Shown here in pieces: positions 1 through 38,292 of a stretch of 38,292 nt of DNA (within the stretch, counting starts at the first letter, position 1; each line of letters starts with the position of its first letter). The notes under the pieces were generated by a model. That model saw nothing but the letters and a program-made list of their open reading frames with translations. It was not told the DNA's origin and made no database searches. Source of the DNA: a filamentous cyanobacterium CCP3 (GTDB lineage: Bacteria; Cyanobacteriota; Cyanobacteriia; Phormidesmidales; Phormidesmidaceae); assembly GCA_003022385.1 (NCBI GenBank), contig PYGV01000017.1, forward strand, positions 1-38,292. The letters are read 5' to 3'. The position numbers and the translations under genes were made by a program.

Positions 1-66
1 AATCGCCAAGTCAGAAAGAAGTTGGCAGAAAGGGAAGAGTCCATCTTTTTCTCTGTCCTTTACTAA

Positions 67-228
67 AATGCACTACCTTTTTATGTTGATAGCGTGCCAA
101 AGTATCGCGGCATTACCGCTTTGATGCAAAACTTCTTTGCCGACATGGTAGACAACCCCAGAAAAGATACAGAATTTCCTGAGGTAGAGCTACGGTACCT
201 GCTCAAAAAGACAAAATTTCTGCCTTAA
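67..228 (+). other. possible tail of a decayed gene
   Basis: An open stretch follows a stop codon at 64-66 and ends at TAA 226-228. It reads like protein, with a segment such as PKYRGITALMQNFFADMV followed by a charged tail ending LLKKTKFLP. No good start codon or ribosome binding site is visible; a GTG at 94 is the only candidate near the front. The family is not recognised. It may be the broken 3' end of a gene lying to the left of the window, or chance. Confidence 0.22.
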
Positions 229-241
229 ATTTCTGCCTTAA
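216..241. repeat. 13-bp perfect tandem duplication
   Basis: The unit ATTTCTGCCTTAA occurs twice back to back (216-228 and 229-241). The first copy contains the stop codon of the upstream open stretch, and the second ends 5 bases before the MATE start codon, so the duplication forms the immediate leader of that gene. Confidence 0.8.
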
Positions 242-246
242 ATACC

Positions 247-1608
247 ATGCCTGATACTGGCCCCAGTGCCCAAACGTCCTCGGTAGCTGAAGTAAAGGCT
301 TCACGCTTTTTGCCCAGCTTCTTGAAGCTGGCGGTGGCCAATATCATCTCGAACCTGATGGTGCCGCTGGCGGCCCTGGTCGATACTGCCTTTTTGGGCC
401 ACCTCGACGACATTCGCCACTTGGGCGGGGTGGCGCTAGCGACGGTAATTTTTAACGTGGTGTACTGGAGCTTTGGCTTTTTGCGCATGGGCACCACGGG
501 CACCACGGCCCAGGCGCGGGGGCGCGGCGACGGCCAGGAGCTTTGGCTAATTTTGCTGCGCAACGGGGCGATCGCGCTCAGCTTTGGCCTGTTCATTTTG
601 CTGCTCCAGGCTCCCATCCGCGAGCTGGGGTTTGCCCTGCTCAGCGGCGCACCTGAGGTAAGAGCGGCGGGCATCGCCTTCTACAATGCCCGCATTTGGG
701 ATGCTCCGGCGGTGCTGCTAAACCTGGTGCTGATGGGCTGGTTTTTGGGTCGCGAGCAGGGGCGGCGGGTGATTGCCCTCTCGATGGTGGGCAACGGCAG
801 CAACGTCATATTCAACTACATTTTCATCAACCAGATGGGCCTAGCCAGTGCCGGGGCTGGGCTGGGCACGGCACTGAGCCAGTACCTGACGCTGACCGTC
901 GGCTTAGGGGTATTGATGAGAGAAGGCGGCTGGCAAAACCTGCGAGCGGTGCTGCCCCAGGGGTGGAACCCGCAGGCGATCAAAGGTCTGTTTTTGCTGA
1001 ATCGCGACATTTTGGTGCGCACGTTTGCGCTGGTGCTCAGCTTTGCGCTGTTTACCAATTTCAGTTCGGCCCTCGGCACCCAAACTCTAGCTGCCAACAC
1101 CCTCTTGCTACAGGTGGTAACGCTATCGGCCTATTTCATTGATGGCATTGCCTTTGCTACTGAGAGCTTTGCGGGACGGTATTTCGGCAGCGGCGATCGC
1201 ACTCACCTGCGCCATCTACTCACCCTGGGAGGATTCACCAGCATTGCCCTGGGGCTATCCTTCGCACTGGCCTTTGTGCTGTTTCCGCAGCCGCTGTTTG
1301 GTCTACTAACGGTTCACCAGGAGGTGATCGCTACGGTTCAGACCTACGTGCTGTGGCTGGTGCCGGTGCTAGGATTGGGGGCGATCGCCTACATGCTCGA
1401 CGGCTATTTTCTTGGCCTTACCGCTGGTCCGGTGCTGCGCAACGCGACCGTGCTGGCTGCTGGAGTCGGCTTTTTGCCCCTGGCTTTTCTGGCTCAATCT
1501 ACCGGCAGCGCCCACCTGCTCTGGCTGGCTTTGGTCGGCTTAATGGCCGCGCGCGCGCTTACGCTCCTCTGGGCTGTGCCCAAATCTTTGGCTTCACCAT
1601 TGCCCTGA
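247..1608 (+). CDS. MATE family efflux transporter (DinF-like)
   Basis: This is a multidrug and toxic compound extrusion transporter of the inner membrane; family members export organic cations or other small molecules using a proton or sodium gradient. The 453-residue length is normal, and hydrophobic segments run through the whole protein in the twelve-helix pattern. The DinF-type signature VDTAFLGH lies at residues 45-52, followed by GFLRMGTTGTTAQA at 77-90. The ATG at 247 sits just after a tandem 13-bp duplication and no strong ribosome binding site is visible. It is GC-rich and contains HIP1 octamers, like the backbone. It is followed by a hairpin and a long non-coding stretch, so it is probably its own transcription unit. 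The substrate cannot be told. A role in flipping polysaccharide lipids is possible but not supported. Confidence 0.93.
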   Translation: MPDTGPSAQTSSVAEVKASRFLPSFLKLAVANIISNLMVPLAALVDTAFLGHLDDIRHLGGVALATVIFNVVYWSFGFLRMGTTGTTAQARGRGDGQELWLILLRNGAIALSFGLFILLLQAPIRELGFALLSGAPEVRAAGIAFYNARIWDAPAVLLNLVLMGWFLGREQGRRVIALSMVGNGSNVIFNYIFINQMGLASAGAGLGTALSQYLTLTVGLGVLMREGGWQNLRAVLPQGWNPQAIKGLFLLNRDILVRTFALVLSFALFTNFSSALGTQTLAANTLLLQVVTLSAYFIDGIAFATESFAGRYFGSGDRTHLRHLLTLGGFTSIALGLSFALAFVLFPQPLFGLLTVHQEVIATVQTYVLWLVPVLGLGAIAYMLDGYFLGLTAGPVLRNATVLAAGVGFLPLAFLAQSTGSAHLLWLALVGLMAARALTLLWAVPKSLASPLP

Positions 1609-1631
1609 GCGTTCTTACCACTTTTATACAG

Positions 1632-1664
1632 CATTCGGCTACAGCGGTAAGCCACAGCTGAATG
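1632..1664. terminator. hairpin after the MATE gene
   Basis: Arms CATTCGGCT (1632-1640) and AGCTGAATG (1656-1664) pair with one mismatch, 23 bases after the MATE stop codon. No T-run follows, so it may be a dispersed repeat rather than a true intrinsic terminator. Confidence 0.3.
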
Positions 1665-1679
1665 GCACTGACATTCAAT

Positions 1680-1865
1680 GACTAGGTAAGTGCCCGCCGC
1701 AGTGCCATCGCTAATCCACGGCTCAAAGCCGCTAATGCCGCCGTTGGCGCTAAGCAACAGTTGATCACCAGGGGCGCTAAAACCGTTATGAACGGATGCC
1801 CCCTCACCAGGATTGATATCGTCAACAAGTATTGAAAGACAATCCACCGCTAGATCTGCTGACAT
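1680..1865 (-). pseudogene. fragment of an ELWxxDGT-repeat protein
   Basis: Read from 1865 leftwards, about 62 residues match the ELWxxDGT repeat pattern of large secreted bacterial proteins: LVDDINPGEG, then APGDQLLLSANGG, then GFEPWISDGTAAGTYLV. In intact proteins this roughly 50-residue unit recurs many times in a row. Only one unit plus edges remains here. The open frame then runs on into the hairpin and the antisense of the MATE gene, where the similarity stops. I read this as a remnant of a longer gene, not a functional small protein. Which protein it came from cannot be told. Confidence 0.7.
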
Positions 1866-1966
1866 GCTTTAAGGGACTGTCAGCCACGAAATACAGGATC
1901 GGCAGATACATTTGATCTGCACACTAGCACATGTAATTTTTTTGCTAGGTCTGTGCGGGGAAGAGA

Positions 1967-1979
1967 GTCTGTTACAGAC
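1967..1979. promoter_or_regulatory. near-perfect palindrome upstream of sat
   Basis: GTCTGT and ACAGAC flank a single central T. This dyad lies directly before the repeated leader element and about 360 bases ahead of sat. It has the form of a protein operator, but no regulator is identified. Confidence 0.25.
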
Positions 1980-1985
1980 GCCGAT

Positions 1986-2167
1986 ATCCGGAAAAATTTG
2001 AAATTCTTACGGAGTCTTTAGAGGCTGCTAAACCCCAATAAAATCCGCAGGGAGCAGCTTATGTTTCCGGAACGGGCGGCTTAGGCTTGTAAAGGAAGAT
2101 AACAATTTAACCAATTAACTCTGCAAAGGGCTTTGACGGTCGTTTAGATCTCAGTCTCTTTGCCCTG
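1986..2167 (+). promoter_or_regulatory. repeated intergenic element, copy A (upstream of sat)
   Basis: This is the first of three related intergenic blocks; the others are at 7656-7856 and 9356-9536. Each begins with ATCCGGAA (here 1986-1993) and ends with a strongly conserved core containing CTTTGAYGGTCG, then TTAGATCTCAGTCTCTTT (core here 2128-2167). Copies A and B also share a 20-base identical run at 2086-2105 and 7757-7776. The start-to-core distance is 142, 160 and 146 bases in A, B and C. Copy A ends about 170 bases before the sat start codon. It could be a promoter region, a structured 5' leader or a dispersed repeat. All three are on the same strand, ahead of a same-strand gene. Confidence 0.7.
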
Positions 2168-2336
2168 AGCCAGAGTCTGAGAGGTCTTTAGCCAGATTGC
2201 AAGAAAAAATCTAGAGTTTTTTGGGGTTCTTTAAACCTAGTTTTTAAATTTTCTGAACTTAATTGGGTTTGAGATCACTTCGAAAAGTTGTTATTCCTAA
2301 GCTTTGTTGAGTAAAGAAAAGGAGACTATCTTGAGT

Positions 2337-3512
2337 ATGGCTGAGCTAACTATTTCTCCCCACGGTGGGACGTTGATAAATCGAATTGCTACGGCAGAGC
2401 AGCGTCAAACATTTATTGAAAAAGCTAATTCTTTACCACGTGTTCAGCTCGATGCGCGATCGCAGTCTGATCTAGAAATGATTGCGATCGGTGCCTTTAG
2501 CCCCCTGACCGGGTTTATGAACCAGGCCGACTACAACCGCGTGGTCAACGATATGTACCTGTCCAACGGCTTGCCCTGGTCAGTGCCCATTACCCTGTCG
2601 GTTGCCCAGGTCGAGGCAGATCGCCTGAGCGAAGGCAGTCTAGTGCGCCTCGACAATGCCCATGGTGAATTTATTGGTGTTCTTGAGCTAACCGAAAAGT
2701 ACACCTACGACAAGATCCACGAAGCTCAGCAGGTTTACCGCACTACCGAAGACAATCACCCCGGTGTCGCTGTTGTTTACGCCCAGGGCGAGGTCAACCT
2801 GGCCGGGCCGGTGTGGTTGCTGAATCGACAGCCCCACCCCCAATTCCCTCAGTACCAAATTGACCCAGCGGCATCGCGGGCCATGTTTGAGGCCAAGGGC
2901 TGGAAGACGATCGTGGGCTTTCAAACCCGCAACCCCATTCACCGTGCCCACGAGTACATTCAAAAATGCGCCCTGGAAACCGTGGATGGGCTGTTTTTAC
3001 ATCCGCTGGTGGGGGCGACCAAAAGCGATGACATTCCCGCCGATGTGCGCATGCGCTGCTACGAAATTTTGCTGGAAAAATACTTCCCTGAAGACCGGGT
3101 GATTTTGGCGATTAACCCAGCCGCCATGCGCTACGCCGGGCCGCGCGAAGCCATTTTCCACGCCCTGGTGCGCAAAAACTACGGCTGCACCCACTTTATT
3201 GTGGGTCGCGACCATGCCGGGGTAGGTGATTACTACGGCACTTACGACGCCCAGCACATCTTCGACGAGTTTAAGCCGGGGGAACTGGGGATTGTGCCGA
3301 TGAAGTTTGAGCACGCCTTTTACTGCACCCGTACCGAGCAGATGGCCACTAGCAAAACCAGCTCTAGCGCCCCTGAGGAACGAGTTCACCTCTCGGGTAC
3401 CAAAGTGCGAGAAATGCTGCGCCGAGGCGAGCTGCCGCCGCCACAGTTCTCTCGCCCTGAGGTGGCGGCTGAGCTGGCTCGGGCCATGCAGGTGCCTGCC
3501 GGGGTGAGCTAA
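2337..3512 (+). CDS. sat: ATP sulfurylase (sulfate adenylyltransferase)
   Basis: Converts sulfate and ATP to adenosine 5'-phosphosulfate (APS) and pyrophosphate, the first step of sulfate activation in the cytoplasm. The single-chain Sat/Met3-type enzyme is recognised by the nucleotide-binding motif [11 protein letters not shown] (residues 196-206) and GRDHAGVG (290-297). The length of about 391 residues fits. Start choice: a GGAG at 2321-2324 precedes TTG 2331 by 6 bases and ATG 2337 by 12. I favour the ATG, which gives [13 protein letters not shown]; the frame is open back to a TTG at 2304. The next genes are cysC, a sulfate-type permease and a PAP phosphatase, so it probably supplies PAPS for sulfation of the polysaccharide as well as for assimilation. 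Its 3' end is duplicated downstream (3613-3681), and repeat element A lies upstream. Confidence 0.96.
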
Positions 3513-3681
3513 AAACCCCTCGTCTGAACCTGTAGGTTGGGTGGAGCGCAGCGAAACCCAACGCAACTAACCCCTGTTGGGTTCCACGTTGTTTCACCCA
3601 ACCTACCCCTAACTGAGGTGGCGGCTGAGCTGGATCGGGCCATGCAGGTGCCTGCTGGAGTGAGTTAAGAGCCCCTCGTCT
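3457..3681 (+). repeat. 69-bp direct duplication of the sat 3' end
   Basis: Bases 3457-3525, covering the last 18 codons of sat and the following bases, recur at 3613-3681 with 6 differences. The second copy still reads [17 protein letters not shown] and a stop codon. The two copies are separated by a palindromic repeat at 3532-3606, which may have inserted into, or driven, the duplication. Confidence 0.9.
3532..3606. repeat. palindromic dispersed repeat (REP/MITE-like)
   Basis: Perfect 12-base terminal arms GTAGGTTGGGTG (3532-3543) and CACCCAACCTAC (3595-3606) enclose an inner pair AACCCAAC / GTTGGGTT. This GTAGGTTGGGT-type element is, from memory, widely dispersed in cyanobacterial genomes. 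It separates the real sat terminus from its duplicated copy. Confidence 0.7.
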
Positions 3682-3690
3682 AAGGCTGAT

Positions 3691-3707
3691 GGTGGGCAGT
3701 GCCCACC
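3691..3707. repeat. 17-base palindrome before cysC
   Basis: GGTGGGCA and TGCCCACC flank one G. It belongs to a common type of small dispersed palindrome. A GTG inside it (3699) would extend the cysC frame, but coding from inside a repeat is unlikely, which supports the later ATG. Confidence 0.55.
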
Positions 3708-3734
3708 CTACTGTTCAATACTGTGAGAAATCCT

Positions 3735-4286
3735 ATGCAACAGCGTGGTGTAACGGTTTGGTTTACCGGCTTGAGCGGTGCTGGAAAGTCTACGATCGCC
3801 CAGGCCCTGGCCGAAAAGCTCAAGCGCGAGGGCTATCGCCTGGAAATTTTAGACGGCGACATTGTGCGCACCAATTTAACGAAAGGGCTGGGGTTTAGCC
3901 GAGAAGATCGCGACGAAAATATTCGCCGTATTGGCTTTGTTTCGCACCTGCTAACTCGCAACGGCGTCATTGTACTGGTGTCGGCGATTTCGCCCTATCG
4001 GGAGGTGCGCGAGGAAGTCCGCGATCGCATCGGCGATTTTCTAGAGGTCTATGTCAGCGCTCCGCTCAATGTCTGTGAAGAGCGCGACGTGAAAGGACTG
4101 TACAAGCGGGCCAGAGCCGGTGAGATCAAAGGCTTTACCGGTATTGATGACCCCTATGAAGCCCCTTTGAACCCCGAAATCAATTGCGAAACGCATCTAG
4201 AAACCTTGGATGAAAGCGTCGCGAAGGTGATGGCGGCGCTGCAGCCCTACCTACAAACCCACCGACGGGCTGAGGCTTTGGTTTAA
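3735..4286 (+). CDS. cysC: adenylyl-sulfate kinase (APS kinase)
   Basis: Phosphorylates APS at the 3' position to give PAPS, the sulfate donor for sulfotransferases and for PAPS reductase. The P-loop GLSGAGKST is at residues 12-20, LDGD at 39-42 and the APS-binding stretch [13 protein letters not shown] at 53-65. The 183-residue length is normal for a stand-alone CysC. I chose the ATG at 3735 because [19 protein letters not shown] is the usual start of the family; GTG codons at 3699 and 3723 are in frame but lie in or next to a palindromic repeat. The ribosome binding site is weak. It lies 222 bases after sat with a duplication between them, so co-transcription is likely but not certain. Confidence 0.96.
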
Positions 4287-4340
4287 GCCCCGTTCTCCCG
4301 GCGATTAAAGCTGCGCTTTTTCCCAGAGTCTGCTCCACGT

Positions 4341-4514
4341 GTAGGGTGCATTCTCGGCCCAGAAATCCGCGCAAGGCTTCGCAGATTCTGCATCGGGGCC
4401 GCAATGCACCGCTTACGGTATCAAGATGCTCGCTTGATGTAAGCGGTGCGTTACGGCCAGGGCAGAGAATTTGCATGTTTGCAGAGTCAGTCTAGGGCCG
4501 GGAACGCACCCTAC
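4341..4514. repeat. nested palindromic element (MITE-like), 174 bp
   Basis: Outer arms GTAGGGTGCATTCTCGGCCC (4341-4360) and its near-complement at 4495-4514 match at 17 of 20 positions. Inside is a second hairpin: AATGCACCGCTTAC (4403-4416) pairs with 4439-4452, continued by ATCAAG / CTTGAT. No protein is encoded. It fills most of the 328-base gap between cysC and the permease. The GTAGGGTGCGTT motif is typical of small cyanobacterial dispersed repeats. Confidence 0.75.
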
Positions 4515-4515
4515 G

Positions 4516-4521
4516 TATAAT
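4516..4521 (+). promoter_or_regulatory. candidate -10 box for the permease gene
   Basis: A perfect TATAAT lies directly after the palindromic element and 94 bases before the permease start codon. No convincing -35 box is seen at the usual spacing, so this is only a candidate. Confidence 0.3.
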
Positions 4522-4614
4522 CGAGCTTTCGGCGGGTTCGATGGAACAAAATCTCTCTGTTTGATGTGTCTTGAAAATAGTCTTTAGTCATTTATTAAAG
4601 CGAGACATTGCACT

Positions 4615-6513
4615 ATGCAGATCAGGCAGATCAGGCAATGGCGACTGGCATTTAAACCCAACTCGTATGGATTATGGCTAGCCCTGGCTGGGGTGGGGCT
4701 GGCGGTGGTTGCCCTGGGGCACCTAAACCCAGGCGCATCGTTAGGACTGTCGTGGCAGGGCTGGTTGACTATCGCTACCATCGCCCTCACCTTTGGAGCC
4801 AATGCCCTCACCAACCTGCCTGCGGAGGTCGTTTTTTTGGGTGGGTTGGCGGTGTTATTCCTTACCGGTATTTTAGATTCTGATACCGCCCTGGCTGGGT
4901 TTAGCAACGCCGGTATGATTACGGTAGGCGTTCTCTATGTTGTCGTAGCTGGGCTGCAGCAAACCGGTGGTTTGACCTGGGTGTCGCAGCAGGTGCTGGG
5001 CCTGCCCAAAAGTCAAAAGCGGGCGATGGTGCGGCTGATGGTGCCAGTGATGGGCCTCAGCGCGGTGTTGAACAACACCCCAGTGGTGGCAATGTTTATT
5101 CCGGTAGTGGGGGACTGGTGCCGCAAGCTCAAGATTAACCCGTCTAAGCTGATGATTCCGCTCAGCTATGCCTCGATATTTGGCGGGGTATGTACGTTGA
5201 TTGGTACCAGCACCAACCTGGTGGTCAACGGCTTGCTGATCGATGCCACTGGCAGCGGTATGGGGCTGCTGGATATTGCCTGGGTGGGGGTGCCCTGTGC
5301 GATCGCGGCCTTTTTATTTTTACTGCTGACCCAGCGCTGGCTGTTGCCCAATCGCAAGTCGGCCTTTAACACCAGCGATGACCCTCGCCAGTACACCCTG
5401 GAGATGACCGTTCCTGCCGGCAGCCCAATGGCCGGTAAAACAGTAGAGCAAGCGGGGCTGCGCCACTTGCCGGGGCTGTACCTGGCCGAAATTGTGCGCG
5501 GTCCGCAGGTTATTCCTGCCGTTGGCCCCAAAGAAGTGCTGCGCGACAACGATCAGCTGGTGTTTGTGGGGGCGATCGATTCGATTGTAGATTTGCATCG
5601 GCTGCGGGGTCTACAACCGGCCACCGACCAGGTGTTTAAGCTCGACACTCCCCGCCTGGGCCGGTGCCTGACCGAAGCGGTGGTGTCAGATACTTGCCCC
5701 ATGGTGGGTAAAACCATCCGCGAAGGAGAATTTCGCAGCCGCTATAACGCGGTGGTGCTAGCGGTAGCCCGTAACGGCGAGCGGCTGCGGGGCAAAATTG
5801 GCGATATCCGCCTGCGGGCGGGGGATGCCCTGCTGCTAGAGACCCATCCGGTCTTTGAAACCCAGTACCGCTCGTCCAAAGACTTTTACCTGGTCAGCAC
5901 GGTACCCGATTCGACCCCCATTAACCACGATAAGGCCCCCGTGGCCTTGTTCACCATGCTGGGCATGATTGTGCTGGCCTCCTTTGGCTGGATGTCGATG
6001 TTGCACGCGGCGATTTTGGCGGCCGTGGTGATGGTGGCTACGGGCTGCTGCTCGCCCCACAAAGCCTTGGCCAATGTCGAGTGGTCGGTACTGCTGGTGA
6101 TTGCGGCCTCCCTGGGGCTGGGGCAAGCGATGGATTCGACTGGGGTAGCGGCTGCTATGGCGACGGCCCTGCTGGGGCCAGCCCACAGTAACCCCTGGAT
6201 TGCCCTGGTGCTGGTCTATGGGGTCACTACGCTGCTAACTGAGATTGTTACCAACAATGCGGCAGCGGCACTGATTTTTCCGGTGGCGATCGCCCTGGCC
6301 AAGAGCTTAGGCGTCGATTTTATGCCTTTTGTGATTGCCATAATGATTGGGGCGTCGGCTAGCTTTGCTACCCCGATTGGTTATCAGACCAACCTGATGG
6401 TCTATGGCCCGGGCGGATACCGCTTTACTGACTTTTTGCGGGTTGGAGTTCCGATCAATCTGTTGTTTTGGCTAATTACGGTCATCATTACGCCCCTGGC
6501 CTTTCCGTTTTAG
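4615..6513 (+). CDS. SLC13/DASS-family permease with two RCK_C domains, probably sulfate uptake
   Basis: This inner-membrane anion symporter has two transport halves split by a cytoplasmic insert. The N-terminal half (about residues 1-240) carries NNTPVV at 153-158 and GTSTNLVVNG at 197-206. Two TrkA-C/RCK_C domains follow (about 258-330 and 345-430), each with a PMAGKT or PMVGKT motif. The C-terminal half (about 445-632) carries GYQTNLMVYG near 589. This architecture matches cyanobacterial SLC13 permeases and the algal SLT sulfate transporters. Its place between cysC and cysQ supports sulfate as substrate, but the family also moves dicarboxylates and other anions. The 632-residue length is normal. 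It probably imports the sulfate used by Sat. Confidence 0.9.
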   Translation: MQIRQIRQWRLAFKPNSYGLWLALAGVGLAVVALGHLNPGASLGLSWQGWLTIATIALTFGANALTNLPAEVVFLGGLAVLFLTGILDSDTALAGFSNAGMITVGVLYVVVAGLQQTGGLTWVSQQVLGLPKSQKRAMVRLMVPVMGLSAVLNNTPVVAMFIPVVGDWCRKLKINPSKLMIPLSYASIFGGVCTLIGTSTNLVVNGLLIDATGSGMGLLDIAWVGVPCAIAAFLFLLLTQRWLLPNRKSAFNTSDDPRQYTLEMTVPAGSPMAGKTVEQAGLRHLPGLYLAEIVRGPQVIPAVGPKEVLRDNDQLVFVGAIDSIVDLHRLRGLQPATDQVFKLDTPRLGRCLTEAVVSDTCPMVGKTIREGEFRSRYNAVVLAVARNGERLRGKIGDIRLRAGDALLLETHPVFETQYRSSKDFYLVSTVPDSTPINHDKAPVALFTMLGMIVLASFGWMSMLHAAILAAVVMVATGCCSPHKALANVEWSVLLVIAASLGLGQAMDSTGVAAAMATALLGPAHSNPWIALVLVYGVTTLLTEIVTNNAAAALIFPVAIALAKSLGVDFMPFVIAIMIGASASFATPIGYQTNLMVYGPGGYRFTDFLRVGVPINLLFWLITVIITPLAFPF

Positions 6514-6565
6514 CCCGCCACAATGGCTTGGCGAATTGTCCCTATCGTTACTAACTTGAGGTTTT

Positions 6566-7525
6566 ATGGCTTACGAAAAAGAGAAGCAAGTTGCTATTGA
6601 AGCTGTTCGCCAGGCGGCTAAGCTTTGCGAAGCGGTGCGGTTGGAGATGGTGCCGGAGGCGATCGAGAAACAGGATAAAAGCCCGGTAACCGTCGCCGAT
6701 TACGGCTCGCAAGCGATTATTTGTAGGGCATTAGCGGCGGCCTTTCCGCAAGACGCTGTGGTGGGTGAAGAAGACGCCGCCACTCTCAGCGAGCCAGCCC
6801 TAGCACCAGTGTTGGCCAGCGTTACTGCTCAGGTCAATCGCGTGATTGCCGGAGCCACCGACAACGAGGTGCTGAGCTGGATTAACCACGGCAATGGCGA
6901 GGTCACGTCTCGCTACTGGACCCTAGACCCCATTGACGGGACAAAGGGCTTTTTGCGGGGTGATCAGTATGCGATCGCCCTGGCTTTAGTCGTCGATGGC
7001 GACCTGAAAGTCGGGGTGCTGGGCTGCCCCTTTCTCAGCTTTGACGGCGAAGAACCCGGTCTAATGTTCGTGGCGGTGCGGGGCGAAGGCACCGTGGTGG
7101 TGCCCCTCGCTGGTGGTACACCCAAACCGATTCACGTGGCTAACGCAACCGATGCGGAGCGCCTGCGCTTTGTCGAAAGCGTTGAGTCGGGCCACGGCGA
7201 CCAGGCCCAGCAAAAGGCGGTTGCGGCAGCGGCGGGGATTATCGCCCCATCCATCCGCATGGATAGCCAGGCTAAGTACGCAGCTGTTGCTGCTGGGCAA
7301 GCGGCGCTGTACCTGCGCCTGCCCTCGCCTAAAACCCCTGACTACCGAGAAAAGATTTGGGACCACGCAGCGGGCACCCTGGTGGTTCAAGAGGCGGGGG
7401 GAAAGGTTACCGATATGCACGGCAACCCTTTAGACTTTGCTAAATCGGCCCGGCTGGAGCACAACCGAGGGGTTGTTGTGAGCAATGGGGCTATCCACGA
7501 CGAGGTGCTCAAGGCCTTGCAGTAG
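6566..7525 (+). CDS. cysQ: 3'(2'),5'-bisphosphate nucleotidase (PAP phosphatase, Hal2-type)
   Basis: Hydrolyses 3'-phosphoadenosine 5'-phosphate (PAP), the product left by sulfotransferases, to AMP and phosphate, and may also act on PAPS. It belongs to the lithium-sensitive, metal-dependent phosphatase superfamily, shown by GEED (67-70), WTLDPIDGTKGF (118-129) and WDHAAG (265-270), which carry the metal-binding acids. At 319 residues it fits the longer yeast/plant Hal2-like branch rather than short CysQ proteins. It starts 52 bases after the permease gene, so the two are probably one operon. It completes the set of sulfate uptake, activation and by-product removal. Confidence 0.94.
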   Translation: MAYEKEKQVAIEAVRQAAKLCEAVRLEMVPEAIEKQDKSPVTVADYGSQAIICRALAAAFPQDAVVGEEDAATLSEPALAPVLASVTAQVNRVIAGATDNEVLSWINHGNGEVTSRYWTLDPIDGTKGFLRGDQYAIALALVVDGDLKVGVLGCPFLSFDGEEPGLMFVAVRGEGTVVVPLAGGTPKPIHVANATDAERLRFVESVESGHGDQAQQKAVAAAAGIIAPSIRMDSQAKYAAVAAGQAALYLRLPSPKTPDYREKIWDHAAGTLVVQEAGGKVTDMHGNPLDFAKSARLEHNRGVVVSNGAIHDEVLKALQ

Positions 7526-7545
7526 TGGCTGCTCCTGGTTTTACG

Positions 7546-7607
7546 GCTCTGCCGCTCATGTTAGGAGGCAGAGCTGCTGACGAGCATTCCAACGCAGAGC
7601 GCTGGAA
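7546..7607. terminator. paired hairpins after cysQ
   Basis: A perfect 8-base stem GCTCTGCC (7546-7553) / GGCAGAGC (7567-7574) is followed by TTCCAACGC (7587-7595) / GCGCTGGAA (7599-7607) with one mismatch. The second is a familiar small cyanobacterial repeat. They lie just after the cysQ stop codon and probably end or protect that transcript, but there is no long T-run. Confidence 0.45.
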
Positions 7608-7655
7608 CGAGAGGCCGCGAAAACCGGGCTCCTGTATCGGCGTTCTAGATATTCA

Positions 7656-7856
7656 ATCCGGAAGTTTTTGTTCTTTTTGAATAATTTTTACCCAAACCTA
7701 AACCCTAGGGAAAGTACGGAGGCTTTAGGCAAGGTATCCGGAGGGGGCGCTTTAGCCTTGTAAAGGAAGATAACAACCTGAGCACATTCCCTTTCTGAAA
7801 GGGTCTTTTGCAGAGGGGCTTTGACGGTCGCCTTAGATCTCAGTCTCTTTGCCCTG
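7656..7856 (+). promoter_or_regulatory. repeated intergenic element, copy B
   Basis: This is the second copy of the element described at 1986-2167. It starts with ATCCGGAA (7656-7663), shares the identical 20-base run (7757-7776) with copy A, and ends with the conserved core at 7816-7856, one base longer than in A. It is followed by the 21-bp repeat array and then, about 500 bases on, by the small gene at 8362. I see no convincing open reading frame inside it. Confidence 0.7.
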
Positions 7857-7949
7857 TTCTTGAACGCTTTGAAGCGATCGGGCAGTACAAGGGATAGGTG
7901 TACCTGAATATTGCTTTTGCTAGGGGTAGCGTTTAGATTGCCTAAATGA

Positions 7950-8181
7950 TTTAGAGAAAGACTACAGAGGTGCAAAGGACAGATTGAAGCATTGTTTGTT
8001 TGGCTCATAGGTTATTTTGCGGGCTGTAAGCGTCTCTTTAGATGGCTTAGACGCTGCTAAGGAAGACTAGAGCTGTACAAAGAAAGCAGTAAGGGTTTCA
8101 AAGGAAGGCTTATAGGTTGAAAAGAAAGCCATAAGCGTTTTAGAGAGAGGTTGAAGCGTTGCAAAGAAAGCTTTAATACTT
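7950..8181 (+). repeat. array of degenerate 21-22 bp tandem repeats
   Basis: Five consecutive units are clear: 8076-8097 (22 bases), then 8098-8118, 8119-8139, 8140-8160 and 8161-8181 (21 each). The loose consensus is AAAGAAAGC, a few bases, then TAAGCGTT. Looser units of the same size and polarity extend back to about 7950. The units are purine-rich on the plus strand. Stop codons in the repeat argue against a protein repeat. A 21-base spacing is two helical turns, so bound proteins would sit on one face of the DNA. Alternatively it is a repeated motif in a leader RNA. Confidence 0.6.
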
Positions 8182-8361
8182 TTTAGCAATGGCTGAGTGG
8201 CTTGAGAGAATTTTCGGATCTATCTGGGGTTTAACCACAAAATAGCTTCAAAGGGATCGTAATTTATACGGTGATGGCTGGCCTGGGCGTTTGGCTACAG
8301 TGTGGAGGTTGGAACTCCTACCAACACTGTTGTTTAGTAATGCCAGGGGCATTTACGGTAT

Positions 8362-8706
8362 ATGAGACGAAAAAGGTTGTCTATCAAGTTACACAAGGCT
8401 GAGGTGCGAGCCGCATCCATGGACTCGATTGACCAGAAGCTAGATTTGGGGAATGGACAAACGTTAGAGCTGTATTGGGAAGCGATTAACAGTCTGCGGA
8501 TGAAGCAGCAGGAGTATAATACGCTGCTATCGAAGGTAGATAGCTTGTACAACGATCTGCTGGCGGATGAGCGGGCGCTGGGCGAAATGTCGGAGCACAT
8601 GCTGAGCGGGGTAAAGGTCAAGTTTGGCCGCGACAGCGTGGAGTATGAAATGGCGGGCGGGGTAAGGCGGTCTGAGCGGAAGCGACCCCAGCGCAAGACG
8701 GCGTGA
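8362..8706 (+). CDS. small conserved protein of unknown function
   Basis: A 114-residue soluble protein with no signal peptide or membrane segment. The first ~20 residues are basic (MRRKRLSIKLHKAEVR), the middle (about 35-80) is likely helical or coiled coil, and the C-terminus carries KFGRDSVEYEMAGGVRRSER. I recognise that last motif from unnamed cyanobacterial proteins but know no function. The ATG at 8362 gives the longest frame; an ATG at 8419 is an alternative. A strong terminator follows at 8748. Element B and the repeat array precede it, and its 3' end plus terminator are duplicated in decayed form at 9145-9320. It lies between sulfate activation and polysaccharide genes, so a regulatory or assembly role is possible, but this is a guess. 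Confidence 0.7.
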   Translation: MRRKRLSIKLHKAEVRAASMDSIDQKLDLGNGQTLELYWEAINSLRMKQQEYNTLLSKVDSLYNDLLADERALGEMSEHMLSGVKVKFGRDSVEYEMAGGVRRSERKRPQRKTA

Positions 8707-8747
8707 TGGGTTAAACCGATAGTTACGATTAAAAATAGGAGCAAGAA

Positions 8748-8778
8748 GCGATCGCATGGGTTCATGCGATCGCTTTTT
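8748..8778 (+). terminator. strong intrinsic terminator built from HIP1 sequence
   Basis: Perfect 11-base stem GCGATCGCATG (8748-8758) / CATGCGATCGC (8763-8773), loop GGTT, then TTTTT. It ends the transcript of the small gene at 8362. Confidence 0.9.
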
Positions 8779-8860
8779 GGTTAGTGCTGACCTTATGGGC
8801 TATGACAGCAATCGTCGGCGGTGCTGAATACAGGTATGGGCCAACAATTCAAAGCCTCTC

Positions 8861-8888
8861 GTAGGGGCAAACGGCCATTTGCCTCTAC
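8861..8888. repeat. 28-bp palindromic dispersed repeat
   Basis: GTAGGGGCAAACGG pairs with CCATTTGCCTCTAC with two mismatches. It resembles the GTAGGGGCGAACGGCC-type palindromes scattered through cyanobacterial genomes. Confidence 0.6.
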
Positions 8889-8905
8889 CCAAATTCCTGC
8901 TCGCA

Positions 8906-9151
8906 ATGACCTTGACTAGAGGTCGGTTGGTGCCTCAAAGCGACCCGCCCCGGTCGCCTCGGGAAACGCTGCCGACGATGTATGATTTGCCGAGTGAGTT
9001 TCCGAAGGAACCGGGGTTGCCGGACGAATTTCATGATTTATAGCTCCAGTTGTTGAGCCGCACGTTGACTTTATCAGGCTACCGTCGTGGAGAGTGGTTT
9101 GCCGCTAGCGATCTGAATGCCTGTTACGATGTGCAGCATCCGATGGGGTAA
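8906..9151 (+). pseudogene. N-terminal remnant of a Uma2-family (DUF820) gene
   Basis: From ATG 8906 the frame gives the start typical of one Uma2 group, RETLPTMYDLPSE then GLPDEFHDL. It meets a stop (TAG, 9041-9043), then continues in frame as LQLLSRTLTLSGY and FAASDLNACYDVQHP before TAA at 9149-9151. In intact relatives a glutamine follows HDL and the protein runs on well past YDVQHP. So this is about the first 80 codons, with an internal stop and no nuclease core. It is joined directly to a copy of another gene's 3' end. Confidence 0.75.
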
Positions 9152-9246
9152 AGGTAAGGTTTGGTCGCGATAGTGTGGAGTATGAAATGGCGAGCAAGGT
9201 AAGGCAATCGGAGTGCAAGCGGCTCCAGCGAAAGGCGGTGAGTTAG
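9145..9246 (+). pseudogene. decayed copy of the 3' end of the gene at 8362
   Basis: In frame from 9148 it reads VKVRFGRDSVEYEMA, then SKVRQSECKRLQRKAVS and a stop, matching the last ~30 codons of the small gene at 8362 with several substitutions. The junction with the Uma2 remnant is at GGGGTAAAGGT, present in both. The terminator following the intact gene also has a decayed counterpart here. Confidence 0.85.
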
Positions 9247-9290
9247 GCGCAGGGGCTAAAGCTCTAGAGAGAAACTGAATAGAATCTGAG

Positions 9291-9320
9291 GCGATCGTGT
9301 GGATTCATAAGATCGCTTTT
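9291..9320 (+). terminator. decayed copy of the 8748 terminator
   Basis: GCGATC (9291-9296) and GATCGC (9311-9316) followed by TTTT match the outer part of the terminator at 8748-8778; the inner stem has mutated. This shows that the duplication of the upstream gene extended through its terminator. Confidence 0.6.
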
Positions 9321-9355
9321 CTTATGAAAAGCAAGGCTGATCAATAGCTGAGCCC

Positions 9356-9536
9356 ATCCGGAAGATTTGCTGATTTCTTAGGGAGACCTTACAAAGCCCT
9401 AAACATTGGGGCAAAGCTAGGGTCGCTGGGTTAGGTATCTAAACTGAGATTTTACACTTGGGAGAGAAATCATGTTCAAACGTTTTACCGCTTTGTTGAG
9501 TGGGCTTTGATGGTCGGCTTAGATCTCAGTCTCTTT
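9356..9536 (+). promoter_or_regulatory. repeated intergenic element, copy C (upstream of the sugar transferase)
   Basis: This is the third copy. It starts ATCCGGAA (9356-9363) and ends with the core at 9502-9536, which includes CTTTGATGGTCGGC and TTAGATCTCAGTCTCTTT. The interior is less like A and B than they are like each other. The core ends 164 bases before the initiating sugar transferase gene, a distance close to that of copy A from sat (169 bases). Confidence 0.65.
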
Positions 9537-9547
9537 ACAATTGCGTG

Positions 9548-9648
9548 GGGCATACCTATGCCCTTAACTAACTAACTTGATTCACAATCGATTTTTGCCA
9601 GGGTTTGAGTGTCTACCTGTCATCTGGATGACGCATCTTAAGCGATGC
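9548..9648 (+). promoter_or_regulatory. three dyads between copy C and the sugar transferase gene
   Basis: GGGCAT / ATGCCC (9548-9563, loop ACCT), GTCATC / GATGAC (9619-9632, two-base centre) and GCATC / GATGC (9633-9648) lie between element C and the start codon at 9701. The middle one has the form of an operator. No regulator is known. Confidence 0.35.
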
Positions 9649-9700
9649 ATGAATCTTGATTAGGTCAAAATTCTCCTCAGAAAGACGCAGGTAACTAATT

Positions 9701-11149
9701 ATGTCTAGTCTCAATGTGCTGAACCCAGTTGAGGGAAAGCCAATTCTTGACTTGCGACAGTCGCAGTATCCTAATTCGTTTCGTAAAGGGGTTCGGTTTG
9801 TTTGGTTTCGGCTAAGTAGCTTGCTGCTTGCCGATGCTGCCGCGATAACTGCGGCCTGGCTAGGGGCCAGCGCGGTGTCTATGCACTCGGTTGCCATGGT
9901 TGATTTAGCCAGCAGCCTAAACAGTGCAATACCCGTTTTGGCAATTGGTTATAGCATTTTTTCGACTGGAAAGTTTTACCAAAGTGGTACATCTCGCAAA
10001 GACTATTTGGGTCTGGTCAGTGCCAGTATAATGCTGGCTATAACGGTTTTTATACTGTTCAAATATGCCCAAATCTTTGGCCCTGGGCTGACAGAAATTT
10101 ACTTTCTGGTATTTGGGGTTCTGGCTGCTGTACTCATACCTTTGAATCGATTTGTCGTTGATATTGCAACGAATAAGTTGCGTCAGCTTGGGTTGGGTCT
10201 GTACCCAGTGTTTGTAATTGCCGACGCCCCTAAACAAAAAGGTGCCGCTAACCTAATTAAGAGCGAAGGGCACTACAAAGTTTTAGGTATGTTAGATGCC
10301 AAAGCTCTCGATAGGAACCAGCGAGAGTCGACGTTCGAAACTCTCAACCGCCTGGGGATTATTGAGGTGTTTGTAGACTGGGAGGCAATTGAGAATCGCT
10401 TGTTTATCTGTGGGTTGTTTCAGTCTGAAGGGTATACTCTGCGGATTTTGCCTAATGATGAGCTGCCTCCTCCAAGCACAATTACCTACACTGCGGTGGG
10501 TGAAAAGCTTTGCCTGTCGTTTACCCCGTTTGTGTTGTCGGGTCTGGAGTTTTGGACCAAGCGAGCGTTTGATGTGGTGGCAGCTAGTGTTGCAGTAGTG
10601 CTGGCTTCGCCGATTTATCTGCTGATTGCTTTGCTAATCTACATAGACTCACCGGGGCCAATCTTTTACAAGCAAACTCGCATTGGCTTGAAGAACAAGC
10701 CGTTTAAGGTTTGGAAGTTTCGCACGATGGTGCCCAATGCTGACAAGCTACAAAAAGAGCTGGAGGCGAAGAACGAAACTAAGGATGGGGTGCTGTTTAA
10801 GATTAAAGACGACCCCCGCATTACGCGGGTGGGTAAGGTGCTGCGGGCCTATAGTCTGGATGAACTACCTCAGCTGTTTAACGTAGTGCTGGGCGAAATG
10901 AGCCTGGTGGGACCAAGGCCGTTGCCGCTGCGCGATGTGGAGAAGTTTTCGCAGCATCACCACATTCGGCAGGAGGTGTTGCCGGGGATTACGGGGCTGT
11001 GGCAAATTTCGGGGCGATCGGACATTGTCGATTTTGAGGAGGCGTATCAGCTTGATTTGACTTACATTACCCGCTGGTCAATTTGGCTGGATTTGCAGAT
11101 CTTGTTTAAGACGGTGGGAGTGGTGCTGAAAAAGTCGGGGGCTTATTGA
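9701..11149 (+). CDS. polyprenyl-phosphate sugar-1-phosphate transferase that starts EPS repeat units
   Basis: Transfers a sugar-1-phosphate from a nucleotide sugar to undecaprenyl phosphate in the inner membrane, the first committed step of repeat-unit assembly. The 482-residue protein has an N-terminal membrane domain (about 35-165), a central linker domain (about 165-280), and a C-terminal bacterial sugar transferase domain from 287. That domain carries KFRTM (339-343), DELPQL (387-392), VGPRP (403-407) and LPGITGLWQISGRS (427-440). This is the WbaP/WcaJ/EpsE-type layout; the sugar cannot be told. It is preceded by repeat element C. A broken copy of its middle part lies at 12101-12326. It is GC-richer than the glycosyltransferase genes downstream. 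Confidence 0.95.
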   Translation: MSSLNVLNPVEGKPILDLRQSQYPNSFRKGVRFVWFRLSSLLLADAAAITAAWLGASAVSMHSVAMVDLASSLNSAIPVLAIGYSIFSTGKFYQSGTSRKDYLGLVSASIMLAITVFILFKYAQIFGPGLTEIYFLVFGVLAAVLIPLNRFVVDIATNKLRQLGLGLYPVFVIADAPKQKGAANLIKSEGHYKVLGMLDAKALDRNQRESTFETLNRLGIIEVFVDWEAIENRLFICGLFQSEGYTLRILPNDELPPPSTITYTAVGEKLCLSFTPFVLSGLEFWTKRAFDVVAASVAVVLASPIYLLIALLIYIDSPGPIFYKQTRIGLKNKPFKVWKFRTMVPNADKLQKELEAKNETKDGVLFKIKDDPRITRVGKVLRAYSLDELPQLFNVVLGEMSLVGPRPLPLRDVEKFSQHHHIRQEVLPGITGLWQISGRSDIVDFEEAYQLDLTYITRWSIWLDLQILFKTVGVVLKKSGAY

Positions 11150-11160
11150 GCTGGGTTATC

Positions 11161-11220
11161 TTGGCCTCTTAAACTGGGTGGGTGCAGCCTAGTACTGCTT
11201 GACCCACCCTGAGGCCCAAG
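11161..11220. repeat. nested hairpin after the sugar transferase
   Basis: Outer arms near TTGGCCTC and GAGGCCCAA enclose GGGTGGGT and ACCCACCC. It could terminate or stabilise the upstream transcript; no T-run follows. Confidence 0.45.
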
Positions 11221-11274
11221 TAGGAATGAGATTGCCGACACTGATGGAGAGAGAGGGGCAGGCTTAGAATAGGC

Positions 11275-12108
11275 ATGGCCATCTACCTAAACTGGGTAAA
11301 ATTCTCCATGCCAGACTTAACCAATATCTGGACTACGTTTACACGAACTGTTTTTCTCTCTGCCAGTTCACCTCGATTCGTTACTCCTGCATTGTTGGCT
11401 ATTAGCGCTCTAGCGCTGGTTCCTCGAATTCCTTTATGGAGTAAGTGTGTGGGCCGGTTGATGGCTCTGCTGCTGGCTATCTATCTGTTGCTCGCTACCC
11501 CTTTAGCAGCTTCTGTATTGATGAAGGGACTTAGCCTGTTTTTACAGCCCTATGCAGGTGAGTCGGCTGATGCTGTGGTGGTTTTGAGCCGGGGAAAAGA
11601 GTTAGGTTTTAGCCGCTATGATTTGGCTATCGATCTCTGGCAGCAGGGGCGAGTATCTAAGATATTTGTCACTAACCTCGGTCGAATCAGCTATGTGGCG
11701 GATCAATTTAAGCAGGCGAACCTGCCATTGAGCGCCCTAGTTGGTAGCACCTGCGCCAGAACTACTTATGAGGAGGCCATATCGGCGGGGACTCTGCTGC
11801 AGCCCCAGCAAATAGAGAACATTGTTTTGATTACCGATCCTGCGCATATGTGGCGGTCGGTCTTAACGTTTCGCCGTCTGGGATTTACTCTGTGGCCGTT
11901 GTTATCTTCTTACCCACCAGATTTATCGGCTTTAGACCGGTCGGTGCTGGCCCTACGAGAATATTTAGGGTTAGTCCACTACGCCATCCTAGGTCGGTTA
12001 GCGCCATCAACTGGCCAAGACCTAGCTGAAGCTCTAGCCAATCAGCTGGGTCTGACTAATTGCACGGTCAGGTGGTTGAGCAAAGTTCAGATTGATGTTG
12101 GTACCTGA
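11275..12108 (+). CDS. YdcF/ElyC/SanA-family (DUF218) membrane protein
   Basis: A 277-residue protein with two hydrophobic segments at about residues 35-52 and 60-85, then a DUF218 domain that begins DAVVVLSRGKE near residue 100 and contains KIFVTN, TTYEEA and VLITDPAHMWR. Family members are inner-membrane proteins tied to envelope integrity or to lipid-linked precursor metabolism (ElyC and SanA in Escherichia coli), and the biochemistry is not settled. The start could be ATG 11275 or ATG 11308; the longer form has a purine-rich stretch about 15 bases upstream. It lies between the initiating transferase and a broken copy of it, so a role in handling the polyprenyl carrier is plausible. Confidence 0.85.
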   Translation: MAIYLNWVKFSMPDLTNIWTTFTRTVFLSASSPRFVTPALLAISALALVPRIPLWSKCVGRLMALLLAIYLLLATPLAASVLMKGLSLFLQPYAGESADAVVVLSRGKELGFSRYDLAIDLWQQGRVSKIFVTNLGRISYVADQFKQANLPLSALVGSTCARTTYEEAISAGTLLQPQQIENIVLITDPAHMWRSVLTFRRLGFTLWPLLSSYPPDLSALDRSVLALREYLGLVHYAILGRLAPSTGQDLAEALANQLGLTNCTVRWLSKVQIDVGT

Positions 12109-12326
12109 TGTCGACAAGCTACAGAAGGAGTCAAAGTTCAAGAATGAGACTGGGGTGGGGTGCTGTTCAAGTTCAAAGACGCCCCAGCATTAACTCATTC
12201 ACTAAAGTAATGCTGATTTAGAGCCCGGATGAGCTGCCCCAGTTGTTTAACGTGGTACTGGGTGAAAAGAGCCTTATAAGGCCGTCATTCCTTCCGCTGC
12301 GCGATGTAGAAAAGTTTTTGCAACTT
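12101..12326 (+). pseudogene. broken copy of the sugar transferase gene
   Basis: In three shifting frames this matches the middle of the gene at 9701. It starts VPDVDKLQKESKFKNET in the frame of 12101, then VLFKFKDAP in a second frame, then SPDELPQLFNVVLGEKSL and LPLRDVEKF in a third. The order matches residues about 343-416 of the intact protein. There are several frameshifts and stop codons and both ends are missing, so it is not functional. It overlaps the last few bases of the YdcF-family gene and marks the shift from GC-rich to AT-rich DNA. Confidence 0.88.
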
Positions 12327-12493
12327 ATCCAAAGTAAATGCGAAAACATTGAATCAAGACCTCTAACGGCAGAAGATTGTATCTCAAAAATTTTACTTTC
12401 CTTTAATTGAATATTTTGAAAAACGATTGTGGCAACAAATTTGAATATTCAGAAATAGCAATTTAGATGTTGCAAGGCATTTGAATTAACTGC

Positions 12494-12551
12494 ACTATTG
12501 AGAATTTCCAAAGCCCCAAAATATTGGAATTCGGGTGCTATTCTCAATAGT
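12494..12551. repeat. 58-bp nested inverted repeat in an AT-rich gap
   Basis: Perfect 12-base arms ACTATTGAGAAT (12494-12505) and ATTCTCAATAGT (12540-12551) enclose a second pair, TTCCAA / TTGGAA. It lies about 90 bases before the first AT-rich glycosyltransferase gene. The rest of the gap from 12327 to 12641 is AT-rich and shows no other feature apart from a TATAAT. The repeat could be a small mobile-element remnant or an operator or cruciform. Confidence 0.7.
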
Positions 12552-12609
12552 ATTTGTATTTTGTGAAGTGCTCGTTATTTGATTGCAAATATTTTGAGCA
12601 TGAATTAAA

Positions 12610-12615
12610 TATAAT
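12610..12615 (+). promoter_or_regulatory. candidate -10 box
   Basis: A perfect TATAAT 27 bases before the ATG at 12642 in AT-rich DNA. TTGCAA at 12583-12588 could be a -35 box, but the spacing of 21 is long. Confidence 0.3.
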
Positions 12616-12641
12616 GAATTTTTTGCTCTTTACTTTCTACT

Positions 12642-13673
12642 ATGTCCTTAGCCTTTATGAAACAAGAAAACAAAAGGAATTCTACAAACGTGAAAGAGAC
12701 AAGCCAAAAAAATAAAACAACTCTAGAACGTGGTATTAGCGTAATAATGTGCTGCTACAATTCGACATCGCGTATAAAACCTACATTAGAGCACTTGGCT
12801 TCACAGAAACTAAATCCCGAGATCGAGTGTGAGGTCATAATTGTTGACAATGCAAGCGCAGATAATCTGAAGACTACTGTTGACGAAATTTGGAATAAAT
12901 GCGGTAACCCATTTCCCCTGAAAATAGTATTTGAACCAACTTCTGGTATTGCCTTTGCTCGTAGACGTGGTGTGGAATGTGCAAAATATGCCTACGGCGT
13001 ATTTTGCGATGATGATAATTGGCTCGCACCAAACTATCTACTAAAAGTGATTCAAATTTTAGATGCGAACCCATATATAGGGATAGTGGGTGGATGTAGT
13101 ACTCCTGTCCTGGAAGTCGATGCGCCTGCCTGCTTTTATACAAGATGCCATCGCCTCGCAATTGGAGTTCAAGCTCCTTTTACTGGAGATGTGACTCATA
13201 GAGGTTTCTTATGGGGTGCTGGAATGGGAATTCGCCTTGAAGTACTAAAATCTATCTATGATGCTGGCGTTGAACCGAGGAGCAGCGGACGGAAAAAAGA
13301 TGTCTTAACCTCGGGAGATGATATGGAACTTAGCTCCTGGTTTATCTTGGCAAGATATAGGCTGTGGTATGACTCAAATCTTAGGTTTCAGCATTTTATC
13401 CCCAAGGAAAGACTAAAAGATTCCTATTTCGAAAAATTTTTTGAGACTCCTCAACTTGGGTTTCATAACATATACGGAAATTATATCTTAATTAGATATG
13501 GGGTATTTAATCATCCAAAAAAGAACAAATATTTTGGTATTTTTTCAGCTTTTCTTAGGCTAAAAGCTTTTTGGTACATAGTTTCAAGAGCTTCTCCTCT
13601 AGATTTTATACAGATATCAAAATTTGATAGATCAATCAAAGCCTTAACAAATTCATCATTCTCTAAAAGTTAA
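12642..13673 (+). CDS. glycosyltransferase family 2
   Basis: A GT-A fold, inverting sugar transferase acting on the cytoplasmic side on lipid-linked repeat units. The domain starts ISVIMCCYN (32-40), with EVIIVDNAS (64-72) and the metal-binding acids in FCDDDNWLAP (121-130). The C-terminal part, with SSWFILARYRLW and PLDFIQISKF, resembles unnamed cyanobacterial GT2 proteins. The first 30 residues are charged and unlike the family, so ATG 12657 is also possible. The sugar and acceptor are unknown. It is AT-rich and begins the low-GC block. Confidence 0.9.
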   Translation: MSLAFMKQENKRNSTNVKETSQKNKTTLERGISVIMCCYNSTSRIKPTLEHLASQKLNPEIECEVIIVDNASADNLKTTVDEIWNKCGNPFPLKIVFEPTSGIAFARRRGVECAKYAYGVFCDDDNWLAPNYLLKVIQILDANPYIGIVGGCSTPVLEVDAPACFYTRCHRLAIGVQAPFTGDVTHRGFLWGAGMGIRLEVLKSIYDAGVEPRSSGRKKDVLTSGDDMELSSWFILARYRLWYDSNLRFQHFIPKERLKDSYFEKFFETPQLGFHNIYGNYILIRYGVFNHPKKNKYFGIFSAFLRLKAFWYIVSRASPLDFIQISKFDRSIKALTNSSFSKS

Positions 13674-13811
13674 ACTCAAAGGAGTAGGCTTGAATGTTAA
13701 ATGTCAATAGAAGAATTCTCCTAAAGTATGATTTTTTCTAAAGCCGTCTATGTTTAAATCTGCCTGCCTCACCCAACTGTGAACTGCTATAAGAGCAAAA
13801 TTGCTAAGATA

Positions 13812-15626
13812 ATGACTTACAAAAAGCAACACTCTAACTCCATTACTAAAGATCTTTATCGTCTTTATAGCCACCTTAGTCCCATTCGTCGCTTACAGCT
13901 TTCACTGCTACTGTTATTGTTGATATTGGCCGCCTTGAGTGAGATGGTTAGCTTGGGATTAATCGTTCCCTTCTTGTCAGCTTTGGTTAATGCACAAGTT
14001 CTTTTAGAAGAGCCACGATTACAATTCATGTGGTCTCTATTAGGTGTTCAAACATCTATTCAGCTTGTTACAGTATTAGCGATTATCTTTATTGTGACTG
14101 CTGTAGCCGCCAATACTTTGCGAATATGTGCTTCGCGTTTGCAATCTCGATTTACAGCTATAATTGGCACGGATATCAGTAGCCAAATTTACTATCTATT
14201 CATAAAACAACCTTATATTTTCCATGTTCGACAAAATAGTAGCGATTTGATTCAAATATTGGTAGATGACACCAATCGGTTGACAAGCTTCGTAGTTTCT
14301 CAATCCTTACAATTTGTTTCTCAGGTACTATTAGTCTCAGCGCTAATAATGACTTTATTGACGATCAATGGCAAAATTGCGTTAGGAGCAGCAGTCATTT
14401 TAGGTAGTGCTTATTTTCTAATTTATCGAATCCGTCGAAGTGCGCTTAAACGTAACGGTATAATAATTGCTGAAGCAGGGGCACGAAAAGTCAAGGTTGT
14501 GCAAGAAGGGATTGGCGGTATTAGGGATGTACTCTTAGGTGATTCCCAGGTGTTTTTTCATGAAGCCTATCTTCATTCTGAAAAGGCTTACAGGCATGCC
14601 ACGGCTATGAATTCTTTCTTCGCCGAGTCACCTAGATACTTCATAGAGGCACTTGCGCTATCCGCCATCGCCCTGCTTGGCTTAGTATTGGGTCAAGAAG
14701 GTGACTTTAGCCAAGCGATTCCAATCCTTGGAAGTTTAGGACTGGGGGCACAAAAAATGCTTCCAGCATTGCAAAAAGTGTTTTCGGCTATCGCTAACAT
14801 TCAAGGATCGCACTCCTCGCTAAGTCGAATCTTAGTAGCCCTAGAGCATCCTGTTGACCCATTATCAGCCTCAGTTCCTGCGCCTTTAACTTTAAGGAAT
14901 GAACTTCGGCTTGAGCAAATATGGTTTCGCTACACGGAAGACACGGATTGGGTTTTGCAAGATCTTAGTCTAACTATTTCGGCAAAGAGCACGACTGCTT
15001 TTGTAGGGGGAACAGGCAGTGGTAAGAGTACAACAGCCGATCTGATCATGGGACTGCTACAACCTCAAAAGGGGAAGCTTTGTGTAGATGGTATTCCTTT
15101 AGAAGGCAAGCAATTGCGACAGTGGCAGAAAGGTATTACTCATGTTCCCCAGCATATCTTTTTGAGAGATAGTACCTTGGCCGAGAATATTGCCTTTGGT
15201 GTTCCTAAAGCAAAAATTGATTATACTCAAGTACGGCGTGCTGCCCGGTTAGCGCAAATTGAAGACTTTATTGAAAGTTTAGCCGCTAGTTATGATACTT
15301 ATGTAGGAGAGCGAGGAATCCGTTTAAGCGGCGGACAGCGTCAACGCATTGGGATTGCTCGGGCACTATATCGTAAAGAAGTATCTACAATTGTGTTTGA
15401 TGAGGCTACAAGTGCGCTTGATAACGTGACAGAGCGAGAGTTAATGGCTGCAATTCAGCAATTAAGTAGTGAATTTACAATTATTCTGATTGCTCATCGA
15501 CTAAGTACTGTAGAACGGTGCGATTTAGTTGTGGAGTTAGATAAAGGAAGAATAGTAGCTCAGGGTAGCTATCGTGAATTATTAGAAAAATCATCTTCCT
15601 TTAGGCAAATGGCAGGTATACTTTAG
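13812..15626 (+). CDS. half-size ABC transporter (permease plus ATPase), likely lipid-linked glycan flippase
   Basis: The N-terminal six-helix transmembrane domain (about 1-330) is fused to an ATPase domain (about 360-604). The ATPase has Walker A GGTGSGKST (399-407), signature LSGGQRQR (505-512), Walker B ending D530-E531 in IVFDEATSALD, and the switch histidine H562 in IAHRLST. It would act as a dimer. The architecture is that of MsbA and PglK, which flip lipid A or lipid-linked oligosaccharides. I see no Wzx-type flippase in the cluster, so this protein may flip the repeat unit. I start at ATG 13812; the frame is open to a GTG at 13779 that would add 11 residues. AT-rich like its neighbours. 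Confidence 0.93.
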   Translation: MTYKKQHSNSITKDLYRLYSHLSPIRRLQLSLLLLLLILAALSEMVSLGLIVPFLSALVNAQVLLEEPRLQFMWSLLGVQTSIQLVTVLAIIFIVTAVAANTLRICASRLQSRFTAIIGTDISSQIYYLFIKQPYIFHVRQNSSDLIQILVDDTNRLTSFVVSQSLQFVSQVLLVSALIMTLLTINGKIALGAAVILGSAYFLIYRIRRSALKRNGIIIAEAGARKVKVVQEGIGGIRDVLLGDSQVFFHEAYLHSEKAYRHATAMNSFFAESPRYFIEALALSAIALLGLVLGQEGDFSQAIPILGSLGLGAQKMLPALQKVFSAIANIQGSHSSLSRILVALEHPVDPLSASVPAPLTLRNELRLEQIWFRYTEDTDWVLQDLSLTISAKSTTAFVGGTGSGKSTTADLIMGLLQPQKGKLCVDGIPLEGKQLRQWQKGITHVPQHIFLRDSTLAENIAFGVPKAKIDYTQVRRAARLAQIEDFIESLAASYDTYVGERGIRLSGGQRQRIGIARALYRKEVSTIVFDEATSALDNVTERELMAAIQQLSSEFTIILIAHRLSTVERCDLVVELDKGRIVAQGSYRELLEKSSSFRQMAGIL

Positions 15627-15860
15627 GGCTTAGTTTTAAAGAGGACATAAGGTTACTTGTAGAAATTCTGTCTTAAAAGTAAAGGCTTGAGGGGGAAAAG
15701 TATTACCGTGAATATCTCAAAGTTGCAAATCCATGAACCCAATGACCGCAGCAAAGGGATTGAAGCTATTCATGCGGTGTTTTTGCAGACATGAGATTTT
15801 CCCATTTTACCTTCTCACTTTGTGCTTTTGCATTCTGAGGAAGTGTGAAGCAAATTTTTT

Positions 15861-15895
15861 GTCAGTCAGCCAAACCTTATTTTTTGTTGACTGAC
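15861..15895. repeat. inverted repeat in the 15.6-16.2 kb gap
   Basis: Perfect 8-base arms GTCAGTCA (15861-15868) and TGACTGAC (15888-15895) with a T-rich loop. The 600-base gap from 15627 to 16226 holds no gene that I can support; a 28-codon frame from a GTG near 15708 ends at TGA and is not recognised. A MITE-like element follows at 15947. Confidence 0.55.
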
Positions 15896-15946
15896 CTTGT
15901 GAAGGAAATAAATATGGCTATGAATGAGCGAAGTAAAGAGGTAAGC

Positions 15947-16050
15947 TATAGCGGCTCCTGAGCGTATGAGGGACACCTGATCAAGGAAAGCATTGAAGAT
16001 AAACGGCTGGGGCAATTAACCTGTACCTCATCCGAATGAGAACCGCTATA
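15947..16050. mobile_element. 104-bp MITE-like element with terminal inverted repeats
   Basis: The left end begins TATAGCGGCTCCTGAGC and the right end is its imperfect complement, ending GAATGAGAACCGCTATA. The roughly 30-base arms match at about three quarters of positions. The ends carry TATA, as expected for an element that duplicates TA. No transposase frame exists inside. TATAGCGGTTCTCA-type ends are, from memory, seen in cyanobacterial insertion sequences. Confidence 0.6.
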
Positions 16051-16226
16051 TATGCTTAAGCCATTTATTTTATCTTTAATTTATAAGCTATTTCTAAATC
16101 CATAAACACCATGAGTGGCTCAAATTGGTTATACAGCTGGACAGGCACTCAATCCAAAGAGTTTTAGAGTAACCTCAAAGCAATTTATTGCTTAATAGAA
16201 AATAAACAGTGAATAATTTGTAAATT

Positions 16227-17588
16227 ATGAGAGATCTTTTTCTTGATTTTATAAATGACCCATTTTTATTTATAATTACCTTCGTATGCATCATAAATTA
16301 TGTAATTCTAACAATAATTTATTCAAGAAAGAATCTCTTTAGAAAGAGGGTTGAATTCGTATTTATAATATTTTTTCTCTTTTGTAATAGCAAGGTGCAA
16401 ATGTCTCCGATACAACATTGGAGGCTAGACTATTTTGTGCAACCACCTCAAAATGAATTAATAACTTATAGTTCACTTTTAATCTATTTAGTATATTCTT
16501 TTACGTTTTTGATCGAAAAGAAAAACGCATCTATTCTGTTGTTATCTATCTTTAAGAGTATAGCTAGCAATCCTTTTGTTTGGGGTGTGTCAGCAATCGG
16601 GGCTGTTACTGGCTTATTATCTGATACACCAGTCTATGCTGTTAAGGCTGGGTTTCTATTGATTTTTATAAATTTGTTCGCTACTCATGTTTCAACTCAG
16701 TGTTCCTGGTGCTCAGTCATTGATTTATTCAAAATAAACACATCATTGATTTGTTTTCTCAGTCTCTTCATAAGACAAAGGACTAATTTTACTACTGAAG
16801 GTGGAGGATTAGCCGGGATTACATCATCTAAAAATCAGTTAGGCTCATTGGCAGCTCTTGGTCTAATACTTTGGCTATTAACGATTGATATAAACAAGCT
16901 CACAGTCAAAAGCTTGCTCATTTACTTATTAGGAATTGGTTGTACTCTGTATGCTCTTATTGATGCTCGTTCAGGAGGCGCAATAGTGGCGAGTATTACT
17001 TCTTTAAGTTTCATGGTAATCATATTTTTTCTCAAAAAGATCAAAGGAATAAGAGAAAAAAATTCGTTTGTTTCTTTCCTGTTTGCAGCTTTACTATTGA
17101 TTGGCATAGTTATGATATCTAATTTGGAATTTTTTCTAGGTCTTATTGGGAAAACCCCAACTTTAACAGGTAGAACTGCCTTTTGGCCAGAAATAATAGA
17201 AGCTGCATGGCAAAAACAATGGATTGGTTATGGTTTGTTTGGCTTTTGGCAATCGTGGCGTGGGCCTGATAATCCTGCTCTCAGTTGGCTTTCGGCCACT
17301 GAGTGGATTCCACCTTCCGCACATCAAGGCTTCCTTGATACATGGTTGCAATTAGGTTTTTTAGGCTTAACTATATTAATTATTTCTATTGTAATTACCT
17401 GCTCTCAGGCAGTTTCAAATTATTTTTCACAGCAGAACTCCAAATATGCGGTCTTTCCCCTAGTTCTAATTCTATTCACCTTGATTTCTAATACTTACGA
17501 GACTCATTTTCTCAGCTTCAACTTTACGTGGATTGCTTTCGTTATCATCTCAGGAAAACTTTCATTAGAACAAAAACCGTCTAATTAA
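16227..17588 (+). CDS. O-antigen ligase / Wzy-like polysaccharide polymerase
   Basis: A 453-residue integral membrane protein with about 10-12 hydrophobic segments. The Wzy_C/O-antigen ligase region is shown by TGRTAFWPEIIEAAW and IGYGLFGFW, followed by a large periplasmic loop ending SAHQGFLDTWLQLGFLG, the family's histidine-containing signature. It would polymerise lipid-linked repeat units on the periplasmic side. WaaL-type ligases share this fold, but in an EPS cluster with an initiating transferase a polymerase role is more likely. It is very AT-rich, and the start ATG at 16227 has only a weak ribosome binding site. A MITE-like element lies 180 bases upstream. Confidence 0.88.
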   Translation: MRDLFLDFINDPFLFIITFVCIINYVILTIIYSRKNLFRKRVEFVFIIFFLFCNSKVQMSPIQHWRLDYFVQPPQNELITYSSLLIYLVYSFTFLIEKKNASILLLSIFKSIASNPFVWGVSAIGAVTGLLSDTPVYAVKAGFLLIFINLFATHVSTQCSWCSVIDLFKINTSLICFLSLFIRQRTNFTTEGGGLAGITSSKNQLGSLAALGLILWLLTIDINKLTVKSLLIYLLGIGCTLYALIDARSGGAIVASITSLSFMVIIFFLKKIKGIREKNSFVSFLFAALLLIGIVMISNLEFFLGLIGKTPTLTGRTAFWPEIIEAAWQKQWIGYGLFGFWQSWRGPDNPALSWLSATEWIPPSAHQGFLDTWLQLGFLGLTILIISIVITCSQAVSNYFSQQNSKYAVFPLVLILFTLISNTYETHFLSFNFTWIAFVIISGKLSLEQKPSN

Positions 17589-17836
17589 AGAGTATTTGAT
17601 AATGGCACTGGCCTCTTAGAAGGTGATAAACCGAAACCCTTTCATTTTCAATAGTGCATAGGGTGAGATGGGGCGGTCACAATATCCCGTTGCTACAGCT
17701 GGGGGATGTCTTAGTACTTGAACCTAAGTGAGGCCTGGTTTAGTTGTGGTTAGATGAATGCTTTTTCTTCTTAAGATAAGAATTTTTCTTCTAGACAGAT
17801 TCTTCATTGGTCTACTGTTAAATAAGGAATCAAATA

Positions 17837-18400
17837 ATGACAAACAAAATCTTTGGTATTGGCTGGGCAAAAACAGGAACTACGACGCTTGGCAAATGCT
17901 TCGAAATATTAGGTTTTGATCATCAAAGCCAAGACTTAAGCTTAGTTCATGATTTAGGAAAAAAAGATCTCGCTAGGATTTTGGAAACTGCTCACCAAAA
18001 AGAAACTTTTGAAGACTGGCCTTGGATTCTTTTTTATAAAGAATTTTATACGGAATTTCCGAATAGTAAGTTTGTTTTAACAATTAGAGATTCGGAGAAG
18101 TGGATTTTAAGTTATAAAAACATGCTTCTAAATCAAGGAAAAGCATCTCGGCACTTAAATAAGGTACGTAGGGCGATTTATCAATTACCTTTTCCAAATG
18201 TTTCTGAAGAGGAACTTGTTGCTAGATATAATCTCCACAATGCTGAAGTAATTAAATATTTCGAGGATAAACCAGATTCTTTATTAATAGTAAACTGGGA
18301 ACACGGTCATGGTTGGCCAGAACTCTGCAATTTTTTAAATTTAGAAATTCCTGATCAGCCTTTTCCACATTCAAACAAAGGAGTTTACATAAAGCCTTAG
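17837..18400 (+). CDS. sulfotransferase-family protein (small, PAPS-dependent type)
   Basis: A 187-residue cytoplasmic protein with the 5'-phosphosulfate-binding loop GWAKTGTTTLG at 9-19 and the 3'-phosphate-binding strand and helix FVLTIRDSEKW at 79-89. WEHGHGWPELCNFL and PFPHSNK near the end match the C-terminal cap of the Sulfotransfer_4-like group. It would move sulfate from PAPS to a hydroxyl of a sugar in the repeat unit. AAGGAATC lies 8 bases before the ATG, a good ribosome binding site. With the second sulfotransferase at 22549 and the PAPS genes at 2.3-7.5 kb it supports a sulfated polymer. The target sugar is unknown. Confidence 0.88.
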   Translation: MTNKIFGIGWAKTGTTTLGKCFEILGFDHQSQDLSLVHDLGKKDLARILETAHQKETFEDWPWILFYKEFYTEFPNSKFVLTIRDSEKWILSYKNMLLNQGKASRHLNKVRRAIYQLPFPNVSEEELVARYNLHNAEVIKYFEDKPDSLLIVNWEHGHGWPELCNFLNLEIPDQPFPHSNKGVYIKP

Positions 18401-18457
18401 TCCTAAAAATCTTTAAGCTAGGTATCTTATCTGTTTATATAATTGAAAGGTGTTTTA

Positions 18458-19387
18458 ATGCAGATAAATCAGTCTGTAGAAGATCTATTGCGCCAATATA
18501 AAGAAAGCCTGATTTTCTTTGAACCTCTTGCAGGAAACAATGGCGATAAATTAATCGAAATGGGAAGTCGATTTTTAATCGAAAAGCTGGAACTTAAAAC
18601 TGTTGAACAACCAGATGAAGCAGATTTAATTATTATAAATGGTGGTGGTGGCCTGGCAGTTGAATTTTGGAATCCAGACTTTAAAACCCTACGAGAATAC
18701 GCTCAAGGCTTCAAAAACAAACCCTTAGTGGTTTTGCCCTCAAGCTATTATTTTGAAAGCTCAGATTTTTGCAGTTGTTTTATAGGTCGTACTGCCCCTA
18801 CCTTTTTATTCGCGCGCGAACGATTTAGTTTGGAAAGAATTTTGAATGAGAAATATTCAGCAGAAGTTTTTCTTGGTATTGATAACGATATGGCTATGGC
18901 TTTAGCGGAAAGTCTATTTGTACAAGAGCTAAAGCAAAGAAAAAGAGAAAAGCATATTCTTATTGTTGAAAGATTTGACCTCGAATCTGCTACGGACAAA
19001 CCACGAGAACAATTACTGCCTGATTCGATAAAATCGCTTATTCCTAAACCTATCTTAGATACTCTTAGGGACTTAAACCACAAAAGAAAGGTTTCAAAAA
19101 CTGGGTTCTCTGATTCTGTTCTTAAAAGACTATACCAGAACTATCCACATCTCAATGGCTTGCCGGTCATTAAAGAAGATATATCTAAAGTTGAGTTTCC
19201 TTTTAACACATTTGCAGAATTGATATCAGATTCGGCAATCGTCATTACAACTAGATTACACGTCGGCATCCTTTCTGCAATGATAGGTAAAAAGACCATT
19301 ATGAAAACCGGTAATGGTCCGTATCCCAAGGTTAAAGGGTGCTTTGAATACTCCTTAGCGCATCTTGATCATGTTCAGCTTTGGTAA
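18458..19387 (+). CDS. polysaccharide pyruvyl transferase family protein
   Basis: A 309-residue protein of the CsaB/PssM family, which adds a ketal-linked pyruvate from phosphoenolpyruvate to sugars. It has GNNGD near residue 26, the INGGGGLA loop (60-67), a central RERFSLE segment and the C-terminal TRLHVGILSAMIGKK starting at 265. GAAAGGTG lies 6-8 bases before ATG 18458, which I prefer over an in-frame TTG at 18443. Pyruvate would add a second negative charge to a sulfated polymer. Some family members have other sugar-linked functions. Confidence 0.88.
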   Translation: MQINQSVEDLLRQYKESLIFFEPLAGNNGDKLIEMGSRFLIEKLELKTVEQPDEADLIIINGGGGLAVEFWNPDFKTLREYAQGFKNKPLVVLPSSYYFESSDFCSCFIGRTAPTFLFARERFSLERILNEKYSAEVFLGIDNDMAMALAESLFVQELKQRKREKHILIVERFDLESATDKPREQLLPDSIKSLIPKPILDTLRDLNHKRKVSKTGFSDSVLKRLYQNYPHLNGLPVIKEDISKVEFPFNTFAELISDSAIVITTRLHVGILSAMIGKKTIMKTGNGPYPKVKGCFEYSLAHLDHVQLW

Positions 19388-19408
19388 AAGCTTATTAAAA
19401 GAAGTGTC

Positions 19409-20572
19409 ATGACTTATAAATTTAAGCTTGGCTATATAACTGTACCCGATGCTAGAGATATCTTAAGTTGGTCAGGTACTATGTTTTACATGGCCAACGC
19501 GTTGCAAAAGCAAGATATTTCTGTTCAATACATAGGACCGCTGCGCGATAAACCTATATTTTTTAACAAACTGAAAAAATTCTTTTATCAAACTTTTCTC
19601 AGGAAAAGGTATCTTTTGGATAGATCACTTCCCTTACTACAGGGGTATGCTCAGCAAGTTAATGACTTGTTGACTAAAGATAGTGTAGATGTACTATTTA
19701 GTCCTGGAACAATTCCTTTAGCTTATCTAGAGAGTTCTAAACCTTTGGTTCTATGGAATGACTGTACTTTTGCTGGTCTAGTTGACTTTTATGCTTATAC
19801 TTCTAACCTGTGTCGGGAAAGTATAACAACTGGCCATACAGTTGAGAAGCGTGTTTTGGAACGTGTAGATTTAGCTATCTTTTCATCTGATTGGGCGGCA
19901 AACACTGCAATTGAAAATTACTCAATTGATCCCTCAAAGGTTAAGGTTGTCTCTTATGGAGCAAATTTAGAGTGCAACCGTAGTTTAGAGGATATCAAGC
20001 GTTTCGTTAGTCTTCGATCTAGAACTAAATGCCAGCTCCTATTTATTGGTGTTGACTGGATCAGAAAAGGAGGTGATGTTGCGTTAGCTGTAACAAGGCG
20101 TCTCAATCAATTAGGCCTACCAACTGAGCTGGTTGTAGTAGGTTGTAAACCAGAAATTGATGAGCCTTTTCCTGAATTTGTTAAATATTTAGGCTTTATC
20201 AAAAAAGCAAACCCTGAGGGTAGGATCAGGCTTAACAACTTGATGAAAACATCTCATTTCTTGATTCTACCGTCAAAGGCAGATTGCACTCCTATGGTAT
20301 TGTGTGAAGCAAACTCTTTTGGAACTCCATGTTTATCGACAGATGTTGGAGGAATACCAACTACTATTAAAAATAACCTGAATGGAAAACTTTTTTCAGA
20401 GAAAGCTTCCGTTGACGAATATTGTTCTTATATCGTTGAAATTTTTTCTGACTATGATCGCTATGATGAATTGGCGCTTTCTTCATTTCGTGAATATGAG
20501 TCACGTTTGAATTGGGACACTGCTGCTAAGACGGTCAAGGCTTTGATATCTGAATTGGTGACCTCAAGTTAA
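19409..20572 (+). CDS. glycosyltransferase family 4/GT1-like
   Basis: A 387-residue GT-B fold enzyme that retains the anomeric configuration and probably adds one sugar on the cytoplasmic face. The N-terminal domain is variable; the C-terminal Rossmann domain includes KVVSYGAN, LLFIGVDWIRKGGDVAL and the donor-binding segment LPSKADCTPMVLCEANSFG, followed by TDVGGIP. These match family 4-type transferases. It begins 21 bases after the pyruvyl transferase gene, and the next gene follows at 26 bases, so it is part of an operon. The sugar is not known. Confidence 0.9.
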   Translation: MTYKFKLGYITVPDARDILSWSGTMFYMANALQKQDISVQYIGPLRDKPIFFNKLKKFFYQTFLRKRYLLDRSLPLLQGYAQQVNDLLTKDSVDVLFSPGTIPLAYLESSKPLVLWNDCTFAGLVDFYAYTSNLCRESITTGHTVEKRVLERVDLAIFSSDWAANTAIENYSIDPSKVKVVSYGANLECNRSLEDIKRFVSLRSRTKCQLLFIGVDWIRKGGDVALAVTRRLNQLGLPTELVVVGCKPEIDEPFPEFVKYLGFIKKANPEGRIRLNNLMKTSHFLILPSKADCTPMVLCEANSFGTPCLSTDVGGIPTTIKNNLNGKLFSEKASVDEYCSYIVEIFSDYDRYDELALSSFREYESRLNWDTAAKTVKALISELVTSS

Positions 20573-20598
20573 AACATTCCTAAGATTTATAAAAAATT

Positions 20599-21531
20599 AT
20601 GATCTGTCCAAAACTGCACGAACTTCCACCTCCCCCACCTGGAAAAACTGGGTGGCCTTGGACTGAAGCGAGTAATGATTTGCATGATTCCTTCTCTGGT
20701 ATTGATTCTTGGCCAGTTATTAGTATTGTCACACCCTCATTTAATCAAGGGGAGTATATTGAGGAGACTATTCGTTCTCTTTTGTTGCAGGGGTACCCTA
20801 ACTTAGAATATCTCGTAATTGACGGTGGTAGCACTGATAATAGTGTTGAAATTATAAGAAAATATGAGCCATGGCTAGCCTATTGGGTTAGTGAGCCAGA
20901 TCGAGGGCAAACTCATGCTGTCAACAAAGGCTTTCAACTCAGCAGTGGCGAAATATTAGCCTGGTTAAATAGCGACGATACCTATGAAAAGAATGCCCTT
21001 CAGCGCGTTGCAAGGCTGATGGTAGAAAAGCCTGATGTTGATTTACTATACGGCAATGTGAAAATTATTGATGAATCTGGACAGACAATTACTGAACTGC
21101 GCTCTGTTCCCTTTGATTCAACAGCCTTTTACTATGAAACTGTTCATATAGCGTCCCAAAGCGCGGTTTTTTGGCGCAGAGACCTTTTCTTTAAAGTGGG
21201 GATGCTTGACGAAAACTACAGTTTTGCTATGGATCGGGAGCTTCTGGTCAGGTTTATCCAGGAAGGGGCAAAATTTTGGTTTTTGCATAGTTTATTAGGC
21301 ACTTACCGTTGCCATAGCAGCAGTAAGACATTTGGTACTGCTGACAAGTCTAAGCAGGAACTGCTGCAGATAAAAGAAATTGCTGACGTAAGGAACAGGT
21401 CTGACTATAAGCTAAGGAGACTTTTCTATAGACTTCGGCAATTTACCTATCTAACAATGCAGGGCGATCTTCCATATATGCTGAGCCGTCTAAGAGCGAA
21501 GTTTAGACCGAGCGCTTTTGACCGATTGTAG
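20599..21531 (+). CDS. glycosyltransferase family 2
   Basis: A 310-residue GT-A enzyme. A proline-rich start (LPPPPPGKTGWPW) precedes the domain, which opens ISIVTPSFNQGEYIEETIRS, followed by YLVIDGGSTDNS and the metal-binding motif in AWLNSDDTYEK. The sugar-binding region carries ASQSAVFWRRDLF and the MDRELLVRF helix. This type is common in cyanobacterial EPS clusters. Inverting mechanism by family; donor and acceptor unknown. Co-directional, with a short gap from the previous gene. Confidence 0.92.
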   Translation: MICPKLHELPPPPPGKTGWPWTEASNDLHDSFSGIDSWPVISIVTPSFNQGEYIEETIRSLLLQGYPNLEYLVIDGGSTDNSVEIIRKYEPWLAYWVSEPDRGQTHAVNKGFQLSSGEILAWLNSDDTYEKNALQRVARLMVEKPDVDLLYGNVKIIDESGQTITELRSVPFDSTAFYYETVHIASQSAVFWRRDLFFKVGMLDENYSFAMDRELLVRFIQEGAKFWFLHSLLGTYRCHSSSKTFGTADKSKQELLQIKEIADVRNRSDYKLRRLFYRLRQFTYLTMQGDLPYMLSRLRAKFRPSAFDRL

Positions 21532-21569
21532 TCTGTTCTAAAACTAATCTTGATGGGGAAGATTTATCT

Positions 21570-22544
21570 ATGCAAGTACTACCAGTAATTGATGTGGTTT
21601 TACTATCCTGGAACCGCTGTGAGCTTACTATTGAAACTGTCAAAAGCGTATTGGAGCAGGAAGACGTAATCACACAGATTTGGATTGTAGATCAAGGTAG
21701 CCGGGCTGATGAACTACGGCTTTTAAAGGAATTTGCATCCGACTACTCAAGTATTCATATCACAGAACTTAAAGAAAATGTTGGAGTCCCTGGTGGACGT
21801 AATGTAGGCACTTGGCTTGGAAACGCTCAATATACCGTAAGCATTGATAATGATGCCGTATTTGAATCTAAGGATGCACTTAAAAAAGTTGTAGAAATTT
21901 TTGATGCAGAACCTCAAATTGGGATTATAAGCTTTAGAATTAAAAACTACTATACTAAAGATGATGATGAATTATCTTGGATTTTTCCAAAGAAACTTAA
22001 ACAAAGCCGAGATGCTAGATTTCTCACGACTCGGTTTGTAGGTTGTGGTCATGCAATCCGACGAAATATCTTTAAAGACGTAAATGGTTACGACGCCGAC
22101 CTCTTCTTTTATTGGGAGGAAGTAGATCTTTCTTATAGAGCCATCAATCTAGGATGTCAAATTTTGTATTGCCCAGATATCTGTGTTCTCCATAAGGTTT
22201 CACCGGAGGCAAGGGTTACATGGGAAAACAATCGTTTTTATTATTTGGTCAGAAATGCAGTTTATATTAACCAGAAGTATTATCAAAACTTTTTTAGGAC
22301 TTCAGCAGTTGCTGTTGGATATTTAGTTAAAGGAATGCTGAATAAACTTCCTGGTCAAACTCTCAAGGGAGTTTTAGATGGAATAAAGATGTGTAACAAG
22401 CTGAGTAGGCATCAAGACTTATCAAAGCTTTTTCTTTCAAACTCAGCTAAAGACTATATTTGGCAGCATGAACTAACTTACAGAGGTACCTTTTTTAATA
22501 GGTTAAAGAGTGAAGTACTAGTGGGCCTTCCTGGACGAGATTAG
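21570..22544 (+). CDS. glycosyltransferase family 2 (rhamnosyltransferase-like)
   Basis: A 324-residue GT-A enzyme opening IDVVLLSWNRCELTIETVKS, with WIVDQGS, the NVGVPGGRNVG loop and the SIDNDAVFE metal site. FVGCGHAIRR and LFFYWEEVDLSYRA match the acceptor region of WcaA and rhamnosyltransferase-like members, where the ExxDL motif holds the catalytic base. The following sulfotransferase starts 5 bases after its stop codon, so the two are probably translated together, and that sulfotransferase may act on the sugar added here. Confidence 0.92.
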   Translation: MQVLPVIDVVLLSWNRCELTIETVKSVLEQEDVITQIWIVDQGSRADELRLLKEFASDYSSIHITELKENVGVPGGRNVGTWLGNAQYTVSIDNDAVFESKDALKKVVEIFDAEPQIGIISFRIKNYYTKDDDELSWIFPKKLKQSRDARFLTTRFVGCGHAIRRNIFKDVNGYDADLFFYWEEVDLSYRAINLGCQILYCPDICVLHKVSPEARVTWENNRFYYLVRNAVYINQKYYQNFFRTSAVAVGYLVKGMLNKLPGQTLKGVLDGIKMCNKLSRHQDLSKLFLSNSAKDYIWQHELTYRGTFFNRLKSEVLVGLPGRD

Positions 22545-22548
22545 TGTT

Positions 22549-23457
22549 ATGAAACTACCTAATTTTCTGGTGATTGGTGCTGGTAAAGCAGGGACTACCT
22601 CTCTATACTTTTATCTTGCTCAGCATCCTGAAGTATTTATGAGCCCGCTCAAAGAAGTTAACTTCTTTGCTGTTGAAGGGCAGCGCCCAACCTTCCGTGG
22701 TTTGCGAGATGATCGAGAGGCTCAATACTGCTTTTCGGTAAATTCTTTAGAAGAGTATTCCCGTTTGTTTTCTGAGGCCACTAAACAAAAAGCAATAGGT
22801 GAAATATCACCTTATTATCTCTATAGTGACCAAGCGGCTCAGAACATAAAAAAATATTTGCCTAAGGTTAAGCTAATCGCTATTCTTAGAAATCCTGTTG
22901 ATCGCGCCTACTCCAACTTTCTACATTTGCGCAGAGATGGTCGTGAACCCTTAACCTCCTTCGCTGATGCCCTCAAGGCAGAAGAGACGAGAATTAAAAA
23001 CTACTGGTCGCCTTCTTGGCATTATCAAAAATCAGGTTTTTATTTTGATCTTTTAAGTCGCTATTATGAGCGATTCAACAAAGACCAAATTAAAGTTTGT
23101 CTCTATGAGGACTATGTCAAGCAACCAATAAAGACTACCCAAGAAATACTTGATTTTATCGGCGTTGATGCATCTTTTATACCTGATATCAGCGGTAAGT
23201 ACAATGTTTCAGGCATGCCTAGAAATCGCCTTATTCATGACTTTATTTCTCGAAAAAGTGTTGCCAAAACAGTATTTAAACCTTTGTTACCTAAATTTGC
23301 TGTGAAAGGCTTGATAAGCATCCGCGATAGTAATCTTGAGAAGCCTAACCCTCTAGATGCTGACTTACGCAAAAAGCTAGTCGAACTATATCTTGACGAC
23401 ATAACTAAGCTTCAGGACTTGATTCAGAGAGATTTATCTGACTGGATGAAAACCTAG
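22549..23457 (+). CDS. sulfotransferase (Sulfotransfer_1 type)
   Basis: A 302-residue PAPS-dependent enzyme of the heparan-sulfate-like group. The phosphosulfate loop GAGKAGTTSL is at 10-19, the SPLKEVNFF segment follows at 32-40, and the 3'-phosphate site LRNPVDRAYS is at 113-122. The middle stretch, WHYQKSGFYFDLLSRYYERF, and the C-terminal region around residues 215-225 fit the family. It would sulfate a sugar hydroxyl, with PAP as by-product for the CysQ-type phosphatase upstream. Only 4 bases separate it from the preceding glycosyltransferase, and a strong terminator follows, so it closes the operon that may begin at 17.8 kb. Confidence 0.95.
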   Translation: MKLPNFLVIGAGKAGTTSLYFYLAQHPEVFMSPLKEVNFFAVEGQRPTFRGLRDDREAQYCFSVNSLEEYSRLFSEATKQKAIGEISPYYLYSDQAAQNIKKYLPKVKLIAILRNPVDRAYSNFLHLRRDGREPLTSFADALKAEETRIKNYWSPSWHYQKSGFYFDLLSRYYERFNKDQIKVCLYEDYVKQPIKTTQEILDFIGVDASFIPDISGKYNVSGMPRNRLIHDFISRKSVAKTVFKPLLPKFAVKGLISIRDSNLEKPNPLDADLRKKLVELYLDDITKLQDLIQRDLSDWMKT

Positions 23458-23480
23458 AAATTGCGACTCATACATGCGGG

Positions 23481-23512
23481 CGAGACCTACAAAAAATAGG
23501 TCTCGTTTTTTT
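23481..23512 (+). terminator. strong intrinsic terminator after the second sulfotransferase
   Basis: Perfect 9-base stem CGAGACCTA (23481-23489) / TAGGTCTCG (23497-23505), an A-rich loop, then seven T. It would end the 17.8-23.5 kb transcript. Confidence 0.92.
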
Positions 23513-23538
23513 GTTTTTGTTGAGGTGAAAACTACTCT

Positions 23539-24312
23539 ATGACTATTAATGCTGAGAAAATTTCTGAAATTACTGTTCTTGGAGTTCGATTTCATAGGAT
23601 TAACTGTTGTGAATTGATTGACCATATTACTTCTTTTGCAAAACGACCCAAGAAGACTATTGTTGGCAATGTGAATGTTAGAGCAATGAATTTTGCTAAC
23701 GATTTGCCTTGGTTTAAAGATTTTCTAAATAAATCTGATTTGGTGTTTTGTGATGGTTTTGGTGTTCTACTTGCAGCAAAGCTAAAAGGCTTTAGCCTTA
23801 GTAATGAACACCGTATGACTTGCCCCGACTATATTGAAAACTTTGCTAAAGCCTGTGAGCGAGAAAGCTTATCTTTATATCTTCTTGCCGGCAAGCCTGG
23901 AGTTGTCGAAAAGGCCATCTATCAACTTAAGAAAGTAGCTCCTAACCTAGAGATTGATGGGCATCATGGCTATTTCGCTAAGGAAGGAGAAGAAAATGAG
24001 GCTATTATTGAAAAAATTAACCAGTTTAAGCCAGATATACTTTATGTAGGTTTTGGCATGCCTCTTCAAGAGCGCTGGATTACCGATAATTTTGACCAAG
24101 TTAATGCTCGAGTATTTTTGCCTTTAGGGGCATGTCTTGATTTCTACACTGGAACTGTTAATCGCGGACCTCAATGGCTAACAGATAGGGGTTTTGAATG
24201 GATGACCCGTCTCATTACGGAACCTGGCCGCCTTTGGTCACGTTATTTAGTGGGTAATAGTATTTTCTTTTTACGGGTTATGAAAGACTTCATTCTGAAG
24301 TCTCGATTTTAA
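23539..24312 (+). CDS. WecG/TagA/CpsF-family glycosyltransferase (GT26)
   Basis: A 257-residue GT26 enzyme. Family members add N-acetylmannosamine, N-acetylmannosaminuronic acid, glucose or similar sugars to a lipid-linked acceptor at the membrane. The signature DGFGV is at 72-76, with CPDYIENF after it, a nucleotide-sugar region around LYLLAGKPGVVEKA, and VGFGMPLQERW and PLGACLDFYTG later. The C-terminus (MTRLITEPGRLWSRYL) is the amphipathic membrane-binding tail. GAGGTG about 11 bases before the ATG is a weak ribosome binding site. It starts a new transcript just after a terminator. The sugar here is unknown. Confidence 0.94.
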   Translation: MTINAEKISEITVLGVRFHRINCCELIDHITSFAKRPKKTIVGNVNVRAMNFANDLPWFKDFLNKSDLVFCDGFGVLLAAKLKGFSLSNEHRMTCPDYIENFAKACERESLSLYLLAGKPGVVEKAIYQLKKVAPNLEIDGHHGYFAKEGEENEAIIEKINQFKPDILYVGFGMPLQERWITDNFDQVNARVFLPLGACLDFYTGTVNRGPQWLTDRGFEWMTRLITEPGRLWSRYLVGNSIFFLRVMKDFILKSRF

Positions 24313-24387
24313 TTGACAGTATAAATAAAATTAGTACACTCTTCGTTAATACAGTATTGTAACCTAATTGGTTTAACAAATAATCGA

Positions 24388-25962
24388 ATGTTATTTACAT
24401 CGCCAGAGTTCATTTTCCTTTTTTTGCCTGCCACTCTAGCCTCTTTTTACTTACTTGGGGCAAAGAGAAATCTTCGCTTAGCAATCATATTTTTAATTAT
24501 CAACTCCTTAATATTTTATTCTTGGGGAAAGTTGGAATACTTAATTTTAATTTTTTCTTCAATTTTTGTTAACTATTATTTGGGGTTCATGCTGGGAAAA
24601 ACCCAAACGAAATCGGTTAAAAAAGTAATTTTAATCCTTGGCTTCATATTCAATTTGGGTCTATTGGGGTACTTTAAGTACTTTAACTTTTTTTTGGAAA
24701 CTGCAAATTCTTTGTTCCAACTTTCTTGGTCATTGCAAAACATTGCTTTACCCCTAGGAATCTCATTCTTTACATTTCAGCAAGTTGCATATTTGGTTGA
24801 TGCTTATAATGATGAGGTTAAAGATTATAGGTTTCTGGAATACTCTTTATTTGTATGCTTTTTTCCTCAGCTTATTGCTGGGCCAATTGTTCATCATAAG
24901 GAAATCTTACCTCAGTTTTCTAGACTGAAAACATATGCTTTTGATCTAGATGAACTTGCTATTGGCCTTAGTATTTTTTCTTTTGGTTTATTTAAAAAAA
25001 TTGTCCTCGCTGACAGCATTTCTGTTTATGTTGAGCCTATTTTTGGTGCAGCGCAACAAGGTGCTTTCCCATCTCTTTTTGAGGCTTGGGGTGCTGCTTT
25101 AGCATATACTTTCCAGTTATATTTTGATTTTTCTGGCTATTCTGATATGGCGATTGGATTAGCTAGAATGTTCAGAGTAACTCTTCCTGAGAACTTCAAC
25201 TCTCCATACAAAGCAATCTGTATTATTGATTTTTGGAGACGTTGGCATATTACTCTCTCTAATTTTTTGAAGGAGTATTTGTATATTCCACTGGGAGGCA
25301 ATAGAAAGGGTAAGCGGCGTCGAGATTTAAACCTTTTCTTGACTATGCTTTTAGGAGGACTATGGCACGGTGCTGGATGGACGTTTATATTGTGGGGGGG
25401 GCTACATGGCCTCTTTCTCATTGCCAATAATTGGTGGCATGAATTCATTCGAAGGCTAGGATATAATCCAGATAAGCCAAAACCTTTAAATCGTGTGATA
25501 GGAATTATTGTTACATTTGTTTCAATAGTTTTTGCATGGGTATTATTTCGCTCTGAATCTTTGCAAGCGGCAGTAGCTATGTTTCGAGGAATGATAGGGC
25601 TCAATGGTATTATGATTCCTCAAGCAATCGCAATGAAAATAGGCCCAGTAAAAGAACTTTTTGCTCTCTTGGGGGCAACCTTTCCAGAGTGGTCAAACTA
25701 TGATCTTGAAATGCCTTTTTTGTGGTTTATATTTCTTTTTCCTATTGTATGGATTTTGCCAAATACACAGCAATGGATGATAAGGTTTAAGCCCGTTTTA
25801 TCTTTCAATAAATATGAAAAAAATTCTCAAATTGAACAAAAACATTGGCTGGTTTGGAAAATTAACTCAGTTTGCGGATCTCTATTAGGAATTATGCTTT
25901 TTGTAGTTATGAAAGTCGCGCTTAGTCTTCCTAAAACAGAATTCCTTTACTTTAATTTTTAA
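24388..25962 (+). CDS. MBOAT family O-acyltransferase (AlgI-like)
   Basis: A 524-residue polytopic membrane protein that moves an acyl group, most often acetyl, across the membrane for addition to a polysaccharide. It shows the AlgI/PatA-type pattern: opening FTSPEFIFLFLP, SGYSDMAIGLARM, WRRWHITLSNFLKEYLYIP, GGNRKG, and the catalytic histidine H327 in LGGLWHGAGWTF. Length is normal for AlgI-like proteins. The next gene encodes an SGNH-like protein, the usual partner that completes the transfer outside the membrane. The substrate is inferred to be the polymer made by this cluster. Very AT-rich. Confidence 0.95.
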   Translation: MLFTSPEFIFLFLPATLASFYLLGAKRNLRLAIIFLIINSLIFYSWGKLEYLILIFSSIFVNYYLGFMLGKTQTKSVKKVILILGFIFNLGLLGYFKYFNFFLETANSLFQLSWSLQNIALPLGISFFTFQQVAYLVDAYNDEVKDYRFLEYSLFVCFFPQLIAGPIVHHKEILPQFSRLKTYAFDLDELAIGLSIFSFGLFKKIVLADSISVYVEPIFGAAQQGAFPSLFEAWGAALAYTFQLYFDFSGYSDMAIGLARMFRVTLPENFNSPYKAICIIDFWRRWHITLSNFLKEYLYIPLGGNRKGKRRRDLNLFLTMLLGGLWHGAGWTFILWGGLHGLFLIANNWWHEFIRRLGYNPDKPKPLNRVIGIIVTFVSIVFAWVLFRSESLQAAVAMFRGMIGLNGIMIPQAIAMKIGPVKELFALLGATFPEWSNYDLEMPFLWFIFLFPIVWILPNTQQWMIRFKPVLSFNKYEKNSQIEQKHWLVWKINSVCGSLLGIMLFVVMKVALSLPKTEFLYFNF

Positions 25963-25990
25963 GTAAGAAGTTTACTTTTTAAGTAAGAAG
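25956..25990 (+). repeat. 15-bp direct repeat at the MBOAT/SGNH junction
   Basis: TTTTTAAGTAAGAAG occurs at 25956-25970 and 25976-25990, 5 bases apart. The first copy contains the MBOAT stop codon. The repeat makes up most of the 38-base gap between the two genes. Confidence 0.8.
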
Positions 25991-26000
25991 CATTTGAAAC

Positions 26001-26963
26001 ATGAATTCTAACAGGTATTTGCTCTTTATAGTTTTTTCTTTTTTTGTTTGCTGCTCTCTCTATCTTGGTGCTTTTATTTTTCAGTTGGGTGTACCTACTA
26101 AAGATGCTGGAAAAATCGAAAGACAATATACGGCTAAAACTGAAATCGTGAGCACTTATTATGCAAAAAAGATAGCTTTAATTGCAGGCTCGAATGTCTC
26201 ATTAGGTATTCGTTGTCAGTTGGTTCAGGATGAACTCAATATTCCTTGTTTTAATGGAGGCATGAATGCAGGTTTAGGTATTAGGTATCTACTTTATCGT
26301 GGAAAAGAATGGCTTATGCCTGGTGATATTGTTTTACTGCCACTTGAGTATGAGCATTACATGAGTACAGGTGTGCCAGGCGCTGTACAGGTAGACTACG
26401 TTGCAGCTTTTGACGTTCGATACCTGAGTTCGCTCAATTGGCTAACTAAGTTTAAGTTTGCTATGGGAATTTCTATCCCTCGTATCGTTGAGGGCATTTC
26501 TAATAGAATTAAGCAAATTGAGCCCATTGATGTTGCCTCCGAATCTGGAAAGCCCCCTCTTCCCACGGGCGACCATTCTTTTATTCAAGAACTAGAATCA
26601 ACACCTCAACTCAAGAAGCGTATCTCTGAACTTCAACCTATGCTGCTGAAAAAGACAAGCGAGCTCACGCCTGGCATGAAAAGCATTGCTGAATTTGTCG
26701 AGTGGTGCCATCAAAGAGATATTACTGTGGTTGCTACCTGGCCAAATACAATATGGTATGAAAGTTACGAAAATTCAGTAAGTGATAGCTTCTTTAATGA
26801 CATTATTGACTTTTATGAAAATCTGTCGGTTCCCGTTTTGGGAAGACCTAAAGATTTCATGTATGATAAATCCCTCTTCTTCGATACTAGGTATCATTTG
26901 AATAACGAAGGTATTCAGATTAGAACTAGAAAAACTATTGATCTTCTTAGGTCAGTAATATAG
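26001..26963 (+). CDS. SGNH-like extracytoplasmic protein, probable MBOAT partner
   Basis: A 320-residue protein with an N-terminal membrane anchor or signal (about 7-30) and the remainder probably periplasmic. AGSNVSLGI at 62-70 lies where SGNH hydrolases carry the catalytic GxSxxxG-like block, a GGMNAGLG block follows near 86-93, and D295 and H299 in FDTRYHLNNEG near the end match the D/H pair of the last block. This resembles DltD- and AlgJ/AlgX-like partners of MBOAT proteins, which complete O-acyl transfer to the polymer. No exact family name can be given. It starts 38 bases after the MBOAT gene and is in the same operon. Confidence 0.75.
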   Translation: MNSNRYLLFIVFSFFVCCSLYLGAFIFQLGVPTKDAGKIERQYTAKTEIVSTYYAKKIALIAGSNVSLGIRCQLVQDELNIPCFNGGMNAGLGIRYLLYRGKEWLMPGDIVLLPLEYEHYMSTGVPGAVQVDYVAAFDVRYLSSLNWLTKFKFAMGISIPRIVEGISNRIKQIEPIDVASESGKPPLPTGDHSFIQELESTPQLKKRISELQPMLLKKTSELTPGMKSIAEFVEWCHQRDITVVATWPNTIWYESYENSVSDSFFNDIIDFYENLSVPVLGRPKDFMYDKSLFFDTRYHLNNEGIQIRTRKTIDLLRSVI

Positions 26964-27126
26964 TTTATCTTTGTTCTCGAAAATAAACTAATAGACGGGC
27001 GATGGCTAATAAGCTTAACGGGAAAGTGTAAGTATACGTCAGATTCCGAAAAAAGGTTAACTCAAAGCATTTTTGTTGTCTGCAGTATCTCAAAGAAGCC
27101 CGTTTCTGGAAGTTCTGGTTCACTCC

Positions 27127-28062
27127 ATGGTCATGAATAAAACATTTAAGAATAAAGCATTTAAACTTAGATCCTCGGGTTTAACTCATGCAAAACTCGC
27201 TCTCGCTAGCTGGCATGGCCGCATCGTTTTACTTGGTCTTGCTGTAGGTCTTCTTTATTTCCACGTCTGGACCGCTGGTATGCTTGTTCGCGCATCTCAG
27301 GGATCTGCTGGTATTCCTTTAATGGGATCGGCTGTGTTTATTGGTTTGCGCCAGTTGTGGAAAAATCGTCATGGAATTGCTCAACTTGAGTCTTCGGAGG
27401 AAGATCGAGCAATAGGGCACTTGCTTATCATTGGTGGAGTTATACTGTATCCTTTTTGTCGATTTGCCATTTGGCCCCAATCCATTATTTGGTTAGTTAT
27501 TTTGGCTGGCATTGTTGTTAGCTCCTGGGGCGTCAGGTTCTTTGAGAAGTATTCTTTGCCAACTTTTTTAATACTGCTGACCGCTTATCCAAAACCTGGG
27601 GTTTTTGCTCGTACGATCTGGGCAGCATTAACACCACACCTTTTTCTTGAGCGAATTATGGCCAATGCCGGTGCTGCCAGCTTACGAATGCTTGGTTTTC
27701 CTGCAAATGTTGAAGGCATTATAGTAACGTTGCCACCCAATGGGGCGGTGGAAGTGGGTTTTGGGTGTAATGGGTTTAATATGGCGTTTACGATGGCTGC
27801 TGCAGGACTAATTATGGGTCTGTTTTACAAACAGTCTTGGCCTAAGATCGTTGCTATAGTTTTAGTTGGTATTGTTTTAGCCCTGCTGTTCAATGTCCCT
27901 AGAATTATGATGCTTACTATTGCAGCTATTCATTGGGGAGATGCTTCCTTTGATTTTTGGCATGGTGGCTGGGGGTCGCAGATATTTAGCGCTATTCTCT
28001 TCACCCCTTATTATTATGCTGTTATGGCTATTATCAACCGTGACTCTAAAACGAAGGCTTAA
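27127..28062 (+). CDS. exosortase (cyanoexosortase)
   Basis: An integral membrane cysteine protease and transpeptidase that processes C-terminal PEP-CTERM-like signals on secreted proteins. The about 311-residue protein has eight or so hydrophobic segments, and the three expected catalytic residues are in order: C214 in GFGCNGFN, R259 in NVPRIMML and H279 in HGGWGSQIFS. Start is uncertain: ATG 27127 and ATG 27133 are both possible, and the frame is open to a TTG at 27073. Exosortases are commonly found beside EPS genes. A likely substrate, with a PTPA-type signal, lies at 30544-31251, and an HpsJ-like protein at 31715. Which cyanoexosortase subgroup this is cannot be settled by eye. Confidence 0.92.
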   Translation: MVMNKTFKNKAFKLRSSGLTHAKLALASWHGRIVLLGLAVGLLYFHVWTAGMLVRASQGSAGIPLMGSAVFIGLRQLWKNRHGIAQLESSEEDRAIGHLLIIGGVILYPFCRFAIWPQSIIWLVILAGIVVSSWGVRFFEKYSLPTFLILLTAYPKPGVFARTIWAALTPHLFLERIMANAGAASLRMLGFPANVEGIIVTLPPNGAVEVGFGCNGFNMAFTMAAAGLIMGLFYKQSWPKIVAIVLVGIVLALLFNVPRIMMLTIAAIHWGDASFDFWHGGWGSQIFSAILFTPYYYAVMAIINRDSKTKA

Positions 28063-28147
28063 GCCGTTATCTGTAGCCTTTTTTGCGATCGGGGGAGAAG
28101 GTTGGCAGAGAATTAAGGTCTTGAAGGACTAATTTTGTCAATTAGCG

Positions 28148-28167
28148 AACCGCTACAGCGCGGTTTT
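28148..28167 (+). terminator. weak terminator-like hairpin after the exosortase
   Basis: AACCGC (28148-28153) pairs with GCGGTT (28160-28165), followed by two further T. It lies 86 bases after the stop codon. The T-run is short. Confidence 0.35.
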
Positions 28168-28279
28168 GGCTTAGCACCAAGCCCCTCCTTTGCGAAACAA
28201 ATTTCTAGTTACACCTTGACTATCCTCTCCAAATCCGCTAGATTCTCCCTCTATAGCTGCCTGCGTGCAGCTTAGCTCT

Positions 28280-28423
28280 CCCAAAAATTTGGCGGTATCG
28301 GGCGTTGTTGGCGCAACAGCCCGATACCTAACCCCCGAAACAGTGCTAGCTGTCGCGGAGGCTCCGGTCATTGTACCGAGGCCGCCCCGAACTTCACCAG
28401 TCTGGGGCGGCCAAATTTTTGGG
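28280..28423. promoter_or_regulatory. multi-helix structured region ahead of a small gene
   Basis: A closing stem CCCAAAAATTT (28280-28290) / AAATTTTTGGG (28413-28423) encloses three further helices: GGTATCGGGC (28294-28303) / GCCCGATACC (28319-28328), CTCCGGT / ACCGAG with one bulged base (28362-28380), and GGCCGCCCC (28380-28388) / GGGGCGGCC (28404-28412). The last helix abuts the closing stem. This is a possible multi-branched RNA fold. The small gene at 28458 starts 35 bases downstream with its ribosome binding site just outside the closing stem. It may be a cis-acting leader, an ncRNA or a palindromic repeat. The family is not recognised. Confidence 0.5.
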
Positions 28424-28457
28424 GGCTTCCTTACCCATCTCTACCGAGGAATCCCCC

Positions 28458-28766
28458 ATGGTATCAATGCCCTTCTGCCCAGAAGCCCCTAGCCCAGATG
28501 CCAGAGTTCTACAAGAACCCTGTCATCTAGAGCCCCTTGTGCTAACTCCACCCGCTTCCAGCCAACCCCAGCGCGAGCCCCTGCGCCATATCTTGCTCGG
28601 CACCCGCAGCGGCGTACAGCAAACCATCCACCAACTCCACAGCCTCGGCTATGTCGACCAAAGCTACTGGAGCCAGCTGATTGCTGTGCCCCCTAGCGGC
28701 ATTGTGGTCACCCCCAACCAGGGCGAAGTCATGGCCTACCTGGTGCGATCGCGAGCCATAGCCTAA
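28458..28766 (+). CDS. small conserved cyanobacterial protein of unknown function
   Basis: A 102-residue soluble protein. Residues 1-45 are proline-rich and variable; the second half, REPLRHILLGTRSGVQQTIH then QLHSLGYVDQSYWSQL and NQGEVMAYLVR, follows a pattern I recognise from short unnamed cyanobacterial proteins. GAGGA lies 7 bases before ATG 28458, which decides the start. The upstream DNA can form several nested helices. A palindrome of the CCCCCCTTT type follows. The function is unknown and its place between the exosortase and decayed genes gives no clear clue. Confidence 0.75.
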   Translation: MVSMPFCPEAPSPDARVLQEPCHLEPLVLTPPASSQPQREPLRHILLGTRSGVQQTIHQLHSLGYVDQSYWSQLIAVPPSGIVVTPNQGEVMAYLVRSRAIA

Positions 28767-28803
28767 CTCCACTGCGGTCATTGCTGCCCGACGATCTCCC
28801 CTG

Positions 28804-28825
28804 CCCCCCCTTTAAAAAGGGGGGC
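28804..28825. repeat. C/G-run hairpin (dispersed repeat, possible terminator)
   Basis: CCCCCCTTT pairs with AAAGGGGGG around a short A-run, then CTTTATT. It is a very common bacterial dispersed palindrome. It could end the small gene's transcript. Confidence 0.6.
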
Positions 28826-28891
28826 TTTATTGGGGAACTTGGAAAGGGGACATCTGGGGGGATCATGCTGGGGATTTAACCAAGAACAGAG

Positions 28892-29383
28892 ATGTGTATA
28901 AGCAGTAGCTTCGTTACCGTCCAGCGCCCTCGCCAACCGCTTCCTGAGAGTGCAGGGCCGAGGGTAGCCTCAGCGCCTTTGCCCCAGCCGATAGCAGTCT
29001 CAGTACCTATCACTGAAGACATCCAAGAAGCTTACCTAGAGATTAAAGAAGCCGATACCCAAATCGTAGTGACGGCGATCGAAATTTTAGCTCCCACTAA
29101 CAAGCGCGGCGAAGGACGCTAAAAGTACGAGCAAAAGCGCCAGCAAGTACTCAACAGCCGCACTCACTTGGTAGAAATTGACCTGTGACGAGACGGCGAT
29201 CCCCTGCCCATGGCAGGAGAAGCTGAGGCCAGCCCCTACAGGGGTTTAATCAGCCAGGCCAACACCTGCCCCCTGGCAGATCTGTACCCTTTTTATTGAT
29301 TACAATACCGACCCTACCCCACCGCTCACCCCCGCAGAGCTAACCTGGTCAACAATGTGCTGACCCAACAGGGGCGACGTTGA
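28892..29383 (+). pseudogene. DUF4058 family gene remnant
   Basis: One frame from 28892 to 29383 matches the DUF4058 pattern: EAYLEIKEADTQIVVTAIEI, LAPTNKRGEGR, then KYEQKRQQVLNSRTHLVEID, PMAGE and CPLADLYPFY. It is broken by three in-frame stop codons (29120, 29186, 29297) but, up to the last, by no frameshift. The N-terminal portion expected of the family is missing. So it is a truncated, decaying copy of a gene type that is multi-copy in many cyanobacteria and has no known function. The surrounding palindromes are typical of such decayed zones. Confidence 0.82.
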
Positions 29384-29436
29384 ATAAAAATGGGCTACAG
29401 TTGCTATAGCCCGAATGCGAGGAGACCCGTTGCTCT

Positions 29437-30258
29437 ATGACAACGCTAAAACTTCGCCCCTTGGCTCCGCCCCCGCCCATCACTTGGGAAAAGCTGCCAG
29501 CAGATTTCCCTCTGCCTGATGACCCAGTTGAAAGCAACCTTCAACCCCTACTGGCCGCAGCCCTGCGAGAAGCCCTGGAACTAGCTGGTCTAATTGTTGA
29601 GTCAGCGCTAATTGCGTCTAATTTTGGCCTCTGTGCCACAGTGGGCGACAAAACTATTGTCAAAGCCCCCGACTGGGTTTACGTGCGATCGGTTTTCCCC
29701 CTGCCAGAGGGGAGTATTCGGCGCAGCTACACGCCCCACGTTGAGGGTGAAGTGCCCACCCTGGTCATAGAGTTTGTTTCAGAAACCGAGGGGGGTGAGT
29801 ATTCGATCAATCCTCACTTTCCCTACGGCAAGTGGTATTTCTATGAGCGCATTCTTAAAGTACCGCTCTACGGCATTTTTCATCCCAAGACGGGCGAGTT
29901 AGATCTATATCGCTTGGTCAACGGGCAGTACGAGCAGCAGATTGCCAATCACAATCAGCGCTACTGGCTCGAAGAAATGGGCTTGCATTTAGGAGTATGG
30001 TGGGGGCAAAAGGCTGACATGAAAGCCTTTTGGCTGCGCTGGTGGGATCAAGCTGAAACCCTGCTGCCGTGGGGCAGCGAACAGATTGACCAAGAGCGCC
30101 AGCGAGCCGAGCAAGAGCGCCAGCGAGCCGAGCAGGCAGAGGGGCAACTCGTGCAGGTGGTAAAATCGCTCCTAGCCCAGGGTATGCCCACGAACCAGAT
30201 AGCAGAGCTGGTGGGCCTGTCGGTAGCCCAGGTTGAAGAGCTAGCCGCTGAGGCTTGA
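29437..30258 (+). CDS. Uma2-family protein (DUF820, PD-(D/E)XK-like) with coiled-coil tail
   Basis: A 273-residue protein. The Uma2 nuclease-like core covers about 35-190, with VKAPDWVYV (the predicted catalytic aspartate) and PTLVIEFVSET (the predicted glutamate). A charged coiled coil follows at about 213-233, where the heptad QERQRAE is duplicated. The last segment, LLAQGMPTNQIAELVGLSVAQVEEL, looks like a small helix-turn-helix of the kind often found at the end of such proteins. GAGGAG lies about 12 bases before the ATG. Uma2 proteins are highly amplified in cyanobacteria; the biological role is not established. Confidence 0.9.
   Translation: MTTLKLRPLAPPPPITWEKLPADFPLPDDPVESNLQPLLAAALREALELAGLIVESALIASNFGLCATVGDKTIVKAPDWVYVRSVFPLPEGSIRRSYTPHVEGEVPTLVIEFVSETEGGEYSINPHFPYGKWYFYERILKVPLYGIFHPKTGELDLYRLVNGQYEQQIANHNQRYWLEEMGLHLGVWWGQKADMKAFWLRWWDQAETLLPWGSEQIDQERQRAEQERQRAEQAEGQLVQVVKSLLAQGMPTNQIAELVGLSVAQVEELAAEA
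30091..30132 (+). repeat. perfect 21-bp tandem repeat inside the Uma2 gene
   Basis: Two identical 21-base units (30091-30111 and 30112-30132) each encode QERQRAE, one coiled-coil heptad. Such repeats can change copy number without breaking the frame. Confidence 0.9.
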
Positions 30259-30318
30259 GCAGCAGGCTCAGATCTCATCCGCCATCGCCGTAGCTTAGGG
30301 TATGGCCTATATTTTATT

Positions 30319-30342
30319 GCCCCTGGCTCCATAGCCAGGGGC
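30319..30342. terminator. hairpin after the Uma2 gene
   Basis: GCCCCTGGCT (30319-30328) and AGCCAGGGGC (30333-30342) form a perfect 10-base stem with a 4-base loop, followed by AAATTT. Probable terminator in the 285-base gap between convergent genes. Confidence 0.65.
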
Positions 30343-30390
30343 AAATTTGTCGTGCCTATGTTTTGGCTATCTGGCGTAGTTTCTCTACGA

Positions 30391-30429
30391 CAAAGCCCCC
30401 AGATTTTTTAAAGAAATCTGGGGGCTTTG
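30391..30429. repeat. perfect 16-base inverted repeat
   Basis: CAAAGCCCCCAGATTT (30391-30406) and its exact complement at 30414-30429 with a 7-base centre. It resembles a dispersed palindrome more than a terminator. Confidence 0.75.
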
Positions 30430-30450
30430 CGCCGGTTAGCGCTACGTAAA

Positions 30451-30480
30451 AAGCCCCAGGCCATTTGGCCTGAGGCTTAT
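30451..30480. terminator. terminator-like hairpin between convergent genes
   Basis: AAGCCCCAGGCC and GGCCTGAGGCTT pair with one mismatched pair around ATTT. T-rich sequence (ATTTTT) follows on the plus strand and an A/T run on the other side, so it could work in both directions, for the Uma2 gene and for the PTPA-CTERM gene. Confidence 0.65.
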
Positions 30481-30503
30481 TTTTGCTGCCCGTTTTTGTA
30501 GCC

Positions 30504-30536
30504 AGTTCCCAGGGTTCTCTGAGAACCCTGGGAACT
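30504..30536. repeat. perfect 16-base inverted repeat just after the PTPA-CTERM gene
   Basis: AGTTCCCAGGGTTCTC (30504-30519) pairs exactly with 30521-30536. It lies 8 bases beyond the stop codon of the minus-strand gene and may act in its termination or stability. Confidence 0.75.
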
Positions 30537-30543
30537 AGAAGGC

Positions 30544-31251
30544 CTACGCTTCGGCAGACTCCTCGGCTTCGCCCTTGCGCTTGCGCAGAGCAGCTAAGCC
30601 CATGCCAATCAAGCCAGGCAGTAGGGCGGGGGTAGGAACGGCTGTTGCTGATACAGTACCTGATAGCTTGCTACTTCCATTGCCGTTTGCACCTGTTGCT
30701 TGGTAGCGAATGCCGATGTTTTGACCAGCAAACGAGGATGCAGTTAAACCAGACCTTGTGATTGTAAAGAGTGCAGACGTGATTGTTCCACCTGCAGTAC
30801 CTGGTCTTCCTACAGCAAACCCTACATCAAAATTACATAGGTTGGCACCAGGGCTTCCGCCGTTGAGGTTGTTACCTTCTCCAGTGTTGCAGGTGTTAAA
30901 TGAAAGATCTGAGACAGTAATTCCTGCTCCTTGCCCTGATACTGGCGTAACTTGGAGACCAGCAGTCCCTCCAATCACATCAAAGAACACGCCTCGAATA
31001 TCTCCGCCAACCGTGGGCGATGTGATTTTAGTTAAGAGCCGCACTGTATTAGGACCAAAATCAGAGAATGTGAATTGTCCACCTGCATCATCGCCAGTAA
31101 ACTCGACGAGGCTTCCTGTGAAAGAAGCTGCATTGGCTGTGGGAGCGTACATCACAGAGCCTACAGTCAGTGCGCTAGCCGCGATCGCAACAGGGGCTAA
31201 GCTAAGAGTAGCTGTGGCCAGAAGTGTTGAGGCTGTTTTGAAACCGATCAT
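30544..31251 (-). CDS. secreted protein with PTPA-CTERM sorting signal
   Basis: A 235-residue exported protein. The signal peptide covers about 1-41 with a cleavage site at TANA|ASF. The mature part is glycine-, serine- and threonine-rich with a short CNTGEGNN region and is probably beta-rich; it shows no enzymatic motif. The C-terminus has the tripartite sorting signal: VPTPALLPG (205-213), a short hydrophobic helix to about 222, and the basic RKRK (223-226). An unusually acidic tail, EAEESAEA, follows. Such signals are processed by exosortases, and one is encoded 2.5 kb away. AAGGA lies 8-9 bases before the ATG. Role unknown; a surface or matrix protein is likely. Confidence 0.92.
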   Translation of the reverse strand: MIGFKTASTLLATATLSLAPVAIAASALTVGSVMYAPTANAASFTGSLVEFTGDDAGGQFTFSDFGPNTVRLLTKITSPTVGGDIRGVFFDVIGGTAGLQVTPVSGQGAGITVSDLSFNTCNTGEGNNLNGGSPGANLCNFDVGFAVGRPGTAGGTITSALFTITRSGLTASSFAGQNIGIRYQATGANGNGSSKLSGTVSATAVPTPALLPGLIGMGLAALRKRKGEAEESAEA

Positions 31252-31714
31252 TCTAATTTTCCTTCGTTGATAAGTTAAGAACTACGAAGGTAGATGCTAA
31301 GACTCACGTAGTAGAGTTGTGTGCTCTCAATAACTACTGATGAAAAGCACTCGTCTGTACCCCGACTTTAAGTGGTAGCGCTGCTAACAAAACAATGATG
31401 AGACAAGTCAGCTTAATGAGCAATCCTCATCACCGTGGATTTACCTAAGCTTAATCTCTCAAAAAGTTACCTAGGTTAGTTACGTACGGCAGTAAATTGA
31501 GCTGTAATGCTCTCCCTATCGGTACTTTTGGTCGGTTAGGGGAACTTTTTCTGACCCTTACCTGAGTTTTGATTGTATAAAGCTAGGCTAGTCTCCTCAA
31601 AACTGTGCGGAATCAAGGCCTACGCAACGAAAACGTATATGGCATCTTGGCCCGGTTGCCCCGTCAACCAGTGTGTCAAGCCTTCACCGCGCTTATTGAG
31701 GACAACTATTAATT
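31252..31714. promoter_or_regulatory. divergent intergenic region
   Basis: 463 bases between the divergent PTPA-CTERM and HpsJ-like genes must hold both promoters. The minus-strand ribosome binding site is at its left edge. A small palindrome ACCTAGGT (31469-31476) is the only clear dyad that I see. No RNA gene or protein is recognised. Confidence 0.45.
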
Positions 31715-32350
31715 ATGGTCAGCATTCCTACTCAAACTGGTCTTGGCGGGCAGGCGATCGCCCGTATCGTCGGCTTTACCTGTATGTTTGGCTTTTTAGC
31801 CGATATGATTGCACTCACGTTTCCTTTAGGTGCTGGGGCCGCCTGGCGAGCTAGTCTATTGCAGCAGATGGGCGATCGCAGCATTGTCCTCCTGATTGGC
31901 CTCGCTCTGCTCATCTACGGCTTTTGGGAAAACTCTGGCCTACGCAAACCTTTCTCCTACGCCGCCCTGGCAGTGGGCGTCGCCTTTTTGCTCTCCAGCA
32001 TTCTGGTTATTCGCGACGGGCTCGTGCTGCAATCGCAGGCGATCGATCGCATTGGTCAAGAAGCCACCGAGCTACAGACCCAGGTTGAGCAGGGCCGCAA
32101 CAATCCAGAAATTACCGCTAACGCCACCCCCGAAGACTTTGCCCAAGCCCTGCAAGCCATCGATACCCAGGCTGCAACCCTGAAGCAAAACGCCAAAACT
32201 AACCTGACCAAAGCCAGCATTGCCAGCACCAGCAACCTGGTGGTAATGGGCATTGGCCTGTTGGGCCTAGGCCGCGTTGGCATTGGGGGCGCCGGTGGCT
32301 CAGCTATGGGTGACAGCAAGTCTCGCAAACAACGGCGCGTCAACGCTTAA
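31715..32350 (+). CDS. HpsJ-like membrane protein
   Basis: A 211-residue protein with four predicted membrane segments (about 15-38, 58-75, 85-105 and 173-190) and a soluble, likely coiled-coil stretch (about 110-168, rich in Q, E and A). The early part, MGDRSIVLLIGLALLIYGFW, resembles HpsJ of the hormogonium polysaccharide locus in Nostoc and HpsJ-like proteins associated with cyanoexosortases. The last residues are basic (SRKQRR). The biochemical role of HpsJ is not defined. GAGGA lies about 12 bases before the ATG. Its position beside the exosortase substrate fits a link between protein sorting and polysaccharide output. Confidence 0.65.
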   Translation: MVSIPTQTGLGGQAIARIVGFTCMFGFLADMIALTFPLGAGAAWRASLLQQMGDRSIVLLIGLALLIYGFWENSGLRKPFSYAALAVGVAFLLSSILVIRDGLVLQSQAIDRIGQEATELQTQVEQGRNNPEITANATPEDFAQALQAIDTQAATLKQNAKTNLTKASIASTSNLVVMGIGLLGLGRVGIGGAGGSAMGDSKSRKQRRVNA

Positions 32351-33268
32351 TCATCGCCCCACTCCCGGCTCCAGCGACAGCAAATCCTCAATGTTTTGCT
32401 GCATAGTGCGACAAATCGCATCTAGCGGCAGGTCGTTGGGGTCGTGGCCAAAGGGATTCTCGATCTCGATGCCGATTTCCTCAATGCCGAACACCGCAAA
32501 GCTAATCAGCCCCACTAAAAACGGCGTGGCCCAGCCCACCGAAGCCACCATCTGAAACGGCAGCGCCAGGCAGTAGAGCATCAGCAGCTGCTTCAGGTGA
32601 ATACTATAGGCCACGGGCATCGGCGTTTTGAGAATGCGTTCGCAGCCGCCCAGGGCGTCGATTAAGTCATCCAGGGTTTCTAGGCCGTAGGTGAGCTGGT
32701 AGGGGTTGAGATTGCCGCGGGCCTGCTGGGTTTGCAGGTAGTCGGCAATCCAAAAGGCAATCTCCAGGGGTGGGTTATTCATCTGCCGCAGTTTGTCGAA
32801 CTGGTCGGCGGTCAGTAGACTGGCCAGTTCGGCGTTGGGGGCTTCGCTGCGCAGGTGTAGCTTCATGGCTACGGCGAAGGCGGGCAGCAGGCGTACGGCG
32901 GCCAGTTTAGCCTCGCGATCGCCCGGCTGGGGAGCTGCGATCGCCACCCACATCTGCCGAGCTAAGTTGCGGGTCAAATTCACCACGCTGCCCCACAGCT
33001 TGCGCCCCTCCCAAAACCGCTCGTAGGAGGTGTTGGTGCGAAACACCAGCAGCAGCCCCAGCACAATGCTGGGCACCAGCGACCCCAAAATTGGCGATGC
33101 TACCGGCCAGCCTCGAGCGTAGAGCAGCAAAATGCCCACCGAGAAAACCGCGCACAGCAGCACCCGGGGCATGACCGCCGGAATGACCGACCCTCGGATG
33201 CTGAACAGCAGCCTGAACCAGTCCTGCTCGTAGCGGCGCACGCTGCGCTTAATGGGTTGATCGGGCAC
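32351..33268 (-). CDS. bestrophin-like chloride/anion channel (UPF0187)
   Basis: A 305-residue membrane protein that forms pentameric anion channels in characterised bacterial and plant relatives. Bestrophin features are NTSYERFWEGRKLWG (79-93) after the first two helices and, near the end, IENPFGHDPNDLPLD (269-283), the calcium- or acid-rich clasp region. The start is GTG at 33268 with GGGAG 9 bases upstream. In cyanobacteria and plastids relatives act in the thylakoid and balance charge during photosynthesis; that role here is inference. It converges on the HpsJ-like gene with no gap. Confidence 0.92.
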   Translation of the reverse strand: MPDQPIKRSVRRYEQDWFRLLFSIRGSVIPAVMPRVLLCAVFSVGILLLYARGWPVASPILGSLVPSIVLGLLLVFRTNTSYERFWEGRKLWGSVVNLTRNLARQMWVAIAAPQPGDREAKLAAVRLLPAFAVAMKLHLRSEAPNAELASLLTADQFDKLRQMNNPPLEIAFWIADYLQTQQARGNLNPYQLTYGLETLDDLIDALGGCERILKTPMPVAYSIHLKQLLMLYCLALPFQMVASVGWATPFLVGLISFAVFGIEEIGIEIENPFGHDPNDLPLDAICRTMQQNIEDLLSLEPGVGR

Positions 33269-33334
33269 TCGCTAGCTCTCCCACACAATATCAACTGGCC
33301 CAGTTATATCTTGCTCTGAAAATAGCTTACGCCT

Positions 33335-33405
33335 GTCATTCCCGCTGCTGCGGGAATCCATTCAGATCAGCTGCTCCATTGGATGCCCGTCTGCACGGGC
33401 ATGAC
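33335..33405. repeat. 71-bp imperfect palindrome with two inner hairpins
   Basis: GTCAT and ATGAC close the ends. Inside are ATTCCCGC / GCGGGAAT, ATGCCCGT / ACGGGCAT and ATCCA / TGGAT. This is the widespread dispersed repeat beginning GTCATTCCCGC. It lies in the gap between the bestrophin and Uma2 genes. Confidence 0.7.
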
Positions 33406-33515
33406 GGTACTCGGTCGGTGCCAAAACGTAAACAGGCCCCATTTTCATTGTTTGGGGTGACGCGCTAGCGACATGGACGATTCTCAACACCGCGGATGCT
33501 TTAATCAAGGATGCT

Positions 33516-34151
33516 CTAATCAGGAAGGTCGAGCGCTTGATCCACTGCAATAATCTGGTCTACCGTCAGCTCCAGTTCTGAAAAAGTTGGCGAGGTCAGT
33601 CTCTGTCCAGCCAGAAAAGCTTGCCCTGTGGCATATTCCGCCGCGGCTAGCAGACGATACACCCACACAGTTGGTATTTTAGGAGAACCAATAAACCGAA
33701 CGCCACCCAGGGCGCGGTAGTCCACGATCCAATATTCTGGAACACCTAGCTTCTCGTACTCAGCTAGTTTCGTTAGATAGTTATCCTGCCAGTTGGTGCT
33801 GACCACTTCAACAATTAACCGCACGGGTTTGCCAGTTGAAATGCTGGAGTGCTTCTGCCAGTAGGGATCAGCCTTAGCCTCAGCTCCGTCTAGCACGATG
33901 ATGTCGGGCAGGTAGCCCTCAGCCTCTCGCAAGGGCTTTACTAGGCAAGATTGAGGAATAAAGTAGGGTAAGCCCAGTCGTTCAATTTCAAAATCCAGCT
34001 TTCTGCGTACCAGGCTAATCACCTCTTCATGGGCACCAATGGGACGCATTTCAGTGATGACTCCGTGGCGCAGCTCGTAGCGACCCCCGTCTTCAGGGTA
34101 CAGCGCTATAAATTCGTCGAAGGTAAGCGGTTGGGGGGCGACCTGAACCAT
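33516..34151 (-). CDS. Uma2-family protein (DUF820, PD-(D/E)XK-like)
   Basis: A 211-residue stand-alone Uma2 protein. It opens QPLTFDEFIALYPEDGGRYE, with LPDIIVLD (the predicted catalytic aspartate), PVRLIVEVVST (glutamate) and the YEKLGVPEYWIVD segment of the nuclease-like core. Start at ATG 34151 with GAGG 5 bases upstream. It lies 30 bases after hflX on the same strand. A nuclease activity is predicted from the fold only; no role is established. Confidence 0.93.
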   Translation of the reverse strand: MVQVAPQPLTFDEFIALYPEDGGRYELRHGVITEMRPIGAHEEVISLVRRKLDFEIERLGLPYFIPQSCLVKPLREAEGYLPDIIVLDGAEAKADPYWQKHSSISTGKPVRLIVEVVSTNWQDNYLTKLAEYEKLGVPEYWIVDYRALGGVRFIGSPKIPTVWVYRLLAAAEYATGQAFLAGQRLTSPTFSELELTVDQIIAVDQALDLPD

Positions 34152-34181
34152 GGCAGCCTCGGAGAAAATCGGTCTCTTTAG

Positions 34182-35948
34182 TTATACCGTGACGGCGTAG
34201 TCGATCAGCTGCAGCAAGCGCGATCGCAGCGTCTCCAGGCCCATACGTTCGGTAGCGGAGATAAACAGGGCGTTGGGATATTCTTCCTGGGCGATCGCCA
34301 GGGTTTCGCTACTCACCCGGTCGGCCTTATTAAACACCAGCAGCATTGGCCCCGGCACAATCGGCATGTCCTTGAGAATGCGCATCACCCAGTGAATCTG
34401 ATCCTGCCAGGCCGGGTGTGAGACATCGACCACGTGGAGCAGAGCGTCGGCTTCGGTCACTTCTTCCAGGGTGGCGCGAAAGGCATCCATCAGCGAGGCG
34501 GGCAGCTCCTCGATAAAGCCCACGGTGTCGGTGACCACTAGCTGAGTGGTTTCGTTCGTCTCGGGGTCGGTGATGGCCAGGCGGCGGGTGGTGGGGTCGA
34601 GGGTGGCAAACAGCTGGTCGGCGGCGTAGACCTCGGAATTGGTCAGGGTGTTGACCAGGGTTGACTTGCCCGCATTGGTGTAGCCCACCACGGCGATCGA
34701 GGGCAGGTTGTCGTCCTGGCGGCGGTGGCGCAGGCGAGCGCGGTGGGCCTGGAGCTGGTTGACCTCCTGCTGGAGCTTGTTGATCCGCCGCTGAATGGCT
34801 CGGCGCTCGGTCTCTAGCTTGGTCTCACCGGGGCCACGGGTGCCAATGCCGCCCCCCTGCCGCGACAGGGCCTGCCCCCGCCCCTTCAGCCGAGGCATTT
34901 GGTACTCTAGCTGGGCCAGCTCCACCTGCAGCTTACCCGCGCCGCTCTTGGCCCGCTGGGCAAAAATATCGAGAATTAGCTCGGTGCGATCGACCACGCG
35001 CAGGCCCACCATGTCTTCCAGGTTGCGCACCTGCATGGGCGACAGATCGCGATCGAACACGATCAGGTTGGCCCCCACGGTTTGGGCGGCCAGGGCGACT
35101 TCCTGCACCTTACCGGCCCCCAGTACGGTTTGGGGATGAGGGCGGGGGCGCTTTTGATAGAGGGTTTCCATCACTTCGCCACCAGCGCTGTCGACTAAGC
35201 GCTCTAGCTCTTCGAGGCGGGTGTGAAAGTGGTCGTCGCTCTGGTCCTGGGTAAAGAGACCAACTACCAGGACGCGATCGCGGTCATCCTCTACCTGTAG
35301 AGCGGTAAAGGCGCGGCTAAACTCGGCCTCTAGCCCCTCGGCCAGGGCGAGAAAATCCTGCTGAGCCAGGTCGTCTAGACCGATAGGCTCGGACACCAGC
35401 CAGCGCTGCTCGGGGTGGGGCACCAGGTGAGCCAGATAGGCATTCTCAATGTAGCCCGTCGCGCCACCGCCTCGGCGGGTAAAGCCCGTGCCCGTTAGCG
35501 CCAGCACCGCCAGCACGTCGAGCCGCTGCAGAGCCATGGTGGTGAGAATGGTGTCGCTGGGCGGGGCCAGCTCAAACTGGGTGGTCACGCAGCGAATGCC
35601 GCTGAGGCGCTCGGCCCCGTAGCGCGGTAGCTCTGAGGGCGGAATTTGGGTTTGCCTGAGCGTGCCCACTCCCACGCGAATCACCTGACCGCGCCGGTTG
35701 ATGTAGGCGCACAGGGGGCTGTCGATGTCGGTGCTGACCGCCGCCAGGCGCTGGGCAAACTCAGGGGTCACCACGCAGTCGCCCGGCAGCCGCTGGTGGT
35801 AGAGGCGCTGCAGCTGCTTGAGCTGACTGGGCTTGAGGCCCTTTAGATTTCCGTAAACCGTTTCGATAGGGCTAGCTCCCTCCTGGGATCGATGGGATAT
35901 GCCATAGTAATGGGGCCGAAGTGAGAGCGTCAACGACAGCCATGACAT
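34182..35948 (-). CDS. hflX: GTPase HflX, long cyanobacterial form
   Basis: A ribosome-associated GTPase that can split 70S ribosomes under stress. The G domain has P-loop GYTNAGKST (422-430), DTVGF (474-478) and NKAD (540-543); upstream are the HflX-specific glycine-rich region GIGTRGPGETKLE and a helical linker. An N-terminal extension of about 190 residues, with CAYINRRGQVIRVGVGT, is typical of cyanobacteria. The start is uncertain: ATG 35948 gives 588 residues, but relatives begin at ETVYGNLKGLK, which here follows ATC (35867) preceded by GGAGG. The longer start overlaps the divergent small frame at 35942 by 7 bases. It is backbone DNA with HIP1 sites. Confidence 0.96.
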   Translation of the reverse strand: MSWLSLTLSLRPHYYGISHRSQEGASPIETVYGNLKGLKPSQLKQLQRLYHQRLPGDCVVTPEFAQRLAAVSTDIDSPLCAYINRRGQVIRVGVGTLRQTQIPPSELPRYGAERLSGIRCVTTQFELAPPSDTILTTMALQRLDVLAVLALTGTGFTRRGGGATGYIENAYLAHLVPHPEQRWLVSEPIGLDDLAQQDFLALAEGLEAEFSRAFTALQVEDDRDRVLVVGLFTQDQSDDHFHTRLEELERLVDSAGGEVMETLYQKRPRPHPQTVLGAGKVQEVALAAQTVGANLIVFDRDLSPMQVRNLEDMVGLRVVDRTELILDIFAQRAKSGAGKLQVELAQLEYQMPRLKGRGQALSRQGGGIGTRGPGETKLETERRAIQRRINKLQQEVNQLQAHRARLRHRRQDDNLPSIAVVGYTNAGKSTLVNTLTNSEVYAADQLFATLDPTTRRLAITDPETNETTQLVVTDTVGFIEELPASLMDAFRATLEEVTEADALLHVVDVSHPAWQDQIHWVMRILKDMPIVPGPMLLVFNKADRVSSETLAIAQEEYPNALFISATERMGLETLRSRLLQLIDYAVTV

Positions 35949-36118
35949 CAGAATATTCTAACGATCGCGCTGGCGATCGCCGCCAGGGTGGCTTTATTCG
36001 CTGGTCAACCTCAGCTCGGCGACAGGGTCAGAGCGATCGGCTCGATCCCGGTTTTGTGGTCGATCGCAAACGGCTTTACAAGTATTTAGATTCTCTAGAG
36101 GGGCTCTCAGGCGAATAG
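35942..36118 (+). CDS. small hypothetical protein, divergent from hflX
   Basis: A 58-residue basic frame, MTSEYSNDRAGD followed by GGFIRW and DPGFVVDRKRLYKYLDSLEG. The C-terminal half looks helical and the N-terminal half disordered. It is followed directly by a perfect hairpin (36122), which supports transcription. I do not recognise a family. It begins inside the first codons of hflX if the longer HflX start is used, so one of the two starts may be wrong. Confidence 0.45.
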   Translation: MTSEYSNDRAGDRRQGGFIRWSTSARRQGQSDRLDPGFVVDRKRLYKYLDSLEGLSGE

Positions 36119-36121
36119 GCC

Positions 36122-36141
36122 GCCCAGGGCATTACCTGGGC
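36122..36141 (+). terminator. hairpin after the small gene
   Basis: GCCCAGG (36122-36128) pairs exactly with CCTGGGC (36135-36141), followed by ATTT. Probably a terminator for the 58-residue frame. The remainder of the gap to 36352 shows only a small inverted repeat (ATTGA / TCAAT). Confidence 0.5.
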
Positions 36142-36352
36142 ATTTGACCAGGGTAAAAAAATTGAAAATTAGACGGTTTCGGTCTATAACACTCCTAAAA
36201 TTGAATACGCTCAATGAGAATTGGGTGTATCCTTGTTTCGAGTTTGACTTCGAGCCCATTTGAGAAGTGGGGTTCTGTCTGTGGAAGCTACATTTCCTGA
36301 GCTGGGCTCGGCATACTATTAGACCTTAACTAAGCCCCTGGGATAAGCCGTC

Positions 36353-36787
36353 ATGAGTGACTATCAATCGGATACTGCATTTACAGACCCCGTAACGCCG
36401 GTGCCCGACCCGGTGCTCGACGTAGACACGTCAGAATCGACCGCTGAGAGCCTGGGAGAAGAGGCCACCCGCCAGGTGCAAATAGTGTGGGATAAAGTGT
36501 CTGGGCTACTGGGCGACCTGCCAGACTACGTGTCTGTATTTTTTAAGCGCTATCGTCGGCCCATTGTGACGGTGGGTTTGATTATTGCCGCCATTATTGC
36601 GGTCAAGCTGGTGCTGGCGTTGCTCGATGCCATCAATGATTTTCCGCTGCTGGCTCCCACCTTCGAACTCATCGGGCTGATCTACAGCGGCTGGTTCCTC
36701 TATCGCTACCTGCTCAAAGCCTCCAATCGGCAAGAGCTGCTGGGCGACATTGCGGCTATTCGCGACCAGGTGTTGGGCAAGGGTTAA
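36353..36787 (+). CDS. curT: CAAD-domain thylakoid protein (CurT/CURT1 family)
   Basis: A 144-residue protein with an acidic, flexible N-terminus (about 1-50), an amphipathic stretch (LPDYVSVFFKRY), two membrane segments (about 68-90 and 95-122) and a short C-terminal helix (NRQELLGDIAAIRDQV). This is the CAAD/CURT1 pattern. Family members bend thylakoid membranes at their margins and, in some cyanobacteria, anchor aminoacyl-tRNA synthetases when fused to them. Here the domain stands alone, which fits CurT. Independent of the polysaccharide cluster. Confidence 0.88.
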   Translation: MSDYQSDTAFTDPVTPVPDPVLDVDTSESTAESLGEEATRQVQIVWDKVSGLLGDLPDYVSVFFKRYRRPIVTVGLIIAAIIAVKLVLALLDAINDFPLLAPTFELIGLIYSGWFLYRYLLKASNRQELLGDIAAIRDQVLGKG

Positions 36788-36930
36788 GTAGACAATGCTA
36801 CGGCACTCTACTAATTAACCCTCCTGGTACGGTTAACTGCCCCCTGTAATTCACGATCGCCCTTCCTATACTGGTTGTAGATGCAACGGGTGGTTGCGCG
36901 ATCGTTAGAGCCCAGGGGGTTCGTTTGCTT

Positions 36931-38241
36931 ATGGCGCAAGAAATGGCGCAGACCAAGACCATTACCCAAGCCGTAGAGCGCTTGGGCTATCGAGTGACCG
37001 TAGGGGATGTGGCCGCCGAGGCCGGTATGCCTTTGATGGAGGCGCAGCAGGGGGTATTGGCCCTGGCCTCTGAGGTGCAGGCTCACCTGCAGGTGGCCGA
37101 GTCGGGCGAGATCGCCTACGTTTTCCCCAAAAATATTCAGGCCATCCTGTGGAGTAAATCCTGGCGGCTGCGGTGGCAGGCGACTTGGGAAAGGGTGTGG
37201 CGGATCCTGTTCTACCTGATCCGCATTTCCTTTGGCATTCTGCTGATTTTGTCGCTGGTGCTGATTGTGGTGGCGATTACGGTGATAGCGATCGCCGCCA
37301 GCAGCGCCGGGCGCGACGACAACGATCGCGGCGGCGGCGGCGGCATGATCTTTCTGCCCCGCATCTGGCTGGGGCCAGACATTTTTTGGATGTTTGACCC
37401 CAGGAGTGATCGCCGCCGTCCGCCCCGCACCAAGAGCGAAATGAACTTTTTAGAGGCGGTGTTCTCCTTCTTGTTTGGCGATGGTGACCCCAATGCGGAC
37501 CTCAGCGATCGCCGCTGGCAGAGCATCGCCCAGGTGATTCAAGCTAACGGTGGGGCCGTAGTCGCCGAGCAAATCGTGCCTTTCCTGGATGATTTGGGCC
37601 AAGGATGGGATCGGGACCTCGAAGACTTTATGGTGCCGGTGCTGAGTCGTTTTAATGGGGTGCCTCAGGTCAGCCCCCAGGGCGGTATTGCCTATCAGTT
37701 CCCAGAACTGCAGGTGACCGCCAACGAGCGTCGCCGCCTGCGGCCACCCCAGTTTTTGCGCGAAATTCCTCGCCGCTTTAGCCAGGCCAGCTCGGGCCAG
37801 ATCATGGCTGCCGCTGGCCTGGGCGGGGTCAACCTGATTGGGGCGCTGGTGCTGGGCAACCTGCTGCAAGATCAGGCGCTGGTCTACCAACTGGGGGGTG
37901 TTGTTGCCCTGGCCAACTCGCTCTACTGGGTACTGCTGGGCTACGGCTCAGCCTTCTTGGGCATTCCGCTCGTGCGCTACTTCTGGGTGCAGCGGCAGAA
38001 CCAGCGCATCGAAGCGCGCAACACCGACCGCGAGCAGCGGGCCGCAGCGCTCGATCAGCTGACGCCAGAGCAGCACGAAAAGCTCGTCTTTGCTGAAACC
38101 CTAACCGGGCAGACAGTGCTGGGAACTGACGACCTGGCCTACACCACCGAGACCGACCTGACTGACCAGGAAGCCGCACAGAAGGACAAGCTCGACGCCG
38201 AGTGGCAGCGGTTGCTGGAGCAGCGGCGGCAGGGGAAGTGA
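36931..38241 (+). CDS. conserved cyanobacterial/plastid membrane protein
   Basis: A protein of about 436 residues. The N-terminal region (5-60), with TITQAVERLGYRVTVGDVAA, looks like a winged-helix fold; a membrane segment follows at about 95-125, then a glycine-rich linker (RGGGGGMIFLPRIWLGPD). A second winged-helix-like region (about 195-260) precedes two more membrane segments (about 290-345) and a charged tail (DQEAAQKDKLDAEWQRLLEQ). The layout recalls a group conserved in cyanobacteria and plastids (Arabidopsis At5g03900-like) whose function is not defined. ATG 36931 has AGGGGG about 11 bases upstream; an in-frame TTG at 36925 is less likely. Confidence 0.8.
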   Translation: MAQEMAQTKTITQAVERLGYRVTVGDVAAEAGMPLMEAQQGVLALASEVQAHLQVAESGEIAYVFPKNIQAILWSKSWRLRWQATWERVWRILFYLIRISFGILLILSLVLIVVAITVIAIAASSAGRDDNDRGGGGGMIFLPRIWLGPDIFWMFDPRSDRRRPPRTKSEMNFLEAVFSFLFGDGDPNADLSDRRWQSIAQVIQANGGAVVAEQIVPFLDDLGQGWDRDLEDFMVPVLSRFNGVPQVSPQGGIAYQFPELQVTANERRRLRPPQFLREIPRRFSQASSGQIMAAAGLGGVNLIGALVLGNLLQDQALVYQLGGVVALANSLYWVLLGYGSAFLGIPLVRYFWVQRQNQRIEARNTDREQRAAALDQLTPEQHEKLVFAETLTGQTVLGTDDLAYTTETDLTDQEAAQKDKLDAEWQRLLEQRRQGK

Positions 38242-38288
38242 GGGGGAGTGTGGGAGTGTGGGAGTGTGGATGGGTGGATGTGTGGATG
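38242..38288. repeat. G-rich short tandem repeat
   Basis: Units such as GTGGGAGT and GTGGATGG repeat after the stop codon of the last gene and run to the window edge. The plus strand is nearly free of C and could form G-rich structures. Confidence 0.7.
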
Positions 38289-38292
38289 AGAA

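Follow-up and report, generated by a model that had tools for sequence, protein, structure and literature searches.

The window, the 38,292-nucleotide stretch of DNA from the filamentous cyanobacterium CCP3 that was analysed as a whole, carries three related intergenic blocks (copies A, B and C). As the preliminary description had stated, they lie ahead of sat, an uncharacterised small gene and the gene of an initiating sugar transferase, respectively, each on the same strand as its gene. The features are:

1986..2122, + strand: copy A, upstream module; two TCCGGA sites (1987, 2066) spaced 79 bp, followed by a stretch of conserved TTGTAAAGGAAGATAACAA
2123..2163, + strand: copy A, hairpin P1 (core), matched by the covariance model; predicted leader of sat, with no clear P2
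2337..3512, + strand: sat, ATP sulfurylase (PF01747), first gene past copy A, ATG at 2337
3735-4286: cysC, downstream of sat
4615-6513: CitMHS-type transporter, downstream of sat
6566-7525: Inositol_P-family (CysQ-like) gene, downstream of sat
7656..7809, + strand: copy B, upstream module, with TCCGGA at 7657 and 7737, 80 bp apart
7810..7852, + strand: copy B, hairpin P1, with bulges UU and C and basal GCAGAG/CUCUUUGC
7852..7904, + strand: copy B, P2 region (GCCC/GGGC) and 3′ motif GGAUAGGUGUACC
8362..8706, + strand: uncharacterised 114-aa gene past copy B; genus-conserved and without a Pfam family
8746..8778, + strand: strong intrinsic-terminator-like hairpin past the 114-aa gene (−29.9 kcal/mol, z −8.8)
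9289..9322, + strand: second terminator-like hairpin, directly upstream of copy C
9356..9497, + strand: copy C, upstream module, with a single TCCGGA at 9357, the second being degenerate (TATCTAAA)
9498..9534, + strand: copy C, hairpin P1, matched by the covariance model; predicted leader of the initiating sugar transferase and polysaccharide cluster
9701..11149, + strand: Bac_transf (PF02397) initiating sugar transferase, first gene of a co-directional polysaccharide cluster

The cluster headed by Bac_transf also contains Wzy, sulfotransferases, GTs, WecG and MBOAT. A strong terminator hairpin follows the 114-aa gene in 8 of 8 genus loci where the gene was located (13 loci examined; L020 also has the gene, which was missed by the locating motif and hence stands outside this count). 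The window region has 16 terminator-like sites, which is no excess over the expected 12.7 ± 3.9. A fragment of the 114-aa gene is duplicated nearby.

A common start and core on one strand had been described for the three blocks, and a pattern search of the window located both, with ATCCGGAA at 1986, 7656 and 9356 and TTAGATCTCAGTCTCTTT at 2144, 7833 and 9519, all on the + strand. Across the CCP3 genome (5.78 Mb, 519 contigs) the three window sites are the only matches at up to two mismatches; both further sites, found at three mismatches, are devoid of the GGGCTTTGACGGTC half, and a reversed-pattern control yielded 0 sites. The likeness of the blocks extends to the upstream module and P1 but not beyond: B is complete, whereas A and C have the module and P1 but no clear P2, and C has one TCCGGA. 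A block as in copy A also precedes the sat gene of genome G010.

An initial set of 82 cyanobacterial matches was defined by the exact core pattern; the scan gave at least 114 stretches, and 80 loci were fetched. Because the 82 were found by this pattern, the invariance of their core is no evidence in itself. Covariance model R1 was made from 36 of 46 pattern-found rows, leaving out L066 and nine window-type genus rows; it includes three own-genus canonical copies (L032, which is C139 of CCP3, L074 and L076), none of them window-type. Model R2 omits these three and consists of 33 rows from other genera only. With R1, copies B, A (2128-2157) and C scored 36.0, 28.3 and 26.0 bits, the next best match reaching 8.8, and A and C were covered over P1 only (positions 10-39 and 6-41). 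With R2 the scores were 31.6, 26.7 and 22.4 bits, the next best being 11.3; the match to A stretched over the full length, that to C again over positions 6-41 only. The recovery of all three copies thus stands when own-genus rows are left out. Single-sequence folding gave mixed z-scores (B −0.93, C139 +0.40, A −2.65, C −2.27), and the minimum-energy fold of copy A differs from the full P1.

The element occurs in 111 of 388 cyanobacterial genomes and consists of P1 with two pyrimidine bulges, followed by P2 and a 3′ AGGUGUG motif. The preliminary description had proposed a covariance-model check, and the helices do covary. On 89 model-found copies, R1 itself having been made from pattern-found rows, 94.5% of cells pair and 12 of 22 pairs show double changes. 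Double-change cells number 78, compared with 23.4 ± 3.9 in shuffles (a level that none of 500 shuffles reached) and a maximum of 29 in slid controls; P2 covaries as well. Two G-U pairs are retained in 74 and 86 of the 89 copies, a feature for which a DNA palindrome would have no need. The bulges are retained as U in 88, and as a pyrimidine in 87 and 86, of 89 copies. No Rfam 15 family matched the window or 12 loci at gathering score, nor L164:1480-1640 and window 7640-8400 even at E ≤1; the preliminary description had likewise not recognised the element as a known RNA family.

Most copies directly precede the gene for an uncharacterised protein of ~141 aa, which is considered below. In 98 of 103 copies the next ORF of at least 150 aa shares the strand of the element (opposite strand in 3, none in view in 2), and P1 falls within an ORF of at least 200 aa in 0 of 103. 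Of 55 copies, 49 are followed by at least 8 kb of one-way genes, compared with 12 of 65 controls, which were random regions and not matched to polysaccharide clusters. By Pfam, the 122 downstream genes include 13 ABC2_membrane, 9 GDP_Man_Dehyd, 7 Wzt_C, 6 GT2 and 5 Polysacc_synt, five families absent from the 25 listed, multi-protein families first, for 104 control genes. This count took 49 of the 89 copies, two of them without a qualifying gene, and excluded short 3-kb loci, genus loci, the window and L032; the 40 larger loci had been selected, without sight of their genes, because the contigs were long or carried several copies. Of the copies outside the genus, 18 stand apart from the protein gene. 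A polysaccharide-type gene comes first among the long genes in 10 of these and second in a further 3; in the remaining 5, no such type was recognised in the first two genes (DUF2887, no family, or genes not scanned individually). Searching the whole genome and related genomes for the core, as had been suggested, thus placed copies mostly ahead of polysaccharide genes and, in CCP3 and G010, ahead of sat. Together with the covarying helices, this outcome favours a regulon by the tests that the preliminary description had set.

These data bear on the suggestion that the blocks are a plain dispersed repeat. A functionless repeat or mobile-element remnant could leave three copies within 7.5 kb, two of them reduced, beside a duplicated fragment of the 114-aa gene. 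It does not fit the covariation, the strong links to strand and gene starts, the gene context or the phylum-wide conservation; moreover, the viral contigs searched gave no pattern match, and the sole inverted repeat of at least 25 nt in the window (3532-3606) lies away from the three copies. As the element is conserved, and as a repeat would need a high genome-wide copy number where the CCP3 genome (G000) has 4, we regard this explanation as refuted and its probability as negligible. The three blocks are very probably copies of one conserved leader RNA of polysaccharide genes, its transcription being predicted.

A DNA operator or promoter bound by a transcription factor would account differently for the blocks. 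TCCGGA is not unusually frequent in the window (5 found, 6.3 expected from shuffles), but all five sites lie within the three blocks, pairs 80-81 bp apart occur in 8 of 12 genus loci, and P1 is an imperfect palindrome. Among 88 other model-found copies with 200 nt upstream, however, six have one TCCGGA and none has two. The paired module is restricted to window-type copies whereas P1 is phylum-wide, and the module does not account for P1, whose G-U pairs, strand-specific bulges and fixed orientation also speak against an operator. We consider an operator function of the whole element improbable; in the own-genus copies, the TCCGGA module may well serve as promoter.

The ~141-aa protein has an arginine-rich N-terminus (7-10 R/K in the first 18 residues) and a Cys/His motif, with C19, C75 and C78 invariant in 29 of 29 sequences. 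It matched no Pfam or NCBIfam family above cut-off, NusG included. The family comprises 1560 homologs at E ≤1e-3, and the best 120 of these are hypothetical or nameless except for one WWE label; one member, alr5224 of Nostoc sp. PCC 7120, is tabulated in PMC1906773 among genes for which an SphR site is predicted. Of the 82 pattern matches listed, 64 are followed by the gene on the same strand, and 56 of 89 model-found copies have it within 1.2 kb. In raw counts that ignore kinship, 105 of the 388 genomes have both RNA and protein, 6 the RNA only, 36 the protein only and 241 neither, the corresponding numbers of genera being 58, 2, 20 and 79. The protein is thus present in 105 of 111 RNA-bearing genomes compared with 36 of 277 others. 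The 36 protein-only genomes mostly hold weak homologs, and strong homologs occur without detected RNA in 5 of 104.

This co-occurrence argues against a metabolite riboswitch-like RNA that senses a sugar nucleotide or other metabolite and has the protein gene as one target, since a ligand switch needs no such protein; moreover, P1 is a short helix whose variable loop comprises a few bases, and it offers no multi-helix pocket. The conserved bulges and the cis placement ahead of biosynthesis genes would suit such a switch, and there is a precedent in the epsC and wcaG RNAs, which PMC2864571 lists as riboswitch candidates. On balance we hold a riboswitch to be rather unlikely. The ~141-aa protein is probably the partner of the leader RNA.

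Some genomes have extra element copies ahead of other polysaccharide genes, which suggests action in trans, and in 14 genomes with at least three RNA hits the RNAs outnumber the protein genes in 11, equal them in 1 and are fewer in 2. CCP3 encodes the protein outside the window, at C139, beside its own canonical element, and at C353. The element would be transcribed as a leader RNA at the head of polysaccharide operons, and the protein would dock on P1, its arginine-rich segment meeting the bulged helix as in Tat/TAR and lambda N/boxB. The docked protein might cause antitermination, rather than a change in translation or mRNA stability, and RNA polymerase would then run on through long polysaccharide operons whose genes are switched on together. 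One protein would serve several leaders per genome in trans; in the window, a single factor encoded elsewhere in the CCP3 genome (C139, C353) would control both sulfate activation (sat-cysC), by way of copy A, and the sulfated-polysaccharide cluster, by way of copy C.

Post-transcriptional control is the principal competitor to this mechanism. Here, the ~141-aa protein would bind its own leader, in which P2 hides the Shine-Dalgarno sequence, and set its own translation; bound to the other leaders, it would alter the translation or stability of polysaccharide mRNAs. Commonly, P2 pairs CCUUC with the GGAGG Shine-Dalgarno directly before the ~141-aa start codon, and the RNA match overlaps the start of the protein match by about 22 nt at its 3′ end; this arrangement also fits translational autoregulation, and P2 covaries. 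A terminator between the ~141-aa gene and the next gene is also rare outside the own genus (3 of 55 gaps, control 6 of 81), which speaks against elongation control. On the other hand, P2 is retained in copies 368-536 nt ahead of the protein gene (L055, L083, L100), and window copies A and C have no clear P2, so that hiding of the Shine-Dalgarno is unlikely to be the general function. We therefore judge post-transcriptional control unlikely, though less so than a riboswitch. Transcription elongation control as the output of the RNA-protein pair stands at an even chance in our analysis, and we are evenly divided on the account as a whole, in which a leader hairpin, likely bound by the arginine-rich protein, lets RNA polymerase run through polysaccharide operons.

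If this holds true, an RNA-protein pair in over a quarter of the 388 genomes would offer one handle on polysaccharide production in the phylum, a function would be suggested for the ~141-aa family, and sulfate activation (sat) would be tied to sulfated-polysaccharide synthesis in the window. It would also be an independent further case, next to JUMPstart and EAR, of polysaccharide operons controlled from the leader. The element model is a ready-made predictor of the regulon. Among the literature matches listed, there is no description of this element or of leader-RNA control of cyanobacterial surface polysaccharides.

The earlier idea of a leader similar to JUMPstart/ops is well supported by the polysaccharide context, strand bias and covarying helices. 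The ops element carries the octamer GGCGGTAG, which occurs 0 times in the window, and RF01707 gave no match. JUMPstart/ops (RfaH; enterobacteria) is described as residing in 5′ UTRs of polysaccharide genes and as linked to altered transcription elongation (PMC2864571). The cyanobacterial element likewise precedes polysaccharide genes and shares their orientation, but its candidate partner is not of the NusG family by Pfam/NCBIfam and is usually encoded beside the element. EAR/epsC RNA (RF01735) of Bacillales, a structured leader of exopolysaccharide genes credited with antitermination activity by personal communication (PMC2864571), shares with our element the structured 5′ leader, here predicted; in contrast, RF01735 found no match, and a dedicated protein co-occurs with the cyanobacterial element. 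In Bacillus velezensis, the dedicated protein LoaP is reported to bind a small dfn hairpin and cause terminator readthrough before long operons (PMC12691694). The own-genus order of element, small gene and terminator is LoaP-like (8 of 8 located loci; elsewhere 3 of 55 gaps). Unlike LoaP, a specialised NusG-type protein with a UNCG-capped hairpin, the ~141-aa protein has an arginine-rich N-terminus, a Cys/His motif and no Pfam family. Sulfated-polysaccharide genes of Synechocystis are controlled by the DNA-binding XssQ with the operator AAGTTXXAC (PMC8205485). Control of such genes in cyanobacteria is common to both systems; the XssQ site is a DNA operator, and the window shows no enrichment of it (3 sites compared with 5.0 expected). 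In Tat/TAR and lambda N/boxB, an arginine-rich segment and a bulged or looped RNA hairpin control transcription elongation. The cyanobacterial pair resembles them by its features and predicted binding, yet it is bacterial, chromosomal and tied to polysaccharides. Tentatively, and slightly less confidently than for elongation control itself, we propose that the phylum may possess its own counterpart of RfaH/ops, a bulged hairpin and an arginine-rich Cys/His protein, the latter often a product of the very operon concerned, licensing polysaccharide operons in trans, here including sulfate activation.

Three intergenic blocks had been singled out in the preliminary description, each beginning with ATCCGGAA at 1986, 7656 and 9356. 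These starts were confirmed, as was a shared core, of which an 18-mer is identical in all three blocks:

1986-2167, forward strand: copy A, 18-mer at 2144; heads sat, cysC, a transporter gene and a cysQ-like gene
7656-7856, forward strand: copy B, 18-mer at 7833; heads the gene of a 114-aa protein, followed by a terminator-like hairpin
9356-9536, forward strand: copy C, 18-mer at 9519; behind a second terminator-like hairpin, heads a sugar transferase gene and a co-directional polysaccharide cluster

In the genome-wide search that had been proposed, the core with up to two mismatches had no match in the window genome beyond these blocks. Each block comprises two modules, an upstream TCCGGA-bearing part and the downstream core. 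All five TCCGGA sites of the 38-kb window (6.3 expected) lie within the blocks, spaced 79 bp in copy A and 80 bp in copy B; the second site is degenerate in copy C. Copy B represents the complete type. The cluster behind copy C includes two sulfotransferase genes, and the arrangement of the window suggests that one factor would coordinate PAPS supply with synthesis of a sulfated polysaccharide. Placement ahead of sat recurs, since another genome of the genus, G010, also has a whole block there (locus L021: TCCGGA at 3418 and 3498, core at 3559, 19.1 bits; sat at 3768).

Part of the sequence surrounding copies B and C has been duplicated: directly before copy C stands a fragment that is 80% identical to the 3′ portion of the 114-aa gene (9145-9247 against 8608-8710). 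Likewise, the sat 3′ end is repeated between sat and cysC as a partial duplication (3457-3540 against 3613-3696, 86%). The leader after copy B (7860-8200) carries repeated AAAGAAAGC..TATAAGC-like units that also occur in other loci of the genus. A CCCTTTCTGAAAGGG hairpin (7789-7803) directly precedes the core hairpin, P1, of copy B; several genus loci differ in the stem letters yet look paired.

Within the genus, the core with at most one mismatch occurs in 12 of the 25 other genomes (15 of 57 genomes overall, including the window's own); two matches outside the genus look like chance. The stretch conserved among genus copies begins at the first TCCGGA, spans the core and reaches a AGGTGTNCC motif past it. 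In 12 genus loci, 20 of the 46 TCCGGA sites fall within 200 bp upstream of the core, and the pair is spaced 80-81 bp in eight.

A covariance-model check, which had been suggested, revealed covarying helices. Among 89 copies found by model R1, 78 cells changed on both sides of a pair, compared with 23.4 ± 3.9 after shuffling and no more than 29 with slid partners; 94.5% of cells pair, and 12 of 22 pairs change on both sides. P1 reads 5′ GGAG-GGGCU[UY]GA[Y]GGUC-loop-GAUCUCAGUCC-CUCC 3′; it has two short bulges, both of pyrimidines, and keeps two G-U pairs. Its basal stem varies between GGAG/CUCC and GAAG/CUUC, and is GCAAAG/CUUUGC in the own genus. The downstream hairpin P2 (ACCUUC/GGAGGU) shows double changes in six of seven pairs; copies A and C have no clear P2. 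R1, which included three canonical own-genus rows, none of the window's type, scored the window copies at 36.0, 28.3 and 26.0 bits (then 8.8). Model R2, built from 33 other-genus rows, gave 31.6, 26.7 and 22.4 bits (next match 11.3). Single-sequence folding was mixed, with z of -0.93 (B), -2.65 (A), -2.27 (C) and +0.40 (contig C139 of the same genome). Rfam yielded no match, in line with the earlier remark that the element was not recognised as a known RNA family. From its sequence pattern, the element appears to behave as an RNA.

Scanning named genomes with GGCTTYGAYGGTCN{2,6}GATCTCAGTC returned at least 114 matching stretches. All but one of the 80 matches listed are cyanobacterial, with Nostoc, Anabaena, Calothrix, Scytonema, Fischerella, Moorena, Spirulina and Leptolyngbya among the genera; viral contigs gave none with the same pattern. 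Judged by sequence matches, the element is phylum-wide in cyanobacteria.

The reported same-strand link holds across a larger set of copies: the next ORF of at least 150 aa lies on the same strand in 98 of 103 copies (opposite in three, out of view in two), and P1 is never inside an ORF of at least 200 aa (0/103). One-way gene runs of 8 kb or more stand behind 49 of 55 copies, versus 12 of 65 control points. The expected position ahead of exopolysaccharide genes holds for the most part: ABC exporter, GDP-mannose dehydratase, GT2 and flippase genes are common downstream, but some copies show no polysaccharide-type gene close by. Families were counted over 122 downstream genes, which come from 49 of the 89 copies (two of the 49 without a qualifying gene). 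The commonest include ABC_tran (16), ABC2_membrane (13), GDP-mannose dehydratases (9), Wzt_C (7), GT2 (6) and Polysacc_synt (5); among 104 control genes ABC_tran occurs three times and the other five are absent from the 25 families listed.

Eighteen copies outside the genus lie away from the gene of an uncharacterised, arginine-rich protein of ~141 aa, the proposed RNA partner. In ten of them the first gene of at least 150 aa is polysaccharide-type: an epimerase (L185), glycosyltransferases (L195, twice, and L222), Wzm (L188), Wza (L217) or a SIS-CBS protein, KdsD-like by inference (L190, L192, L193, L194). These last four loci come from different genomes. In three more, the polysaccharide gene stands second, behind Uma2 (L198, L200; flippase) or DUF29 (L202; ABC exporter); in the remaining five no such gene was seen there (DUF2887, a protein without a family, a distant epimerase, or a protein not scanned on its own). 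In a further set of loci, Polysacc_synt_2 (L246), ABC2_membrane (L248) and an ArnEF-like transporter with GT2 (L249) come next, but in others the place is taken by aspartyl-protease-like (L252), Uma2 (L247) and Peptidase_M23 (L256) genes. Genes of the Uma2 family (putative endonucleases) adjoin the element in L198, L200 and L247; another lies in the window at 29437-30258.

In 64 of 82 pattern matches (one of the 82 a chance hit), the gene of the ~141-aa protein follows on the same strand after 39-1006 nt, usually ~55 nt from the core; one more match has it 6.3 kb upstream. The gene is within 1.2 kb of 56 of the 89 model-found copies. Neither Pfam nor NCBIfam has a family that the protein matches above cut-off; its homologs number 1560 at E ≤1e-3 and include alr5224 of Nostoc PCC 7120. 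The arginine-rich N-terminus has 7-10 R/K in 18 residues, and C19, H22, C24, C75 and C78 show little or no variation. Across 388 genomes, 105 have both RNA and protein, 6 the RNA only, 36 the protein only and 241 neither (odds ratio 117; by genus 58, 2, 20 and 79), and of the 104 genomes where the protein hit is strong, 99 carry the RNA. RNAs outnumber protein genes in 11 of the 14 genomes with at least three RNA hits (equal in one, fewer in two), so that a single protein would in many cases act on several leaders. Two such protein genes are present in the window genome. The one on C139 lies with a canonical element of its own (R1 61.7 bits, R2 48.3 bits), which precedes Wzt-type exporter, methyltransferase and glycosyltransferase genes; around the other, C353:1-12000 contains no R1 or R2 match. 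In nine own-genus loci (L022-L027, L029-L031), a copy of the gene precedes the element by 2.7-8.7 kb in the same orientation and has no detected element of its own. Genomes of family f2 have divergent homologs (E mostly ~1e-30) and no R1 match.

What the data show is a conserved structured element, where it sits, which genes it precedes and which protein occurs with it. We infer that the ~141-aa protein would bind P1 and would alter transcription elongation, because the gene runs are long and one-way, the protein has an arginine-rich segment while P1 is a bulged helix, and there are several leaders per protein gene. Elongation is further suggested by the strong intrinsic terminator behind the 114-aa gene in all eight own-genus loci where this gene was located (against 0-5 of 50 shuffled tries per locus), with glycosyltransferase or ABC-type homologs beyond it in seven; the eighth contig (L021) ends. 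The 114-aa gene may itself extend beyond the genus, since an ORF 1262 nt past the element in a Tolypothrix genome (L091) matches its product (phmmer, E 9e-30). Against elongation control, a terminator follows the ~141-aa protein gene outside the genus in only 3 of 55 gaps versus 6 of 81 control gaps, and in the common arrangement P2 would cover the Shine-Dalgarno sequence of that gene. However, P2 is still present 368-536 nt from the start codon in L055, L083 and L100, and, as this hairpin is also unclear in copies A and C, P1 seems to be the general part. Taken together, antitermination or another form of elongation control has roughly an even chance of being correct.

Control of cyanobacterial sulfated polysaccharide by XssQ acts via a DNA operator (PMC8205485); this operator is not enriched in the window. 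JUMPstart/ops and EAR are described as leader elements of the same gene class, polysaccharide genes (PMC2864571). The proposed likeness to JUMPstart/ops stands for this gene class, but the ops octamer is absent from the window, the Rfam models are unmatched and the candidate partner has no NusG match in Pfam or NCBIfam. Among these relatives, LoaP with its hairpin comes nearest to the present element in layout (PMC12691694).
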